A stretch of 64,000 nucleotides of DNA from Methylobacterium sp. Leaf104. GTDB lineage: Bacteria; Pseudomonadota; Alphaproteobacteria; Rhizobiales; Beijerinckiaceae. The position numbers were made by a program, and so were the translations under genes. The stretch covers positions 186,001-250,000 of the forward strand of contig NZ_LMMZ01000038.1 of assembly GCF_001422885.1 (NCBI RefSeq), written 5' to 3'. The notes under the pieces are model-generated. The model had not been told where the DNA came from. It saw nothing but the letters and a program-made list of their open reading frames with translations, and made no database searches. This document shows, in pieces, positions 1 to 64,000 of this stretch (within the stretch, counting starts at the first letter, position 1; each line of letters begins with the position of its first letter).

Positions 1-1
1 C

Positions 2-496
2 GTCGAGGCGGGCGCCGATGCGGGAATCCGCTACGGCGACACGGTTCCGGAGGACATGATCGCGCAGCGCCTCTCCGCCGAGGTCCGCTGGGTCGTGGTC
101 GGTGCGCCCGCCTACCTGGCGCGCTTCGGTGTGCCGATGCATCCCAACGACCTGCTCGCCCATCGCGGCCTGGGCATCCGCCTCGGCAACGATCGCATCT
201 ATCGCTGGGAGTTCGAGCGGCACGGCGAGGCCGTCGCCCTGGATGTGCCGGGGGCATTGACCCTCGACAACACCGGGCTGGCGATCGCCCTCGCCCAGGC
301 CGGCGCCGGTCTGGCCTACCTGCCGGAACCCTGCGTGGCGACGCCGGTCCGGGAGGGGGCCCTTCGGCGCGTGCTCGACGACTGGTCTCCGGCCGGCCCC
401 GCCTTCCACCTCTATTACCCCGGACGCCGGCAGCTCCCGACCGGTCTGCGGCTGCTCATCGCTCTGATCCGCGAGATGCGCCCGCTCGGCCTCTGA
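2..496 (+). CDS. LysR-family transcriptional regulator, C-terminal part (5' end outside window)
   Basis: The reading frame is already open at the first bases, so this is the last ~164 residues of a protein whose start and DNA-binding domain lie upstream. What is visible is the type 2 periplasmic-binding-like effector domain of LysR regulators: an AGIRYGD segment, then the PAYLARFG and HPNDLLAHRGLGIR segments usual in this family, and a C-terminal helix with LLIALIREMRPL. The next gene in the same direction is an SDR dehydrogenase about 200 bases downstream, so it may be a target or merely a neighbour. The effector is unknown. The 497-694 gap shows no clear site. Confidence 0.85.
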   Translation, partial: VEAGADAGIRYGDTVPEDMIAQRLSAEVRWVVVGAPAYLARFGVPMHPNDLLAHRGLGIRLGNDRIYRWEFERHGEAVALDVPGALTLDNTGLAIALAQAGAGLAYLPEPCVATPVREGALRRVLDDWSPAGPAFHLYYPGRRQLPTGLRLLIALIREMRPLGL

Positions 497-694
497 CGCC
501 GCCTGCGCATGAAACGATGAGGATGGCTCATCGCCCCGATGAGGTGACACCGGCTCACACCGCCGGATCGTCCCGCCTACATCCAGGCCGACGCTCCGGG
601 ACGGTGTCCGCCGCCGACGACGCACAGGGCGCGGGCATCGGGACATCCTCCGGATCATCGGCGCGTCCGCCCTTCGAACCCGTGAGGTCCTGCC

Positions 695-1450
695 ATGTCC
701 CGTCCCGATCGATTCACCGGCCGCGTCGCGTTCGTCACCGGAGCCGCCAGCGGCATCGGACGCGCCACCGCGGTCGCCTTCGCGCAGGAAGGGGCCCGGG
801 TCGCCATCCTCGACCGGACCGAGGTCGCGCTGCAGCGGACCGCGGAGGCGATTCGGGAGGCCGGCGGCGAGGGGCTGGTCCTCGCCTGCGACATCGCCCG
901 GCCGGAGGAGGTGGAGGCGGCGGTCGCCGGGACGGTCGCGACCTTCGGCCGGTTCGACATCGCCTTCAACAACGCTGGCGTGGAGAACATCGCGGCGCCG
1001 GTGGCGGACATCGCCCTCGACGAGTGGGATCGCGTCCTCGACATCAACCTGCGCGGCACCTTCGTCTGCATGAAGCACGAGATCGCGCAGATGCTGCGCC
1101 AGGGCGGCGGCGTGATCGTCAACACCGCGTCGGGCGCCGGCATCCGGGGCGTCGCGGGGGGCGCCAGCTACGCCGCCTCGAAGCACGCCGTCATCGGCCT
1201 CACGAAGTCGGCCGCGCTCGACTATGCCACCGCGAACATCCGGGTGAACGCGGTCCTGCCGGGCAACATCGCGACCCCGATGATGGACCGCTTCACCGGA
1301 GGCGACATCCAGAAGGCGATCGATCTGGAGCCGGTCGGCCGCCTGGGCCGGCCCGAGGAGATCGCGGAGGCGGTCCTGTGGATGAGCGCCGACCTCGGTG
1401 CGTTCGTCACCGGCGCCGCGATCTCGGTCGACGGTGGCTGGTCGCTCTGA
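695..1450 (+). CDS. SDR-family NAD(P)-dependent oxidoreductase
   Basis: Classical short-chain dehydrogenase of 251 residues, the usual length. The cofactor motif TGAASGIG lies at residues 15-22, an NNAG motif near 91-94, the catalytic Ser near 141 (NTASGAG) and YAASK near 155; the C-terminal FVTGAAISVDGGW is typical of the family. An acidic Asp at the end of the second strand (AILDRTE) suggests NAD rather than NADP preference, which is an inference. It probably oxidises a small alcohol or reduces a ketone in the cytoplasm. The substrate cannot be named. It sits downstream of the LysR fragment on the same strand. Confidence 0.9.
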   Translation: MSRPDRFTGRVAFVTGAASGIGRATAVAFAQEGARVAILDRTEVALQRTAEAIREAGGEGLVLACDIARPEEVEAAVAGTVATFGRFDIAFNNAGVENIAAPVADIALDEWDRVLDINLRGTFVCMKHEIAQMLRQGGGVIVNTASGAGIRGVAGGASYAASKHAVIGLTKSAALDYATANIRVNAVLPGNIATPMMDRFTGGDIQKAIDLEPVGRLGRPEEIAEAVLWMSADLGAFVTGAAISVDGGWSL

Positions 1451-1529
1451 TCATCACGTCCGCGGCTCGGGTCGCCGCGCCCAGGAGGCCCCGGTTGCGG
1501 GACGCGCTGCGGCCTGAGAAGAGGGTGGG

Positions 1530-2450
1530 ATGATCGTCCGTTCGCGCCCGAGCCTCCTCGATATCCTGTTCACCCTGCGCGGCTCGATCCTGCCGCAGGT
1601 CGCCCTCAAGGTCGTGGGCATCACCCTGGTGGCCGTGGTCGTGGTGGCGGCGGAGCGACGCTGGCCCGAGGCGTTTCCGGTCACCGCCGGCGTCGGGCCC
1701 TTCACCCTGATCGGGATCGCCCTGTCGATCTTCCTGAGCTTCCGCAACAGTGCCTGCTACGACCGCTGGTGGGAGGGCCGCCGCGCCTGGGGCAGCCTCG
1801 TGGTCGAGGCGCGGGGGCTCGCCCGGCTCGTGCCCGCCCTCCTGCCGGGCGAAGCCGCCGCACCCCTGCGCGGGCGCAGCCTGCGGCGCCTCTCGGCCTT
1901 CGCCCACGCCCTGCATGCGCAGCTCCGCGGCGGCGATCCTCGCGCGGCGGCCGTGCCCTGGCTTCCGGAGGCGGAGGTCGTGTCGCTGGCCCGGCATCCG
2001 AGTGCGGCGGATGCGGTGCTGGCCGGGCTCACCGCCGATCTCGCCACGGCCTATCGCCGGGGCGTTCTCACCGACGTGCTGTTGGCCGCCCTGGAGCACA
2101 AGATCGCCGCCCTGGCGCAGGTCCAGGTGGTGTGCGAGCGCATCCAGAACACGCCGCTGCCCTTCGCCTACACCCTGCTCCTCTACCGGACGGCCTGGGT
2201 CTACTGCCTGCTGCTGCCCTTCGGCCTCGCCGCGTCCCTCGGCTGGGCGACGCCGGTGGCGACGGCCCTCGTCGCCTACACCTTCTTCGGCCTCGATGCC
2301 CTGGGCGACGAGCTGGAGGAGCCCTTCGGCCTCGCGCCGAACGACCTGCCCCTCGACGCCCTGCTGCGCACCATCGACGGCATCGTCCTCGACGCCTTGG
2401 GCGAGACTGCGCCGCCGCCCCTGGAGCCGGAACGCTATCTGCTGACGTGA
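1530..2450 (+). CDS. bestrophin-family (YneE/UPF0187) membrane channel protein
   Basis: A 306-residue membrane protein of the bacterial bestrophin family. Visible hallmarks are the N-terminal SLLDILFTLRGSILPQVALK, two early hydrophobic segments (about 25-45 and 55-75), SIFLSFRNSACYDRWWEGRRAWG, and a later hydrophobic pair (about 205-255) followed by FGLDALGDELEEPFG and NDLPLDALLRTI. Family members form pentameric inner-membrane ion channels. Bacterial homologues studied are cation-selective, while animal ones carry chloride. The ion for this protein is not known. It stands alone between an SDR gene and a GNAT gene. Confidence 0.88.
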   Translation: MIVRSRPSLLDILFTLRGSILPQVALKVVGITLVAVVVVAAERRWPEAFPVTAGVGPFTLIGIALSIFLSFRNSACYDRWWEGRRAWGSLVVEARGLARLVPALLPGEAAAPLRGRSLRRLSAFAHALHAQLRGGDPRAAAVPWLPEAEVVSLARHPSAADAVLAGLTADLATAYRRGVLTDVLLAALEHKIAALAQVQVVCERIQNTPLPFAYTLLLYRTAWVYCLLLPFGLAASLGWATPVATALVAYTFFGLDALGDELEEPFGLAPNDLPLDALLRTIDGIVLDALGETAPPPLEPERYLLT

Positions 2451-2630
2451 GGGCCGAAGGCGTTCGTCAGACGTCGCCGGGTGGGGCTGTTCTGCCGACG
2501 TCCGGCCTGGGCGGATCGATAGCATTCCGCTTCTGGGCGAGAGGCGGGAGCAGCCGATGTCGTATCGCTTCCCCTCACGACCAGAAGCGTGCCTCGCTTG
2601 ATCACACCGCTGTCCCAAGAGGGCTTGGAC

Positions 2631-3167
2631 ATGGTCAAAATCAGGTACCAAGCAGCGGAAAATGTGGATGCTGCAGCCATCGCGACGGTCCATCTTGCGA
2701 GCTGGAGGGACGCCTACCGCTCCATTCTGGACCCGACGTTCCTCGCTGGTCCCATCGAAGAGGATCGCCATGCTCTCTGGTCTGAGAGGCTGAGTAATCC
2801 ACCGCCCAACCTGCTGGTCGAGATCGCCCGAGGATCGAATCGGCGGTTGGTCGGATTCATCGCGGCCTACCGCGACTTCGATGTGCGTTGGGGAAGTTTG
2901 GTCGACAATCTCCATGTCTTGCCAGAACTGCGCGGCCGGAAGATAGGCGAACATCTGCTTCGCTCAACAGCGCGCCAGTTGGTCACGCAGGGCTCATGCG
3001 GTGGCCTGCATCTCTGGGTTTTCGAGGAAAACCACAACGGCCTACGGTTTTATCAAAGGCTCGGCGGGCGTGTCGTGGAGCGCGACACATCACGCATCCC
3101 TGCCGCGAGCGGAAAGCCGATCCTGCGGATCTCCTGGCCTTCCCTCGCGACACTCGTTGGGCGGTGA
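2631..3167 (+). CDS. GNAT-family N-acetyltransferase
   Basis: A single-domain acetyltransferase of 178 residues. The N-terminal IRYQAAENVDAAAIATVHLASWRDAY and the acetyl-CoA-binding segment LHVLPELRGRKIGEHLL (R-G-x-K-I-G version of the Q/RxxGxG/A loop) define the GNAT fold, followed by GLHLWVFEENHNGLRFYQRLGGR, the usual late strand and helix. I chose the ATG at 2631 because AGAGGG lies about eight bases upstream; an in-frame ATG at 2589 would add 14 residues. The acceptor substrate is unknown. Base composition is visibly less GC-rich than the neighbours, with A/T-ending codons, suggesting recent acquisition. Confidence 0.85.
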   Translation: MVKIRYQAAENVDAAAIATVHLASWRDAYRSILDPTFLAGPIEEDRHALWSERLSNPPPNLLVEIARGSNRRLVGFIAAYRDFDVRWGSLVDNLHVLPELRGRKIGEHLLRSTARQLVTQGSCGGLHLWVFEENHNGLRFYQRLGGRVVERDTSRIPAASGKPILRISWPSLATLVGR

Positions 3168-3259
3168 CGAAGGGTCGGCTTCGATCCCGGGTCGATTTCG
3201 AGCGGTGGTACAACATATCCGCTTTCCGGTGACGCCGGCAGGCTCGTGCACGACACAGT

Positions 3260-3303
3260 CGGGTCGATAACGGACACCCCGCAAAGCGTCCGCCATCGAC
3301 CCG
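3260..3303. terminator. hairpin between convergent GNAT and asparaginase genes
   Basis: A nine-base perfect arm (CGGGTCGAT / ATCGACCCG) encloses a two-base mismatch and a further five-base arm (CGGAC / GTCCG) with a 12-base loop. It lies between two convergent genes and could terminate both. There is no T-run on either side, so intrinsic termination is only probable. Confidence 0.5.
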
Positions 3304-3309
3304 GGGTGC

Positions 3310-4788
<1,479 letters not shown>

Positions 4789-5721
4789 ATGACCATCGAT
4801 CACATCGATCTGTCCCGGGTCGACCTCAACCTGCTCGTCGCCCTCGACGCCCTGCTGGCGGAGCGCAGCGTCACCCGGGCCGCCGCCCGCATCGGCATCG
4901 GGCAATCGGCGATGAGCAGCAGCCTCGCGCGCCTGCGCACCCTGTTCGCCGACGAACTCCTGACGCGCGCCCCCGAGGGCATGCGCCCGACTCCGCGGGC
5001 GCTGGCCCTCGCCGAGCCGGTGCGGACCCTGCTGCGGCAGGTCCAGGCGCTGGTGCGCCGTGACGACGCCTTCGATCCCCGCACGGTGACCCGCACCTTC
5101 ACCATCGGCCTGCCCGACAGCGCCGAGGTGCTGATCGGCCCGCGCCTGCTCGCCCACCTGCGCAACGAAGCGCCCGGCATCAGCCTGCTCCTGCGCTCCA
5201 TCGACCGCATCCGCATCCTGCAGGAACTCGACGCCGACCGGGTCGACCTCGGCATCGGGTTCTTCTCGGACGGGCAGACCCACCACAAGCAGCGCCTGCT
5301 CTACCGCGACAGCTACCTCTGCATGTTCAACGCCGACCTCGTCGGCCTGGCGGCGCCGATCTCGCTGGACGACTACCTGCGCTTTCCCCACGTGCTCACC
5401 AGCCTCAAGGAGACCGCCCACGGCGTGGTCGACGATGCCCTGGCGCGGCTCGGACGTCGGCGCGTCCTGGCGGTGACCACGCCGCGCTTCCTCGCGGTGC
5501 CGTTCCTGGTGCGCAGTGCCCCCGTGCTGACCACGATGCATTCCCGGCTCGCCACCTTCTTCGCCGGGGCCCTCGGCCTCACCGTGAGCCCGGCCCCGGT
5601 GGAACTGGAGGACGTCGCGATCTCGATGCTCTGGCACGCCTCCTACGACGACGACCCGGCCCATCGCTGGCTGCGCCGCACGCTCCGCGCCCTGGTGGAG
5701 GAACCGACCGGGACGATCTGA
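4789..5721 (+). CDS. LysR-family transcriptional regulator
   Basis: A 310-residue regulator. The N-terminal helix-turn-helix reads DLNLLVALDALLAERSVTRAAARIGIGQSAMSSSLARLRTLFADELLTR, very close to the LysR consensus, followed by the effector domain with FTIGLPDSAEVLIGPRLLAHL and DLGIGFFSDG. The ATG at 4789 begins MTIDHIDLSRVDLNLL and fits the family; the frame runs 36 residues further upstream without family resemblance. It is divergent from the exported asparaginase, so asparaginase is a possible target. The AMSSSLARLR helix is the NodD/PcpR-like variety, which often responds to aromatic compounds; that is inference. Confidence 0.9.
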   Translation: MTIDHIDLSRVDLNLLVALDALLAERSVTRAAARIGIGQSAMSSSLARLRTLFADELLTRAPEGMRPTPRALALAEPVRTLLRQVQALVRRDDAFDPRTVTRTFTIGLPDSAEVLIGPRLLAHLRNEAPGISLLLRSIDRIRILQELDADRVDLGIGFFSDGQTHHKQRLLYRDSYLCMFNADLVGLAAPISLDDYLRFPHVLTSLKETAHGVVDDALARLGRRRVLAVTTPRFLAVPFLVRSAPVLTTMHSRLATFFAGALGLTVSPAPVELEDVAISMLWHASYDDDPAHRWLRRTLRALVEEPTGTI

Positions 5722-5912
5722 CGGCCGGGCGCCGGGACGCAGCCACGGAAGCGGCACAATCCTGCGCGATCCCCGGGGGCGTGTGAGGATTCGCACGGAC
5801 GCGATTCGTCGGATGGCGCGGTTCGTTACCGTTCATCAACCGTTCGGTGATTCCCTCCCAACGTGACGCTTCTGAATTGGCACAGGCTCTTCGGGATCAA
5901 AGGAACGGAGCT

Positions 5913-6215
5913 ATGAAGAACTCGCTGGTCGCGGCCCTCGTGGCCACCACGGTCGCCGTCGCGGCGATCCCGAGCGCCCAGGCGCGCGATGGCATCAGCC
6001 CGGGCGGCGCGGCCGCTCTCGGCGTGCTCGGCGGCCTCGCCGTCGGCGGCGCCATCGCCTCGTCCCAGAACGATGGCGGCTACTACCCCGGCCGTCCGGT
6101 CTACCGGGCACCCCGCCCGGTCTATGTCGAGGAAGAGGTGTGCCACATGGAGCGCCGCGGCTACGTCGACGCCTACGGCTACGAGCACGTCCGCCGCGTC
6201 CGCGTCTGCGAATAA
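5913..6215 (+). CDS. small exported protein, glycine-rich with a Tyr/Pro tail
   Basis: A 100-residue protein of unknown function. It starts with a signal peptide (MKNSLVAALVATTVAVAAIPSAQA then cleavage), followed by a Gly-rich hydrophobic stretch that resembles a glycine-zipper (LGVLGGLAVGGAIAS), a YYPGRPVYRAPRPVY segment, and a C-terminal CHMERR...RRVRVCE with two cysteines that may pair. The start at 5913 is preceded by AACGGAG. It resembles small outer-membrane-associated proteins of Hyphomicrobiales; I do not recognise a family. Its TAA stop codon is the left target duplication of the IS element that follows. Confidence 0.8.
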   Translation: MKNSLVAALVATTVAVAAIPSAQARDGISPGGAAALGVLGGLAVGGAIASSQNDGGYYPGRPVYRAPRPVYVEEEVCHMERRGYVDAYGYEHVRRVRVCE

Positions 6216-7066
6216 GAGCCTCTAACAAAACCGGGTTTGGCGCGTTGAGCGGAGATGGCGAGACCGCTCCTTCCCGATGGCCTCTGGGCCGAGATCGCAC
6301 CGCTGCTTCCGCCTGAACGGGCCAAGCCGAAGGGCGGTCGGCCTCGAACATCCGACCGCGCGGCGCTGACGGGGATCCTGTTCGTGCTGCGCTCGGGCAC
6401 ACCGTGGGAGTTGCTGCCCCGGGAGATGGGCTGTGGCTCGGGCATGACCTGCTGGCGGCGTCTACGGGATTGGCAGGGGGCCGGAGTGTGGGACCGCCTG
6501 CAACACGCGCTCCTCGACCGGCTCGGCCGCCAGAACGGGATCGACTTCAGTCGAGCTTCCCTCGACAGCGCCTCGATCGCCGCAAAAAAGGGGGCGCGGC
6601 GACAGGCCCGAACCCGACGGACCGGGGCAAGCCGGGCACGAAGCGCCATGTCCTCACCGATGCGAAGGGCATCCCCCTCGCCTTGAAGCTGTCGGGTGCC
6701 AACGTGCACGACAGCCGAATGCTGGAGGCAGTCGTCGATGCCGTCCCGCCGATCCGGTCATGCTGGGGACGGCCGCGCAAGCGGCCCTCGAAGCTGCATG
6801 CCGACAAGGCCTACGACCACCGCCGCTGTCGTCAGGCGCTGACCCGCCGTCGCATCCAGCACCGCATCGCCCGGCGCGGGATCGAGAGCAGCCAGCGGCT
6901 GGGACGGCGCAGGTGGGTCGTCGAGCGGACCCTGGCCTGGTTCGCCCAGTTCCGGCGCCTCGCCATCCGCTACGAGCGCCGCAGCGACATCCATCTCGCC
7001 TTCTCGACGCTGGCCGCAGCCCTCATTGTCTGGCGTTTCATCGAACGGTGGTTTTGTTAGACGCTC
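6216..7066 (+). mobile_element. IS5-family insertion sequence (IS427-like), complete
   Basis: An 851-base element. The ends are near-perfect inverted repeats: GAGCCTCTAACAAAACC at 6216-6232 and, read from the other end, GAGCGTCTAACAAAACC at 7050-7066 (16 of 17 match). A three-base direct repeat TAA flanks it at 6213-6215 and 7067-7069. One transposase gene occupies nearly the whole element, split over two frames with a slippery A6G run. Size, ends, TNA-like target and frameshift all fit the IS427/IS1031 side of the IS5 family. It appears intact. Confidence 0.88.
6255..7060 (+). CDS. IS5-family transposase made by programmed -1 frameshift
   Basis: The first frame (6255-6686) encodes the N-terminal DUF4096-like domain (LLPDGLWAEIAPLLPPERAK, RAALTGILFVLRSGTPWELLP) and the first catalytic Asp (SLDSASIAA). 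At AAAAAAG (6584-6590) a slip back by one base enters the second frame, which continues as GGAATGPNPTDRGKPGTKRH, the second Asp (NVHDSRM) and the catalytic Glu (WVVERTLAWFAQFRRLAIRYE). Joined, this is about 268 residues, the normal length for the group. Without slippage the product is a 143-residue truncated protein. It ends inside the right inverted repeat. Confidence 0.87.
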
Positions 7067-7120
7067 TAAGGCGGTCCTCGGCCACAGGGCCGCGCCGTCC
7101 CGGCGCGGTCGCACCGATCG

Positions 7121-7162
7121 AACGACAACGGCCTCGCCATCTCGGCGGGGCCGTTGTCGTTT
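7121..7162 (+). terminator. rho-independent-like terminator, displaced by the IS element
   Basis: An 18-base stem (7121-7138 and 7144-7161, one G-U pair) with the five-base loop ATCTC, followed by only a short T-run. It lies 54 bases past the IS element and no gene ends between them. The simplest reading is that it once followed the small gene at 5913-6215 directly and was pushed away by the insertion. Confidence 0.7.
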
Positions 7163-7343
7163 CAGGACGATGCGAAGAGGCTCGCTGCGGCGCCTTCGGC
7201 GCGAGTATGTAATTGTATTAGTTCTAAAATGTTGCGTTGCGAACACGTCTGGAAGAAGAACATATTCAAGCTGTATGGCGCTCGTTGACCGGCAAAGAAT
7301 TTTGTTTCAACTGGTCGAAATACCTTCGGCCATGGGTTGAAAC
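7163..7343 (+). promoter_or_regulatory. AT-rich leader of the siderophore receptor gene
   Basis: Bases 7205-7310 are much richer in A/T than the surroundings and hold the promoter of the receptor. AATTGTATTAGTTCTAAAAT at 7211-7230 includes TTCTAAA, which equals one half of an Irr-type iron control element, but the other half is not recognisable. Iron control is therefore only a guess from gene content. Confidence 0.35.
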
Positions 7344-9578
7344 GTGTCCCGTTTGTCTGCGATTTCCTGTGTACAACCGTCGATGTGCCCGTTTGGCTTG
7401 AGGACGACGCTGTTTTGCTCGGTGGCCGTTCTCGCTGTCGGCACGGCTTTCCCGGCGACCGCACAGCAATCGAGCCCGCCGAGCGCGTCGAGCGTGACCC
7501 TCGATACCCTGGAGGTCGTCGGCGATCGTCGGGGCGGCACCGCGATCGGCGCCGCCGAGGATCCCCGCGGACCCGTCGCCGGCTACGTGGCGACCCGCTC
7601 CGTCTCGAGCACCAAGACCGACACCGCGATCATCCGGACGCCCCAGGCGATCTCCGTGGTGGGGCGTCAGCAGATCGACGACCAGAAGCCGGCTTCGCTC
7701 GCGGAGGCGACGCGCTACGCGCCGGGCGTGCGCGGCGAGACCTTCGGCGCCGACCCACGCAACGACTGGTTCCTGATCCGCGGCTTCACCGCTCAGGAAT
7801 CGGGCTACTTCCTCGACGGGCTGCAGCTGTTCACCTCGGCGTTCGCCACCTGGAAGCTGGAGCCCTTCGGCCTGGAGCGGCTCGAGATCCTGCGGGGACC
7901 GAATTCCGGCCTCTACGGCGGGGCCAGCCCCGGCGGCATCATCAACGCGGTGAGCAAGCGGCCGCCGATCGTGCCGATCCGCTACGTCGAGACCGGCATC
8001 GACAATTACGGCAATGCCTATGCGGGCTTCGATATCGGCGGCCCGGTGGACGCGCCGGGCACCGAGGGCAAGCTGTTCTACCGCCTCGTCGGTCTCGGCC
8101 GGGCGGGCGGCACGCAGGTGGACTACGTCAACAACGATCGCTTCTTCTTCGCGCCCTCGATCACCTGGAAGCCCGACGCCGACACCTCGCTCACCGTCCT
8201 CGCCCAGGTGCAGCGCGACCGCGCCGGCACCCAGAACTTCCTGCCCTACGAGGGCACGGTGACACCGGCGCCCTTCGGCTTCATCAAGACGAACCGCTTC
8301 ACGGGCGACCCGGCGACCGACCGCCTGACGCGCGCCCAGGATTTCGTGGGCTACGAGTTCGAGCACCGCTTCGAGAACGACGTCAAGTTCCGGCAGAACG
8401 CCCGCCACGGCACCGTCACGGTCAATCTGTTCAATCGCTACGGCGGCGGCTACGTCTTCGGAGAATCGGCCGCTCAGGCAAATCTCAGCCGCTTCGACTT
8501 CTTCACCCGCGGCGCCGCGGTGCAGAGCGACATCGACAACCAGCTCGTCATCCCGTTCCGAACGGGCGATTTCGGCCATACGGTCCTCGCCGGCTTCGAA
8601 TATCGCCGCTACCAGATCGACGACTATCAGGCCTTCGGATTCGGTCCGTCGCTGAACCTGATCCGGCCGATCTATCCCAACACCCCCCTCAACCTGGGTG
8701 CGCCCTATCAGAACGCCCTGATCACCCAGAACCAGTTCGCCGCCTACCTGCAGGACGAGATCACCCTCGGAAACGTCTCCCTGGTGCTCAGCGGCCGGCA
8801 CGACTGGGTCGCGACCGACAACGACAATCGCATCGGTGCCAGCACCAGCCGCGACACCAGCGCCTTCAGCGGCCGCGTCGCCCTGATCTACAACGACGAA
8901 TCCGGGCTCGCCCCTTACGTCTCCTACGCGCAGGGCTTCAACCCGACCGTCGGCCTCAACGGCGTGACCGGTCAGCTGCTCCTGCCCGAGAGAAGCGAGC
9001 AGACCGAGGTCGGCCTGAAGTACAAGCCACCGGGCTTCGACGGCTACTTCGCCGCCGCCCTGTTCGACCTGACCCGGTCGAACGTCGTGACCACCAACCC
9101 GCTCAACATTCAGCAGGTCGTCCAGACCGGCGCGGTGAACTCGCGCGGCGCCGAGATCGAGATGGTCGCCAACCTCGCGCCGGGATTGCGGGCCGTGGCT
9201 TCCTACACCGCCTACGACCTGTCCGTGACCCGGGACCTGAACACGGCCCTCATCGGCACCACGCCGACCAACACCCCCGAGCAGTACGGCTCATTGTTCG
9301 TGGATTACACGTTCCAGAACGGCGTGCTGCGCGGCTTCGGTCTCGGTGGCGGCGTACGCGGTGTCGGGCGTTCCTTCGCCGACACGGCCAACCTCTTCCG
9401 GGTACCGGGCTACGTCGTCGGCGACCTCGTCGCCCATTACGACTGGGAAGGCTGGCGCTTCGCGCTCAACGTCTCGAACGTCTCGGACGAGCGGATCGTG
9501 AGCAGCTGCAACTCGGTCACGGCCTGCTACTACGGCGAGCGTCGTCGGGTGCTCGGCAGCATCGGCTACCGCTGGTAA
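7344..9578 (+). CDS. TonB-dependent siderophore receptor
   Basis: Outer-membrane beta-barrel receptor of 744 residues that should import a ferric siderophore using TonB/ExbBD energy. After a signal peptide (cleavage near FPATA-QQ) comes a TonB-box-like LDTLEVVGDR, then the plug domain (IIRTPQAISVVGRQQIDDQKP, RGFTAQESGYFLDGLQLF, LERLEILRGPNSGLYGGASPGGIINAVSKRP). The barrel closes with YYGERRRVLGSIGYRW, ending in the expected aromatic residue. It belongs to the FhuA/FoxA-like TIGR01783 group; the siderophore is unknown. Downstream it is convergent with panB. A later in-frame ATG at 7383 is an alternative start. Confidence 0.92.
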   Translation: MSRLSAISCVQPSMCPFGLRTTLFCSVAVLAVGTAFPATAQQSSPPSASSVTLDTLEVVGDRRGGTAIGAAEDPRGPVAGYVATRSVSSTKTDTAIIRTPQAISVVGRQQIDDQKPASLAEATRYAPGVRGETFGADPRNDWFLIRGFTAQESGYFLDGLQLFTSAFATWKLEPFGLERLEILRGPNSGLYGGASPGGIINAVSKRPPIVPIRYVETGIDNYGNAYAGFDIGGPVDAPGTEGKLFYRLVGLGRAGGTQVDYVNNDRFFFAPSITWKPDADTSLTVLAQVQRDRAGTQNFLPYEGTVTPAPFGFIKTNRFTGDPATDRLTRAQDFVGYEFEHRFENDVKFRQNARHGTVTVNLFNRYGGGYVFGESAAQANLSRFDFFTRGAAVQSDIDNQLVIPFRTGDFGHTVLAGFEYRRYQIDDYQAFGFGPSLNLIRPIYPNTPLNLGAPYQNALITQNQFAAYLQDEITLGNVSLVLSGRHDWVATDNDNRIGASTSRDTSAFSGRVALIYNDESGLAPYVSYAQGFNPTVGLNGVTGQLLLPERSEQTEVGLKYKPPGFDGYFAAALFDLTRSNVVTTNPLNIQQVVQTGAVNSRGAEIEMVANLAPGLRAVASYTAYDLSVTRDLNTALIGTTPTNTPEQYGSLFVDYTFQNGVLRGFGLGGGVRGVGRSFADTANLFRVPGYVVGDLVAHYDWEGWRFALNVSNVSDERIVSSCNSVTACYYGERRRVLGSIGYRW

Positions 9579-9585
9579 CCGACCG

Positions 9586-9605
9586 AGCGGCCCGCAGGGG
9601 CCGCT
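9586..9605. terminator. hairpin between convergent receptor gene and panB
   Basis: Perfect eight-base stem AGCGGCCC / GGGCCGCT with the four-base loop GCAG, directly beside the panB stop codon. It probably serves both convergent genes. No T-run is present. Confidence 0.5.
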
Positions 9606-10430
9606 TCAGAGCGGCTGGTACGTGTGCTCCTCGGCCGGGAAGGTGCCGGAGCGGACCTCCTCGGCATAGTCCTTCACCGCGGCCTCGATCTGGCCGCGCA
9701 GGGTACCGAAGCGCTTCACGAATTTCGGCACGCGGTCGCTCAGGCCCAGCATGTCCTCGAGGACGAGGATCTGGCCGTCGCAGGCCATGGTGGCGCCGAT
9801 GCCGATGGTGGGTGTGGTGATGTCGGGGGAGGTGGCGATGGCCCGGGCCACCGGCTCGACGATGCCCTCCATCACGATGGCGAAGGCGCCGGCGTCGTTG
9901 ATGGCGCGGGCATCCGCCATCAGGCGGCGCTCGCCGTCGGCCTCGCGGCCCTGCACCTTGAAGCCCCCCATGGTGTTCACCGACTGGGGGGTCAGGCCGA
10001 TATGGCCCATCACCGGCACGCCGCGCTCGACCAGGAAGGCCACGGTCTCGGCGAAGCGCGCGCCGCCCTCCATCTTGATCGCCCCGGCCCCCGTCTCCTT
10101 GAGCACGCGGGCGGCATTGAGGAAGGCCTGCTGCGGGCTCGCCTCGTAGGAGCCGAACGGCATGTCCACCACGACGAGGGCGCGCGCGGTGCCCCGGATC
10201 ACCGCCTGGGCCTGGACGATCATCATCTCCAGGGTGACGGGCAGGGTCGATTCCATGCCGTGCATCAGCATGCCGAGGGAATCGCCCACGAGGATGAAGT
10301 CGCAGTAGGGATCGAGGATGCCGGCGGTGTGGGCGTGGTAGGCGGTCAGCGCGATGATCTTGCGCCCCTCGGCCTTGCGCTTGGCCAGGTCGATCGCGCG
10401 GATGCGGCGGGACTGAACGGCTTGCGACAT
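9606..10430 (-). CDS. panB: 3-methyl-2-oxobutanoate hydroxymethyltransferase (ketopantoate hydroxymethyltransferase)
   Basis: Transfers a hydroxymethyl group from 5,10-methylene-tetrahydrofolate to 2-oxoisovalerate, the first committed step to pantothenate and CoA, in the cytoplasm. The 274 residues follow the PanB pattern: [43 protein letters not shown] (metal-binding Asp in VGDS), [60 protein letters not shown] and [15 protein letters not shown]. The ATG at 10430 has GGAG close upstream; the longer frame to 10562 adds 44 unrelated residues. panC is not adjacent. Confidence 0.95.
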
Positions 10431-10893
10431 CGGACTCCACCCGGCTGGTGCGGACCGCCGGAACGCGGCGGGCCGTCTGCTGGTGGCGTCTCTATACACG
10501 GCCTCGCACGGGAGCGCGCGCGCCGAAAGTGACGGTCCCACGGCATTGTCGCCGGACCTCACGCCGCAACGTCTCGATCGATTTAGTGGTATACCAGATG
10601 ACGTTCAGCCAAGCGCAGCAACGTTCGGCAAAGGAGGCCGCGCCGCAAGTCTTGCCCGGGGGCCTCGATAACAGCGATGGCGTCGCTGCTCCGTGCTCTC
10701 TCCGGGCGTTTCCTCCCTAGACTTTCGGGCGCCTGTGGGTGCCTTTATTCCGCCACAACAGGACCGCTGTCAACTGCGGTCGTGCCAGCATTCCTGCAGA
10801 AGCGTGCCGATAATTTAAGCGTGGCCGCGTGGGCCGGAAACATCGTGCCGCGTCAAGGGGTTCGCTCCTGCCCGTATCGATCGGGCCGCCGCC
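10431..10893. other. intergenic region upstream of panB
   Basis: A 463-base stretch between panB and the rhodanese-like gene. It must carry the panB promoter on the minus strand. Short ORFs on both strands resemble no family I know. I see no convincing hairpin or repeat. Confidence 0.4.
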
Positions 10894-11481
10894 TCAGCGT
10901 TGCGCTCCGACCCCGGTGCCCGCGCTCCAGGCGGCGTCCTCGGGGATCACCGTGGTGGGGTGGCGCTCCTGCCAGCCCTCGATGCCCTCGGGGAACCAGT
11001 GCACGCGGGTATAGCCCTGGAGCACCAGCCGCTTGGCCGCGTTCCAGCTGCCCCAGCACTCGGGGTGGCAGAAGGCCACGACGGCCCGGCCCTTATCGCT
11101 CCCGGTCAGCTCCGCGACGCGCTTGAGGAACAGGGCCTCGCGGGCGGGATCGAGCGGCGCGGCGCCGGCATTGGCCATCCAGACCGCGCCGGGCACCGAT
11201 CGGTGGGCCGGCAGCCAGGGCCGGTCGTCGGGAAACCCCGCCGGGCGCCGGTCGGCCAGGGAGACGTCCAGAAGCACCGGCCTGTCGCGGGCGATGAGGG
11301 CATCGAGCGCGTCGATGTCGATGACGTTCGCGCCGGCCAGGGTCGCGGGGGTGTAGCCCCGCTGCGGCCCGGTCCAGATACCGTCCGGCTCCGGCACGTT
11401 GACGGGGGAATCCGCCGGGCTCGCTGCCGCGAGGAGGAGGGCGGTCCCGGCGACCGCGAGCCGGAGGAGCCGGTGCCTCAT
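10894..11481 (-). CDS. PQQ-dependent catabolism-associated CXXCW-motif protein (rhodanese-like, exported)
   Basis: A 195-residue exported protein: signal peptide ending near LLLAAASPADS, then a rhodanese-like fold (IDIDALDALIARDRPVLLDVSLADRRP, AVVAFCHPECWGSWNAAKRLVLQGYTRVHWFPEGIEGWQ). The CHPECW segment is the family's conserved cysteine-Trp motif (TIGR03865). Genes of this family accompany PQQ-dependent alcohol dehydrogenases; the biochemical role is unsettled but is thought to involve periplasmic electron or sulfur relay. It is last in a three-gene minus-strand operon, 13 bases after the SoxYZ-like gene. No quinoprotein dehydrogenase is in the window. Confidence 0.87.
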   Translation of the reverse strand: MRHRLLRLAVAGTALLLAAASPADSPVNVPEPDGIWTGPQRGYTPATLAGANVIDIDALDALIARDRPVLLDVSLADRRPAGFPDDRPWLPAHRSVPGAVWMANAGAAPLDPAREALFLKRVAELTGSDKGRAVVAFCHPECWGSWNAAKRLVLQGYTRVHWFPEGIEGWQERHPTTVIPEDAAWSAGTGVGAQR

Positions 11482-11494
11482 CGCCCCGACCCGT

Positions 11495-12346
11495 TCAGTT
11501 CGTGGCGCTCGGCGCGGTGAAGCTGTGCTCCCAGCGGCCGTTCTGGTTGTCGGTGGCCACCACCCTGATCGGGCCCTGGCCCGCCGGCTGCAAGCCGAAA
11601 TTGATCACCGGATTCGAGGCGATCGAGATGTCGCCGTCGAGGGTCAGCACGGCCTGGTCCCCGCGGGTGATCGCGACCTTGTTGATGTAGCGGGCCGGGG
11701 TGTAGTCGCGGGTGATCTGGTTCATCTGCATGCCGCTGAAGTTCGGATGGCGGATCATCAGGGTCGCCTCCACCGGGCGCCCGGGCTGCGCCTCCGCGAA
11801 TCTCAGCTTCATGTCGCCCATGCCCTTCATCGCCTCCTCGTCGCTCATGCCCATCGGGGCCGAGCAGCCGCCTGAGGCCTTCACGAACTTCGTCGTCTCG
11901 AAGAGCTGTCCGTCCTTGGTCTCCACCACCGCGTGGATGTTGGTGTAGTTGTTCACCCGCACCCGCAGCTTGATCTCGCCGGCATCCGCCCCCGGGCCGA
12001 AGGTGATGTGGGCGGCATAGGGCGAGGGGTTGTCGTCGATGACGAGGTGGACAGCGGCGATCCGGTCCTTCTCCGGCATGGTCAGGGTGATCGGCACCAG
12101 GGCCGCATCCATCGCCCGCACCGGGGCGTCGACCTTCACGAGACTGTCGGTCGGCGCGATCCGGCGATCCCCGAAGATCGACTTCTGGATCTCCTTCCAG
12201 CGCGCGAGGCGCTCGGCTTCGTCGTCGCTCGCACCGGCGGCGTGGACCGCGCTCGGCCGCAGCGCGGTGCCGGCGCTGGCCAGGGGCAGGGCGAGGGTCA
12301 GCGCCGCGAGGACGGAGCGGACGAGGACGGGTCTGGCTGGGCGCAT
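11495..12346 (-). CDS. quinoprotein dehydrogenase-associated SoxYZ-like carrier protein
   Basis: A 283-residue exported protein combining a SoxY-like N-terminal half and a SoxZ-like C-terminal half. The signal peptide is MRPARPVLVRSVLAALTLALPLASA. KASGGCSAPMG holds the single Cys corresponding to the carrier cysteine at the SoxY C-terminus, and MIRHPNFSGMQMN...YINKVAITRGDQAVLTLDGDISIASNPVINFGLQP is the SoxZ part. In thiosulfate oxidisers SoxYZ carries sulfur intermediates; in this family (TIGR04557) the cargo is unknown. ATG at 12346 begins the signal peptide. It is the middle gene of the quinoprotein accessory operon. Confidence 0.87.
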   Translation of the reverse strand: MRPARPVLVRSVLAALTLALPLASAGTALRPSAVHAAGASDDEAERLARWKEIQKSIFGDRRIAPTDSLVKVDAPVRAMDAALVPITLTMPEKDRIAAVHLVIDDNPSPYAAHITFGPGADAGEIKLRVRVNNYTNIHAVVETKDGQLFETTKFVKASGGCSAPMGMSDEEAMKGMGDMKLRFAEAQPGRPVEATLMIRHPNFSGMQMNQITRDYTPARYINKVAITRGDQAVLTLDGDISIASNPVINFGLQPAGQGPIRVVATDNQNGRWEHSFTAPSATN

Positions 12347-12430
12347 CACGGCGTTTCTCCCGGTGAACGATCGGCGTCGAATCTTTGCATCATCATGTGG
12401 CGCGGGCGATGCCGGGCTCAAGTTGCCGGC

Positions 12431-13399
12431 TCACTCCCATTCCAGTTCCTTGAAGGCCTGGGTGACGTTGCGGCCGTTATAGGTGTCGAAGAGGACCCAC
12501 TTGTCGCGCTCGGCCTGGCCGACGCTCTGGACCGCCTTCTCGATCGGAACGTCCGCCGCGATGGCCTTGCGGGTCTCGTCGCGCAGGGTCGTCAGGTAGC
12601 GTGTGAGGTCGTCCAGGGCGGGCGCGACGTCGACCAGCCTCGGCCCGTGGCCCGGGACCGCCTTGGTCGCCCCCATCGCGCGCAGGCGATCCACCTCCTT
12701 GAGCCAGCCCACGAGGCTGCCGTCGAGGGAAGGGATGCGGGTCACGAACAGGAGGTCGGCGGGAAACAGGATGCCGCTGGCCGAGTCGCGCATGGAGAGG
12801 TCGCAGCTCGTATGCGCGGCCCCGTGGGCGGTGAAGCGCAGGACGCGCCCGCCGAGGTCGGCCTCGGCGCCCTCCGCCACTTCCAGGGTGGGATAGACCA
12901 CGCTGCCGGCCCGGTCGGCGCCCAGGATCTCGGCGAGGCGGCCACGATAATAGTCGCCGCGCGCGTCGAGGGCGGCGCGCAGGGCGTGGTGCCCGACATA
13001 GACCGGCTTGTCCTCGGCGAAGGCCGCCGCCCCGAAGCAATGGTCGGGGTGGACGTGGGTCAGCACCACGTGGCTGATCGGCTTGTCGGTGCGCTTCCGG
13101 ATCTCCGAGCGCAGCCAGGCCCCGTCGGCGAGGCTGCCGCCCGATTCGGTGACGAGCACGGACCGCTCGCCGACGATGAATCCGACATTGGCGATGGCGT
13201 CGTCGTTCTCCGGGGTCGCCTCGGCGTCGGGACCCCGTCGGATGAAGATGCCGGGGCCGACCTCCTGCAGGTCGAAGCCCTCGGCCGAGCGCCCCAGGGT
13301 CGGCAGGCAGCACAGGCACAGGCCGCCGAACAGGGCGCCGCGCCGCGTGGTGCTCCCGCGTGACGTGCTCCAGCGCGATCCGCCGGCGTCAGCCCGCAT
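12431..13399 (-). CDS. quinoprotein relay-system zinc metallohydrolase (metallo-beta-lactamase fold)
   Basis: A 322-residue MBL-fold protein. THVHPDHCFGA (His115, His117, Asp119, His120) is the dinuclear metal motif, with further ligand candidates in TAHGAAHTSCD, FPADLLF and PGHGPRL. The N-terminus has a twin-Arg-like signal (TTRRGALFGGLCLCCLP), so export is likely. It matches the SoxH-like quinoprotein relay metallohydrolases that co-occur with the SoxYZ-like and CXXCW proteins encoded downstream. ATG at 13399 has GGAGGAC directly upstream. The TetR-type operator at 13421-13440 lies 22 bases before the start, so this first gene probably sets expression of the operon. Confidence 0.87.
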   Translation of the reverse strand: MRADAGGSRWSTSRGSTTRRGALFGGLCLCCLPTLGRSAEGFDLQEVGPGIFIRRGPDAEATPENDDAIANVGFIVGERSVLVTESGGSLADGAWLRSEIRKRTDKPISHVVLTHVHPDHCFGAAAFAEDKPVYVGHHALRAALDARGDYYRGRLAEILGADRAGSVVYPTLEVAEGAEADLGGRVLRFTAHGAAHTSCDLSMRDSASGILFPADLLFVTRIPSLDGSLVGWLKEVDRLRAMGATKAVPGHGPRLVDVAPALDDLTRYLTTLRDETRKAIAADVPIEKAVQSVGQAERDKWVLFDTYNGRNVTQAFKELEWE

Positions 13400-13420
13400 G
13401 GTCGTCCTCCGTTTTCTTGT

Positions 13421-13440
13421 TCTACCAAGTAGTAGGTAGA
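13421..13440. promoter_or_regulatory. TetR-type operator palindrome
   Basis: TCTACCAAGTAGTAGGTAGA has six-base perfect arms (TCTACC / GGTAGA) around an eight-base centre, the layout of many TetR-family operators. It lies between the divergent MBL-fold gene and the TetR gene, 22 bases from the former's start. The natural inference is repression of the accessory operon and autoregulation. Confidence 0.7.
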
Positions 13441-13550
13441 TTTCTGTCCGCGTCAACGGCATAAGCCGGGATGCCGTCCGCCGGGTGATCACGGGCTCGC
13501 GCGCGGACACGGTTGAACCGACGCGGTCGGACGACGGAGATGACGGGACG

Positions 13551-14147
13551 ATGAGGGACACCCGCGCCGAGCTGCTGCTGCAGGCCGAGACCCTGGTGCG
13601 CCGCAGGGGTTATGCCGGTTTCAGCTACGCGGACCTCGCCGGGACGGTCGGGATCCGCAAGGCGAGCATCCACCACCACTTTCCCACCAAATCCGACCTC
13701 GCCCTCGCCCTCGTGGCGGCCTACGACGCCCGCTACGACGCGGCGCTGGCCGAGATCCGCGCCGGCGAGCCGGACGCGATCGGGCGGATCGCCGCCTACG
13801 GTGCGCTCTATCTCGGCGGGGTCGAGGCGGGCCTGGGCTGCCTCTGCGCCGCCCTGGCCATCGAGGGTGACGCCCTGCCGGATTCGCTCCGCTCCGACAT
13901 CGCCCGCTTCTTCGAGAAGCACATTCGATGGCTCGAGGGCGTGCTCGCCGAAGGCGTCGCCGCAGGGTGCGTGCGCGCCTCGGCCGAGCCCGCAGCCACG
14001 GCCCGCATGGTGATCGCCGCCCTCGAAGGGGCCCTCCTCATGGAGCGCCTGCTGGCGGGGCCAGCGGGTTTTCGCGGCACGCTCACGGCGCTCTGCGACG
14101 GGCTGCGGCCCGCCGGGGTTTCATCCCGCGGGGCTGATACAATATAA
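13551..14147 (+). CDS. TetR/AcrR-family transcriptional regulator
   Basis: A 198-residue regulator. The helix-turn-helix occupies about residues 5-50 (TRAELLLQAETLVRRRGYAGFSYADLAGTVGIRKASIHHHFPTKSDLALALV), with the HHHFPTK recognition-helix ending usual for TetR proteins. The C-terminal ligand domain includes GLGCLCAALAIEGDALPDSLRSDIARFFEKHIRWLEGVLAEG, similar to TetR_C subgroups with conserved Cys. ATG at 13551 follows GGAGATGACGGGACG; the longer frame from 13485 adds 22 residues without family match. It is divergent from the quinoprotein accessory operon and probably binds the palindrome between them. Confidence 0.9.
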   Translation: MRDTRAELLLQAETLVRRRGYAGFSYADLAGTVGIRKASIHHHFPTKSDLALALVAAYDARYDAALAEIRAGEPDAIGRIAAYGALYLGGVEAGLGCLCAALAIEGDALPDSLRSDIARFFEKHIRWLEGVLAEGVAAGCVRASAEPAATARMVIAALEGALLMERLLAGPAGFRGTLTALCDGLRPAGVSSRGADTI

Positions 14148-14190
14148 CAGGCTGCAGCGACGCCTCCCGCGCCACCGACGAAGAGCCTCC

Positions 14191-15174
14191 ATGTCCGATA
14201 GCCCGAACACCGCCTCCTCGAAGATCCCCGTCACGGTGCTGACCGGCTACCTGGGCGCCGGTAAGACGACGCTCCTGAACCGCATCCTCACCGAGAACCA
14301 CGGCAAGCGCTACGCGGTGATCGTCAACGAGTTCGGCGAGATCGGCATCGACAACGACCTCATCATCGGCGCCGACGAGGAGGTGTTCGAGATGAACAAC
14401 GGCTGCGTCTGCTGCACGGTGCGCGGGGACCTGATCCGCATCATGGACGGCCTGGTGAAGCGGCGCGGCAAGTTCGACGCGATCATCGTCGAGACCACGG
14501 GCCTCGCCGATCCCGCCCCCGTCGCCCAGACCTTCTTCATCGACGAGGATGTGGGCGCGGCCGCCCGCCTCGACGCGGTGGTGACGGTGGCCGACGCCAA
14601 GTGGCTCTCGGACCGCCTCAAGGATGCGCCGGAGGCCAAGAACCAGATCGCCTTCGCGGACGTGATCCTGCTCAATAAATCCGACCTCGTGGAGGAGGCC
14701 GACCTCGCCCGGGTCGAGGGCCAGATCCGCGCGATCAACCCCTACGCCAAGGTCCATCGCACCGAGCGCTGCGCCGTGCCCCTCGAGGCGGTGCTGGAGC
14801 GCAACGCCTTCGACCTCGGCCGCATCCTCGACATCGAGCCCGACTTCCTCGAGGAGGGCCACCACCATCACCACGACGACGACATGCAGTCGGTCTCGGC
14901 CAGCATCGACGGGCCGGTGGACCCGGAGAAGTTCATGCCCTGGATCTCGACCCTGACTCAGGTCCAGGGCCCCGATATCCTGCGCTGCAAGGGTATCGTC
15001 GCCTTCCCGAACGAGCCGCAGCGCTTCGTCTTCCAGGGCGTGCACCAGATCCTCGACGGCGATCTCCAGGGGCCCTGGAAGGACGACGAGCCCCGTGTCT
15101 CGCGGGTGGTCTTCATCGGCCGCAAGCTCGATCCGGCGGAGATCCGCGCCGGCTTCGAGGCTTGCCGGGCCTGA
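14191..15174 (+). CDS. COG0523-family GTPase (CobW/YjiA/ZNG1-like metallochaperone)
   Basis: A 327-residue P-loop GTPase thought to deliver metal ions to target proteins. Walker A is GYLGAGKTT (residues 19-27), the metal-binding CVCC motif is at 72-75 within NNGCVCCTVRGD, ETTGLADP is the switch region, and LLNKSDLV the guanine-specificity NKxD. A His/Asp-rich loop (HHHHH DDD) near residue 228 precedes the CobW C-terminal domain (QGPDILRCKGIVAFP...PWKDDEPRVSRVVFIGRKLD). The metal is likely zinc or cobalt but cannot be settled from this context, since no cobalamin or zinc-responsive genes flank it. Confidence 0.9.
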   Translation: MSDSPNTASSKIPVTVLTGYLGAGKTTLLNRILTENHGKRYAVIVNEFGEIGIDNDLIIGADEEVFEMNNGCVCCTVRGDLIRIMDGLVKRRGKFDAIIVETTGLADPAPVAQTFFIDEDVGAAARLDAVVTVADAKWLSDRLKDAPEAKNQIAFADVILLNKSDLVEEADLARVEGQIRAINPYAKVHRTERCAVPLEAVLERNAFDLGRILDIEPDFLEEGHHHHHDDDMQSVSASIDGPVDPEKFMPWISTLTQVQGPDILRCKGIVAFPNEPQRFVFQGVHQILDGDLQGPWKDDEPRVSRVVFIGRKLDPAEIRAGFEACRA

Positions 15175-15297
15175 CCGGGACAGGGCATCCGCGCCGGCGC
15201 TGAACCGATCGCGGAGTGGGGCATTGTCCGTGCGGCCGCCGCGCTCCCGCCGCGGGGCGCGGCGATGCCGGATGCGTCCCCCGATCGGAACCCCGCC

Positions 15298-15540
15298 ATG
15301 ACCCTGCGCCGAACCCGACTGCGTCTTGCCGGCCTGACCGGCATCCTCTGCGCCGCGCCCCTGCTCCTCGCTTCGGGTGCGATCGCCGGACCGGCGCAGT
15401 CCTACCAATTCCAGCAACGCGGCGCCGCACGGGCCTGTCCGCCGCCGCTCAAGTTCGCGGCCGGCGCCTGCGTCCGGCAATGTCCCGCGGGCTACCGCGA
15501 CACCGGCCGCACCTGCCGCTTCAAGTCCATGCGCCGCTAG
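15298..15540 (+). CDS. small exported cysteine-containing protein
   Basis: An 80-residue protein with a signal peptide (MTLRRTRLRLAGLTGILCAAPLLLASGAIA) and a short mature part with four cysteines: ACPPPLKFAAGACVRQCPAGYRDTGRTC. The spacing suggests two disulfides in the periplasm, and the ACVRQCPAGYRDTG pattern resembles small secreted Cys-rich proteins of Hyphomicrobiales. Function unknown. ATG at 15298 is the first residue of the signal; an in-frame ATG at 15265 would add 11 residues. It lies just before the division cluster but is separated from ftsW by about 175 bases. Confidence 0.7.
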   Translation: MTLRRTRLRLAGLTGILCAAPLLLASGAIAGPAQSYQFQQRGAARACPPPLKFAAGACVRQCPAGYRDTGRTCRFKSMRR

Positions 15541-15716
15541 GGTGGAGCGGGGCCGGACCTGCCGCCATCGGGCGCGCCCGCTCCCGCCCAAACGCCGTTC
15601 CCGCAACACTTGGTTTACCATTCCGGCAGAGGATTGTGTCCGTGCCGGCGTGACGCTGCCGGTCGCGTTCGGCTGCCCGGTCCGGGCGCCGTGAGGTCCC
15701 GGAGAGCGCTGATCCC

Positions 15717-16883
15717 ATGATGTCCCGCGCCGAACGCACGCCCCTGACGGACTGGTGGTGGACCGTCGACCGCGGCCTGCTCGCCGGGCTGGGGGCGCTC
15801 ATGGTGGCGGGCCTCGTCTTCCTCATGGGCGGCGGGCCGCCGGTGGCCGAGAAGATCGGCCTGCCGACCTTCCACTTCCTCAACCGGCAGGCCCTCTACC
15901 TCGCGCCCACGATCCTCATCATCGTCGGCGTGTCCTTCCTGTCCCTGCGCCACATCCGGCGCGTCGCGCTCTTCACCTGGATGATGGGCGTCGCGCTCTG
16001 CATCCTGGCGAGCAAGTTCGGGCCGGAGATCAAGGGCGCCCATCGCTGGATCCAGTTCGGCGCCATCGGCATCCAGCCCTCGGAATTCGTGAAGCCCGCC
16101 TTCGTGGTGGTGGCGGCCTGGGCCTTCTCGGAAGGCGCACAGCGCCGCGACATGCCGGGCGGCCTGCTGGCGATCCTGCTCCTGCCGGTCACCATCGTGC
16201 CCCTCGTGCTGCAGCCCGATTTCGGCCAGACCATGCTCATCACCATCGTGTGGTGCGCGCTCTTCTTCGTGGCCGGCCTGCACTGGTTCTGGGTCGCGGG
16301 CCTCGGCGCCGGCGGCCTGATCGGCGTCGCCGCCGCCTACCGCTTCCTGCACCACGTCCGCGAGCGCATCGACCGCTTCCTCGACAGCGATTCCGGCGAC
16401 AACTTCCAGGGCTACTGGGCGCGGCAATCCTTCAATTCCGGCGGCTGGTTCGGCACCGGCCCGGGGGAGGGCGTCGCCAAGCGCCACCTGCCCGACGCCC
16501 ATACCGACTTCATCTTCTCGGTGACGGGCGAGGAGTTCGGCACCATCGTCTGCCTCGGGCTCGTGCTGCTGTTCGCCTACATCGTCATGCGTGGCCTCAA
16601 GCTGGCCCGCCGCACCGACGACACGTTCTCGCGTCTGGCGATCACCGGCCTGACCACCCTGTTCGGCCTTCAGGCCTGCATCAACATGGCGGTGAACGTC
16701 CGGCTGATGCCCGCCAAGGGCATGACGCTGCCCTTCGTCTCCTACGGCGGCTCCTCGCTGATCTCGCTGGCGCTGGGCATGGGTTTCCTCGTGGCCTTGA
16801 CCCGCAAGCGCCCCCGGACCACCACCCTGAGCCAGAAGCCGCCGGGCACCGCGCCGGCGACCATCGCCGGAGTGATGCGTTGA
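15717..16883 (+). CDS. ftsW: peptidoglycan glycosyltransferase / division protein FtsW
   Basis: A polytopic SEDS-family inner-membrane protein of 388 residues that polymerises lipid II at the septum together with FtsI. About ten hydrophobic segments are visible. Family signatures include GAHRWIQFGAIGIQPSEFVKPAFVVVAAW (the periplasmic loop with the catalytic-region Asp/Glu equivalents), QPDFGQTMLI, ARQSFNSGGWFGTGPGEGVAKRHLPDAHTDFIFSVTGEEFG and the C-terminal LMPAKGMTLPFVSYGGSSLISLALGMGFLVAL. The stop overlaps the murG start, indicating translational coupling. It is the first gene of the division cluster in this window. Confidence 0.96.
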   Translation: MMSRAERTPLTDWWWTVDRGLLAGLGALMVAGLVFLMGGGPPVAEKIGLPTFHFLNRQALYLAPTILIIVGVSFLSLRHIRRVALFTWMMGVALCILASKFGPEIKGAHRWIQFGAIGIQPSEFVKPAFVVVAAWAFSEGAQRRDMPGGLLAILLLPVTIVPLVLQPDFGQTMLITIVWCALFFVAGLHWFWVAGLGAGGLIGVAAAYRFLHHVRERIDRFLDSDSGDNFQGYWARQSFNSGGWFGTGPGEGVAKRHLPDAHTDFIFSVTGEEFGTIVCLGLVLLFAYIVMRGLKLARRTDDTFSRLAITGLTTLFGLQACINMAVNVRLMPAKGMTLPFVSYGGSSLISLALGMGFLVALTRKRPRTTTLSQKPPGTAPATIAGVMR

Positions 16884-17989
16884 CCGTTGCGACCGCCACG
16901 ATCCTGCTCTGCGCCGGTGGCACGGGCGGGCACCTGTTTCCCGCCGAGAGCCTGGCGCATGCCCTGCGCGCCCGCGGCGTGCGGGTCGTGCTGGCCACCG
17001 ATGCCCGGGTGGATTCCATCGCCGCCGGCTTCCCGGCCTCCGAGATCGTCACCATCGCGTCGGCGACGCCGTCCGGCCGTTCCCTGATCAAGCGCGGCAC
17101 CGCCCTCCTCACCCTGGGGCGCGGCTTCGGCGTCGCCGCGCGGCAGATCAAGCGCATCAACCCGGCCGCCATCGTGGGTTTCGGCGGCTACCCCACCGTG
17201 CCGCCGATGCTGGCCGGGCAGATCCTGCGCGTGCCGACCGTCCTGCACGAGCAGAACGCCGTGATGGGTCGGGCCAACGCCTTCCTGGCCCGGGGGGCGC
17301 GGGCGATCGCCACCGGCTTCCGGGAGGTCCGCGGCGTGCCGGTCAAGGCCCTCGCGCCCCGGACCCACACCGGCAACCCCCTGCGCCCGGCGGTGCTCGA
17401 GGCCGCGAAGGTCGCCTACCCGCCGGCCGTGGCCGGCGATCCCCTGCACCTCCTCGTCTTCGGCGGCAGCCAGGGCGCCCGGGTGATGGGCGAGGTCGTG
17501 CCCACGGCCCTCGCCAACCTGCCCGCCGACCTGCGCGCCCGCCTCCGCCTGGTGCAGCAGGTGCGGGCCGAGGACCTGACCCAGGTCCAGAACATCTATC
17601 TCGGCCTGGGGCTCGCCGGCTTCGAGGCCGCGCCCTTCTTCAAGGACCTGCCGGCCCACATGGCGGCGGCCCACCTCGTCATCGGGCGATCGGGCGCCTC
17701 GACGGTCTCGGAGCTCGCCGCCATCGGCCGGCCCGCCATCCTGGTGCCGCTGCCCGGTGCCCTCGACCAGGACCAGGCCGCCAACGCCGCGACGCTCGCC
17801 GCCATCGGCGCCGCCCAGGCGATCCCGCAATCCGCCTTCACCCCGGACCGCCTCACGGCGGAGCTCGTGGATCTCTTCACCAATCCCGAAAAATTGACCG
17901 CGGCGGCCTCAGCCGCCAAAAGCGCTGGAATTCACGACGCCGCCGAGCGGCTGGCCGACATCGTCATCGCGACGGCGGCGAACCCTTGA
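16880..17989 (+). CDS. murG: UDP-N-acetylglucosamine--N-acetylmuramyl-(pentapeptide) pyrophosphoryl-undecaprenol N-acetylglucosamine transferase
   Basis: Adds GlcNAc to lipid I to make lipid II at the inner face of the cytoplasmic membrane. The 369-residue GT28 protein shows LLCAGGTGGHLFPA near the start, IVGFGGYPTVPPMLAG, HEQNAVMGRAN, FGGSQGARV and the donor site GRSGASTVSELAAIGRPAILVPLPGALDQDQAANA. No ATG is available in frame; TTG at 16880 overlaps the ftsW stop as TTGA and gives the normal length, so a TTG start with coupling is most likely. Confidence 0.95.
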   Translation: MTVATATILLCAGGTGGHLFPAESLAHALRARGVRVVLATDARVDSIAAGFPASEIVTIASATPSGRSLIKRGTALLTLGRGFGVAARQIKRINPAAIVGFGGYPTVPPMLAGQILRVPTVLHEQNAVMGRANAFLARGARAIATGFREVRGVPVKALAPRTHTGNPLRPAVLEAAKVAYPPAVAGDPLHLLVFGGSQGARVMGEVVPTALANLPADLRARLRLVQQVRAEDLTQVQNIYLGLGLAGFEAAPFFKDLPAHMAAAHLVIGRSGASTVSELAAIGRPAILVPLPGALDQDQAANAATLAAIGAAQAIPQSAFTPDRLTAELVDLFTNPEKLTAAASAAKSAGIHDAAERLADIVIATAANP

Positions 17990-18060
17990 GCCCTTCCGCC
18001 CGGTAGATCCCGTCGGCGCCGATCCGTCCGCGTCCGACGCCCCTGAGACTGGTCCTTCCC

Positions 18061-19476
18061 ATGAAGCTGCCCGACAAGCTCGGTCCCATCCACTTCATCG
18101 GCATCGGTGGCATCGGCATGTCCGGCATCGCCGAGGTGATGCACAACCTCGGCTATACCGTGCAGGGGTCGGACGCCAACGACAACGCCAATGTCCGGCG
18201 CCTGGCCGAGAAGGGCATGCGAACCTTCATCGGCCACGAGGCCGGCAACGTCGAGGAGGCCGCCCTCGTGGTGGTCTCCACCGCGATCCGGCGCGACAAC
18301 CCGGAACTGGTCGCCGCCCGCGAGCGCCGCCTGCCGGTGGTGCGCCGGGCCGAAATGCTGGCCGAGCTGATGCGCTTCAAGTCCTGCGTCGCCATCGCGG
18401 GCACGCACGGCAAGACCACGACGACCTCCCTCGTCGCCACCCTGCTCGATGCCGGCAATCTCGACCCCACCGTGATCAACGGCGGCATCATCAACGCCTA
18501 CGGCACCAACGCCCGCATGGGCGAGGGCGAGTGGATGGTGGTGGAGGCCGACGAATCCGACGGCACCTTCCTCAAGCTGCCGGCGGACGTGGCCATCGTC
18601 ACCAACATCGACCCGGAGCACCTCGACCATTTCGGCTCGTTCGACGCGGTCAAGGACGCCTTCCGACGCTTCATCGACAACATCCCGTTCTACGGCTTCG
18701 CCGTGATGTGCATCGACCACCCGATCGTGCAGGACCTCGTCGGCCATATCGAGGACCGCCGCATCATCACCTACGGCGAGAACCCGCAGGCGGATGTCCG
18801 CCTCATCGACGTGGACCTGCGCGGCGGCCAGAGCCGCTTCCGCGTGATGATCCGCGACCGGCGCCCGGGCTTCCGCCTGGAGATGGAGGATCTCGTCCTG
18901 CCGATGCCGGGCAAGCACAACGCCCTGAACGCCACCGCGGCGCTGGCCGTCGCGCACGAGCTCGGCGTCGAGCCCGAGGCGATCCGCAAGGCGCTGGCGG
19001 GCTTCGGCGGCGTCAAGCGCCGCTTCACCAAGACGGGTGAGTGGAACGGCGCGCTGATCTTCGACGATTACGGACACCATCCGGTGGAGATCAAGGCGGT
19101 GCTGAAGGCCGCCCGCGCCTCCACCGAGAGCAACGTCATCGCCATCGTCCAGCCGCACCGCTACACGCGCCTCGCTTCGCTGTTCGACGATTTCTGCACC
19201 TGCTTCAACGATGCCGACACGGTCATCGTCGCCCCCGTCTACGCGGCGGGCGAGGCCCCGATCGAGGGCATGGACCGCGACGGCCTCGTTTCGGGCCTGA
19301 AGTCGCGCGGCCATCGCGACGCCATCGCGCTGCAGCGTTCCGAGGATCTGGCCGGCATCGTCGCCGGCCGCGCCAAGCCCGGCGACTACGTGGTCTGCCT
19401 CGGCGCCGGCAACATCACGCAATGGGCCTACGCCCTGCCGGGCGAACTCGCCGCGCTGGACGGCGTGAAGGCGTGA
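18061..19476 (+). CDS. murC: UDP-N-acetylmuramate--L-alanine ligase
   Basis: ATP-dependent cytoplasmic ligase that adds the first amino acid (L-Ala) of the peptidoglycan stem peptide. The 471 residues start with the Rossmann [14 protein letters not shown], contain the ATP loop [18 protein letters not shown] (about residues 116-133), [24 protein letters not shown] and the ligase core [17 protein letters not shown] and [15 protein letters not shown]. Length is standard. It follows murG by 71 bases. The next 370 bases hold a decayed DUF559 gene before murB. Confidence 0.96.
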
Positions 19477-19477
19477 G

Positions 19478-19850
19478 CCGCCGGTTGCGCGCCGCTTCGA
19501 CGACGCGCGCATCCGCCGGACCCCGTGGGCCCATGAAACCGAGGCCGAGCATCGCGTCCGGTCGCACCTGAGGGATCGGCCCCTCTAGCCCCGACTTCGC
19601 CGGTCGCGCGGCGTGGCTTACCGTCGAGGCGGATGGCAGGCGGCATGCCGGAAACGGGCGCGATCGGGCGGGTGAGCTCCGGCTCACCGCGCGGAGCGGC
19701 CACGTCCTGCGCTTTTGGAACACCGACATCATGCAACAGATTGCGTGCGTCACCCCGACGCCCCTTCATCCCCGCTCCGCGCGCCTCGCTCCCGACGAGG
19801 GGGGCGAGGCCCACTTCCCGCAAGCGGGGAAAGGAGACGTGCGCTCATGA
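19478..19850 (+). pseudogene. decayed DUF559 (PD-(D/E)XK-like) endonuclease-domain gene
   Basis: Two adjacent frames between murC and murB together spell a DUF559 protein. Bases 19478-19588 give ARIRRTPWAHETEAEHRV and then RSHLRDRPL before a TAG, matching the family's N-terminal T-x-AE-x-x-LW..LR-x-R-x-L. The other frame (19572-19850, entered after a TGA) gives IGPSSPDFAGRAAWLTVEADG, then [16 protein letters not shown] and [15 protein letters not shown], matching IGPYxxDF..LVVELDGxQH and GxxVLRFWNxDV. The central FRRQ part is missing. No start codon fits, so this is a relic with a frameshift and a deletion. It is based on recall of the family, not on a search. Confidence 0.65.
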
Positions 19851-20785
19851 CCGCCTTCCCGGACATCACGCCCGACATCCGCGCCCGGGCGCCGCGCTTG
19901 CGCGGGCGCCTCATCGCCAACCAGCCCCTGTCGGATCTGACCTGGTTCCGGGTCGGCGGCCCCGCCCAGGTGCTGTTCACCCCGGCCGATGCGGAGGATC
20001 TCGGCCTCCTGCTCGCGGCCCTCGACCCCGAGATGCCCGTCACCGTGATCGGCCTCGGCTCGAACCTCATCGTGCGCGACGGCGGCGTGCCGGGCGTCGT
20101 GGTGCGCCTCGGCGGCCGGGCCTTCGGAACGGTGGAGATCGACGGCGAGACCCTGCGGGTCGGCACGGCGGTGCCGGACATGCGCCTCGCCAAGGCGGCG
20201 GCCGAGGCCGGGCTCGACGGGCTCGCGTTCTTCCGCGGCATTCCCGGTTCGGTCGGCGGGGCGCTGCGCATGAATGCCGGCGCCCATGGCGGCGAGACCA
20301 CCGACGTGCTGGTGGAGGCCCACGGCGTCGAGCGCGGGGGCCAAGCAGGTCGCTTCAGCCATGCGGAGATGGGCTTCACCTACCGGCACAGCGGCGTCCC
20401 CGACGACGTGATCTTCACGCATGCGGTGTTCCGCGGGCGGCCCGGCGAGCGGGCGGCCATCGAGGCCGAGATGGAGCGGGTCACGGCGGCGCGCGAGGCG
20501 GCCCAGCCGATCCGCGAGCGCACTGGCGGTTCCACCTTCAAGAACCCGCCCGGGGCCAAGGCCTGGCAGCTCGTCGACGCGGCCGGCTGCCGCGGCCTGA
20601 GGATCGGGGGCGCGCAGGTCTCGGAGATGCACTGCAACTTCCTGATCAACCGCGACAATGCCACCGCCGCCGACATCGAGGGGCTCGGCGAGGAGGTCCG
20701 ACGGCGCGTGCGCGACACCTCCGGTATCGAGCTCCACTGGGAGATCAAGCGCATCGGTCTCGATCCCGCCGCCGCGAATCTGTAG
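19847..20785 (+). CDS. murB: UDP-N-acetylmuramate dehydrogenase
   Basis: FAD- and NADPH-dependent reduction of UDP-GlcNAc-enolpyruvate to UDP-MurNAc in the cytoplasm. The 312 residues show the FAD-binding part ([40 protein letters not shown]), [32 protein letters not shown], and [26 protein letters not shown] with the catalytic Ser; the active-site Glu is in [12 protein letters not shown] at 19847 follows AAGGAGACGTGCGCTC, a good ribosome site. A strong hairpin follows the stop codon, so transcription of ddl may start anew. Confidence 0.95.
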
Positions 20786-20794
20786 GTCTTCCGT

Positions 20795-20839
20795 GGCGGC
20801 CTCGCGATCCCCCACCGGAACCGGGATCGCGAGGCCGCC
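20795..20839 (+). terminator. strong hairpin after murB
   Basis: A perfect 17-base stem (20795-20811 and 20823-20839) with an 11-base loop, beginning ten bases after the murB stop. No T-run follows, so it may act as a rho-independent-like terminator, an mRNA-end stabiliser or an attenuator within the cell-wall cluster. Confidence 0.6.
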
Positions 20840-20876
20840 GGTGACGAGCCCGTGCGCTCTTCGAATGGGGGACCAC

Positions 20877-20990
20877 ATGGTCACGGATGCCGATACGGAC
20901 GAAACGGCGTTGTCCGAGAGTGAGCCCCCCTTCGCAGCCTTCACCGAATGGGGTGGGCTGGCCGATGATGAGGGCTCTGCCGAGCTCTAA
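20877..20990 (+). CDS. possible 37-residue acidic protein
   Basis: A tiny ORF between the murB hairpin and ddl: MVTDADTDETALSESEP, then PFAAFTEWGGLADDEGSAEL. A GGGGGA ribosome site sits just upstream of ATG 20877 (an in-frame ATG at 20865 is also possible). The FxxFTEWxxxADxxxxxxL ending is like that of short acidic proteins found next to small toxins in alphaproteobacteria, but no toxin gene is adjacent. It may be real, or a relic. Confidence 0.35.
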   Translation: MVTDADTDETALSESEPPFAAFTEWGGLADDEGSAEL

Positions 20991-21088
20991 GGTGCCCACC
21001 ACCCCCTGATCCACGGACCGGGCCAGACCGCTCCGCGACGACATCGACCGCTTCTCCCACGACCGACGCTACACCTGACGGAGTCCCC

Positions 21089-22012
21089 ATGTCCAAGCAC
21101 GTCGCCGTCCTGATGGGCGGGTGGTCCTCCGAGCGGCCAGTCTCGCTGAATTCGGGGCATGCCTGCGCGGACGCCCTCGAAGGGCAGGGCTTCCGCGTCA
21201 CCCGGGTCGATGTCCAGCCGGACATCGCGACGGTGCTGACCGGCCTGCGGCCCGACGTGGCGTTCAACGCCCTGCACGGGCCGGCGGGCGAGGACGGCAC
21301 GATCCAGGGCCTGCTGGAACTCCTGCGCATCCCCTACACCCATTCCGGCGTGCTGGCCTCGGCGCTGGCGATGCACAAGGAGCGTGCCAAAGTGGTCATG
21401 CGGGCGGCCGGCGTCAGCGTCCCGGAGGGCCGCGTCGTTAACCGTCATGAGGCCGCCAAGTCACACGTGCTGACGCCCCCCTACGTGCTGAAGCCGGTGG
21501 CCGAGGGCTCCTCCATGGGAGTCATCATCGTGCGCGACGGACGCTCCCATCCGCCCCAGGAAGTGGGTCGGGAGGATTGGGGCTACGGCGATGAAATCCT
21601 TGCGGAAACCTACGTGGCCGGACGCGAGCTGACCTGCGCCGTGATGGGCGACAAGGCCCTCGGGGTGATCGAGATCAAGCCGGCTTCCGGGGAGTGGTAC
21701 GACTTCGATGCGAAGTACGCCGAGGGGGGGTCGATCCACGTCCTCCCGGCAGAAATTAAACCAAATCTTTACCAGCGTGTCCAAGAGTTGTCGTTAACGG
21801 CGCATCAAGCACTCGGGTGCCGGGGCATCAGCCGTGCGGACCTTCGCTACGACGACACACCGGGGGGAACCGGTGCCCTCGTCGTGCTGGAGGTCAACAC
21901 GCAACCCGGCATGACGAAGACGAGCTTGGTCCCGGAGATGGCAGCCCATGCGGGCTATAGTTTCGGTGAGCTCGTCCAATGGATGGTGGAGGACGCAACG
22001 TTGGGCCGGTAG
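21089..22012 (+). CDS. ddl: D-alanine--D-alanine ligase
   Basis: ATP-grasp enzyme joining two D-Ala residues for the stem peptide, cytoplasmic. The 307 residues show VLMGGWSSERPVSLNSG at the start, FNALHGPAGEDGTIQGLLELL, the ATP-grasp segment PYVLKPVAEGSSMGV, EILAETYVAGRELTCAVMGD, and the magnesium-binding VVLEVNTQPGMTKTSLVPEMA. Its 3' end overlaps ftsQ by 34 bases, so the two are translationally linked. A short stretch near 21745-21800 is less GC-rich than the rest. Confidence 0.96.
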   Translation: MSKHVAVLMGGWSSERPVSLNSGHACADALEGQGFRVTRVDVQPDIATVLTGLRPDVAFNALHGPAGEDGTIQGLLELLRIPYTHSGVLASALAMHKERAKVVMRAAGVSVPEGRVVNRHEAAKSHVLTPPYVLKPVAEGSSMGVIIVRDGRSHPPQEVGREDWGYGDEILAETYVAGRELTCAVMGDKALGVIEIKPASGEWYDFDAKYAEGGSIHVLPAEIKPNLYQRVQELSLTAHQALGCRGISRADLRYDDTPGGTGALVVLEVNTQPGMTKTSLVPEMAAHAGYSFGELVQWMVEDATLGR

Positions 22013-22950
22013 GGGCCGAAGGTCCGCTGAGCGGCCACGGCCTGCTTGGCCCGGCCGCCGGCACGATCGCCTCCGTCCGCGCGGCGCTCACCGTCCGCCT
22101 GCGCCGCTTCACGCCCCCCGGCCGCCGTTCCCGCCTCGCCCTTCCGATCGAGCGCCGCATCCCGCGCCACCTCGGCACGGCCGCCTTCTCGGTCTCCTTC
22201 GCGGCCCTGGCGCTCGCCGGCTTCGTCGGCAGCGGCGCCTACGACCGTTTCGTGGCCGAGCACGGCCGCCCCCTCGACATCATGGCGCGCCTCGCCGGCT
22301 TCGGCGTCGAGCGCGTCACCATCTCGGGCATCGCCCGGCTCTACGAGCGCGAGGTGCTCCAGGCCGCCGGCATCGACGGCCACTCCTCGGTGGTCTTCCT
22401 CGACGTGGCCGAGGCCCGCGAACGCCTGCTGGCGGTGCCTCTGATCGCCAGCGCCTCCGTGCGCAAGGTCTACCCGAACGAGATCGTCATCACCCAGGTC
22501 GAGCGTGAGCCCGCCGCCCTGTGGCAGCGCAACGGCGAGATCGCCGTGATCGCCGCCGACGGCACGGTGATCGACCAGATGCGGGACGACCGCTACGCCG
22601 CGCTTCCCCTCGTGGTCGGCGACGATGCCAACCTCAAGCTGAAGGACTATCTCGCCCTGATCGAGGCGGCCGGCACCCTGGCCGAGCGCGTCAAGGCCGG
22701 CACCTACGTCTCCGGCCGGCGCTGGACGCTCAAGCTCGACGGCGTCGACATCCGCCTGCCCGAGACGGGCGCCACCGAGGCCCTGGCCCGGCTGGTCAAG
22801 CTCGAGCGCGACAACCGGATCCTCGAGAAGGACATCATCGCGGTGGACCTGCGCATGCCCGACCGGGTGGTGGTGCGGCTCACCGAGGAGGCGGCCGCGG
22901 CCCGCGCCGAATCCCAGAAGAAGTCGAAGCCCAAGGGGACCAGCACATGA
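21979..22950 (+). CDS. ftsQ: cell division protein FtsQ
   Basis: Bitopic inner-membrane divisome protein (323 residues) that links FtsB/FtsL with the septal synthases. A cytoplasmic N-terminal tail of about 65 residues precedes one membrane segment (TAAFSVSFAALALAGFVGSG), then a POTRA domain (VERVTISGIARLYEREVLQAAGIDGHSSVVFLDVAEARERLLAVPLIASASVRKVYPNEIVITQVEREPAALWQ) and the FtsQ beta domain. The Lys-rich tail is ordinary. It overlaps ddl by 34 bases and its stop overlaps the ATG of a 21-codon ORF. Confidence 0.93.
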   Translation: MDGGGRNVGPVGAEGPLSGHGLLGPAAGTIASVRAALTVRLRRFTPPGRRSRLALPIERRIPRHLGTAAFSVSFAALALAGFVGSGAYDRFVAEHGRPLDIMARLAGFGVERVTISGIARLYEREVLQAAGIDGHSSVVFLDVAEARERLLAVPLIASASVRKVYPNEIVITQVEREPAALWQRNGEIAVIAADGTVIDQMRDDRYAALPLVVGDDANLKLKDYLALIEAAGTLAERVKAGTYVSGRRWTLKLDGVDIRLPETGATEALARLVKLERDNRILEKDIIAVDLRMPDRVVVRLTEEAAAARAESQKKSKPKGTST

Positions 22951-23012
22951 GCCGCGCGATCCGTTCGGCGCATCCCGCGTCCCGTCCCCGCCACACCCGT
23001 TCCGCCTGGTAG
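22947..23012 (+). CDS. possible 21-residue coupling ORF between ftsQ and ftsA
   Basis: ATG at 22947 overlaps the ftsQ TGA (ATGA) and the frame ends in TAG at 23010-23012, four bases before the ftsA ATG. The product, MSRAIRSAHP..., is basic and resembles nothing. If translated it would carry ribosomes from ftsQ to ftsA. It may equally be chance. Confidence 0.3.
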   Translation: MSRAIRSAHPASRPRHTRSAW

Positions 23013-23016
23013 CCCG

Positions 23017-24339
23017 ATGCACGACCCGCACGGCCTCACCCCACGCCTGAAGCCTCTCTCCGCCCGGCGCAGCACCACCCTCTCGGTGCTCGACATCGGA
23101 ACGAGCAAGGTCGTCTGCCTCATCGCCGAGCTCCAGCCGGCCGAGGCCCTCACCACCCTGCGCGGGCGCACCCATTTCGCCCGCGTCATCGGCATCGGCC
23201 ACCAGCGCTCGCAGGGGCTCAAAGGCGGCGTCATCGTCGACCTCGAGGCCGCCGAGGGCGCGATCCGGCAGGCGGTCCACGCCGCGGAGCGGATGGCGAA
23301 GGTCGAGGTGCAGTCGGTCATCGTCAACATGTCCGGCGGGCGCATCGGCTCGCAGCACTTCGAGGCCCGCGTCGGCACCCGCACCGGCACCGTCACGGGC
23401 TCCGACGTGGAACGCGTGCTGGAGACCGCCTCGGCCCACGGCGTCAGCCCCGGCCGGGCGGTGCTCCACGCCCTGCCCACGGGCTATGCCATCGACGGGC
23501 AGGGCACGGTCATCGATCCGTCGGGCATGATGGGCGACGCCCTCGGGGTCGACCTGCACGTGGTCACCGGCGAGGCGGCCGCCGCCCGCAACCTCATGCT
23601 CGCCGTCGAGCATTGCCACCTCGGCGTCGAGGCGGTGATCGCCACCCCCTACGCCGCCGGTCTCTCGGCCCTGGTGGACGACGAGGCCGAGATGGGCGTC
23701 GCCGTGGTCGACATGGGCGGCGGCACCACCAGCGTCGGCGTCTTCTCCGGCGGCCACCTCGTCCACGTGGACGCGGTGGCGGTCGGCGGCCACCACGTCA
23801 CCATGGACATCGCGCGCGGCCTCTCCACCCGGGTCGCGGCGGCCGAGCGCCTGAAGACCCTCTACGGCTCGGCCATCGCCACCGCCTCCGACGAGCGCGA
23901 CATGATCGCGGTCCACGGAGTCGGCGAGGACGAGGGCGACGCCCCCAACCACGTGCCGCGCTCGCAGCTCGTGCGGATCATCCGCCCGCGCGTCGAGGAG
24001 GTGGTGGAACTGGTGCGCGACCGCCTGCGCGCCGCCGGCTTCTCGGCCCAGGCCGGGCGCCGGGTGGTGCTGACGGGGGGCGCGAGCCAGCTCGTCGGTC
24101 TGCCGGAGGTCGCCCGCCGGGTGATGGAGGGCCAGGTCCGCATCGGCCGGCCCCTGGGCATCCGCGGTCTGCCCGAGGCCGCCAAGGGTCCCGCCTTCTC
24201 GGCGGCAGTGGGGCTCCTGGTCTACCCGCAGGTGGCGCATGCGGAGCATTTCGAGCCGCGGGGCCACGGGGCCTTCGCCGGCACGGGAACGGACGGCTAC
24301 CTCTCGCGCGTCGGACGCTGGATCCGCGAGAGCTTCTGA
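23017..24339 (+). CDS. ftsA: cell division protein FtsA
   Basis: Actin-like ATPase (440 residues) that tethers FtsZ to the membrane. Signatures: the phosphate-1 loop VLDIGTSKVVCLIAEL, the SHS2/1C domain (VIGIGHQRSQGLKGGVIVDLEAAEGAIRQAVHAAERM), phosphate-2 VAVVDMGGGTTSVGVF, and VVLTGGASQLVGLPEVARRV. The C-terminal amphipathic membrane-targeting helix is RVGRWIRESF. It starts four bases after the short ORF that overlaps ftsQ, and precedes ftsZ by 120 bases. Confidence 0.95.
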   Translation: MHDPHGLTPRLKPLSARRSTTLSVLDIGTSKVVCLIAELQPAEALTTLRGRTHFARVIGIGHQRSQGLKGGVIVDLEAAEGAIRQAVHAAERMAKVEVQSVIVNMSGGRIGSQHFEARVGTRTGTVTGSDVERVLETASAHGVSPGRAVLHALPTGYAIDGQGTVIDPSGMMGDALGVDLHVVTGEAAAARNLMLAVEHCHLGVEAVIATPYAAGLSALVDDEAEMGVAVVDMGGGTTSVGVFSGGHLVHVDAVAVGGHHVTMDIARGLSTRVAAAERLKTLYGSAIATASDERDMIAVHGVGEDEGDAPNHVPRSQLVRIIRPRVEEVVELVRDRLRAAGFSAQAGRRVVLTGGASQLVGLPEVARRVMEGQVRIGRPLGIRGLPEAAKGPAFSAAVGLLVYPQVAHAEHFEPRGHGAFAGTGTDGYLSRVGRWIRESF

Positions 24340-24459
24340 GACGACCGGCGGCACGCCCGGAACCCCGCGGGGTGGGCGTGGACGGCCAGACCCAATCGGC
24401 GCTCCTGACTTCTAGGCAGGCGTCAAACGAAACGTGAAAGGCACGAGAGGCTCGACACC

Positions 24460-26253
24460 ATGGCCATCAGTCTGCAGGCGCCGGATATCCGGGAACTCAA
24501 GCCCCGCATCACCGTCTTCGGTGTCGGCGGAGCCGGCGGCAACGCCGTCAACAACATGATCGAATCCGGCCTGCTGGGCTGCGAATTCGTGGTCGCCAAC
24601 ACCGACGCCCAGGCGCTGACCTCCTCGAAGGCCGAGCGCGTGATCCAGATGGGCCTCGGCGTGACCCAGGGCCTCGGCGCCGGCTCGCACCCCGAGGTCG
24701 GCTCGGCCGCCGCCGACGAGGTCATCGACGAGATCCGTGACCAGCTCTCCGGCGCCCACATGTGCTTCATCACCGCCGGCATGGGCGGCGGCACCGGCAC
24801 CGGCGCGGCCCCCGTCATCGCCCGCGCCGCCCGCGACATGGGCATCCTCACCGTCGGCGTCGTCACGAAGCCCTTCCAGTTCGAGGGCGTGCGCCGGATG
24901 CGCACGGCCGAGGCCGGCATCCAGGAGCTCCAGGCCGCCGTCGACACCCTGATCGTGATCCCGAACCAGAACCTGTTCCGGGTCGCCAACGAGAAGACCA
25001 CCTTCGCCGACGCCTTCGCGATGGCCGATCAGGTGCTCTACTCGGGCGTCGCCTGCATCACCGACCTGATGGTCAAGGAAGGCCTGATCAACCTCGACTT
25101 CGCCGACGTCCGCGCGATCATGCGCGGCATGGGCAAGGCCATGATGGGCACCGGCGAGGCCTCGGGCGAGAACCGCGCCAACCGCGCCGCGGAAGCCGCC
25201 ATCGCCAACCCGCTCCTCGACGACGTCTCGATGAAGGGCGCCCGCGGCCTGCTGATCTCGATCACCGGCGGCAACGACCTCACCCTCTACGAGCTCGACG
25301 AGGCCGCCACCCGCATCCGCGAGGAGGTCGACTCGGACGCCAACATCATCCTGGGCGCCACCTTCGACGAGAGCCTCGACGGCATCATCCGGGTCTCGGT
25401 GGTCGCCACCGGCATCGAGCCGGCGCTGATCGCCGCCAACTCCCAGAACAACCCCGACATCGTGCAGACCGAGCAGCGCATCGCCGAGGTCGCCGAGCGT
25501 CTGCGCGCGGAAGCGAGGGCGCGGGCCGCACAGCCCGCGTCGACCTTTCGCCCCGTCGGACAGGACGGAGCCGTAGCGGCCCCGGCCGCGCCCTCCGCCC
25601 CGGCTTCGCTGCAGGCCGCCCCGCTCCAGGCCGCTCCGGTTCAGGCGCCGATGCAGCAGACCCTGCGCGCGCCCGAGCCGGTGGCCCTCGCCCCCGAGCC
25701 CATGCGGGTCGAGCTGCCGCAGGCTCCGGTGATGCGCGACGAGGTGATGCTGACGCAGACCCAGCCGCGCGCCGCCATGTCCTACGAGCCCGCGCCGCTG
25801 CCGGCCCCCGAGCCCGCGCCCCAGCACGCCGCCGGCCCGTTCGTGCCGCCCCGGCCGGCCGTGGCCGTGGCCCGCGCCCCCCGCATGCCGCAGATCCAGG
25901 ACCTGCCGCTTCCCGCCCAGGCCCAGCTCCGGGCCCGCGAGGAGCAGCCGGCCGAGCCGGCCGCCGACTCCAAGCGCATGACGCTCCTGCGCCGCCTGGC
26001 GACGGTGGGCTTCGGTGGACGCCGCGAGGACGTGGAGGCCGCTCCGCTTCCGCAGATGCGGGCTCCCGCCGCCCCGGCCCCCCACGTCGCTCCGCCGGTC
26101 GACTACGCCAAGCGCGCGCCCGTGCAGGCGCCGCCGGCCTACCGGCCGGCCCAGGGCAACCTCGATCCACAGGGGCGTGTCGCGCCCCAGGCCCGCATGA
26201 TGGACGACGACCAGCTCGAGATCCCGGCCTTCCTGCGCCGCCAGGCGAACTGA
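24460..26253 (+). CDS. ftsZ: cell division GTPase FtsZ
   Basis: Tubulin-like GTPase that forms the Z-ring. The globular core (about residues 15-320) carries [19 protein letters not shown], the tubulin signature GGGTGTG (109-115), [25 protein letters not shown] and the T7 loop [13 protein letters not shown]. The 597 residues are well above the ~380 of enteric FtsZ: a Pro/Ala/Gln-rich linker covers about 345-575, as usual in alphaproteobacteria, and the C-terminal peptide [16 protein letters not shown] is the docking site for FtsA and other partners. A terminator hairpin follows. Confidence 0.97.
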
Positions 26254-26306
26254 AGCCGGGGTCCGACGGGCCTTTCGACGCCACGGCTGAGACATTTCAG
26301 CCACAG

Positions 26307-26330
26307 GCCCGGAGCCTCGCGGCTCCGGGC
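26307..26330 (+). terminator. terminator hairpin after ftsZ
   Basis: A perfect ten-base stem GCCCGGAGCC / GGCTCCGGGC with the stable loop TCGC, about 50 bases past the ftsZ stop and followed by AT-rich sequence. It should end the division-cluster transcript before lpxC. Confidence 0.75.
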
Positions 26331-26340
26331 TATGCCTATT

Positions 26341-26581
26341 GTTAAATCGTTGTTCCAAAACGAGATTCGGATTCGCTGGTAGAAACCGCGGCTGTAACAC
26401 AGCGTAAGAATCCGTGATTTGGCCTGCCTTTGAGGCGCGGCTATACGAATTTTGGAACGACAAGGCGCGGTGGTTTCGACCATCAGACGCCGGCAGGGGC
26501 TTCAAGCAGCGGACGGATCGCAAGGGCTGAGAACCCATCCCCCCGGGATGGGCGCGCCCGATCACGGCCGAGGGCTATGGA
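26341..26581 (+). promoter_or_regulatory. AT-rich upstream region of lpxC with three GANTC sites inside an inverted repeat
   Basis: GATTC occurs at 26364-26368 and 26370-26374, and GAATC at 26408-26412; these are methylation sites of CcrM. They lie between a nine-base inverted repeat, GTTCCAAAA (26352-26360) and TTTTGGAAC (26450-26458). The region is AT-rich and should hold the lpxC promoter. Methylation-dependent control is an inference, supported only by the presence of gcrA nearby. Confidence 0.45.
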
Positions 26582-27529
26582 ATGCGAACGAACCAACAGA
26601 CGACACTCAAAGCCCCCGCGACCCTGAGCGGCATCGGCGTACACTCCGGAAACCCGGTCGCGATCACGCTGCATCCGGCGCCCGCCAACCACGGCATCGC
26701 CTTCCTCCGCACCGGAATGCCCACCGGCAACGACCGGCTCATCAAGGCCCACCACGCCTGCGTCTCCGCCACCGAGCTCTGCACCGTCATCGGTGACGTC
26801 GAGAGCGGCGCGGTCGCCACCATCGAGCACCTGATGTCGGCGCTCTACGGTCTCGGGATCGACAACGTCCTCGTCGAGATCGACGGCCCCGAGATGCCCA
26901 TCCTCGACGGCAGCGCCCTTCCCTACGTCCAGGCCATCGACGCCGTCGGCACCGCGAGTTGCGGAGCCGCCAAGCGCTGGATCAAGGTGCTCCGCTCCGT
27001 CCGCATCGAGGTCGGCCGGGCCTTCGCCGAACTCCGCCCCATCGACCGGGGCTTCCGCCTCGACGTCGAGATCGATTTCGAGAATCCGGTCATCGGCCGC
27101 AGCCGCAAGGCGATGGACCTGACCCCCTCCGCCTACCGCCGCGAGATCGCCGGCGCCCGCACCTTCGGCATGATGCGCGACGTGGAGCGCTACTGGAAGG
27201 CGGGCTTCGCCCTCGGCGCCTCCCTCGAGAACACCGTCGCGGTCGGCGAGACCGCCGTCGTGAACCCCGAGGGCCTGCGCTACGCCGACGAGTTCGTCCG
27301 CCACAAGTTCCTGGACGCCGTGGGCGACCTCGCCCTCGCCGGACTTCCGCTCCAGGGCGGCTACCGCTCCTATTGCGGCGGCCACCGCATGAATGTCGGC
27401 GTCCTCACCGCCCTGTTCTCCGATCGCGCCAACTACGCCATCGTCGAGGGTCCCGGCGTCCGCCGCGAGGCCAGCCTGACCGAGTTCGGCGCCAGCCTCG
27501 GCATCGCCGCCTTCGTCGGCGATCTGTAG
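26582..27529 (+). CDS. lpxC: UDP-3-O-acyl-N-acetylglucosamine deacetylase
   Basis: Zinc amidase performing the first committed step of lipid A synthesis in the cytoplasm. The 315 residues show TLKAPATLSGIGVHSGNPVAITLHPAPANHGIAFLR, the zinc His in TIEHLMSALYGLGIDN, EIDGPEMPILDGSALPYVQAI, RTFGMMRDVERYWKAGFALGASLENTVAV, and RHKFLDAVGDLALAG with the remaining zinc ligands His and Asp. Length is normal. It stands between the ftsZ terminator and bamD and appears to have its own promoter. Confidence 0.96.
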   Translation: MRTNQQTTLKAPATLSGIGVHSGNPVAITLHPAPANHGIAFLRTGMPTGNDRLIKAHHACVSATELCTVIGDVESGAVATIEHLMSALYGLGIDNVLVEIDGPEMPILDGSALPYVQAIDAVGTASCGAAKRWIKVLRSVRIEVGRAFAELRPIDRGFRLDVEIDFENPVIGRSRKAMDLTPSAYRREIAGARTFGMMRDVERYWKAGFALGASLENTVAVGETAVVNPEGLRYADEFVRHKFLDAVGDLALAGLPLQGGYRSYCGGHRMNVGVLTALFSDRANYAIVEGPGVRREASLTEFGASLGIAAFVGDL

Positions 27530-27750
27530 CGCCACCGACACACAGCCTTCGTTTCTGTGAAGGGCGTGGCCCGCCCGCCGCTTTCGCGCCCAAATCGCGC
27601 TCCACGGTGAATCGAGCGTGAAACGGGACGTCCGTCCGGTGTGCAGCGCACCCGGATCGTGGCATGAGGCCGTCAGCCACGCGACCGACCTTTGTGATGG
27701 CTTGACGACGCGCGTCCGAGAACGGACCCGTCTGTTGGGGGAAGACCGGA

Positions 27751-28629
27751 ATGCGCCTTACTCATCCCAACCGCGGTGCGATGGCGGCCGTGCTGGTGTC
27801 CGTCATCGGCCTCGGCCTCGGCGGGTGCGACGCCCTCGACTCGATCAACCCCTTCGCCGAGAAGTACAAGCCCGAGGTCATCCCGGACGTCCCAGCCGAC
27901 AAGCTCTACAGCGAGGGCTTGGCGCGGATGGAGGACAAGGACTACGAGGGCGCCTCGAAGAAGTTCGGCGAGCTCGACAAGGCCTACAGCTACTCGGACT
28001 GGTCGCGCAAAGCGCTGCTGATGACAGCCTACGCGAATTACGAGGGCGCGAAGTACGACGACGCCATCAACGCCTCGAAGCGCTACCTGCAGCGCCATCC
28101 GGCGAGCAAGGACGCGGCCTACGCGCAGTACCTCATGGCGATGTCGCACTATAAGCAGATCCCCGACGTGACCCGCGACCAGGATCGCTCCGAGAAGGCG
28201 CTCGCCGGCCTGCAGGAGCTCGTCCAGAAGTATCCGACCTCCGAATACGCGGCCGACGCCAAGGCCAAGATCCAGATCACCCGCGACCAGCTCGCCGGCA
28301 AGGAGATGGAGGTCGGGCGCTTCTACCTCGAGCGCCGCAACTTCCCGGCCGCGATCAACCGGTTCCGCGACGTGGTCAGCAAGTACCAGACGACCCGGCA
28401 CGCCGAGGAGGCCCTGGAGCGCCTCACCGAGGCCTACATGGCCCTCGGCCTGACCCAGGAGGCGCAGACCGCCGCCGCCGTGCTCGGCCACAACTTCCCC
28501 GACAGCCCCTGGTACAAGGACGCCCACGCGCTCCTGCAGAACGGGGGGCTGGAGCCGCGCGAGGAGAAGACCTCCTGGCTCAGCAAGGTCTATCGCGGCG
28601 TCATCGGCCGCACCGCCGAGGCCCAGTAG
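27751..28629 (+). CDS. bamD: outer membrane protein assembly lipoprotein BamD
   Basis: Outer-membrane lipoprotein of the BAM complex that inserts beta-barrel proteins. The 292 residues begin with a lipoprotein signal whose lipobox LGGC places the lipidated Cys at residue 26. Five TPR-like repeats follow (DKLYSEGLARMEDKDYEGASKKFGELDKAY, ALLMTAYANYEGAKYDDAINASKRYLQRHPASK, and later VGRFYLERRNFPAAINRFRDVVSKYQTTRHAEEALERLTEAYMALGL). The order lpxC-bamD-recN is common in alphaproteobacteria. A good terminator follows. Confidence 0.94.
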   Translation: MRLTHPNRGAMAAVLVSVIGLGLGGCDALDSINPFAEKYKPEVIPDVPADKLYSEGLARMEDKDYEGASKKFGELDKAYSYSDWSRKALLMTAYANYEGAKYDDAINASKRYLQRHPASKDAAYAQYLMAMSHYKQIPDVTRDQDRSEKALAGLQELVQKYPTSEYAADAKAKIQITRDQLAGKEMEVGRFYLERRNFPAAINRFRDVVSKYQTTRHAEEALERLTEAYMALGLTQEAQTAAAVLGHNFPDSPWYKDAHALLQNGGLEPREEKTSWLSKVYRGVIGRTAEAQ

Positions 28630-28664
28630 GCCTCGCTTCCGGTTCCTTCGCCGAGTGCCGCTTT

Positions 28665-28694
28665 GCCGCTCCCCGTCGGGGGCGGCATCTTTTT
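28665..28694 (+). terminator. rho-independent terminator after bamD
   Basis: Stem GCCGCTCCCC / GGGGGCGGC (one G-U pair) with a three-base loop, immediately followed by ATCTTTTT. This is the most classical intrinsic terminator in the window. Confidence 0.85.
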
Positions 28695-28761
28695 GCGTGA
28701 AGCCGGCGCCACTTCGCCGTAAACACGGCGCCAGCGTTCACAACGGGACCTCAGACGCGGC

Positions 28762-30429
28762 ATGCTGAGCCAGCTCGCGATCCGCGACATCGTTCTCATC
28801 GACAAGCTCGTCCTGAACTTTCGCGAGGGCCTCAGCGTCCTCACGGGCGAGACGGGCGCGGGCAAGTCGATCCTGCTCGACGCCTTCGCCCTGGCGCTCG
28901 GCGGCCGCGGCGACGGTCGCCTCGTGCGCCATGGGGAAGGGCAGGGCGCCGTCACCGCCGTGTTCGACGTGCCCCTCGACCACCCGGCCCGCATCCTCGC
29001 GGCCCAGGCTGAGATCGACACCGAGGGCGATCTCATCCTGCGGCGCGTGCAGATGGCCGACGGGCGCACCCGCGCCTTCGTCAACGACCAGGCCGTCGGC
29101 GTCCAGGTGCTGCGGGCCATCGGCGCGGCCCTCGTCGAGATCCACGGCCAGCACGACGACCGGGCGCTCGCCGATCCCACCACCCACCGGGCCATCCTCG
29201 ACGCCTTCGGCGGCCTGCAGGGTCCGCTCGCCCAGGTGGCCGAGGCGGCCAGGCGGGTGAAGGGCGCGCGCTCCGCCCTGTCCGAACACCGCGCCCGGGT
29301 CGAGGCCGCCGCCAAGGAATCCGACTTCCTGCGCCACGCCGTGGCGGAGCTGGAGGCCCTCGCCCCGGAGCCGGGCGAGGAGACCACGCTGGCCGAGCGC
29401 CGCACGGTGATGCAGCAGAGCGAGAAGGTCGCGCGCGAGCTGAACGAGGCGATCGAGGCCTCGGGCGGCCCCATCGTCTCCCACCTCTCCTCGGCCCTGC
29501 GCAAGCTGGAGCGGCGGGCGGCGCAGCTGCCGGCCCTGGTCGAGCCCTGCGTCGCCGCCCTCGACACGGCCCTGACCGCCCTCGACGAGGCCCATACCAT
29601 CCTCGACGTGGCCCTGCGCGAGGCCGAGTTCGATCCGCGCGAACTCGAGCGGGTGGAGGAGCGGCTGTTCGCGCTCCGTGCCGCCTCGCGGAAGTACCAG
29701 GTGCCGGTCGACGACCTCGCGGCCCTGCGCGAGCGCTACGCCGCGGACGTCGCCGCCATCGATGCCGGCGAGGAGGCCCTGGGCGGGCTGGAGGCCACCC
29801 TGGCCGCCGCCGAGGCCGCCTACGCCAAGGCCGCCGCCAAGCTCACCGAGGGGCGCAGGCGGGCGGCCAAGGCCCTCGACGCGGCGGTGAAGGCCGAGCT
29901 GCCGCCGCTCAAGCTGGAGCGCGCCCGCTTCATCACCGAGATCGCCACCGATCCGGAGTCCCGCGACGCGTCGGGCTACGACCGGGTGGAGTTCTGGGCG
30001 CAGACCAACCCGGGCACGCGCCCGGGGCCGATGATGAAGGTCGCCTCGGGCGGCGAGCTCTCCCGCTTCATGCTCGCCCTGAAGGTGGTGCTCGCCGACA
30101 AGGGCTCGGCGCCGACCCTGATCTTCGACGAGATCGACACCGGCGTCGGCGGGGCGGTGGCGGATGCCATCGGCGCCCGCCTGGGACGCCTGGCCACGCG
30201 GGTGCAGGTGGTGGCCGTCACCCACGCGCCGCAGGTGGCCGCACGGGCGGAGACGCATTTCCTGATCGCGAAGGACCCCGTCAAGGGCAGCGACCGGGTC
30301 GCCACCCGGGTCGCTTCCCTGGAAGCGCCCGCGCGGCGCGAGGAGATCGCCCGCATGCTCGCCGGTGCCACGGTGACGGACGAGGCCCGGGCGGCGGCCG
30401 CGCGCCTGCTTCAATCCGCCGACGCCTGA
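28762..30429 (+). CDS. recN: DNA repair protein RecN
   Basis: SMC-like ATPase for double-strand break repair. The 555 residues start MLSQLAIRDIVLIDKLVLNF with Walker A GETGAGKS at 29-36, then a long coiled-coil region (about 150-370), and close with the ABC signature ASGGELSRFMLALK, Walker B PTLIFDEIDTGVGG and the H-motif VVAVTHAPQVAARAETHFLI. In many alphaproteobacteria ligA follows recN; here it does not. I looked for a GTTC-N7-GTTC LexA box in the 130 bases upstream and found none. Confidence 0.95.
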   Translation: MLSQLAIRDIVLIDKLVLNFREGLSVLTGETGAGKSILLDAFALALGGRGDGRLVRHGEGQGAVTAVFDVPLDHPARILAAQAEIDTEGDLILRRVQMADGRTRAFVNDQAVGVQVLRAIGAALVEIHGQHDDRALADPTTHRAILDAFGGLQGPLAQVAEAARRVKGARSALSEHRARVEAAAKESDFLRHAVAELEALAPEPGEETTLAERRTVMQQSEKVARELNEAIEASGGPIVSHLSSALRKLERRAAQLPALVEPCVAALDTALTALDEAHTILDVALREAEFDPRELERVEERLFALRAASRKYQVPVDDLAALRERYAADVAAIDAGEEALGGLEATLAAAEAAYAKAAAKLTEGRRRAAKALDAAVKAELPPLKLERARFITEIATDPESRDASGYDRVEFWAQTNPGTRPGPMMKVASGGELSRFMLALKVVLADKGSAPTLIFDEIDTGVGGAVADAIGARLGRLATRVQVVAVTHAPQVAARAETHFLIAKDPVKGSDRVATRVASLEAPARREEIARMLAGATVTDEARAAAARLLQSADA

Positions 30430-30548
30430 TCGTCGGACGAACACCGTCCGTTAACGCTCTCTTAACCATGTTCGGCGAGGCTCGATGGACGGCGAGTGCG
30501 CTTCGATTCGGCGCCGGCGTTGGATCGCTCGAACGAGGGACTGAGACG

Positions 30549-30758
30549 TTGGACCAGAGAGTTTGCGACGGCGAGATGCGGGAGGACACTGCGCATGCGT
30601 GTCAGCCCAACCTGCCCGACGACACGCGGTATCGTCTCGGGACAGCCCTGCGCTCGATCTACGAAGAGACCTGCGACACCCTGCCGATTCCCGACAGCCA
30701 GATCGACCTCCTGCTGCGCCTGCGGCACAAGGAGCGCGACCTGCGGCGGCTCGACTGA
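30549..30758 (+). CDS. NepR-like anti-sigma factor (small protein)
   Basis: A protein of about 69 residues whose C-terminal half, RYRLGTALRSIYEETCDTL then PIPDSQIDLLLRLRHKERDL, follows the NepR pattern: a helix LG..LR..Y, then P-(I/V)-PD and a second helix DLL.RL. NepR binds the general-stress sigma factor EcfG and is removed by PhyR; neither gene is adjacent, so this could be a paralogue. I prefer TTG at 30549 with GAGGGA upstream; ATG 30468 (27 residues longer, no ribosome site) and ATG 30576 are alternatives. Assignment rests on pattern, not on a search. Confidence 0.55.
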   Translation: MDQRVCDGEMREDTAHACQPNLPDDTRYRLGTALRSIYEETCDTLPIPDSQIDLLLRLRHKERDLRRLD

Positions 30759-30777
30759 GGCTGCCGGCCGGGCCTCG

Positions 30778-31020
30778 CTACCAGCGCCGCGCGTTCGGCT
30801 GACGCTTGTACTCGGCAGCGCGGATCTGGGTGAGGACGCGGTCCAGGCTGAGAAGCAGGGCCTTCTCGTCCGCGGCCGCCTGATCGACCGCTTCCTGACC
30901 GGGACCGAACTGCCGGCGCAGCTGCACCAACGACAATTGGCGTTCCAGGTCCTCGCGCTGCGCATGCAGGTCGAGGAAAGCGGCCTCGTCGGCGTCGATT
31001 GCGCTCGTTGGCTCCGTCAC
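30778..31020 (-). CDS. small hypothetical protein with predicted coiled coil
   Basis: An 80-residue cytoplasmic protein (GTG start): MTEPTSAIDADEAAFLDLH, then QREDLERQLSLVQLRRQFG, and LLLSLDRVLTQIRAAEYKRQ. Charged heptad-like helices suggest a coiled coil. It lies 89 bases downstream of gcrA on the same strand and is convergent with the NepR-like gene. I do not recognise a family and no function can be given. Confidence 0.6.
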   Translation of the reverse strand: MTEPTSAIDADEAAFLDLHAQREDLERQLSLVQLRRQFGPGQEAVDQAAADEKALLLSLDRVLTQIRAAEYKRQPNARRW

Positions 31021-31109
31021 GGCTCGTCACCTTCTTTCGCCGGCCTGGAACCGGCGACGGTGATCAACGCGCGAAGTCTCGAAACCGTGCCGCGCCGAGG
31101 CGCACGGGA

Positions 31110-31631
31110 TCAGCGAAAGCCGCCGACGCGCCGGTCGCGCTTGCGCTCGGCCGCCGGCTGGTAGGCGATCTGCGCGTGGGTGGTGCAGTAGGGCAGGCCG
31201 GTGATCGAGCGGTCGCCGCAATAGTGGAAGTCGGGCGAGGTCGGGTCGCCGATGGGCCAGCGGCACATCGATTCCCGCAGGTCCATGATCGTCACGCGGC
31301 GCGAGATCGTCAGGGAGACGGGCGCCACCACGGCGGGTGCGGCGACGGGGGCCTCGAAGGCGACCGGAGCCGTATCGGGTTCGGCGACCGCCAGAGCCGG
31401 CGCCACGACCTCCAGCTCGGCCTCGCGCACGGTCTTGCGCGGCGAGGCGCCGGACGTCTCGCCGGACTTCACCCGACCCGACAGGCCGAGACGGTGAACC
31501 TTGCCGATGACAGCATTGCGGGTCACGCCGCCGAGCTGCGTCGCGATCTGGCTGGCGCTCAGGCCGTCCTCCCACAGCCGGCGCAGGAGATCGACCCGCT
31601 CATCCGACCAACCCGGGACCGTTTCCGCCAT
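31110..31631 (-). CDS. gcrA: GcrA-family cell cycle regulator
   Basis: Alphaproteobacterial transcription factor that associates with RNA polymerase holding sigma-70 and activates promoters carrying CcrM-methylated GANTC. The N-terminal DNA-binding part is WSDERVDLLRRLWEDGLSASQIATQLGGVTRNAVIGKVHRLGLSGR (residues about 7-52), then an Ala/Val/Pro-rich linker (about 80-115), and the conserved C-terminal CRWPIGDPTSPDFHYCGDRSITGLPYCTTHAQIAYQP with four Cys/His positions. 173 residues is normal. This gene is one of the best taxonomic markers in the window. Confidence 0.95.
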   Translation of the reverse strand: MAETVPGWSDERVDLLRRLWEDGLSASQIATQLGGVTRNAVIGKVHRLGLSGRVKSGETSGASPRKTVREAELEVVAPALAVAEPDTAPVAFEAPVAAPAVVAPVSLTISRRVTIMDLRESMCRWPIGDPTSPDFHYCGDRSITGLPYCTTHAQIAYQPAAERKRDRRVGGFR

Positions 31632-31933
31632 AGCCCCCTCCGAAATCGCCCGCTTCCGCCCGTTCGGCTCACGTGACGCCCCTGCGCCCGGCCTGTGGCG
31701 CGGACATCGAGGCCGTCATCGATGATGGGCAGCGGCCCCCCGGCCGTCGATGAGCGAACCGTACAGGAGGCCGAGACGCCGAGGCAAGTGCGGCCGGAAC
31801 GGTGGCCGGGTGACCCGATCACCTGTCCACCGGCAAAGGCCGGGCGGACCCGCGCGGGCCGGCCTCGCCCGCTTAGCCGGGATGGGCTAGAGCGGCGGCT
31901 CCGCCCATCTGCTTCCCGATCCTGCGAGTGTCC
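31632..31933. other. intergenic region between divergent gcrA and phosphoglycolate phosphatase genes
   Basis: About 300 bases that must contain both promoters. I see no GANTC site, hairpin or repeat that stands out. Confidence 0.4.
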
Positions 31934-32614
31934 ATGACCGCCCTGCCGCCCATCGCCGTCTTCGATCTCGACGGGACCCTGGCCGAGACCGCCGGCGACC
32001 TCATCGGCACCCTCAACGTGATCCTGCGTCGCGAAGGCCTCCGGACGCTGCCCCTCGAACAGGCCCGGGACATGATCGGGGCAGGGGCGAAGGCCCTGAT
32101 CCAGCGCGGCTTCACCACCGCCGGCGAGCCGCTGTCGACCGAGCGCCTGGAGGCGCTGTTCTCGGACTTCATCGCCCATTACGGCGACCATCTCTGCGAG
32201 CAGTCGCACCTGTTCCCGGGCGTCGTCGAGGCCTTGGACGCCCTCCGGACCCGCGGCTTCCTCCTCGCCGTCTGCACCAACAAGTACGAGGGCCAGGCCG
32301 TGCGCCTGCTCGGCCTGCTCGGCATCGCCGATCGCTTCGCGACGATCTGCGGCCGCGAGACCTTCCCCTACTTCAAGCCCGACCCGCGCCACATCTCCCT
32401 GACGATCGCGCGCGCCGGCGGCGATCCTGACCGCGCCGTGATGGTGGGCGATTCCCGCGCCGACATCGACGCCGCCAAGGCCGCCGGCATCCCCGTGGTG
32501 GCCGTCCCCTTCGGCTACACCGACCTGCCGGTGACCGAACTCGGTCCGGATCGGGTCATCGCCCATTTCGACGAACTCGGCGCCGCCGTGGAGGCTCTGG
32601 TCCCCACCGCCTGA
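31934..32614 (+). CDS. gph: phosphoglycolate phosphatase (HAD superfamily)
   Basis: Cytoplasmic HAD hydrolase expected to dephosphorylate 2-phosphoglycolate. The 226 residues have motif I VFDLDGTLAET (nucleophile Asp), motif II AVCTNKYEG, the Lys in YFKPDPRH and motif IV VMVGDSRADIDAAKAAGIP. A helical cap of about 70 residues lies between motifs I and II. The ATG at 31934 is preferred over the in-frame GTG at 31928. Substrate is assigned by family resemblance; other HAD phosphatases look similar. A bidirectional hairpin separates it from the convergent DUF4142 gene. Confidence 0.85.
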   Translation: MTALPPIAVFDLDGTLAETAGDLIGTLNVILRREGLRTLPLEQARDMIGAGAKALIQRGFTTAGEPLSTERLEALFSDFIAHYGDHLCEQSHLFPGVVEALDALRTRGFLLAVCTNKYEGQAVRLLGLLGIADRFATICGRETFPYFKPDPRHISLTIARAGGDPDRAVMVGDSRADIDAAKAAGIPVVAVPFGYTDLPVTELGPDRVIAHFDELGAAVEALVPTA

Positions 32615-32637
32615 CGGGCGACGGGCCTCGCCACGAA

Positions 32638-32665
32638 AAAGGGCCGCCCCGTGGGGCGGCCCTTT
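32638..32665. terminator. bidirectional terminator between gph and DUF4142 gene
   Basis: Stem GGGCCGCCCC / GGGGCGGCCC (32641-32650 and 32653-32662) flanked by a run of A on the left and TTT on the right, so both transcripts would end in a short U-run. It lies between convergent genes. Confidence 0.8.
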
Positions 32666-32706
32666 CCCGTTTCCGGCGGGTGTGTCTCTGACGGGGTTGG
32701 CGCCGA

Positions 32707-33423
32707 TCAGTTGATGCGGTCGGCGAGGTTGGCCGAGTGGGCGTGCTCGCCGGCGATGTAGGGCAGCGCCTGGTTGGCGAATTCGCGACCCTGCGTGCTG
32801 TCGCCGTTGCGGGCGTAGGAGGCGTAGAGGCCGAGGGTGCGGGCGTCCGAATTGGCCTGCTGGTCGACATAGGTCCGGTCGAAGTCGCGGCCCGAGCGGG
32901 CGGACTTCAGGCGGTCGATGCGGCCCTGGCCCTCGGCGCCGATGGCGACGCGGCGGCCCGGCTCGGCGGGGCTGTTGTCCACGAGGCCGACGCCGCCGAG
33001 GACGCCGCCGACCACGCGCTGGGCGATGGTGGCCGAGATCGTCACCGGAGCGAGCACGACGCCGACCGGATTGTCGAGGCGGGTCTCGAAGGGCTGGGTG
33101 TCGGAGACGACGGTGCCGCCGGCGGTCAGCGAGGTGCCCTCGGGCAGCAGGGCCTGGGTGGTGGCCTTACGCTCGACGAGGACGTTGTGGGCGTACTGAC
33201 GGACGCGCGGGTTGCGCGAGCGCTCCAGGGCGATGCGGCTCGACTCGATGCTGACGGCATCCGAGCGCAGGGCGGCGGCGCGGAAGTCGGAGGTGTCGGT
33301 CACGGCCGGCTGGTTGCCGTCGAACTGCGGGGCGACGCGGAAGGACAGGGGCTCCTGGGCCAGGGCCGGGGTGGCGAGGGCGGCGACCGACAGGCCGAGG
33401 GCGGCAAGGAGGGACTTGTTCAT
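32707..33423 (-). CDS. DUF4142-domain exported protein
   Basis: A 238-residue periplasmic protein: signal peptide MNKSLLAALGLSVAALATPALA, then a mostly helical domain of the ferritin-like DUF4142 type (FRAAALRSDAVSIESSRIALERSRNPRVRQYAHNVLVERKATTQAL and, after a Gly/Val-rich insert, FDRTYVDQQANSDARTLGLYASYARNGDSTQGREFANQALPYIAGEHAHSANL). Family members are often induced in general stress and envelope stress; the molecular role is unknown. A possible EcfG-type promoter lies upstream at 33486-33510. Confidence 0.88.
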   Translation of the reverse strand: MNKSLLAALGLSVAALATPALAQEPLSFRVAPQFDGNQPAVTDTSDFRAAALRSDAVSIESSRIALERSRNPRVRQYAHNVLVERKATTQALLPEGTSLTAGGTVVSDTQPFETRLDNPVGVVLAPVTISATIAQRVVGGVLGGVGLVDNSPAEPGRRVAIGAEGQGRIDRLKSARSGRDFDRTYVDQQANSDARTLGLYASYARNGDSTQGREFANQALPYIAGEHAHSANLADRIN

Positions 33424-33485
33424 GGCGAGATCTCTTTCCGGGGCGCCTGAGCGGCGCCGTTCTCGAGGTTCGTTTGCGGTGCGGC

Positions 33486-33510
33486 AACACGTGGCCCGGC
33501 AGGGCGTTCC
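33486..33510 (-). promoter_or_regulatory. possible EcfG (general stress sigma) promoter of the DUF4142 gene
   Basis: Read on the minus strand, GGAAC is followed after 16 bases by TGTT, against the alphaproteobacterial consensus GGAAC-N16/17-CGTT. The -10-like element is 63 bases upstream of the start codon, a plausible distance. One mismatch in nine key bases. Confidence 0.5.
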
Positions 33511-33660
33511 ACCCTGCGTCGCATTGGAGCGTTGCGTTTCGGGGGGTGTTATTCCGCGCGACCGACTCCACGGCCGGTCCGCGGCCCGCGGCGCAGCCGG
33601 TCCGAAAATCGGGTGTCACATCCGCCAGCGGGCCTTGTCCCGCGCCTTCCGAGAGGCCCT

Positions 33661-34311
33661 ATGATCGAACCCCAGCCGCTCTTCGACGACCTCACCCGCT
33701 TCCACCTCGCCCGTGAGATCGAGCGCTGGGGCTGGTCGATCGGAGCACATACCTACGGAGCGCCGCGCGTGCTGGAGGCAGGCCTCGCCGGCCTGACCAT
33801 CGGGCGCTTCTGCTCCATCGGGCCGAGGGTCACGATCACGCTGGGTAATCACCGCACCGATCTCGTGACCACTTATCCGTTCCGGGCCATCGCCGGCCTC
33901 GTCGGAGGCGGGCCGTGGGCGCCGGCCCTGGGGTCGGGACCGGATCACGACAGCCGCGGCGATGTGGTGATCGGCGACGAGGTCTGGCTCGGGGCGAACT
34001 CCACAATTCTCTCGGGCGTCACCGTCGGCACCGGCGCGGTCATCGGGGCGGGCGCGGTGGTGCGGTGCGACGTACCGCCCTACGCGATCGTGACCGGCAA
34101 CCCGGCCACGGTGGTCCGCCTCCGCTTCGACGAAACGACCATCGCGCGGCTGCTGCGCACGAACTGGTGGGCCTGGCCCGACGCGCGGATCGCCGCTTAC
34201 CTACCCCTGATCCTCGGCAGCGACATCGCCGCCTTCCTCGACCGGGCCGAGGCGGAGTCGGCCTTCGATGCAGTTGCCATCCCGTCTGACTTATCACCCG
34301 AGGCACGATGA
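33661..34311 (+). CDS. CatB-like hexapeptide-repeat O-acetyltransferase
   Basis: A 216-residue acyltransferase with left-handed beta-helix repeats: [30 protein letters not shown] (the xenobiotic/streptogramin acetyltransferase signature with the catalytic His in GNHR), then [55 protein letters not shown]. It should transfer an acetyl group from acetyl-CoA to a hydroxyl. Substrate unknown; in chromosomal contexts these often act on surface sugars rather than antibiotics. ATG at 33661 is chosen because the family match begins there. Confidence 0.88.
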
Positions 34312-34355
34312 TCATGCTCGCCATGGCCATGCTCTGGCTCAAGGGACTTCGCGAA

Positions 34356-34395
34356 GGCGCCGTCGTTCGCAAAATTTCTGGCTAACGACGACGCC
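34356..34395 (+). terminator. possible hairpin after the CatB-like gene
   Basis: Arms GGCGCCGTCGTT (34356-34367) and AACGACGACGCC (34384-34395) pair at 11 of 12 positions around a 16-base AT-rich loop. It marks the left edge of the AT-rich island. No T-run. Confidence 0.35.
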
Positions 34396-34509
34396 GGGTC
34401 GGGGTAGGGATTATTTCTTGAGCTTTTCCGGCTTTTAGGGTGGGATTATAGGCTCATAATTGAGGATTCGACGAAGTCGCACCGAAGTCTCCTTCAAGTT
34501 GGATCAGAT

Positions 34510-34905
34510 TTGGATGCTATCGTTTGTCGCGTCGCAATCCAGAAGCTTCTACTGCTGCTGAAGTTTGACCCAAATCAACCTCGGGCTCCCGCAGGAGCCA
34601 CGGGTCGCGGACAATGGGTCACGGGAGTTGGTGCTGGATCAGAAGCTGGCAGCTTGAATGAAATTCCTGTCGCTACGCGCCGCTATGCTCAGCTTTCCGA
34701 ACGTCCGCAAGAATTTTGCGATGATCAATACAAACGAGACGCGTTTCATTGTAGAATGGTACAGATAAAAATAACAATATTCGCCCCCGAGACCGACGAT
34801 ATCTCGTGGATTTGCAGATACAGAATTGATTGGCCCTCGGGTATCAGGTCAAGTTTCGGTGTCGGTTTCGATGCCGTGCAGGTTCTCCACTTAACGTTGC
34901 AATAG
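34510..34905 (+). CDS. orphan ORF with a DPNQPRxPAGxxGxGQW motif (possibly part of a broken gene)
   Basis: A 131-residue frame with a TTG start and no ATG nearby. Near residue 18 it reads KFDPNQPRAPAGATGRGQWV, which is the short motif found in phage-related and polymorphic-toxin proteins of Hyphomicrobiales. The rest (FCDDQYKRDAFHCRMVQIKI..., with three cysteines) is not recognised. The TAG stop is followed, in the same frame, by another 46 open codons to 35046, so the gene may have been longer and been cut by a point mutation. Codon use is unlike the neighbours. Confidence 0.4.
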   Translation: MDAIVCRVAIQKLLLLLKFDPNQPRAPAGATGRGQWVTGVGAGSEAGSLNEIPVATRRYAQLSERPQEFCDDQYKRDAFHCRMVQIKITIFAPETDDISWICRYRIDWPSGIRSSFGVGFDAVQVLHLTLQ

Positions 34906-34923
34906 ATTGGCATCGACATTTAC

Positions 34924-35046
34924 ATGAGTGAATACCATTCAAGTGGTCGCCTCTTCTGGGGTGAGAAAGGTGCGGGTTATGGATTTCCCGTCCCCAGGAA
35001 CGGGCGGAGTTTCCTGATCGGCGACGATCTGACTTTCGAAGGTTGA
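34924..35046 (+). CDS. 40-residue ORF continuing the frame of the preceding orphan ORF
   Basis: Starts at ATG 34924 without a ribosome site and reads MSEYHSSGRLFWGEKGAGYG then FPVPRNGRSFLIGDDLTFEG. It is in frame with the ORF ending at 34905, with six codons between. It may be the C-terminal remainder of that gene rather than a gene of its own. Confidence 0.25.
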   Translation: MSEYHSSGRLFWGEKGAGYGFPVPRNGRSFLIGDDLTFEG

Positions 35047-35068
35047 GTGCGCACCGCACCAGCACGCT

Positions 35069-38000
35069 TCAATGCGCCTCCTCCCAGTTCAGGGCGGCGC
35101 GGGCCTCGACCACCAGCGGCACCTTCAGGGTCAGGGCGGGGGCGGGGGCGTCGACCATGATGCGGGTGATCACCGGCAGGGCCTTCGCCACCTCGTCCTC
35201 GGGCGCCTCGAACACGAGCTCGTCGTGCACCTGCAGGAGCATGCGCACGTTGAGGCGCTCGGCCCGCAGCGCTTCCTCTATGCGGATCATCGCCCGGCGG
35301 ATGATGTCGGCGGCCGAGCCCTGGATCGGGGCGTTGATGGCCTGGCGCTCGACGCTCGCGCGCTCGTTCGGGTTGTTCGAGCGGATCTGCGGATAATGGC
35401 AGACCCGGCCGAACAGGGTGGTGACGTAGCCGAGGTCCCGGCAGCGGCGCTTGGTGTCGTCGATATAGGCGCGGATGCCGGGGAAGCGCTCGAAATACTG
35501 CTTGATGAAGGCGGAGGCCTCCTCGCGGCCGATGCCGAGGCGATCGGCGAGGCCGAAGGCCGAGATGCCGTAGATGATGCCGAAGTTGATGGTCTTGGCC
35601 CGCCGGCGCAGGTCCGGCGTCATCTCGGCGAGCGGCACGCCGAACATCGCGCTGGCGGTGGCCGCGTGGATGTCGATGCCGTCCGCGAAGGCCTGGCGCA
35701 ACTGCGGGATGTCGGCGATGTGCGCCAGCAGGCGCAGCTCGATCTGGCTGTAATCGGCCGAGATCAGGCGGTTGCCCTCGGCCGCCACGAAGGCGCGGCG
35801 GATGCGGCGGCCTTCCTCCGTGCGGATCGGGATGTTCTGGAGGTTCGGCTCGGAGGAGGAGAGCCGGCCGGTGGTGGTGGCGGCCAGGGAGAACGAGGTG
35901 TGGACCCGGTCGGTCTCGCGGTCGGCATGCTGCTGCAGCGAATCCGTGTAGGTGGATTTCAGCTTGGCGAGCTGGCGCCATTCGAGGATCTTCTTCGGCA
36001 GCGGGTGCCCGGCCTGGGCCAGCTCCTCCAGCAGGGTCGCGGGCGTCGCCCACTGGCCCGAGGGCGTCTTCTTGGCGCCGGGCAGGCCCATCTTGCCGAA
36101 CAGGATGTCGCCGATCTGCTTCGGGGACGAGACCTGGAATTTTTCGCCCGCATCCTCCTGGATCTCTTCTTCCAGGCGCACCAGGATCTGCGAGAAGTCG
36201 CCCGAGAGCCGGCTCAGCATGTTGCGGTCGACGCGGATGCCCGCCGCCTCCATGCGCGCGACGACCGGGACCAGCGGGCGCTCCAGAGTCTCGTAGACCG
36301 CGACGCGATGCTCGGCCACTAGGCGCGGCTTCATCATCCGCCACAGGCGCAGAGTCACGTCTGCATCCTCGGCCGCGTAGGCGGTGGCCTTGTCCAGGGC
36401 CACCCGGTCGAAGGTGATCTTGGCCCGACCCGTGCCGGCGACATCCGAGAAGGTGATGGGCTGGTGGCCGAGATGGCGGCGGGCGAGCTCGTCCATGCCG
36501 TGTCCGCCCTTGCCGGCATCGAGCACGTAGGAGATCAGCATGGTGTCGTCGAAGGGCGCCACGCGGATGCCGGACCGCGACAGCACGGCGAGGTCGTATT
36601 TCAGGTTCTGCCCGACCTTGAGCACCCCCGGATTCTCCAGGAGCGGCTTCAGGCGCGCGATGACCACCTTCGCGTCGAGCTGGCCGGCTGCCGGCTGGAA
36701 CGCGTCCGTCGCCGCCTTGGCATCGCCGAACAGGTCGCCGTCGGCACCCTTCACGGGCTCGACATGCCTGAGGGGGATGTAGGCCGCCCGGCCCGGCGCC
36801 ACGCAGAGGGAGACGCCGACGAGGTTGGCGGTGTTGGCATCGAGCGAATCCGTCTCGGTGTCGACCGCGATCACGCCGGCCTCCTCGGCCTCGGCGATCC
36901 AGGCGTCGAGCTGCTCCACCGACCCGATCGTCTCGTAGGCGGCCGTGTCGAAGGGCTTGACCGATTCCGCCGCCCGCGCCGCCACGAGGCCGGCGGGCGT
37001 CGGCTCCGAGGGGCCGCGGGGCTTGGGCGCGACGTCGGTCAGGCCGAGATCGGCGAAGGGGTCGACCTCGCCGTTCGGGGCGCCGGACGCGGTCTCGGGA
37101 TCGACGGGCACGGGATCCCCATGCGCGTCGGGAAAGAACGGCGCGTCGGGCGCGGGCTCGCGGTTCGGCAACAGCGCCGGGTCGGGCTGCACTGCCTCCG
37201 GGTCGACGTGGAGCATCTGGGCGATGCGCCGGGTCAGCGTGTTGAACTCCATCGCCTTGAGGAAGCCGACGAGCTTCTGGGGGTCGGGCTTGGGCAGGCG
37301 CAGGTCGTCCAGCGGGATCGGAACCGGCACGTTCTCCTCCAGCGCCACGAGCCTTCGCGAGAGCCGGGCCTGGTCGATGCTGGCGAGCAGGGTCTCGCGG
37401 CGCTTGGGCTGCTTGATCTCGGCGGCCCGCTCCAGCAGGGCGTCGAGGCTGCCGTATTCCTTGATCAGGGCCGCGGCGGTCTTCAAGCCGATGCCGGGCA
37501 CGCCCGGCACGTTGTCCGAGGTGTCGCCGATGAGCGCCAGGGCGTCGCCGATCTGCTCGGGGGTCAGGCCCTCCCACTTGGCGATGATCGCCTCGCGGTC
37601 GAGGTTGCGCTCCGGCCGGTAGCCGGGCTTGCCCTTGGCGCCGGATTCGAAGTCGTAGAACCGCACCAGGGGTCCGACGAGCTGCATCAGGTCCTTGTCG
37701 GAGGAGACGATGATGACGCCGGCTCCCCGCGCCTCGGCCTGGCGCGAATAGGTGGCGATGAGGTCGTCGGCCTCGTAGCGGATCAGCTCGATCGGCTGCA
37801 GGCCGAAGGCCCGCACGGCGTCGCGCATCAATGGCATCTGCCGCTTGAGGTCGTCCGGCGCGTCGGGCCGGTGGCCCTTGTAGTCGGGAAACAGCTCCTT
37901 GCGGAACGAGCCCTCCGACTTGTCGAACACGATGGCCAGGTGCGTCGGCATCACGCCGGCCGCCCCCTCCTGCACGAACTGGGCGATCTTGGTGCAGAAC

Positions 38001-38167
38001 AGCCGCACCGCCCCGGTGGGCAGGCCGTCCGAGGGCCGGGTGTTGTACTTCTGGTCCTGGTTGATCGACTGGAAGTAGGCCCGGAAGATGAACGACGAGC
38101 CGTCGACCAGGATGATCTGATCGCCGGGGCCGACGGGCTTCTGCTCGGAGATCGTCTCGGCGGTCAT
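35069..38167 (-). CDS. polA: DNA polymerase I
   Basis: Repair and Okazaki-fragment polymerase of 1032 residues. The N-terminal 5'-3' nuclease domain (about 15-310) shows LVDGSSFIFRAYF, FDKSEGSFRKELFPDYKGHR, SDKDLMQLV and GDTSDNVPGVPGIGLKTA. The proofreading domain has VIAVDTETDSLDANTANLVGVSL (metal Asp and Glu present), so 3'-5' exonuclease is likely active. The polymerase domain has motif A ADYSQIELRLLAHI, motif B RRAKTINFGIIYGISAFGLA and motif C LLQVHDELVFEAP. It is about 100 residues longer than enteric PolA because of an acidic Pro-rich insert near 335-390. Confidence 0.96.
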   Translation of the reverse strand: MTAETISEQKPVGPGDQIILVDGSSFIFRAYFQSINQDQKYNTRPSDGLPTGAVRLFCTKIAQFVQEGAAGVMPTHLAIVFDKSEGSFRKELFPDYKGHRPDAPDDLKRQMPLMRDAVRAFGLQPIELIRYEADDLIATYSRQAEARGAGVIIVSSDKDLMQLVGPLVRFYDFESGAKGKPGYRPERNLDREAIIAKWEGLTPEQIGDALALIGDTSDNVPGVPGIGLKTAAALIKEYGSLDALLERAAEIKQPKRRETLLASIDQARLSRRLVALEENVPVPIPLDDLRLPKPDPQKLVGFLKAMEFNTLTRRIAQMLHVDPEAVQPDPALLPNREPAPDAPFFPDAHGDPVPVDPETASGAPNGEVDPFADLGLTDVAPKPRGPSEPTPAGLVAARAAESVKPFDTAAYETIGSVEQLDAWIAEAEEAGVIAVDTETDSLDANTANLVGVSLCVAPGRAAYIPLRHVEPVKGADGDLFGDAKAATDAFQPAAGQLDAKVVIARLKPLLENPGVLKVGQNLKYDLAVLSRSGIRVAPFDDTMLISYVLDAGKGGHGMDELARRHLGHQPITFSDVAGTGRAKITFDRVALDKATAYAAEDADVTLRLWRMMKPRLVAEHRVAVYETLERPLVPVVARMEAAGIRVDRNMLSRLSGDFSQILVRLEEEIQEDAGEKFQVSSPKQIGDILFGKMGLPGAKKTPSGQWATPATLLEELAQAGHPLPKKILEWRQLAKLKSTYTDSLQQHADRETDRVHTSFSLAATTTGRLSSSEPNLQNIPIRTEEGRRIRRAFVAAEGNRLISADYSQIELRLLAHIADIPQLRQAFADGIDIHAATASAMFGVPLAEMTPDLRRRAKTINFGIIYGISAFGLADRLGIGREEASAFIKQYFERFPGIRAYIDDTKRRCRDLGYVTTLFGRVCHYPQIRSNNPNERASVERQAINAPIQGSAADIIRRAMIRIEEALRAERLNVRMLLQVHDELVFEAPEDEVAKALPVITRIMVDAPAPALTLKVPLVVEARAALNWEEAH

Positions 38168-38266
38168 GCGGAGGTCACGGATCCTTGGGAAAGGGGCTTC
38201 TGTCTAAAGCGACCCTCTGAGAAGCGCTACGCCTGTTAAGGGCGTGAGCGGTCTCTCCCGGGCGCT

Positions 38267-39424
38267 TCAGGTCGCAGCCCCTACCGTATCGGCCATCCGG
38301 GCGTCGCGGGTGCCCAGGGGCTGCTCCGGCCCGCGCGTCGTGTCGGCCTCGGTCTGGTGCTCCATCTCGGCGTTGATCTCGGCGCCGATGAGCACGATCG
38401 TGGTCGAGATCCAGATCCAGGTCATGAAGCCGATCACGGCGCCCAGCGAGCCGTAGGTCTCGTTGTACTTGCCGAAATTGGAGACGTACCAGGAGAAGCC
38501 CAGCGAGGTGGCGAGCCAGGCCACGGCCGCGATCGCGCTGCCCCAGGTCACCCAGCGCCAGCGCGGCGCATCGCGGCTCGGGCCGTAGCGGTAGAGCAGG
38601 GCGAGGCCGCCGAGCACGGCCAGGAGCAGCACCGGCCAGCGCAGTAGGGCGATGTACCAGGCCTCGGCGCTCAGGCCCACGATGGCGATGGCCGCCGGCA
38701 CCACCACGATGCCGACCAGCGCCAGGATGATGAACAGGAGTGCGCCGGCCGTGAAGGCGAGCGAGCGCAGGTTGAGCCAGAGGAAGCTGCGCGTCTCGCG
38801 CTCCTCGTAGACGATGTTGAGGGCCGAGAAGACCGCCTTCATGCCCCCGTTGGCGCTCCACAGCGACAGGACGATGCCGGTGAAGAAGGTCAGGCCCAGG
38901 GTGGTGTCGCCCTTGGCGGCGATGCGCTTGACCTGCTCGCCGATGATCTCGAGGGCCCCGGAGGGAACGACTCCCTGCAGGCTCTGCAGGTGCTCGTTGA
39001 TGGTGGCCACATCCGCCACGAGCCCGTAGCACGAGACCAGGGCCGCGATGGCCGGGAAGATCGCCAGGAGCACGTAGAAGGTCACCCCGGCGGCGACCGA
39101 GACGATGTTGTTCTCCGAGACGTCGTGGAACACCCGCAGGCCGATGTCCTTCCAGCCCTTGGCCGGGATCTCGGACGGCGTGCGCGCCTTGCGGCCGCGC
39201 TCGGGCTCGCTGTCGGCCACCCGGCGGGCCTCGGGACCGGCATGGGACGGGGAGGGCCGGCGGGTCGGATCCCTCGGCATCGCCCGGGCCGGCGACGATC
39301 CGCCCGTCCGGCGCGGGAGCGCGACGAAGCCGAGGAGCGCGGTGGCGAGGGCGACGGTCCAGAGGGTGGAATTCCTGGTCTCGGCGGGGTCTCGTGCGGC
39401 CGAACGCTCGTTCTGTGTTGTCAT
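38267..39424 (-). CDS. YihY/BrkB-family inner-membrane protein
   Basis: A 385-residue membrane protein. The family core starts GWKDIGLRVFHDVSENNIVSVAAGVTFYVLLAIFPAIAALVSCYGLV, followed by five further hydrophobic segments and WVTWGSAIAAVAWLATSLGFSWYVSNFGKYNETYGSLGAVIGFMTWIWISTTIVLIGAEINAEME. An N-terminal 100 residues with one hydrophobic segment and a charged linker precede the core. These proteins were once called ribonuclease BN in error; a transport role is suspected. Function unknown. Downstream is polA on the same strand. Confidence 0.9.
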   Translation of the reverse strand: MTTQNERSAARDPAETRNSTLWTVALATALLGFVALPRRTGGSSPARAMPRDPTRRPSPSHAGPEARRVADSEPERGRKARTPSEIPAKGWKDIGLRVFHDVSENNIVSVAAGVTFYVLLAIFPAIAALVSCYGLVADVATINEHLQSLQGVVPSGALEIIGEQVKRIAAKGDTTLGLTFFTGIVLSLWSANGGMKAVFSALNIVYEERETRSFLWLNLRSLAFTAGALLFIILALVGIVVVPAAIAIVGLSAEAWYIALLRWPVLLLAVLGGLALLYRYGPSRDAPRWRWVTWGSAIAAVAWLATSLGFSWYVSNFGKYNETYGSLGAVIGFMTWIWISTTIVLIGAEINAEMEHQTEADTTRGPEQPLGTRDARMADTVGAAT

Positions 39425-39769
39425 CGATCGTCCGTTCCGCCGCAGGAATCGTCATCGCGAGGTGACGCCGGGACGTGACGCCGGTATGTCTCGACGCACC
39501 AAGCGTTCCTTCAGCAACACGGCCCGGCGGCAAAGTGTTTCCTGGCCGCTCACGGAAAAGCGAGCGGACGGGCTGCGCCGGGGCCGGCGAACTTATTCCG
39601 CGAAACTCCGGTCCGCCTGCCGACGTTGTGCGTCGCGGCACGTGGAGCGATCCGGGACGCGGAATTCCGGGCGCATCGTGGACGTGAGGGCCGATCGCGA
39701 CTTGCCCCCGCGGGCGTCACGCGGCACGGCCCTGAGAGCCCTTCCCCTCGACCCGGAGATCTCCGACCC
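39425..39769. other. intergenic region between divergent BrkB-like and antiporter genes
   Basis: About 345 bases with no gene I can support. It must carry promoters for both directions. A short direct repeat of GTGACGCCGG near 39463-39484 is the only structure noted. Confidence 0.35.
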
Positions 39770-41584
39770 GTGCCGCACGCGACAGAGCTGATCGCCATCA
39801 TCGCCCTCGGCCTCGTGCTTGCCTTCGTCTGCGGAATGCTGGCGCAGCGCCTGCGCCTGCCGCCCCTCGTCGGCTACCTCCTGGCGGGCGTCCTCGTCGG
39901 CCCCTACACGCCGGGCTTCGTCGGGAACAGCCAGCTCGCCGGCCAGCTCGCCGAGATCGGCGTGATCCTGCTGATGTTCGGCGTCGGCCTGCACTTCTCG
40001 ATCAAGGACCTGATGGCGGTGCGCACCATCGCGCTGCCGGGCGCCGTCGTGCAGATCGTGGCGGCCACGGCCATGGGCGGCGCCCTGGCGCTGGCCTGGG
40101 GCTGGGGCCTCGGGGCCGGCCTGGTCTTCGGCCTCGCCCTGTCGGTGGCGAGCACGGTGGTGCTGCTGCGGGCGCTGGAGGAGCGCCGGCTCCTCGACAG
40201 CGACAAGGGCCGCATCGCCGTCGGCTGGCTCATCGTCGAGGACCTCGCGATGGTGCTCGCCCTCGTGCTGCTCCCCGCGCTGGCGCCGTCCCTCGGCGGG
40301 CAGGGCGACGGCGCCGCGCACCATGCGGGGGACGGCAACATCTGGCTCACCCTCGGCCTGACCTTCGCCAAGGTGGGCGTCTTCACCGCCGTGATGCTGG
40401 TGGGCGGGCGCCGTTTCGTACCCTGGCTCCTCGATCAGGCGGCGCGCACGGGCTCGCGCGAACTCTTCACCCTGGCGGTGCTGGCGCTGGCGCTCGGCAT
40501 CGCCTTCGGCTCGGCGGAACTCTTCGGCGTCTCCTTCGCGCTCGGCGCCTTCTTCGCCGGCATGGTGCTCGCCGAATCCGACCTCAGCCATCAGGCGGCG
40601 GCCGATTCCCTGCCCCTGCAGGACGCCTTCGCGGTGCTGTTCTTCGTCTCGGTCGGCATGCTGTTCGACCCCGGCATCCTGATCCGCGAGCCGCTCTCGG
40701 TGCTGGCGGTGCTCGGTGTCATCCTCATCGGCAAGTCGCTGGCGGCGGTGGCGATCGTCCTCGCGTTCAAGCATCCGCTCGGCACCGCGCTCACCATCGC
40801 GGCGAGCCTCGCCCAGATCGGCGAGTTCTCGTTCATCCTCGTCAGCCTCGGCCTGTCCCTGAAGCTCCTGCCGGAGGAGGGGCGCGACCTCATCCTCGGC
40901 GGCGCCATCCTGTCGATCACCCTGAACCCGCTCTTCTTCGCGCTGACCGACTGGGTCGGGCGCAAGGTCGCCGAGCGCCCCCGCCTCGCCGCCCGCTTCG
41001 AGCGCAAGGGCGCCGAGGCGCTGGCGGTCGCCACCGAGAGCCCGCCCCATCGCGGCCACGCGATCATCGTCGGCTACGGCCGGGTCGGCAGCACCATCGG
41101 CAAGGCGCTGAAGGCCTGGGATCTGCCCTACCTCGTCCTCGACCGCGACCGCCGCCGGGTGCTGGACCTGCGCCAGGAGGGCGTCGAAGCGGTGTTCGGC
41201 GACGCCACCGCACCGGGCATCCTCCAGGCCGCCGACATCGCCCAGGCCCGGCTGATCGTGGTGGCGACGCCGGAGGCGCACACGGCGCGGCGCATCGTCG
41301 AGCTCGCCCGGGAGATCCACCCGGGCATCGACACCCTGGTGCGCACCCACAACGACGGCGAGCGCCGCCACTTCGAGGAGCAGGGCGTCGGCCTCGTGCT
41401 GATGGCCGAGCGGGAGCTGGCCTTCGGCATGACCCTCTATGCCCTGCGCAGCCTCGGCCTGAAGGAGGGCGAGGCCCGCATCTTCGTCGACAGCACCCGG
41501 GTCGAGAGCCGTTCCGCGCCGATCGAGACCGAGATCGATCAGGGCACGCCGGAGCTGCGCCCCCACAAGGAAGAGGAGGCGTGA
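39770..41584 (+). CDS. Kef/YbaL-type monovalent cation:proton antiporter with TrkA-N domain
   Basis: A 604-residue inner-membrane protein. About twelve membrane segments of the CPA2 exchanger fold span residues 5-385 (LIAIIALGLVLAFVCGMLAQRLRLPPLVGYLLAGVLVGPYTPGF, ALGAFFAGMVLAESDLSHQAA with the conserved Asp). The cytoplasmic part is a TrkA-N/RCK domain (GHAIIVGYGRVGSTIGKALKAWDLPYLVLDRDRRRVLDLRQEGVEAVFGDATAPGIL). It probably exports potassium in exchange for protons under nucleotide control. GTG at 39770, with GGAG about 12 bases upstream, gives the usual N-terminus; no ATG fits. Confidence 0.9.
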   Translation: MPHATELIAIIALGLVLAFVCGMLAQRLRLPPLVGYLLAGVLVGPYTPGFVGNSQLAGQLAEIGVILLMFGVGLHFSIKDLMAVRTIALPGAVVQIVAATAMGGALALAWGWGLGAGLVFGLALSVASTVVLLRALEERRLLDSDKGRIAVGWLIVEDLAMVLALVLLPALAPSLGGQGDGAAHHAGDGNIWLTLGLTFAKVGVFTAVMLVGGRRFVPWLLDQAARTGSRELFTLAVLALALGIAFGSAELFGVSFALGAFFAGMVLAESDLSHQAAADSLPLQDAFAVLFFVSVGMLFDPGILIREPLSVLAVLGVILIGKSLAAVAIVLAFKHPLGTALTIAASLAQIGEFSFILVSLGLSLKLLPEEGRDLILGGAILSITLNPLFFALTDWVGRKVAERPRLAARFERKGAEALAVATESPPHRGHAIIVGYGRVGSTIGKALKAWDLPYLVLDRDRRRVLDLRQEGVEAVFGDATAPGILQAADIAQARLIVVATPEAHTARRIVELAREIHPGIDTLVRTHNDGERRHFEEQGVGLVLMAERELAFGMTLYALRSLGLKEGEARIFVDSTRVESRSAPIETEIDQGTPELRPHKEEEA

Positions 41585-41588
41585 CGCG

Positions 41589-43067
41589 TCAGGCGGCCAG
41601 GGAGCGCCCGAGGTCGTGGACGCGGCGGAGATCCGCCACGAAGGCCGCATAGGCCTCCGCCTTCGCCTCGTCCGGCAGGCGCAGCAGGTAGGACGGGTGC
41701 ACGGTGATGAAGCCCGCATAGGGCTTTTCGAACTGCGCCGGCCCCCGCGCCCGGGTGATCGGGATCTGCTTGCCCGTTAGCGCCAGCACGGCGGTGGCGC
41801 CGAGCGCCACCACGAGCCTGGGCGCGACGAAGTCGAGTTCCCGGTCGAGCCACCAGCGATAGTGGCTGACTTCGCCGGCGGTGGGCTTCTGGTGAATGCG
41901 GCGCTTGCCTCGCTCCTCGAACTTGAAGTGCTTGACCGCATTGGTGAGGTAGGCCTCGCCCCGGGCGATCCCGGCCTCCTCCAGCGCCCGCGACAGAAGC
42001 TGCCCGGCGGGACCGACGAAGGGGCGCCCCTGGCGGTCCTCCTGGTCGCCCGGCTGCTCGCCCACGAAGGCGATGGTCGCCCCCACCGGTCCCTCGCCGA
42101 GGACGGCCTGGGTCGCGCCGGGCACGAGCGGCTCCGAACGGCGGATGATGGCGTTCAGCGCCTCCAGCGAATCCGGGGCCTGATCGGCCATGGCCGCGAC
42201 GGCGCGGGCGGGGTTGCGCTTGACGGGCATCTGCGGCTCCCTCTCGATCATGGCGCCCGTGCGCGCCGCCGCCTGCCGGACGAGGCCCGGGATGGCGGCG
42301 GTCTCCGGCATGTTGCGCCAGTACTTCTTCGGCATCTCCGCCCGCATCGCGGACAGGTTGGTCCGGGCGGGGTTGAAGGTGCTCTCGTAGTAATCGCGCC
42401 AACCCGCCTCGAAGCCGTCCTGGGCCGGTGCGTCCTCGCGTCGCCCCGGCGGTCCGTAGGTCAGCCGCGTGCCGTCCCAGCGGGCGGAGGCCTCCGGCGT
42501 CAGGATGGTCCAGTGCAGGCTGCGGAAGCGCTCGACGAAGAACGGCGCGGCGGCACCCAGGATGTGGTGGTCGGGCTCGAACCAGGCGACGAAGCGCTCG
42601 GGCTCGCGCGCCTCGACCCGCCGGAAGCGCAGGAAGGCGTGCATCTTGTGCAGGTCGCGGGCGATGGCCTTGGCCATCCGCTCCAGGCGATGGACCAGCG
42701 GGTCGCTCGACACCTCCAGCAGCCGGCGCTCGCCGTGCAGGCTGCGCCAGATCAGCTCGTAGAGCAGGGCATAGCGCTCGGGATCGCGGTGGAGCACCAC
42801 CCGGGCGACCATCGCGCCCACCCCGCGCGGCAGGCTCAGAGGCGCCTCGTCGTCAGGGGACGGCGTCGGGGTCCCGAACAATCCCGGCGCCTCGCCGATG
42901 GACCACAGGACCCGCTCGGGGGGGACGCGCCGGCCGGCGAGGCGACGCGCGGCGGCACGGAAGCCGTCGAGGTCGGCGCCCAGGGAGAGGTCGACGGCCT
43001 CGAGCGTACCGGAACATGACCCTGCCCCTTCCGCGCAGGGGGGAAGACCTGGGGGCGGCACGCCCAT
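41589..43067 (-). CDS. udgX: UdgX-family uracil-DNA glycosylase fused to an N-terminal DUF4130 domain
   Basis: A 492-residue two-domain protein. Residues about 20-270 are the DUF4130 (putative DNA metabolism) domain: VLWSIGEAPGLF, LHRDPERYALLYELIWRSLHGERRLLEVSSDPLVHRLERMAKAIARDLHKMHAFLRFRRV, WFEPDHHILGAAAPFFVERF. Residues about 300-492 are a family-4-like uracil-DNA glycosylase with GEQPGDQEDRQG (336-347), the UdgX-specific loop KRRIHQKP (388-395) and HPSYLLRLP. In mycobacterial UdgX the loop His forms a covalent bond with DNA after removing uracil; His392 is the equivalent here. One base separates it from the radical SAM gene upstream, so they form an operon. Confidence 0.9.
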   Translation of the reverse strand: MGVPPPGLPPCAEGAGSCSGTLEAVDLSLGADLDGFRAAARRLAGRRVPPERVLWSIGEAPGLFGTPTPSPDDEAPLSLPRGVGAMVARVVLHRDPERYALLYELIWRSLHGERRLLEVSSDPLVHRLERMAKAIARDLHKMHAFLRFRRVEAREPERFVAWFEPDHHILGAAAPFFVERFRSLHWTILTPEASARWDGTRLTYGPPGRREDAPAQDGFEAGWRDYYESTFNPARTNLSAMRAEMPKKYWRNMPETAAIPGLVRQAAARTGAMIEREPQMPVKRNPARAVAAMADQAPDSLEALNAIIRRSEPLVPGATQAVLGEGPVGATIAFVGEQPGDQEDRQGRPFVGPAGQLLSRALEEAGIARGEAYLTNAVKHFKFEERGKRRIHQKPTAGEVSHYRWWLDRELDFVAPRLVVALGATAVLALTGKQIPITRARGPAQFEKPYAGFITVHPSYLLRLPDEAKAEAYAAFVADLRRVHDLGRSLAA

Positions 43068-43068
43068 C

Positions 43069-44283
43069 TCAGAACAGGCTCAGCTGCTGCGGCGGGTCGG
43101 CCAGGCGCGCCCGCAGGTCGAGGCGGTCGGTGAGCCCGCCGGCCGGGTGATAATCGGCCGCGATGAGGAAGGGCCGCGCCCGCTTCAGGGCCGAGGTCAG
43201 CCGCGCGACGTCGTCGAGGCGCAGGCGCGTATGCCGGCGCGCCCGGATGATCTTGTCCACCGCCCGCGCACCGAGCCCCGGCACCCGCAGCAGCGCCTCG
43301 CGGTCGGCGGCGTTCACGTCGACGGGGAAGCGGTGGCGGTGCTTCAGCGCCCAGGCCAGCTTCGGGTCGATGTCGAGGGACAGCATCCCGTCCTCGGTGG
43401 CGTCCGCGACGTCGTCCGGCGTGAAGGCGTAATAGCGGAGCAACCAGTCGCCCTGGTACAGGCGGTGCTCGCGCTGGAGCGGCGGCGATGTCAGCGGCAG
43501 GATGGTCGAGCCGTCCGGAATCGGGCTGAAGGCCGAGTAGTAGACCCGCTTGAGGTTGTAGGAGCCGTAGAGGAGCGCACTCTTGCGGATCAGCGCCTCG
43601 TCGGTGGTGGCGTCGGCTCCGACGATGACCTGCGTCGACTGCCCGGCGGGCGAGAACCGGCGCTTCTCGGCCTTGGCCTCGACGATCCGCTCGCCGATCT
43701 GCGCGATGGCGTGCTGGATGACGGCGCCGTCCTTCTCGGGCGCCAGGCGCTCCAGGCTCGCCTCGGTGGGCAACTCGACGTTGATCGAGAGCCGGTCGGC
43801 GTAGAGGCCCGCCTCCTCGATCAGCCAGGGGCTCGCTTCCGGAATCGACTTCAGGTGGATGTAGCCGCGAAAGCCGTGGTCGCGCCGCAGGGACTTGGCC
43901 ACCCGCGTCAGCAATTCCATGGTGTGGTCGGGCGACTTGATGATGCCGGAGGAGAGGAACAGCCCCTCGATGTAGTTGCGCTTGTAGAACTCCACCGTGA
44001 GGGTCACGACCTCCTCGACGGAGAACTTCGCCCGCTGGACGTTGGAGGAGCGGCGATTGACGCAGTAGGCGCAGTCGAACAGGCAATAGTTCGTCAGCAG
44101 GATCTTCAGGAGCGAGATGCAGCGCCCGTCCGGCGTGTAGGCGTGGCAGATGCCGGCCCCCGTGGTCGAGCCGAGCTCGCCCTTGCCGGCCGTGCGCTTC
44201 GGCGCCCCGGAGGACGAGCAGGAGGCGTCGTACTTGGCGGCATCGGCGAGGATGCGCAGCTTCTTGGCGAACATTTCGTCCAT
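43069..44283 (-). CDS. putative DNA modification/repair radical SAM protein with C-terminal helix-hairpin-helix
   Basis: A 404-residue protein. The radical SAM cluster motif CLFDCAYC places Cys67, Cys71 and Cys74 as iron-sulfur ligands; FLSSGIIKSPDHTMELL, GYIHLKSIP and RLSINVELPT are the barrel strands. The C-terminus (about 320-370) contains a helix-hairpin-helix (LLRVPGLGARAVDKIIRARRHTRLRLDDVARL), implying DNA binding. It matches the TIGR03916 family, which travels with UdgX/DUF4130 genes; the reaction is unknown. ATG at 44283 starts the family match; the frame extends 87 residues upstream without likeness. A LexA box lies 19 bases upstream. Confidence 0.9.
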   Translation of the reverse strand: MDEMFAKKLRILADAAKYDASCSSSGAPKRTAGKGELGSTTGAGICHAYTPDGRCISLLKILLTNYCLFDCAYCVNRRSSNVQRAKFSVEEVVTLTVEFYKRNYIEGLFLSSGIIKSPDHTMELLTRVAKSLRRDHGFRGYIHLKSIPEASPWLIEEAGLYADRLSINVELPTEASLERLAPEKDGAVIQHAIAQIGERIVEAKAEKRRFSPAGQSTQVIVGADATTDEALIRKSALLYGSYNLKRVYYSAFSPIPDGSTILPLTSPPLQREHRLYQGDWLLRYYAFTPDDVADATEDGMLSLDIDPKLAWALKHRHRFPVDVNAADREALLRVPGLGARAVDKIIRARRHTRLRLDDVARLTSALKRARPFLIAADYHPAGGLTDRLDLRARLADPPQQLSLF

Positions 44284-44301
44284 GACGAAGAGATGCGCCT
44301 C

Positions 44302-44316
44302 GTTCGTGTTTCGTTC
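44302..44316 (-). promoter_or_regulatory. LexA (SOS) box of the radical SAM-udgX operon
   Basis: GTTC-N7-GTTC, the alphaproteobacterial LexA consensus, is matched exactly: GTTC at 44302-44305 and 44313-44316 (given on the plus strand). It sits 19 bases before the start codon of the radical SAM gene, over or just after its promoter, where a repressor would block transcription. Confidence 0.75.
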
Positions 44317-44380
44317 AAGTTTTCGCGCGCGAATCCGGACTTTCTCCGCCGCCGCGATGTCGCAGCCCGGAGCCTCGACC

Positions 44381-44998
44381 TCACGTGTCCGTCTCGAACG
44401 GATCGGTGTCGGGCTCGACCTCGATGACCCGGCGTCCGAGGCCGTAAGGGAAGCCGGCGCGGGCCATGGCGGCGAGATCGCGGTCACGATGGGCCTCGCG
44501 GGTCCCGGGCCTGCGCCAAGGGCCGAGGCGCCGCCGCCTGGCATAGGCCCGGGCCGCTTCCTCCTCTAGGTCGACGCCCTCGTCCGCGGTCTCCCGCTCG
44601 TTCTCCATCGCGCTGGCCACCTGCTCGCGCGACACGCCCTTGGCGGCGAGCTTGGCCGACAGGGCGCGGGCGGAGGCGCCGCGCCGGCGCAGGGCCGCGA
44701 GACGCCCGGCCGTGAAGCGGGCGTCGTCCACGAGGCCGGCGCCGACCGCGCGGGCGACCGTGGCCTCGATCGCCTCGGCGTAAGCGCCCGCATCCTCGCC
44801 GCGCAGGCGGCAGCGCTTGTCGACCCGCCGCTTCAGGGTCTGCCGCAGCATCGCCACGGAGGCGCTGTAGCGTTCGAGGTAATGCAGGGCCGCCCGTTCG
44901 AGATAGGCGGGCGTGACGGGCGGCGGCGGCTTCGCCTCGGCCCGGCCATCCGAGGCAGCTCCGGCGGGGCGGCGGGACGCAACGTTTCGCGGTGTCAT
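44381..44998 (-). CDS. recX: RecX-family regulatory protein
   Basis: A 205-residue protein of the RecX family, which limits RecA filament growth. The tandem three-helix repeats are visible: YLERAALHYLERYSASVAMLRQTLKRRVDK, GLVDDARFTAGRLAALRRRGASARALSAKLAAKGVSREQVASAM, and a third at EEEAARAYARRRRLGPWR...DLAAMARAGFPYGLGRRVIE. An Ala/Pro-rich leader of about 28 residues precedes them. ATG at 44998. It lies 97 bases upstream of the SOS-controlled radical SAM gene on the same strand; recA is not in the window. The repeat order fits RecX better than any other small helical family. Confidence 0.87.
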   Translation of the reverse strand: MTPRNVASRRPAGAASDGRAEAKPPPPVTPAYLERAALHYLERYSASVAMLRQTLKRRVDKRCRLRGEDAGAYAEAIEATVARAVGAGLVDDARFTAGRLAALRRRGASARALSAKLAAKGVSREQVASAMENERETADEGVDLEEEAARAYARRRRLGPWRRPGTREAHRDRDLAAMARAGFPYGLGRRVIEVEPDTDPFETDT

Positions 44999-45079
44999 CG
45001 GTTCTTCACGATCCGGACGGGGTTCGGGGGTCGGTCTCGCAGATATGGTGATCACGCTGGACAAAGGCTCGTTCCTGCC

Positions 45080-46510
45080 ATGCCGGCCTTTCTCGTGAGA
45101 CGCGAGTGGCTTCTCGTCCTCCTGGCTCTCGGCTTCGCCGTGGTGGCGGGGATGCTGGTCTACCTGTCGCGCCCGACCACGCTGACCGTGGCGGTGGGCC
45201 CCCGGGACGGCGCCGAGGCGACTCTGCTGCAGACCTATGCCCAGGCCCTCGCCCGGGGCCGCGAGGATGTCCGCCTCAAACTGAATTTCTACGACGACGT
45301 GCGCGACAGCGCCGAGGCGCTCCAGCGCAACAAGGCCGATCTCGCCGTGGTCCGGCCCGATGTGCTCCTGCCCGAGAACGGGCTCACCCTGGCGATCCTG
45401 CACGACGAGGCCCTGCTGATCGCCGCCCCCGAGGCGGCCGGCATCGAGAACTTCCCCGACCTCGCGCGCAAGCGCCTCGGCGTGGTCGAGCGGCACGCCG
45501 CCGACCTGCCGTTCCTGACGAACCTCCTCGCCTTCTACGATTTCGCGGCCCACACGGCGGCCGAGCCGGTGCCCGAGGGCGGCCTCGGCCCGGCCCGGGT
45601 CGCCCTGGTGCCGCTCACGCCCCAGGAGGTCACGAGCGCCATCGCGGAGGGCCGGGTCGACGCGGTGGCGGTCATCGCCGCTCCGGCCTCGAAGGCGGCG
45701 ATCTCGACGGTGCGCGCGGTCGAGGCCGCTTCGGCCGAGAAGAAGATCAACTTCGTCGCGGTGCCGGATGGCGGGGCGATCATCCAGCGGATGCCCGAGC
45801 TGCAGTCCGTGACGATTCCGGCCGGCACCTTCGGCGGCCGCCCCAAGCGCCCGGACGAGGACGTGAAGACGGTGGGCGCGTCCTACCGGCTGATGGCCCG
45901 CGGGGGCGTCAGCCGCTTCACCGTCGCCTCGGTGACCCAGCACCTGTTCGAGTGGCGCTCGAAGCTGGCGCCCCTGGCGCCGATCGCCAACCTGATGAAG
46001 GCGCCGGACTTCGATTCCACCGTGGCGGCCACCAGCGCCCGGCTGCCGAACCATCCCGGCGCGGTGGATTACTTCGAGCGCGAACAGCAGACGATGTTCG
46101 AGCGCTACGAGGACTACATCTACCTGCTGGCGTTCTTCGGCGGTACCGTCGGCTCCGGCGTCGCCTGGATCGCCCAGCGCCTCGCCCGCAAGCGCCGCGA
46201 GCGCATCGACATCGTCCTCGACCGGCTCCTCGACATCCTGCGCGAGGTGCGCGCCGCCACCTGCAAGGCCGATCTCGACGGCCTCGTGCGCGAGACCGAC
46301 GACCTCGTGGCCGACGTCGTCCAGCACGCCCGCGAGCGCAACATCGACAACCGCACCGTGAGCGCCCTCATCCTCGCCATCGACGCGGTCCACGCCGCGA
46401 TCAACGACGAGCGGCGCAATCTCGGGGCGGGCGCCACCGAGAGCGGCCGCGCCGTGGATCACGCCCGCACGGCCCGCCTCCTGTCCCTGCATACGCCGGC
46501 GGCGGAGTAG
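45080..46510 (+). CDS. TAXI-family TRAP-type solute-binding protein, membrane-anchored
   Basis: A 476-residue protein. An N-terminal membrane anchor (EWLLVLLALGFAVVAGMLVYL) is followed by a TAXI-type binding domain (LTVAVGPRDGAEATLLQTYAQALARGREDVRLKLNFYDDVRDSAEALQRNKADLAVVRPDVLLPENG) and, near residue 350, a second membrane segment (YIYLLAFFGGTVGSGVAWIAQRL) and a cytoplasmic helical tail of about 110 residues. TRAP-TAXI systems normally have a fused permease; none is encoded nearby, so this may work as a sensor or receive a distant permease. ATG 45080 begins the anchor. Convergent with the porin gene. Confidence 0.83.
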   Translation: MPAFLVRREWLLVLLALGFAVVAGMLVYLSRPTTLTVAVGPRDGAEATLLQTYAQALARGREDVRLKLNFYDDVRDSAEALQRNKADLAVVRPDVLLPENGLTLAILHDEALLIAAPEAAGIENFPDLARKRLGVVERHAADLPFLTNLLAFYDFAAHTAAEPVPEGGLGPARVALVPLTPQEVTSAIAEGRVDAVAVIAAPASKAAISTVRAVEAASAEKKINFVAVPDGGAIIQRMPELQSVTIPAGTFGGRPKRPDEDVKTVGASYRLMARGGVSRFTVASVTQHLFEWRSKLAPLAPIANLMKAPDFDSTVAATSARLPNHPGAVDYFEREQQTMFERYEDYIYLLAFFGGTVGSGVAWIAQRLARKRRERIDIVLDRLLDILREVRAATCKADLDGLVRETDDLVADVVQHARERNIDNRTVSALILAIDAVHAAINDERRNLGAGATESGRAVDHARTARLLSLHTPAAE

Positions 46511-46513
46511 CCC

Positions 46514-48079
46514 TCAGTACCGGATGGTCCCCCGCAGCCCGAACACCGCGGCGTTGCGGATGCGCGCGCCGCTGGCGTCGCGCGGGTTGGGGACGCCGCC
46601 GCCGGGCCGGAACACGTACTGGACGTCCGGCTGCAGGGTGACGCCGGGGCCGAGCACCGCCTGGTAGGTCGCCTCCAGCACCGCCTCGCTGCTGCGCCGG
46701 GGCGTCGCGACGCCGGTCGCCAGGATCGTATCGGTGTCGAGCCCGCGTGCCTGGGCGGAGATCCGGGAATAGCCGAAGGCGAGGCCCACGGTGTCGTCGG
46801 ATCGGCCGGGCAGCAGGCCCTTATAGGCGATACCCACGTCGGCATAGAGGTCGACGAGGCTGCGGTCGGCCGGCGAGGCGGAGGCGCGCAGGAACACGCT
46901 CGCGCCGTCGTTGGGGTCGTCGGGCTCGCGGTAGACGGTCTGGTCGATGAGGCCGTAGAGGCCCGCCTGTCCGCGGAAGCGGCGGGCGATGCCGCGGCTC
47001 TCCGGCGCGGCCAGGGAGGTGCCGGCGCCGTCGAAGCGCAGGCTGTCGAAGCGGCCGAGATGGTACCAGCCGCCGAGCGTCACCGTCCCGGCCTCGCCCG
47101 TGCTGCCCGGCGCGATGTTGTAGGCGTAGGAGGCCTCCGCGATCACCAGGGGCGGGTCGTTCGTGCGGAAGTTGGTCCCCGTGCGGTTGCGCCGCTGCGG
47201 GTCGGACGCGCCGTCGCCGCGCACCGGCCCGGCCGGATCGCCGTCGAACAGCCCGACCTGGAAGGACAGGTTGGCGTTGGGCACGACCTTCGCGCGCATG
47301 CCCGGCACCGCGAGGGGATAGATCGGCCCGCCACTCGGGATCACCACGGCCATGTTGTTGGGCCAGCCGAAGGTGGAATTCACGAACACCGTGCCGGTCT
47401 GGGTCACGGCGAACTCGGTGTCGGCGGCGATCTGCCCGAATTTCAGGCCGAACCGGTCGCCGAAGACCTTCTGCTCGAACCACAGCTCGTAGATGCGCGA
47501 CGCCGGCAGGGCCTCGATGCCGCTGACCGTGATGAGGTTGCCCACCGCGCTGCGCGACAGGCCGGCGCCGTGGATCTGGAACAGGTTGGTGTGGAGCGCG
47601 CCCCCGGTCCAGCCGACGAGGGGACCGAGGTCCACGTCGATCTCGAGGTCGAGCAGGCCCTCGGCGATGCCGCGCCGGCGCAGGCCGCCCGAGACGTTGC
47701 CGAGGCTCTCGCCGATATAGGTCAGGCTGTAGGTGACGCCACGTTCCTTCAGGAAGGCCCGGAAGCCGAAGGGGTCGCCGAAGGGGCCGAGCTGGTCCTG
47801 GATCGAGGTGTCGAGGTTGGCGGACGGACGCGACGAGGTGACGGACTGGGCGACCGAGGTCTGGGGGTCGCCGCCCGCACCCCGCGGCGAGCCGATGGCG
47901 CGTCCCTCCAGGGCGAGGCGCGCGGCGATCTCGGCCGGGGTCTCGGCGAGGGCGGGACCCGCCGGCACGCCGATGAGCGCGAGGACGGCGGCGCCGAGCC
48001 GTCGCGGGGCAGAGGGGCGGGGCGATGGGGTCAAGGGTCCGGGCGATCCGAGGGCGGTCCCGTGCCGCCCCCGTGGCAC
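46514..48079 (-). CDS. OprB-family carbohydrate-selective porin
   Basis: A 521-residue outer-membrane beta-barrel porin for sugars. The signal peptide is about RRLGAAVLALIGVPAGPALA, the mature start includes an Ala-rich helix, and the OprB pattern follows: FLKERGVTYSLTYIGESLGNVSGGLRRRGIAEGLLDLEIDVDLGPLVGWTGGALHTNLFQIHG, RIYELWFEQKVFGDRFGLKFGQIAADTEF, and a barrel ending GLRGTIRY with a C-terminal aromatic. The start shown gives about 25 residues before the signal core, so a later start is possible. A Gfo/Idh/MocA oxidoreductase lies just upstream on the same strand. Confidence 0.88.
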   Translation of the reverse strand: MPRGRHGTALGSPGPLTPSPRPSAPRRLGAAVLALIGVPAGPALAETPAEIAARLALEGRAIGSPRGAGGDPQTSVAQSVTSSRPSANLDTSIQDQLGPFGDPFGFRAFLKERGVTYSLTYIGESLGNVSGGLRRRGIAEGLLDLEIDVDLGPLVGWTGGALHTNLFQIHGAGLSRSAVGNLITVSGIEALPASRIYELWFEQKVFGDRFGLKFGQIAADTEFAVTQTGTVFVNSTFGWPNNMAVVIPSGGPIYPLAVPGMRAKVVPNANLSFQVGLFDGDPAGPVRGDGASDPQRRNRTGTNFRTNDPPLVIAEASYAYNIAPGSTGEAGTVTLGGWYHLGRFDSLRFDGAGTSLAAPESRGIARRFRGQAGLYGLIDQTVYREPDDPNDGASVFLRASASPADRSLVDLYADVGIAYKGLLPGRSDDTVGLAFGYSRISAQARGLDTDTILATGVATPRRSSEAVLEATYQAVLGPGVTLQPDVQYVFRPGGGVPNPRDASGARIRNAAVFGLRGTIRY

Positions 48080-48125
48080 ACTAGACGGGTTGCGTGACGC
48101 CCAGGCAACTGCCCGGCGCGCGGGA

Positions 48126-49436
48126 TCAGCTGGCGGCGTCGAGCTCCGGACCGCGGGTGACGTCGAGGCCGCCCGGCGCGTCCGGCGGCGGGCCGACCGT
48201 GACGGGCCGGCCGCTGCGGGCCGCCTCGTAGATCGCCTCCATCAGGACCTGGTCCTGCAGGCCCTCCTCGCCGGGGGTGCGGGGGCGCCGATCCTCCTGG
48301 ATGCAGCGGGCCATGTGGTCGATCTCCAGGGCGAACTGGTTCTTCTGCGTCAGGATGCGCGTGTCCTGCGATTCCGCCTGCCCGTCCGGCCGCGCCACCA
48401 CCAGGCGCTGGCCCCGATAGGCGAAGGCGTTCTGCAGGTCGATGTCCGCCCTGTCGGTGTGGACCTGGAGCCGGCGCGACTCGTGCACCCCGTAGCTCGT
48501 CATGCACTGGGCGATGACCTGAGAGGGGAAGCGCAGGGTGAAGGAGACCGTCTCCTCGACCTCGCCGAACTTCGGATTGCCCGCGGGCGAGTGGATCTGG
48601 GCCTCCACCGAGACCGGCTCCTCGCCGGTGAGCGCGCGCACGCCGTTGAGGCAGTAGAGCCCGATATCCGGCAGGGCCCCGCCGCCGGCCAGGGCCTTCT
48701 TCAGGCGCCATTGCTGGGGCAGCCCGGTGGTCTGGCCGTTGAAGGCCTGGATCATCCGCATCCGGCCGACCTCCCCGGAGCGGGCGAGGCGCACGACCTC
48801 GCGGTTGTAGGGCTCGTACTGGCAGCGATAGGCGATCATCAGCTTGACCTTGGCCGCCGCGCAGGCCGCGATCATGTCCCGCGCCTCGGCCGAGGAGGCC
48901 GCCATCGGCTTCTCGCAGAGCACGTGCTTGCCGGCCTTGGCCGCCGCCAGGACGTCGCCGCGATGCACCGCGTTCGGCGTCACCACGTAGACCGCCTGGA
49001 CCGCCGGGTTCTGCGCCAGCCGGTCCCAATCGTCGTAGCCGTAGACCGCCTCCGGCGCGATCCCGTACTGCTCGGCCACGAGCTTCGCCTTGGCGGGGGT
49101 GCCCGACATCAGCGCGACCGGGCGGGCCCGCTTCGCCTCGCCGAAGGCCGGCAGGATCTCCTCCAGGCTGAGGCGCCCGAGGCCCACGATGGCGAAGCCG
49201 ACGCGCTGGCCCGGCGGCATCGGGGCGGGCGGCGGCGGGGGCGCCCGGTCGCCGGGGCCGCGCCAGTTCGGGAACATCACCTTGCCGCCCTGCACCGCGC
49301 CGGTATCGGCCGGGACCGAGGGCCCCGGCGGCCCCGATTGCGCGCCCGCGCCCGTCGCCCCGAGGGCGAGGCCGGTCAGGGTCGCGCTGCCCGTGCGGAG
49401 GAGGTTGCGGCGGGAGAGGGGGATTTCATCCGTCAT
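48126..49436 (-). CDS. Gfo/Idh/MocA-family oxidoreductase, Tat-exported
   Basis: A 436-residue enzyme with a twin-arginine signal (LSRRNLLRTGSATLTGLALGATGAGA). The NAD(P)-binding fold starts VGFAIVGLGRLSLEEILPAFGEA, with the family EKP signature in HVLCEKPMAASSAEA and the C-terminal catalytic region GGGALPDIGLYCLNGVRALTGEEP. It resembles periplasmic glucose-fructose oxidoreductase, which keeps NADP tightly bound. The substrate is probably a sugar or polyol, which would fit the OprB porin gene 46 bases downstream. Substrate not provable here. Confidence 0.88.
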   Translation of the reverse strand: MTDEIPLSRRNLLRTGSATLTGLALGATGAGAQSGPPGPSVPADTGAVQGGKVMFPNWRGPGDRAPPPPPAPMPPGQRVGFAIVGLGRLSLEEILPAFGEAKRARPVALMSGTPAKAKLVAEQYGIAPEAVYGYDDWDRLAQNPAVQAVYVVTPNAVHRGDVLAAAKAGKHVLCEKPMAASSAEARDMIAACAAAKVKLMIAYRCQYEPYNREVVRLARSGEVGRMRMIQAFNGQTTGLPQQWRLKKALAGGGALPDIGLYCLNGVRALTGEEPVSVEAQIHSPAGNPKFGEVEETVSFTLRFPSQVIAQCMTSYGVHESRRLQVHTDRADIDLQNAFAYRGQRLVVARPDGQAESQDTRILTQKNQFALEIDHMARCIQEDRRPRTPGEEGLQDQVLMEAIYEAARSGRPVTVGPPPDAPGGLDVTRGPELDAAS

Positions 49437-49568
49437 GAAGCTCGCTGTCGGTTCCGGCGGGACAGGGGCCGCGGGTGGGGAGCCGACGGCCTACTCCCTC
49501 GGGAACGTCACGGCGAGAAACGCGGTTCCGGCGGTGCCGGGGCCTGCGCCACCGGACCGCTGGGGCGC

Positions 49569-49940
49569 TCATGCCCCGTCGCCCCGCGCGGCCAGGCGGG
49601 CCCGCAGCGACGCGATCTCCGCGTGCGCCGCCCGAAGGTCGCGCATCAGGCCGATGGGGATCGGCACCGCGGCGGGCGGGTCCGGCACGAACCGGACGCC
49701 GACGCAGTCGTCGCCGCGCCAGATCAGGCGCACCGCCCGCGTCTCCTGGGTCTTGCGGATGTGGAGATCGAAGATCTCCGGCAGGGGCACGCCGTCGCTC
49801 AAGGCGAGACGGAGACCGTCCGGACCGCTGTCGCGCACCAGGCAGGCGGTGTCGGAAGCGAAGGAAGCGATGCGGATATCGGCGCCGAGGAGGCTCCGCA
49901 GCCGCTGTCCGGCGCGCCGTTCCTGCTGTCCCAGAAACAT
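49569..49940 (-). CDS. PilZ-like domain protein
   Basis: A 123-residue protein: ERRAGQRLRSLLGADIRIA (the RxxxR-like opening of PilZ), CLVRDSGPDGLRLALSDGVPLPEIFDLHI (a D/NxSxxG-type strand, here DSGPDG), and RLIWRGDDCVGVRFV, followed by a C-terminal helix with LRAAHAEIASLRARLA. PilZ domains bind cyclic di-GMP, but the R-x3-R and DxSxxG residues are only partly kept, so binding is uncertain. ATG 49940 follows GGAG; an earlier in-frame start would add 24 residues. Confidence 0.7.
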   Translation of the reverse strand: MFLGQQERRAGQRLRSLLGADIRIASFASDTACLVRDSGPDGLRLALSDGVPLPEIFDLHIRKTQETRAVRLIWRGDDCVGVRFVPDPPAAVPIPIGLMRDLRAAHAEIASLRARLAARGDGA

Positions 49941-50036
49941 GGGGTCATCTCCGGAGGTTGTATCCTTCGATAACATGGTTGTGAGGGGTCGGTGCCCTTC
50001 CGCAGGCGGCACGGGCCGCGAAATCCGACGCTATGG

Positions 50037-50900
50037 TTAAGGCGTCCGCTCCGGCTCCCCATGCCGGGTCGGGGCCTCGACCTCCCCGCGCTGCTGCAGG
50101 ACGAGGGCCACGAACCAGCACAGGGCGGCCCAGGCGGCCCCGACGCACCAGCCGGCGACCACGTCGCTCGGCCAGTGCACCCCGAGATAGATCCGGCTGA
50201 TGCCCACCAGCAGCGTCATCGAGACGCCGACGGTGAGCACGAGGATCTTCACCCCGCGCTGCCGGTCCACGCGGGCGATCAGGCTCGCCAGGGTGAGGTA
50301 GGCGATGGCCGACATCATCGCATGGCCGCTGGGGAAGCTCGCGGTGAACACCTCCATCCCGTGCGGCACGAGGTCGGGGCGGGGCCGGTGGTAGAACAGC
50401 TTGAGCACCGTCGAGGCGATCTCGCCGCCGCCGATGGCGGCGATCACGAACACGGCGATGCGCCGGCGCCCGGTCATCGCCAGGTAGGCGCAGGCCGCCG
50501 TGGTCACGAACACGATGGTGAAGACGCTGCCGAGTCCGGTGATGTCGCGCATGGTCTCCTCGAGCCAGCGCGGTCCGATCGGGTCGGAGAGGTCGGCCGG
50601 GTTGCGCAGGGCCAGCAGGACCTTGCGGTCCAGCGCCTCGGTCGAGCCCTCGCCGACCTCGTTGGCCAGGGCGAAGAAGCCGTAGCCGAGGAGGCTCACC
50701 GCCAGCAGCGCCAGGACCGGGCCGACCTCGTTGAGGCGCAGGGCCAGGCGCAAGGCATTGGCCCGGGTCACGAGCGGGTTGTTGCGGTAGCCGGAGGGCA
50801 GGGCTTTCATGCGGGCGTCTTCGCGAATGCGTCGTTGGGGGAGCCGGATCGGCCCGGCATAGCGGATCGGCGGGGCGGTCTCCATCCGTGCGGCCTCCAT
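50037..50900 (-). CDS. PAP2-family (phosphatidic acid phosphatase type 2) membrane phosphatase
   Basis: An integral membrane phosphatase of up to 287 residues. The three catalytic motifs are present: KLFYHRPRP, FPSGH (with MSAIAYLTLA) and SRIYLGVHWPSDVVAGW. About five or six membrane segments surround them. Family members remove phosphate from lipid phosphates such as undecaprenyl pyrophosphate, phosphatidate or PgpB substrates. The start is unsure: ATG 50900, 50885 (GGAGGC upstream) and 50810 are in frame. The substrate is unknown. Confidence 0.88.
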   Translation of the reverse strand: MEAARMETAPPIRYAGPIRLPQRRIREDARMKALPSGYRNNPLVTRANALRLALRLNEVGPVLALLAVSLLGYGFFALANEVGEGSTEALDRKVLLALRNPADLSDPIGPRWLEETMRDITGLGSVFTIVFVTTAACAYLAMTGRRRIAVFVIAAIGGGEIASTVLKLFYHRPRPDLVPHGMEVFTASFPSGHAMMSAIAYLTLASLIARVDRQRGVKILVLTVGVSMTLLVGISRIYLGVHWPSDVVAGWCVGAAWAALCWFVALVLQQRGEVEAPTRHGEPERTP

Positions 50901-50931
50901 CCGGGCGGCCTTCGTCGGAGCGGGCTCGGCA

Positions 50932-51462
50932 CTACCCGAACGCGAAGCTGGCGCGTCGCTCCCAGGGGCCGCCGAGGTAGCGCCAGAGCAGCAGGCCGGG
51001 CGCGGTGAAGCGGAACGGCACGAACTCCGCCTCCAGCGCGGCGTGGAGCGCGCGGGCGGTGGCGGGATCGACTTTGTTCTGCACCGTGACGTGCGGGCGC
51101 CAGCCCTGCCGGTCCTGCGCGGTCAGACCCTCGCTCGAGGTCTCGAAGGCGTCGGCGAGCCGCGCCCGGAAGGCCGAGAGGGCGTCGGAGGCGAGCACGA
51201 AGGCGACGCCGCGCCCGATGAAGCGCAGGCCTGTGACCGCGACCTCGGGGGGCGCCTGGGTCCGGGTCATCGCCGACAGGGTCTCGACGATGCCGGGCTC
51301 GTTGGGACCGGGCAGGTGGTGGAACAGGGTCGCGTGGGCGGGGATGTGGTTGAGCGCCTGCGGGAAGTGCCGGCGGCGCAGGGCGTCGAACCGCGCGAAG
51401 GTATCGGGATCCATCGCGAGCGTGAGGATCAGCGGGTCGGGCGTGGGCGTGCGGTCTGTCAT
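50932..51462 (-). CDS. 2'-5' RNA ligase / cyclic phosphodiesterase-family protein
   Basis: A 176-residue member of the two-histidine (2H) phosphoesterase superfamily. Both motifs are present: HATLF (His43, Thr45) and HVTVQ (His124, Thr126). The strand PEVAVTGLRFIGRGVAFVLASDALSAFRARLADAF separates them. ATG at 51462 is the start of the family match. Such proteins act on 2'-5' linked or cyclic phosphate RNA ends, and the bacterial role is not known. It is followed on the same strand by the PAP2 gene. Confidence 0.87.
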   Translation of the reverse strand: MTDRTPTPDPLILTLAMDPDTFARFDALRRRHFPQALNHIPAHATLFHHLPGPNEPGIVETLSAMTRTQAPPEVAVTGLRFIGRGVAFVLASDALSAFRARLADAFETSSEGLTAQDRQGWRPHVTVQNKVDPATARALHAALEAEFVPFRFTAPGLLLWRYLGGPWERRASFAFG

Positions 51463-51585
51463 GGTCCGATCCGGCGTGAGGCAGGGGAGATGGCGCGGGT
51501 GGGAGGCGCGTCCAGGACCCGGACCCGCGACTCGGGCCCGCCGCCCGGCCTGTTCAGGGCCGCCCGGGCCGGCTAGAGAGCCCCG

Positions 51586-52542
51586 ATGCGGCGCAAACAC
51601 CGGGAAATCGTCCATGTGGGGCGCGAAGGCTGGCTCTTCCTGATCGGAGGCACGAACGGTGTCCTCGAGCAGTACCGCGCCACCCTGTCCCGGTGGTGGC
51701 GCCTGCGCGGCTGGGTCCGGCTCATCGAGGCGCGGGCCGCCCGGGCCCGGGCGCTCGGCATCCGCTACGTCCACGTCGTCGTGCCAGAGAAGCTGTCGGT
51801 CTACGACGACCGGACCCAGGACCTGCGCTTCGATCCGCGCCGGGCGCCCACCCGGGTGCTGGCCCGGCGCCTGATCAACAACCCCCACTACGTCGACCTG
51901 CTGGCGCCGATGCGGGCCGCGCGCGACGGCGCGGTGCCGCTCTACTACCGCACCGACACCCACTGGAACTACGAGGGCTGCCGCCTCGCCTACGGGGTGC
52001 TGATGCGGGCCTGCGGCGCCGTGCCCCCGGCCGATCTCGACGCCCGCGAGCGCTACGAGACCACCCGGGTGCGCGACCTGGGCGAGAAGATCCCGGAGAA
52101 GCCGATCGAGACGGCGAGCCACGCGGTGCTCGACCGCGACGCCCACCGGACCTATGCGAGCCCGCTGGTGGCCGCCTACGAGGCCGCCGGCCGCGCCCCG
52201 GACCTGCATGTCGGCGCCCATGTCTGCTTCCGGAACGAGCGGCCGGACGTCGATCCGCGCACCCTGGTGCTGTTCGGCGATTCCTACGCGCATTTCGCGC
52301 CGATCATGCTCACCGGCATCCTGGCCGAGAGCTTCCGCGAGGTTCACTTCGTCTGGTCGTCGAGCATCGACTGGGGCTACGTCGAGCGCGTGCGGCCGGA
52401 TCTCCTCGTGTTCGAGATGGCCGAGCGCTTCGTCACCCGCCTGCCCGACGACACCTTCGACATCGCGACCTACCAGAAGGGCGTCCATCTCGACGCCGCC
52501 GCGCCCGCCGCCGCACCGGAGGGACTGTCCGCCGAGGCCTGA
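51586..52542 (+). CDS. AlgX/AlgJ-like SGNH-fold acetyltransferase-related protein
   Basis: A 318-residue protein whose opening VHVGREGWLFLIGGTNGVLEQYR is the ALGX/ALGJ pattern. The SGNH-like catalytic residues appear as YYRTDTHWNYEGCRLAYGVL (Asp and His, near residue 126) and LVLFGDSYAHFAPIML (Ser in GDSYA, near 228). No signal peptide is visible. AlgX and AlgJ transfer acetyl groups to alginate in the periplasm; without a signal and without polysaccharide genes nearby, the target here is unknown. It lies divergent from the 2H phosphoesterase gene. Confidence 0.8.
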   Translation: MRRKHREIVHVGREGWLFLIGGTNGVLEQYRATLSRWWRLRGWVRLIEARAARARALGIRYVHVVVPEKLSVYDDRTQDLRFDPRRAPTRVLARRLINNPHYVDLLAPMRAARDGAVPLYYRTDTHWNYEGCRLAYGVLMRACGAVPPADLDARERYETTRVRDLGEKIPEKPIETASHAVLDRDAHRTYASPLVAAYEAAGRAPDLHVGAHVCFRNERPDVDPRTLVLFGDSYAHFAPIMLTGILAESFREVHFVWSSSIDWGYVERVRPDLLVFEMAERFVTRLPDDTFDIATYQKGVHLDAAAPAAAPEGLSAEA

Positions 52543-52585
52543 GCGCCCATCTTTCCGCGCATCGGGATCGCGGGAAGGATGTATC

Positions 52586-53563
52586 ATGGGGCTGCTCGTC
52601 GACGGCGTCTGGCAGGATACCTGGTACGACACCAAGGAGACCGGTGGCCGCTTCAAGCGCACGGACGCCAAGTTCCGGAACTGGATCACCGCCGACGGAT
52701 CCCCCGGTCCGAGCGGGGAGGGCGGGTTTCCGGCCGAGGCCGGGCGCTACCACCTCTACGTCTCGCTGGCCTGCCCCTGGGCCCACCGCACCCTGATCGT
52801 GCGCGCCCTGAAGGGCCTGGAGGAGGCGATCTCGGTCTCGGTGGTCGATCCGCACATGGGCCGGGAGGGCTGGGTCTTCGGCGAGTCACCCGGCGCCACG
52901 CCCGACACGGTCAACGGCGCGACCCGCCTGTACGAGGTCTACCTGAAGAACGATCCCGGCTTCACCGGCCGCGTCACCGTGCCGGTGCTGTGGGACAGGC
53001 GGCGCGGCGCCATCGTGTCGAACGAGTCGGCCGAGATCATCCGCATGCTCGACGGCGCCTTCGGGAGCGCCGGGCCGGACCTCTACCCGGCCGACCTCGC
53101 GGACGCGATCGACGCGGTCAACGCCCGGGTCTACGACGCCGTGAACAACGGGGTCTACAAGGCGGGCTTCGCCACCGACCCGGACGCCTATGCCGAGGCC
53201 TTCACCGCGCTGTTTACCGAGCTCGACGCCCTGGAGGCCCGCCTCGACACGGCGCGCTACCTCTGCGGCGACCGGCTGACGGAGGCGGACATCCGGCTGT
53301 TCACCACCCTGGTGCGGTTCGACGCCGTCTATGTCGGGCACTTCAAGTGCAATCGGCAGCGCATCGCCGACTATCCCAACCTGTCGAACTATCTGCGCGA
53401 CCTCTACGCCCTGCCGGGGGTCGCCCGGACGGTGAACCTCAGCCATATCAAGCGGCACTATTACGAGAGCCACCCGACCATCAACCCGACCCGCATCGTG
53501 CCCCTCGGGCCGGCCCTCGACTTCGAGGCCCCGAACGACCGCGCCGCGCGCTTCCCGGCCTGA
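52586..53563 (+). CDS. glutathionyl-hydroquinone reductase (Xi-class glutathione transferase)
   Basis: A 325-residue enzyme of the YqjG/PcpF/ECM4 group. The catalytic Cys63 is in LACPWAHRTLIVRALKGLE; SVSVVDPHMGREGWVF, TVPVLWDRRRGAIVSNESAEIIRMLD and the C-terminal helical domain (CGDRLTEADIRLFTTLVRFDAVYVGHFKCN, YPNLSNYLRDLYALPGVARTVNLSHIKRHYYESHPTINPTRIVPLGP) are all characteristic. It reduces glutathionyl-hydroquinones to hydroquinones using glutathione, in the cytoplasm. ATG 52586 has GGAAGG upstream. Confidence 0.93.
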   Translation: MGLLVDGVWQDTWYDTKETGGRFKRTDAKFRNWITADGSPGPSGEGGFPAEAGRYHLYVSLACPWAHRTLIVRALKGLEEAISVSVVDPHMGREGWVFGESPGATPDTVNGATRLYEVYLKNDPGFTGRVTVPVLWDRRRGAIVSNESAEIIRMLDGAFGSAGPDLYPADLADAIDAVNARVYDAVNNGVYKAGFATDPDAYAEAFTALFTELDALEARLDTARYLCGDRLTEADIRLFTTLVRFDAVYVGHFKCNRQRIADYPNLSNYLRDLYALPGVARTVNLSHIKRHYYESHPTINPTRIVPLGPALDFEAPNDRAARFPA

Positions 53564-53647
53564 ACGCCGGACCCGGCCCGCCAGAACCCGGGACCCTGCG
53601 CGTCCGCAGACCCTCGACGAACCGACCCGCAGCCTTACATCGGAACC

Positions 53648-54151
53648 ATGATGCGCCTCTCGCCCGCCCGCCTCGTCCTCGCCGCCGCCCCGCTGCTCGC
53701 GGCCGCTCCCGCCCTCGCCCAGACGGCCGTCAAGCTCGAGGGCCGCTGCGAGAAGCTCGTGATCGCCGGCAAGGACGTCTCGGGCACCTGCAAGAACACG
53801 CTGATGAACACGGTCTCGCGCAACCGCACGAGCTTCGACTTCGCGGCCGAGGGCCGGGCGCTCAGCTTCAGCGGCAACGGCGCCCAGCAGGAGCGCACGG
53901 AGGAGACCGACCCGCTCCAGCCGATCAACCTCGTGATCCCGAGCGAGACGACGAAGGACGGCGTGGCCCAGGGTCCGCTGGTCGCCGTCGGGTCCTGCGC
54001 CTTCAGCACGCCGGAGCCGGGCAAGACCGCGATCACCTGCGAGGCGAACGCCGCCAAGGGCACCTATCAGGGGGTCTTCGTGACCGATGCCAAGGCGCCG
54101 GATGCCAAGGCGCCGGATGCGGGCCGGACCGGCGGGAGCGCCCCTCGCTAG
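53648..54151 (+). CDS. exported hypothetical protein with a small C-terminal repeat
   Basis: A 167-residue periplasmic protein of unknown family. Signal peptide MMRLSPARLVLAAAPLLAAAPALA, then KLEGRCEKLVIAGKDVSGTCKNTLMNTV with Cys spacing that suggests one disulfide, and CAFSTPEPGKTAITC with a second. The tail contains a 15-base unit repeated twice (coding for DAKAP), giving DAKAPDAKAPDA. ATG 53648 or 53651 may be used. Confidence 0.7.
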   Translation: MMRLSPARLVLAAAPLLAAAPALAQTAVKLEGRCEKLVIAGKDVSGTCKNTLMNTVSRNRTSFDFAAEGRALSFSGNGAQQERTEETDPLQPINLVIPSETTKDGVAQGPLVAVGSCAFSTPEPGKTAITCEANAAKGTYQGVFVTDAKAPDAKAPDAGRTGGSAPR

Positions 54152-54349
54152 GGAGGCCGGTCCCTCGCCGGGCGGGGCCGAGCCCGTCCGGAGGAAGCCG
54201 GAGACGGGCCGGGCCGGGACACGGGTGCGATCGCGTGTGGACGTCCGCTCTGGTCCGAGCGCGCGGAGTTCCCATCTCTTGACGCAGGACGGGACGGGTG
54301 GCCAGACCCGGACCCTCCCACGGATCCATACGAAGGCCTTGAGGACGTT

Positions 54350-55243
54350 ATGCTGAACGATGCGCCGGTGCCGGGCGGGACCACCAAGGACGTGACCACG
54401 GCGAGCTTCCGCCAGGACGTGATCGCCGAGTCGATGCAGCAGCCCGTGCTGGTCGACTTCTGGGCGCCGTGGTGCGGCCCGTGCAAGCAGCTCGCCCCCG
54501 TGCTGGAGAAGGTCGTCGAGGGCTCGGCCGGGAAGGTGAAGCTCGTCAAGATGAACATCGACGAGCATCCCTCCATCGCCGGACAGCTCGGCATCCAGTC
54601 GATTCCCGCCGTGATCGCCTTCGACAAGGGCCAGCCGGTGGACGGCTTCATGGGGGCGGTGCCCGAGGCCCAGATCAAGGAATTCATCGCGCGGCTCGCA
54701 GGCCCGGCCGGCCCGACCCCGATCGAGGAGGCGATGTCGGAGGCCGAGGCGCTCCTCGGCGTCGGTGACGTGGCGCAGGCCGCCCAGCTCTACGCCGCCG
54801 TGCTCGCCGAGGAGCCCGAGAACGTCGACGCCATCGCGGCGCTCGCCAAGATCCAGCTCGACCTCGGCGACCTCGAGAACGCCAAGCAGCTCGTCGCCAT
54901 GGCGCCGCCCGAGAAGGCCTCCCATGCCGGCCTCGCCAGCGTGCGCGCGGCGATCGAGCTCGCCGAGCAGGCGGCGGCCCTCGGCGACCTCGGCACCTTC
55001 CAGGCCCGGATCGAGGCCGACCCGAACGATTTCCAGGCCCGCTTCGACCTCGCGCTCGGCCTCAACGGCCGCAACATGCGCGACGAGGCGGTGGACCAGC
55101 TGATCGAGATCGAGCGCCGGGACCGGACCTGGAACGAGGGTGCGGCGCGCAAGCAGCTCCTCACCTTCTTCGAGGCCTGGGGCCTGATGGACAAGGCCTC
55201 GATCCGCGGGCGGCGACGCCTGTCGACCCTGGTCTTTGCGTGA
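54350..55243 (+). CDS. cnoX: thioredoxin-domain co-chaperone CnoX/YbbN-type
   Basis: A 297-residue cytoplasmic protein. The N-terminal thioredoxin domain carries WAPWCGPCKQLAPVLEKV, with redox Cys42 and Cys45 both present, unlike the E. coli protein whose motif is not redox-active. Residues from about 130 form TPR helices (EEAMSEAEALLGVGDVAQAAQLYAAVLAEEPENVDAIAALAKIQLDLGDLENAKQLV...). CnoX holds proteins under oxidative stress for transfer to GroEL. The next gene overlaps the flank and they probably form an operon with the Lon-substrate-domain and Trm112 genes. Confidence 0.92.
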   Translation: MLNDAPVPGGTTKDVTTASFRQDVIAESMQQPVLVDFWAPWCGPCKQLAPVLEKVVEGSAGKVKLVKMNIDEHPSIAGQLGIQSIPAVIAFDKGQPVDGFMGAVPEAQIKEFIARLAGPAGPTPIEEAMSEAEALLGVGDVAQAAQLYAAVLAEEPENVDAIAALAKIQLDLGDLENAKQLVAMAPPEKASHAGLASVRAAIELAEQAAALGDLGTFQARIEADPNDFQARFDLALGLNGRNMRDEAVDQLIEIERRDRTWNEGAARKQLLTFFEAWGLMDKASIRGRRRLSTLVFA

Positions 55244-55271
55244 GGCCGCGAACCAACCGCAGGGGAACACG

Positions 55272-55940
55272 ATGAGCACGCATGCGGGCTACAAGGGACC
55301 GGCCGACTGCCCCGGAGTGATTCCGGTCTTCCCGCTGCCCGGTGCGCTGCTGCTGCCGCGCGGACAGATGCCGCTGAACATCTTCGAGCCGCGCTACCTC
55401 GCCATGATCGACGACGCCCTGCGGAGCGACCGGATCATCGGCATGATCCAGCCGGACGTGGAGGCGGGCTCGTCGCCGATGACGCCGAAGCTCTTCCGCG
55501 TCGGCTGCGCCGGGCGGATCACCCAGTTCGCCGAGACCGGCGACGGGCGCTACCTCATCTCGCTCACCGGCATCAGTCGGTTCCGGGTCGAGAGCGAGCT
55601 CGCCACCACCACCCGCTACCGCCGCTGCCAGGTCTCCTACGACGACTTCGCCACCGATTTCGAGGCGCGGGCGGGGGAGGAGGCGGTGAACCGCGAGGGC
55701 GTGCTGAAGGCCCTGCGCGACTTCGTCGAGGTCAACGACCTCAAGGTCGACTGGGCCGGCATCGAGGAGGCGCCCAACGAGGCGCTCGTCAACGCCCTCT
55801 GCATGATGAGCCCCTTCGGCGCCCGCGAGAAGCAGGCCATGCTGGAGGCGGCGGACCTCAAGACGCGGGCCGAGGTCTTGATTGCGGTCACCGAAATGGA
55901 GTTGGTGCGCGGGTCGGGCTCCGAGCCCACCCTGCAGTGA
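55272..55940 (+). CDS. Lon N-terminal (substrate-binding)-domain protein
   Basis: A 222-residue stand-alone copy of the Lon N-terminal domain: GVIPVFPLPGALLLPRGQMPLNIFEPRYLAMIDDALRSDRIIGMIQP, FRVGCAGRITQFAETGDGRYLISLTGISRFRV, and a C-terminal helical part. It lacks the ATPase and protease domains of Lon and probably binds protein substrates. ATG 55272 follows AGGGGAA; an in-frame ATG 55236 lies inside the preceding gene. The role is unknown; it recurs next to cnoX and Trm112 genes in alphaproteobacteria. Confidence 0.92.
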   Translation: MSTHAGYKGPADCPGVIPVFPLPGALLLPRGQMPLNIFEPRYLAMIDDALRSDRIIGMIQPDVEAGSSPMTPKLFRVGCAGRITQFAETGDGRYLISLTGISRFRVESELATTTRYRRCQVSYDDFATDFEARAGEEAVNREGVLKALRDFVEVNDLKVDWAGIEEAPNEALVNALCMMSPFGAREKQAMLEAADLKTRAEVLIAVTEMELVRGSGSEPTLQ

Positions 55941-55967
55941 CCCCGTTCCGCGAAGGATACGCCCCAG

Positions 55968-56174
55968 ATGGCCGATGACACCCCGAGCCCCGTCGAGGCC
56001 ACCCGCGTCGACCCCAAGCTCCTCGAACTCCTCGTCTGCCCGCTGACGAAGGACACCCTCGAGTACGATGCCGGCCGCCAGGAACTGGTGAGCCGCTCGG
56101 CGCGCCTCGCCTACCCGATCCGCGACGGCATCCCGATCATGCTGCCGGAAGAGGCGCGCGCGCTGACCGACTGA
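55968..56174 (+). CDS. Trm112-family protein
   Basis: A 68-residue protein: [50 protein letters not shown] is the bacterial YcaR/Trm112 pattern. In eukaryotes and archaea Trm112 activates several methyltransferases. Only one Cys is left, so the zinc site of eukaryotic Trm112 is not present, as in other bacterial members. It lies 27 bases after the Lon-domain gene and 14 bases before the asparaginase gene, all in one direction. Confidence 0.9.
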
Positions 56175-56188
56175 CCGGGTCCGCCGGC

Positions 56189-57184
56189 ATGACCGATCGC
56201 CCGACCGTCGCCATCGTCGCCACCGGCGGCACCATCGCGATGAAGAACGATCCCGTCACGGGGGCTCCGGTCCCCGCCCTGACGGGGGCCGACCTCGCCG
56301 CCGCGGTGCCGCGGCTCGACGACCTCGCGCGGATCGAGGTGGTGGAATTCGCCAACCTGCCGAGCGCCTATATGGGCCCGGACCTCTGGCCGGACCTCAG
56401 CCGCACGGTGGCGGGCCTGCTGGCGCGCTCGGACATCGCGGGCGCGATCGTCCTGCACGGCACCGACACCCTCGACCAGACCGCCTATTTCCTCGACCTG
56501 ACGCTCACGAGCGACAAGCCGGTGGTGATGGTGGGCGCCCAGCGCAACGCCTCCGAGGCGGATGCCGACGGCGCGCGCAACCTCCTCAACGCGGTCCGGC
56601 AGATCCTGGCCCAGGGCGCGCGCGAAGATCTGCGCGGGCTGGGCGTGACGGTGACGCTCAACCACAACATCAATGCGGCCCGCGAGGTGCGCAAGTCCCA
56701 CACCAACAACGTCGAGACCTTCCAGTCCGGCGAGGCCGGCTTCCTCGGCCACGTGGACGAGGACCGCGTGGTGTTCGCCCGCAGGTCCCTGCGCCGCCAG
56801 ACCCTGCCGCTGCCCGACCGGCTCGCCCGGGTCGAGATCGTGGCGATGGCGGCCGGCGGCGACGGGCGCCAGCTCCGCCACGCCGTGGCGGACGGGGCCG
56901 AGGGCGTGGTGATCGCCGCCTACGGCTTCGGCAACGTCAACGAGGCCCTGTACGACGCGGTGGTGGAGGCGATCGCCGCCGGCGTCACCGTCGTGGTGGC
57001 GAGCCAGGTTCCCCACGGCCGGGCGCTCCCGGTCTACGGTTTCAAGGGCGGTGGCAGCACGCTGCGCGCGGCCGGCGCGGTCTTCGCCGACGATCTCACG
57101 CCGGACAAGGCCCGTGTCCTGGCGCTGCTCGCCCTGCCGGTCACGCGCTACCGCCAAGCATTGCAGGCGTATTACGACCGATAA
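56189..57184 (+). CDS. cytoplasmic L-asparaginase
   Basis: A 331-residue asparaginase without signal peptide. [10 protein letters not shown] (catalytic Thr) opens the protein and IVLHGTDTLDQTAYFLDLTL carries the second Thr-Asp pair; VMVGAQRNASEADADGARNLLNAVRQIL, HNINAAREVRKSHTNNVETFQSGEAGFLGHVDED, and VVVASQVPHGRALPVYGFKGGGSTLRAAGAVFADDLTPDKARVLALLAL are standard. It shares the fold of the exported enzyme at 3310-4422 but differs in length and localisation, so one likely scavenges and one salvages. It follows the Trm112 gene closely. Confidence 0.92.
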   Translation: MTDRPTVAIVATGGTIAMKNDPVTGAPVPALTGADLAAAVPRLDDLARIEVVEFANLPSAYMGPDLWPDLSRTVAGLLARSDIAGAIVLHGTDTLDQTAYFLDLTLTSDKPVVMVGAQRNASEADADGARNLLNAVRQILAQGAREDLRGLGVTVTLNHNINAAREVRKSHTNNVETFQSGEAGFLGHVDEDRVVFARRSLRRQTLPLPDRLARVEIVAMAAGGDGRQLRHAVADGAEGVVIAAYGFGNVNEALYDAVVEAIAAGVTVVVASQVPHGRALPVYGFKGGGSTLRAAGAVFADDLTPDKARVLALLALPVTRYRQALQAYYDR

Positions 57185-57381
57185 CGCCAAGCTCTGCCGC
57201 GGTCATGGCCCGTTCAGGCACCCTCGGCAATAAGTCTCATCATCGAATTGTGGGGCCTGTCATAATCTTGCCGCTTCGGCGGATATGATCAGGGCATTCT
57301 CACTCCATCGTCTGCTTGCACAGCCGTTGCGCCGCCCTGCGGCCGCGGCTCGGGCGGACGCTTATTGCCGAAGGATGATGC

Positions 57382-57777
57382 ATGTCCAAAGTTGCGGTGG
57401 TTCTGGCGCTCGGAGCCGGCCTGTCCTCGCCCGCGATGATCCCGGCCGCCGCCCGAGACGGCGGAAACTTCAACGGGACCTGGTCGGTGGAACTCGTCAC
57501 CGAGAGCGGCATGGTCTGCGACAGCCGCTACACCTACGGGGTCTCGGTGCAGGAGGGGCAGGTGCGCCTCACCTCCGCGGCGGCCGGCGCCACCCTGAAC
57601 GGCCGCGTCGGGCCGGACGGCACGGTCGGCCTCAACGTCTCGAACGGCACCGCCTCGGGCGCGGTCTCGGGCCGGCTCCAGGCCCAGAGCGGCGGCGGCA
57701 CCTGGAAGGTCTCGTCCCTGTGCTCGGGCCGCTGGACGGCCCGTCGTCACACGACGCGGACCGCCCAGGCGGAGTAG
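57382..57777 (+). CDS. small exported hypothetical protein
   Basis: A 131-residue periplasmic protein. After a signal peptide (about MSKVAVVLALGAGLSSPAMIPAAA) comes FNGTWSVELVTESGMVCDSRYTYGVSVQEGQVRL, a Gly/Thr-rich beta-like region and CSGRWTARR. The two cysteines may pair. Similar small proteins occur across Methylobacterium and Bradyrhizobium; the function is unknown. The preceding 197 bases are less GC-rich and must hold the promoter. Confidence 0.75.
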   Translation: MSKVAVVLALGAGLSSPAMIPAAARDGGNFNGTWSVELVTESGMVCDSRYTYGVSVQEGQVRLTSAAAGATLNGRVGPDGTVGLNVSNGTASGAVSGRLQAQSGGGTWKVSSLCSGRWTARRHTTRTAQAE

Positions 57778-57796
57778 GGCCGGGCGGGACCGCGTC

Positions 57797-57816
57797 CCGA
57801 GGCGAGCGAGCCTCGG
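57797..57816. terminator. hairpin between convergent small genes
   Basis: Seven-base perfect stem CCGAGGC / GCCTCGG with the loop GAGCGA, between the convergent exported protein and SpoIIAA-like genes. No T-run. Confidence 0.4.
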
Positions 57817-57844
57817 CCGCGCGGCCCCTGGGCATCCCTTCTCG

Positions 57845-58204
57845 TCAGGCGGCCGCCAGCCACTGGCGCGCTTCGTCGATATGCGCGCGGTCGAAGGTCT
57901 TGATCTGGGCCGGCGAGACCTTGCCGAAGGTGTCGGCGATCATCCGCAGCCAGGAGGCGTCGGTCACCAGGGCGACGTGGCTGACGCCCTTCATCATGGC
58001 GAGGCCGAAGCGCGGGTCCTTGAAGAAGGCGGCCGGCTCCATGCCCTTGAAATCGCGCACGTCTTCCAGGAGCTTGATCTTGCCGCCCTTGTCGAGGTCG
58101 GCCTGCATGGCCGAGATCACGGTGTTCATCTCGGCATCGGTGATCTGGCCATCGACCACGATCTCGGCGACGCTCGAATCCGGCTTCTTGGTGTAGGTCA
58201 GCAC
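57845..58204 (-). CDS. SpoIIAA-like (STAS-related) family protein
   Basis: A protein of about 119 residues. Its body, VAEIVVDGQITDAEMNTVISAMQADLDKGGKIKLLEDVRDFKGMEPAAFFKDPRFGLAMMKGVSHVALVTDASWLRMIADTFGKVSPAQIKTFD, follows the PF11964 pattern, related to STAS anti-sigma antagonists. There is no phosphorylatable Ser in the standard place. Start is GTG: 58204 has AGGAG eight bases upstream, while 58213 would add three residues with the site too close. It lies 43 bases downstream of priA on the same strand. Confidence 0.83.
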   Translation of the reverse strand: MLTYTKKPDSSVAEIVVDGQITDAEMNTVISAMQADLDKGGKIKLLEDVRDFKGMEPAAFFKDPRFGLAMMKGVSHVALVTDASWLRMIADTFGKVSPAQIKTFDRAHIDEARQWLAAA

Positions 58205-58256
58205 GTGTGGCACTCCTGAAGGGTCGAACGCGACCCGAGCGAACGTCGAAGCAGCG

Positions 58257-60557
58257 TTATAGGAAACTCTGCGGGTCCACGTCGATGGCGACCTTCACGT
58301 TGCCGCGAACCTTGGGGCCGCGCGCCAGCCAGTCGCGCAGGTAGCTCTGTAGGTCGACGGCGCGCTCGGTCTTCACCAGCAGCCGGAAGCGATAGCGCCC
58401 GCGGATCAGCGCCAGCGGCGCCTCGGCCGGCCCCAGCACCATCACGCCCTCCGGCGGCTCGGCGGCCCGGGCCAGGGCCTGCCCGTGGGCCTCGGCGACC
58501 TCGCGCTCGTTCGCCGAGACGATGAGGGCGGCCAGGCGCCCGAAGGGCGGCAGGCCGGCGGCCTCGCGGGCGCCGATCTCCTCCTCGTAGAAGCGCTCCG
58601 AATCCCCCGAGAGCAGCGCGGCGATCACCGGATGCTCCGGCTGGTAGGTCTGGAGCAGGGCGCGTCCCGGCTTCTCGCCGCGCCCGGCGCGCCCCGTCAC
58701 CTGCTGCAGCAGCTGGAAGGTGCGCTCGGCCGCCCGCGGGTCGCCGGAGGTCAGGCCGATATCGGCGTCGAGGACGCCGACCAGGGTCAGGTGCGGGAAG
58801 TTGTGGCCCTTGGCCACGAGCTGCGTGCCGATGACGATGTCGCAGCCGCCCTCCGCCACCGTCTGGAGTTCGGCCCGCAGGCGCTCGGCCCCGCCGGGAA
58901 AGTCGCTCGACAGGACGATGACGCGCTTCTCCGGGAAGAGCTCGGCCACCTCCTCGGCGATGCGCTCCACCCCGGGGCCGCAGGGGGTGAGGTTGTCGAA
59001 GGTGCCGCATTCCGAGCAGGAATCCGGGCGCCGCTCGGCATAGCCGCACTGGTGGCAGACGAGCGCCCGGCGGAAGCGGTGCTCCACCAGCCAGGTCGAG
59101 CAGTTGCGGCACTGGTAGCGGTGGCCGCAGGCCCGGCACAGGGTCAGCGGCGCATAGCCCCGCCGGTTGAGGAAGAGCAGGGCCTGGTCGCCCGAGTCCA
59201 CGGTCTCCCGCACGGCCGCCACCAGGGCCGGCGCGATGAAGCGTCCGCGCTCGGGCTTGTCGGCCCGCATGTCGATGGCGGCGATGTCGGGCAGGCGCCG
59301 GCCGCCGAAGCGCTCGGGCAGGGCGATGCGGCGGTAGCGGCCCCGCTCGGCATTGACCCGGGTCTCGATGGAAGGGGTCGCGGAGGCCAGCACCACCGGG
59401 CAGTTCTCGATCCGCCCGCGCACCACCGCCATGTCGCGGGCGTGGTAGTGCACCCCGTCCTCCTGCTTGTAGGCGGCCTCGTGCTCCTCGTCGACGACGA
59501 TGAGGCCGAGATCGGCGAAGGGCAGGAACAGGGCCGAGCGCGCGCCCACCACCACGGCGATCTCGCCCGCCGTGACCCCGGCCCGGATGCGCTCGCGGCG
59601 CTTGGCCCCGATGCCCGAGTGCCAGGCCGCCGGGCGCGCACCGAAGCGCTCGGCGAAGCGGTCGAGGAACTGCGCCGTCAGGGCGATCTCGGGCATCAGG
59701 ATCAGGGCCTGATGGCCGCGGCGGACGCAATCGGCCACCGCCTCGAAATACACCTCCGTCTTGCCCGAACCGGTGACGCCCTCCAGCAGGACGGTGGGTG
59801 CCTTCGCCTCGGCCCCCGGCGGCGGCACCTTGCCGTCCGCGGCGGCGGGCGCCGGCAGGGGATCGCCGATGGCGTCCGTGGGCGCCGGCGCGTCGGGGCC
59901 TGGGTTCATCAGCGCGACGAGGTCCCGCACCGCCGCCTCCTGCGCCTCCGAGAGGGGCACGCGGGCATGGTCCGGGTCCGGCGGCAGGGCGACGGGCTCG
60001 GGCGCCAGGGCCACCGCCTCGAGGGCGCCGTCATCGATGAGACCGTCGACGACGCTCAGGGAGACGCCGGCCTCCTTGGCGAGCGCGCTCTTGCCCCGCA
60101 TCGCCCCGTCGGCCGCCACCGCCAGCACCTTGGTGCGGGCCGCGGTCGGCCGGGACGGGGCCTTGCCGGAGGCCCGGACACCGACCCGCACGGTCTCGGT
60201 GAGGGCGGCCTCGTCGGGCAGGCGCAGGGCCATGGCGAGCGCCGAGCCCTTCGGCGCCAGGGTGTAGCGGGCGAGCCAGTCGACGAGCTCGCGCAGGGCA
60301 TCCGGCAGGGCCGGCACGTCGATCCGGCCGGTGACCGGGCGCAGGTTCGAGCCGCCGGGGCTCTGGCGCACGCCCCAGACCACCCCCACGGTCTCGCGCG
60401 GCCCGAGGGGGATCTGCACGACCTCGCCGACCGAGAGGTCGAGCCCGGCCGGCACGGCGTAGCTGTAGGCGCTGTCCAGCGCCAGCGGGATCAGGATCTC
60501 GGCGACGCAGGGCATCGGGCGGGGCTTTGACGGAACATAACCGGAATATAGGTGCAA
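58257..60557 (-). CDS. priA: primosomal protein N' (replication restart helicase)
   Basis: Superfamily 2 helicase of up to 766 residues that reloads the replisome at stalled forks. The N-terminal DNA-binding domain starts VAEILIPLALDSAYSYAVPAGLDLSVGEVVQIPLGPRETVGVVW. Helicase motifs: GVTGSGKTEVYFEAV, VVDEEHEAAYKQED, LASATPSIET, and GTQLVAKGHNFPHLTLVGVLDADIGL with QVTGRAGRGEKPG. The zinc-binding insertion has eight Cys positions (CRACGHRYQCRNC ... CHQCGYAERRPDSCSECG). A start at 60515 (MPCVAEIL) is more probable than 60557. It is divergent from the iron transporter genes. Confidence 0.95.
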   Translation of the reverse strand: MHLYSGYVPSKPRPMPCVAEILIPLALDSAYSYAVPAGLDLSVGEVVQIPLGPRETVGVVWGVRQSPGGSNLRPVTGRIDVPALPDALRELVDWLARYTLAPKGSALAMALRLPDEAALTETVRVGVRASGKAPSRPTAARTKVLAVAADGAMRGKSALAKEAGVSLSVVDGLIDDGALEAVALAPEPVALPPDPDHARVPLSEAQEAAVRDLVALMNPGPDAPAPTDAIGDPLPAPAAADGKVPPPGAEAKAPTVLLEGVTGSGKTEVYFEAVADCVRRGHQALILMPEIALTAQFLDRFAERFGARPAAWHSGIGAKRRERIRAGVTAGEIAVVVGARSALFLPFADLGLIVVDEEHEAAYKQEDGVHYHARDMAVVRGRIENCPVVLASATPSIETRVNAERGRYRRIALPERFGGRRLPDIAAIDMRADKPERGRFIAPALVAAVRETVDSGDQALLFLNRRGYAPLTLCRACGHRYQCRNCSTWLVEHRFRRALVCHQCGYAERRPDSCSECGTFDNLTPCGPGVERIAEEVAELFPEKRVIVLSSDFPGGAERLRAELQTVAEGGCDIVIGTQLVAKGHNFPHLTLVGVLDADIGLTSGDPRAAERTFQLLQQVTGRAGRGEKPGRALLQTYQPEHPVIAALLSGDSERFYEEEIGAREAAGLPPFGRLAALIVSANEREVAEAHGQALARAAEPPEGVMVLGPAEAPLALIRGRYRFRLLVKTERAVDLQSYLRDWLARGPKVRGNVKVAIDVDPQSFL

Positions 60558-60643
60558 CCGGGCCTCAACGCGATGGTGCAGGTGGATTGCCTCCGAGCCG
60601 CATTGGCTCCTAAGCAGCGCAACCCCGCATCGACCCGGATCCG

Positions 60644-61750
60644 ATGACCCGTCCTGCCGAGCCCTCAGCGATCGACCCGCCGTCCCTCGACCTGCCGCGC
60701 CTCGACCTGCCGCGCCTCGACCTGCACGGCATCGGGCTGCGCTTCGGCGCGGTGCGGGCGCTCGCGGACGTCTCGCTCCAGGTCCGGCCCGGCGAGATCC
60801 TCGCCCTGCTCGGCGATTCCGGTTGCGGCAAGAGCACGCTGCTGCGGGCCATCGCCGGGCTGGAGCAGCCGGAGACGGGCACGGTCCGCCTCGACGGCGC
60901 CCTGGTGAGCGAGGGCGGCCGCGGCGTCGCCCCCGAGGCGCGGGGCGTCGGGCTGATGTTCCAGGACTACGCCCTGTTCCCCCACCTCACGGTGGCCGAG
61001 AACGTCCGCTTCGGCCTGCACGGGAAGCCCGCCGCCGAGGCCCGCGCCCTGGCGCAGGCCCGGCTGGAGCAGGTCGGCCTCGCCGACCGGGCCAGGAGCT
61101 ATCCCGGCACGCTCTCGGGCGGCGAGAGCCAGCGCGTGGCCCTGGCCCGCGCTCTGGCCCCGGGGCCGCGCGTCCTCCTCCTCGACGAGCCGTTCTCGAA
61201 TCTCGACCGGCGTACCCGCGACCGGGTCCGCGACGATACCCTGGCGGTCCTGCGCGCCAGCGGCGCCACCACGCTCCTCGTCACCCACGACCCAGAGGAG
61301 GCCTTGGGATTCGCCGACCGCATCGCCCTGATGCGGCGGGGACGGATCGTGCAGGTCGGCACCGGACCGGACCTGTATCTCCGCCCCGCGACGCGGTTCG
61401 CGGCCCGCTTCTTCGGCGATTGCGTCGAGTTCGACGGCACCTGCCGCGACGGCGCCGTGGCGACGCCGTTCGGGCCCGTCCCGACGCCGGGCCAGGCGGA
61501 GGGCGCCGCCATCACCCTCGGCCTGCGCCCGGAGGCGATCCGCCTCGATGCGCCGGGCGCGCCCCTGCGGGCCGTGGTGCGTGCGCGCCGCTTCCTCGGA
61601 GCGGGCGCCCTCCTGACCCTGGCGGTGGAGGGCCTCCCCGAGCCCCTGCGCCTGCCCGTCTGCGCGGACGACCCGCATCGTGCGGGCGAGACCGTGGGCC
61701 TGACCTTCGACCCGCAGCGCTGCTTTATTTTTGCCCGGGAGGCGGATTAA
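60644..61750 (+). CDS. ferric-iron ABC transporter ATP-binding protein (FbpC-like)
   Basis: A 368-residue ABC ATPase. Walker A is GDSGCGKSTLLRAIAG, the signature LSGGESQRVALARAL and Walker B VLLLDEPFSNLD. The C-terminal part (about 240-360) is the FbpC-type TOBE regulatory domain (FGDCVEFDGTCRDGAVATPFGPVPTPGQAEGAAITLGLRPEAIRLD). It should energise the transporter whose binding protein and permease follow. ATG 60644. The N-terminal 20 residues contain a short LDLPRLDLPR repeat. The order C-A-B is less common than A-B-C. Confidence 0.9.
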   Translation: MTRPAEPSAIDPPSLDLPRLDLPRLDLHGIGLRFGAVRALADVSLQVRPGEILALLGDSGCGKSTLLRAIAGLEQPETGTVRLDGALVSEGGRGVAPEARGVGLMFQDYALFPHLTVAENVRFGLHGKPAAEARALAQARLEQVGLADRARSYPGTLSGGESQRVALARALAPGPRVLLLDEPFSNLDRRTRDRVRDDTLAVLRASGATTLLVTHDPEEALGFADRIALMRRGRIVQVGTGPDLYLRPATRFAARFFGDCVEFDGTCRDGAVATPFGPVPTPGQAEGAAITLGLRPEAIRLDAPGAPLRAVVRARRFLGAGALLTLAVEGLPEPLRLPVCADDPHRAGETVGLTFDPQRCFIFAREAD

Positions 61751-61887
61751 AAGATCGACGGGGTGTGAAGTTCTATTGAGTGCGCGGCTTTAGTTTTGAA
61801 TTGTTTTAACTCCAGAACATCGCGCTTGTGTTTTTCTCGCCGATGCTTCTGAACACCCGCCACGTTCGAACGTGAAGGGTGTCGACC
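61751..61887 (+). promoter_or_regulatory. AT-rich leader of the ferric-iron binding-protein gene
   Basis: This stretch between the ATPase and binding-protein genes is AT-rich in its first half and contains AATTGTTTTAACTCCAGAAC (61799-61818), which agrees at 14 of 20 positions with the receptor leader at 7211-7230. A perfect 14-base palindrome CACGTTCGAACGTG lies at 61861-61874, before the ribosome site. A separate promoter is likely. Confidence 0.45.
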
Positions 61888-62910
61888 ATGGCGGGTGGGA
61901 TCAAGGCAATCGGGTTGGCGGGCTTCGCGCTGGCAGCCCTGATCGGGACGGCCTCGGCGGCCGAGGTGAACCTCTACACCACCCGCGAGCCCGGCCTGAT
62001 CCGGCCCCTGCTCGACGCCTTCACCGCCAAGAGCGGCGTCACCGTCAACACGGTCTTCGTCGAGAAGGGGCTGGCCGAGCGCGTGGCGGCCGAGGGCGCC
62101 CGCGCCAAGGCCGACGTGCTGATGACCGTGGACGTCGGCAACCTCATCGACCTCGTCGACCGCGACCTCGCCCAGCCGGTGCGCTCGGGCGTGCTGGAGG
62201 CGGCGGTGCCCGCCACCCTGCGCGATGCCGAGGGGCGCTGGTTCGCCCTCTCCATGCGGGCCCGCGTGCTCTACGCCGACAAGGACCTCGCCGACCTCAA
62301 TGCCATCACCTACGAGGGGCTGGCCGATCCGAAATGGAAGGGCGGCCTCTGCCTGCGCTCGGGCCAGCACCCCTACAACACGGCGCTCATCGCCCATCAC
62401 CTCGTCAAGCACGGGCCGGAGAAGACCGAGGCCTGGCTGCGCGCCCTGAAGGCCAACCTCGCCCGCAAGCCCGCCGGCGGCGACCGCGACGTCGCCCGCG
62501 ACATCCTCGCGGATACCTGCGAGATCGGCCTCGGCAATTCCTACTATGTCGGCCTGATGCGCTCCGGCCGCGGCGGCCCCGAGCAGCAGAAGTGGGGCGA
62601 GGGCATCAAGGTGGTGATGCCGACCTTCGCGGGCGGCGGCACCCACGTGAACGTCTCCGGTGCGGTGGTGGCCAAGAACGCTCCTAACCGCGACGAGGCG
62701 GTCAAGCTCCTCGAATACCTCGTCTCCGACGAGGCGCAGGGGCTCTACGCCAAGGCCGATTACGAGTACCCGGTGAAGGCCGGCGCACCGATCGATCCGC
62801 TCCTCACGGCGCTGGGTCCCCTGACCATCGATTCCGTGCCGCTGGTGGAGATCGCCCGCAACCGCAAGGCGGCGAGCCTCCTCCTCGACACGGTGGGATT
62901 CGATCACTGA
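61888..62910 (+). CDS. Fe(3+) ABC transporter substrate-binding protein (FutA/FbpA-like)
   Basis: A 340-residue periplasmic binding protein. Signal peptide about MAGGIKAIGLAGFALAALIGTASA, then EVNLYTTREPGLIRPLLDAFTAKSGVTVNTVFVEKGLAERVAAEG, KWKGGLCLRSGQHPYNTALIAHHLVKHGPEKTEAWLRALKANLARKPAGGDRDVARDILADTCEIGLGNSYYVGLM. The Tyr-Tyr pair in NSYYVGLM is the iron-binding signature of the FutA group. ATG 61888 has GAAGGG eight bases upstream; a GTG at 61879 is in frame. It is followed by the permease. Confidence 0.92.
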   Translation: MAGGIKAIGLAGFALAALIGTASAAEVNLYTTREPGLIRPLLDAFTAKSGVTVNTVFVEKGLAERVAAEGARAKADVLMTVDVGNLIDLVDRDLAQPVRSGVLEAAVPATLRDAEGRWFALSMRARVLYADKDLADLNAITYEGLADPKWKGGLCLRSGQHPYNTALIAHHLVKHGPEKTEAWLRALKANLARKPAGGDRDVARDILADTCEIGLGNSYYVGLMRSGRGGPEQQKWGEGIKVVMPTFAGGGTHVNVSGAVVAKNAPNRDEAVKLLEYLVSDEAQGLYAKADYEYPVKAGAPIDPLLTALGPLTIDSVPLVEIARNRKAASLLLDTVGFDH

Positions 62911-62956
62911 GGGCGGCCTGCGCCCCGGTCCTGCGAAATGCGCCCTTGAGACCCGC

Positions 62957-64000
62957 GTGACCGCGGCCGTCCCCGCCCTGCCGCTCCTCGGCCGACCCCG
63001 CGGACTCGCCTGGAGCGCGGCCGCCCTGGCGCTCTGCGCCCTGGTGCTGAGCCCGGTCGTCGCCCTCGTGGTCGCGGCCGGGGACGGGATCGGGGGCGGG
63101 GCGGGCGCGGCGCTGTGGCCGCACCTCGTCGCCCACGTGCTGCCGCAGGCCCTGCGCGACACCGCCCTGCTGCTGGCCGGCGTCGGCGTGCTGGTGGTGG
63201 TGCTCGGGGCGGGCTCCGCCTGGCTCGTGGCGGCCTACGACTTTCCCGGCCGGCGCCTCCTCGAGGCGGGGCTGCTGCTGCCGATGGCGGTGCCGACCTA
63301 CATCGTCGCCTTCGCGTATCTCGACCTGATGCATCCGATCGGCCCGGTGCAGACCACCCTGCGCGACCTCCTCGGCTATGCCCGCCCGCGCGATCTCGTG
63401 CTGCCCGAGATCCGCTCGCTGCCCGGCTGCATCCTGCTCCTCGGCTTCGTGCTCTACCCCTACGTCTACCTGCCGACCCGGGCGCTGTTCCTGATGCAGG
63501 CCGCCAACCTCATCGAGGCGGCCCGGATGCTTGGGCGCCGGCCCTCGGCGATCTTCCTGCGGGTCGCCCTGCCGATGGCACGCCCGGCCATCGCCCTCGG
63601 GGCGAGCCTCGCCCTGATGGAGGCGCTGAACGACATCGGCGCGGCGGAATTCCTCGGGGTCCGCACCCTGACGGTCCAGGTCTACGCCACCTGGGTCAAC
63701 CGCTCGGACCTCGCCGGCGCGGCCCAGATCGCCCTCGTCATGCTGGTGGCCGTCGTCGCCCTGGTGGCCCTGGAGCGCTGGGCCCGGGCCGGACGCGGGT
63801 TCTCGGGGGGCGCCCAGCGCCCGCGCCGCCTCGCCCGCCAGCGGCTGACGGGCCTGCGGGCCGTGGCCGCCCTGGCCCTCGGGCTGGTGCCCGTGGCGAT
63901 CGGCTTCGCGATTCCGGCGAGCTACCTCGTCCATTCCGCGGTCCGACGGGTGCTGCGCAGCGGCCTGCCGGAGACGATCCTCTCCGAGATCGGCCATACC
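62957..64000 (+). CDS. ferric-iron ABC transporter permease (FbpB-like), 3' end outside window
   Basis: Starts at GTG 62957 and stays open to the last base (348 codons). Visible are a first membrane segment (AAALALCALVLSPVVALVVAAG) and a binding-protein-dependent permease core with FAYLDLMHPIGPVQTTLRDLL and the EAA loop EAARMLGRRPSAIFLRVALPMARPAIALG, followed by MEALNDIGAAEFLGVRTLTVQVYATW. FbpB-type permeases carry two such cores (about 540 residues), so about one third is missing. Neighbouring ATPase and binding protein genes fix its function as iron uptake. Confidence 0.9.
   Translation, partial: MTAAVPALPLLGRPRGLAWSAAALALCALVLSPVVALVVAAGDGIGGGAGAALWPHLVAHVLPQALRDTALLLAGVGVLVVVLGAGSAWLVAAYDFPGRRLLEAGLLLPMAVPTYIVAFAYLDLMHPIGPVQTTLRDLLGYARPRDLVLPEIRSLPGCILLLGFVLYPYVYLPTRALFLMQAANLIEAARMLGRRPSAIFLRVALPMARPAIALGASLALMEALNDIGAAEFLGVRTLTVQVYATWVNRSDLAGAAQIALVMLVAVVALVALERWARAGRGFSGGAQRPRRLARQRLTGLRAVAALALGLVPVAIGFAIPASYLVHSAVRRVLRSGLPETILSEIGHT

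Follow-up and report, generated by a model that had tools for sequence, protein, structure and literature searches.

UdgX is a cross-linking glycosylase that is in use as a uracil-capture reagent, and we know of no clear natural role for it. In SOS systems, repression by LexA is lifted when RecA stimulates cleavage of the repressor after DNA damage. Uracil-DNA glycosylase genes have been placed under such control before: an excerpt of PMC8565304 predicts that in Bacteroidetes the uracil-DNA glycosylase operon COG1573-COG4277, made up of two genes, is under SOS control, and cites such control as reported for Verrucomicrobia and Alphaproteobacteria (da Rocha 2008, Erill 2016). Excerpts of two further papers connect DUF4130 to radical SAM proteins and to uracil-DNA glycosylases in an SOS context (PMC3765255), and list four COG1573 genes in Caulobacter (PMC1839093). 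The sequence GTTC-N7-GTTC is given as the SOS box for Caulobacter in Table 1 of PMC9578287, and as the alphaproteobacterial box in the introduction of PMC8565304. For Mycobacterium smegmatis UdgX, the available portion of PMC10359453 describes how the histidine of the KRRIH loop bonds covalently to the abasic sugar.

Here we describe a radical SAM-UdgX operon found in a 64-kb window (the whole stretch of DNA that was analyzed, 64,000 nucleotides). Like the COG1573-COG4277 operon in the excerpt of PMC8565304, it is a two-gene operon of the uracil-DNA glycosylase type under what we predict to be the LexA-type repressor of its lineage, but it differs from that operon in its GTTC-N7-GTTC motif, in its UdgX-type glycosylase with a fused DUF4130, and in its gene order, with the radical SAM gene in first place. 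The original prediction implied that SOS control of such genes was new, a claim that has to be given up, since control of the COG1573-COG4277 operon is already in print, as the same excerpt documents. SOS control of the window operon is a well-supported case of a published type of control, and what our sequence comparisons would add is the breadth of its conservation, the hop of the operator, and a promoter predicted to be leaderless. Among the top-ranked literature matches, which took in few subscription journals, we recognized no paper that treats the radical SAM gene with regard to operator turnover, a leaderless promoter, class-wide conservation, or control by LexA in Methylobacterium.

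The radical SAM and DUF4130-UdgX genes

The first gene of the operon (43069-44283, minus strand) encodes a 404-aa radical SAM protein with an HhH C-terminus. Called uncharacterised in the original prediction, the protein belongs to a named NCBIfam family, TIGR03916 (rSAM_link_UDG), which it matches with 546 bits against a cut-off of 343.5, and whose title reads 'putative DNA modification/repair radical SAM protein'. We take COG4277 to be this same family. The HHH_3 match in the C-terminus is under Pfam's gathering score. The radical SAM CX3CX2C motif is formed by C67, C71, and C74, which are invariant in 36 sequences, as are three further cysteines, C22, C46, and C55, that may hold an auxiliary iron-sulphur cluster. 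Structurally, the predicted model (pLDDT 82, with residues 20-45 at low confidence) adopts the usual partial barrel, and is nearest, among the matches listed, to HydE and lipoyl synthase (Z 18.1). This barrel is shared with HydE, lipoyl synthase, and biotin synthase (Z of about 17-18 over 212-227 aligned residues), but at only 9-18% identity, and the window protein differs from all three in its HhH C-terminus and its three additional invariant cysteines. With regard to spore photoproduct lyase (SplB), NCBIfam gave only TIGR03916 and thiH at E-values up to 0.001, and no SPL structure was among the listed matches of the structure searches made with the radical SAM model.

The second gene (41589-43067, minus strand) follows after a one-base gap, and is presumed to be the second gene of the same operon. 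It encodes a 492-aa fusion of DUF4130 (TIGR03915, 198 bits) and UdgX (TIGR03914, 299.9 bits), with both scores over their cut-offs of 112.25 and 189.95 bits, respectively. The UdgX motifs GEQPG, KRRIH, and HPSYLLR are intact at residues 336, 388, and 457. Across 73 aligned UdgX relatives, GEQPG and the final histidine are found in every sequence (73/73 each), and the loop sequence is KRRIH in 34 and a variant of it in 39. The window protein shares GEQPG, KRRIH, and HPS..LR with M. smegmatis UdgX (as given in the excerpt of PMC10359453), and its predicted model superimposes on the structure of that enzyme (6ajo) with 46% identity, a Z of 28.9, and an rmsd of 1.5 Å over 196 residues. Unlike M. 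smegmatis UdgX, it is fused to an N-terminal DUF4130 and presumably shares a transcript with a radical SAM gene. Whole-protein structure searches with the fusion returned listed matches that were filled by UdgX-type glycosylases.

Operator, promoter, and upstream neighbor in the genus

A motif scan of the window located GTTCGTGTTTCGTTC, an exact GTTC-N7-GTTC, at 44302-44316 on the plus strand. The radical SAM ATG is at 44283 on the minus strand, so that 18 bases separate it from the box and the nearest box base lies at -19. The exact match that the original prediction had placed before the radical SAM start is thereby confirmed, and its description of the motif as the alphaproteobacterial SOS consensus agrees with the excerpts of PMC9578287 (for Caulobacter) and PMC8565304. 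Read along the direction of transcription, the element is GAAC-N7-GAAC and spans -33 to -19 relative to the ATG. As a predicted operator, it shares with the alphaproteobacterial SOS box the exact consensus, the promoter position, and the presence of the motif at the genome's own lexA, and differs from it by nothing in sequence.

All 60 promoters available from the genus (the 59 of the genus sample plus that of G683) carry an exact box, which takes one of two arrangements: GAAC-N7-GAAC at about -33 in 26 promoters, and GTTC-N7-GTTC at -16 in the other 34. A TTG stands 35 bases from the ATG in 25/26 promoters of the -33 class and 31/34 of the -16 class, and at -36 in the remaining four. The window counterpart of this TTG forms part of a predicted -35 element, TTGAAC (44313-44318, minus strand), which overlaps the operator and to which we ascribe a promoter function on the strength of its conservation. 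Spacing from this element would place the -10 region at CATCTC (44290-44295, minus strand), a predicted element with a weak consensus and weak conservation. A Shine-Dalgarno-like 4-mer between -16 and -4 occurs in one of the 26 and none of the 34 promoters, that is, 59/60 have none; the window promoter has a GAGG at -18, outside this tested range. The simplest reading is a single, fixed, and probably leaderless promoter, with transcription predicted to begin at the ATG or right beside it, and with the operator overlapping the -35 element in some promoters and the -10/start region in others. Evolutionarily, the two operator states require three changes on the radical SAM gene tree, and well-supported branches force at least two. 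As reconstructed on this tree, then, the operator has changed position and strand at least twice within the genus while the -35-like TTG stayed in place.

Upstream of the operon, across a 97-nt gap, is a gene on the same strand (44381-44998, minus), passed over in the original prediction, that we call RecX-like only, as its matches to RecX models are below curated cut-offs (65.2 against 258 bits at best, and 24.6 against 26 for Pfam RecX_HTH2). This gene is probably not under the 44302-44316 operator itself. It does raise the alternative that LexA binds the operator but that the operon is mainly read through from the RecX-like gene, in which case damage control would be minor here, and a recX relative is indeed found near the operon in 48/59 genus loci. 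However, each of the 60 genus promoters retains an exact operator and the TTG at -35/-36, including those of loci where recX was not found nearby (11/59, some with short flanks). Operators are also kept outside the genus, where no recX was found near the operon in the loci examined, many of which have only ~800 nt of upstream sequence. We thus regard dominant read-through as improbable, and favor a LexA-controlled promoter that belongs to the operon itself.

Conservation of the box in Alphaproteobacteria

Genomes with a radical SAM protein over the family cut-off numbered 25/385 in a sample of the class, 59/59 in the genus sample, and 84/398 in a sample of the phylum (55 from the same class and 29 from other classes); without repeats, these amount to 123 genomes from the class, which we equate with Alphaproteobacteria on the basis of its named loci, and 29 others. 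The closest named orthologues are from Methylobacterium, at 88-90% identity, and we accordingly assign the window to this genus. Each start codon was placed by aligning the orthologue with the protein from the window, and the 250 nt before it were scanned in either orientation; the flanks available were 1500 or 2500 nt in most loci, ~800 nt in L197-L242, and less in a few. The absence of the box from orthologous promoters had been named beforehand as the result that would speak against the original prediction, and the box turned out to be present: an exact GTTC-N7-GTTC occurs in 122/123 alphaproteobacterial upstream regions, compared with 1/123 for the reversed motif and 0/123 for CTGT-N8-ACAG, counts that do not represent independent trials, given the relatedness of the orthologues and their selection by family score. 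A second collection of 80 named loci (79 alphaproteobacterial and one from Xanthomonas, partly from the same genomes) has the exact box in 74/80 and the reversed motif in 2/80.

The six named loci that lack an exact box are L256, L271, L312, L315, L310, and the Xanthomonas locus L322, which makes five misses among the 79 alphaproteobacterial loci. In the first four, a one-mismatch site is present at -20 to -45, to which we give little weight; upstream of the radical SAM gene in L310 and L322, neither an exact nor a one-mismatch box was found. Since the reversed motif reaches one mismatch in 17/80 of the named upstream regions (and in 6/80 within the last 60 nt), only exact alphaproteobacterial sites were counted as boxes. 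The same motif emerged from an unguided dyad search of the last 100 nt, in which pairs of 4-mers with spacers of 3-12 were considered. Outside the genus (with L243, L244, and L322 left out), the top motif was GAAC-N7-GAAC, present in 72/77 named promoters and in 0/770 background windows; within the genus it was again GAAC-N7-GAAC, in 59/59 promoters and 0/590 background windows.

Two promoters, those of L179 and L276, have two exact LexA boxes upstream of the radical SAM gene. Virus-borne copies are represented by matches in two viral contigs and ten phage-collection records, with upstream DNA examined for the two viral contigs. One contig labeled as viral, IMGVR_UViG_3300006947_003566 (L323), carries the radical SAM gene with an alphaproteobacterial-type LexA box upstream, and could be either mislabeled host DNA or a phage-borne copy.

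Other Pseudomonadota and other phyla

Among the 29 orthologues from non-alphaproteobacterial Pseudomonadota, the alphaproteobacterial box was found in none of the promoters (0/29), and the E. coli-type LexA box, CTGT-N8-ACAG, was found exactly in 19/29 and with at most one mismatch in 24/29, with 1/29 for the reversed control. That two unrelated LexA motifs stand at orthologous promoters is strong evidence that regulation, and not just sequence, is kept. LexA control of the operon would not be universal, given the five orthologues of the 29 without a recognized E. coli-type box (L172, L201, L213, L220, and L224). Three of these (L201, L213, and L224) belong to one genus, taken to be xanthomonads, in which TTAGTAGTAATACTACTAA is present at lexA and missing from the radical SAM promoter. 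For L172 and L220, which have no recognized box, the genomes gave lexA matches below the cut-off only.

An exact palindrome, GTCTCAT-N3-ATGAGAC, lies near the start codon in L201, L213, and L224, and in imperfect form in L322 (Xanthomonas dyei); at these promoters, control may have passed to another regulator. The promoters of G520, G711, and G793, compared with the lexA promoters of the same genomes, had only short, GC-rich, or unrelated 8-mers in common with them. Plasmid collections contributed single orthologues from a few further lineages: the Cupriavidus locus has CTGT-N8-ACAG, and no clear box was found in those from Spirosoma and Acetoanaerobium (other phyla) or from Acinetobacter, a genus stated to be without LexA in an excerpt of PMC11332147.

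LexA as the probable regulator

A lexA gene scored over the cut-off in 23/25 searched genomes that have the radical SAM gene, and 20 of these 23, the window's own genome included, have exact boxes upstream of it. In that genome two boxes overlap at C6:24702-24727, at -97 and -86 from the lexA match at C6:24799. The three lexA promoters without an exact box are all from one genus and have one-mismatch sites only, as does the recA promoter of the window's own genome. Other exact boxes in this genome precede dinB by 35 nt, ssb by 148 nt, parC by 31 nt, and a umuD-like gene by 23 nt. The neighbors of these boxes were taken from gene calls by codon score, and the 20 extra stretches used were selected largely on the AT-richness of their spacers, which makes them a biased sample of the 115 sites in the genome. 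Boxes were also seen near dnaE, dnaB, a glyceraldehyde-3-phosphate dehydrogenase gene, a histidine kinase gene, and a gene for a DeoR-type regulator, and these may be there by chance. At G000:C34:303051-303065 (L128), an exact box has a radical SAM-domain gene on one side, at a distance of 229 nt, and on the other, at 124 nt, a 173-aa ORF with no Pfam match.

The sole exception among the 123 alphaproteobacterial genomes, G198, has LexA-family matches that are limited to the C-terminal part and that we read as UmuD-like; as this genome is 92% complete, the absence of LexA from it is not certain. The comparison of promoters shows that the operator is present and conserved in place, that it is specific to its lineage in the way that LexA motifs are, and that it is kept through changes of position. 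A different regulator with a similar direct-repeat site could in principle bind a conserved and functional element of this kind, and the different palindrome at the radical SAM gene of some genomes (taken to be xanthomonads) indicates that other regulators may act on this gene. Against this, the same motif is found upstream of lexA in 20 of the 23 genomes, an E. coli-type LexA box (with up to one mismatch) takes its place in 24 of the 29 orthologues outside the class, and the box is missing upstream of the radical SAM gene in the one alphaproteobacterial genome where the search gave no full LexA, all of which makes a different regulator very unlikely. We are confident, on these comparative grounds, that the 15-bp element acts as a LexA operator. 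The tie between the radical SAM-UdgX operon and the DNA-damage response drawn by the original prediction is, as an interpretation, supported by the orthologue comparison.

Background frequency of the motif

The window holds two exact matches, against 1.14 expected, and 31/100 shuffles reach that number; the second match, at 5831-5845 on the plus strand, is outside the listed ORFs of at least 150 aa. One-mismatch sites in the window are uninformative, with 34 found and 35 expected. Genome-wide, 115 exact sites compare with 41 for the motif read backwards, so that an isolated exact site would often be due to chance; by arithmetic from the genome counts, ~0.6% of 262-nt windows would contain one. 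A single site alone is weak evidence, and it is the orthologue comparison that decides. In the non-promoter remainder of the orthologue loci, five boxes occur in 437,925 bases, or 0.003 per 262 nt. A chance match in a GC-rich genome, as might be argued from the one or so exact sites expected per 64-kb window and from the 41 reversed matches that stand beside the 115 real ones, is a practically negligible explanation and is rejected by the orthologue comparison, as the same promoter has the box in all but one of the 123 orthologues over so low a background and the unguided search recovers the same motif.

Proposed mechanism and role

Mechanistically, LexA bound to the operator would cover the -35 end of the promoter and keep the radical SAM-DUF4130/UdgX operon off. 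Upon DNA damage, RecA filaments would induce LexA self-cleavage and hence release of the operon promoter, and a leaderless mRNA starting at or next to the ATG would then allow both proteins to be made. Repression, damage induction, and the leaderless start are steps that we infer from the arrangement of the promoter and from what is established for SOS systems.

Functionally, we tentatively posit that the operon encodes a module for base repair that damage would induce: the radical SAM protein would act on a DNA base lesion, and UdgX would excise a uracil-like base and cap the site; this is the role that we favor, with considerable reserve. UdgX would remain covalently bound to the abasic site through the KRRIH histidine, and so would shield the site on single-stranded DNA. 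A more specific form of this idea, which we consider unlikely, is a two-step, SOS-induced capture of lesions: the radical SAM protein, using an auxiliary cluster at C22/C46/C55, would convert a pyrimidine in DNA that is damaged or blocked to a base fitting the UdgX pocket, and UdgX would excise this base and cap the site covalently until RecA-dependent repair. If such a pathway were true, the strongly kept LexA control would mean that its chemistry is harmful unless DNA is damaged, as could be argued from the hopping of the operator, the different LexA motif in other classes, and the lack of a box where no LexA was found.

More broadly, the hop of an operator on a fixed promoter within one genus offers what appears to be a clear-cut natural case in which a regulatory site turns over and control is retained. 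For the family, these comparisons would place an orphan radical SAM enzyme and UdgX within the SOS response across much of Pseudomonadota, a placement that narrows the substrate search for both proteins to damage-linked lesions.
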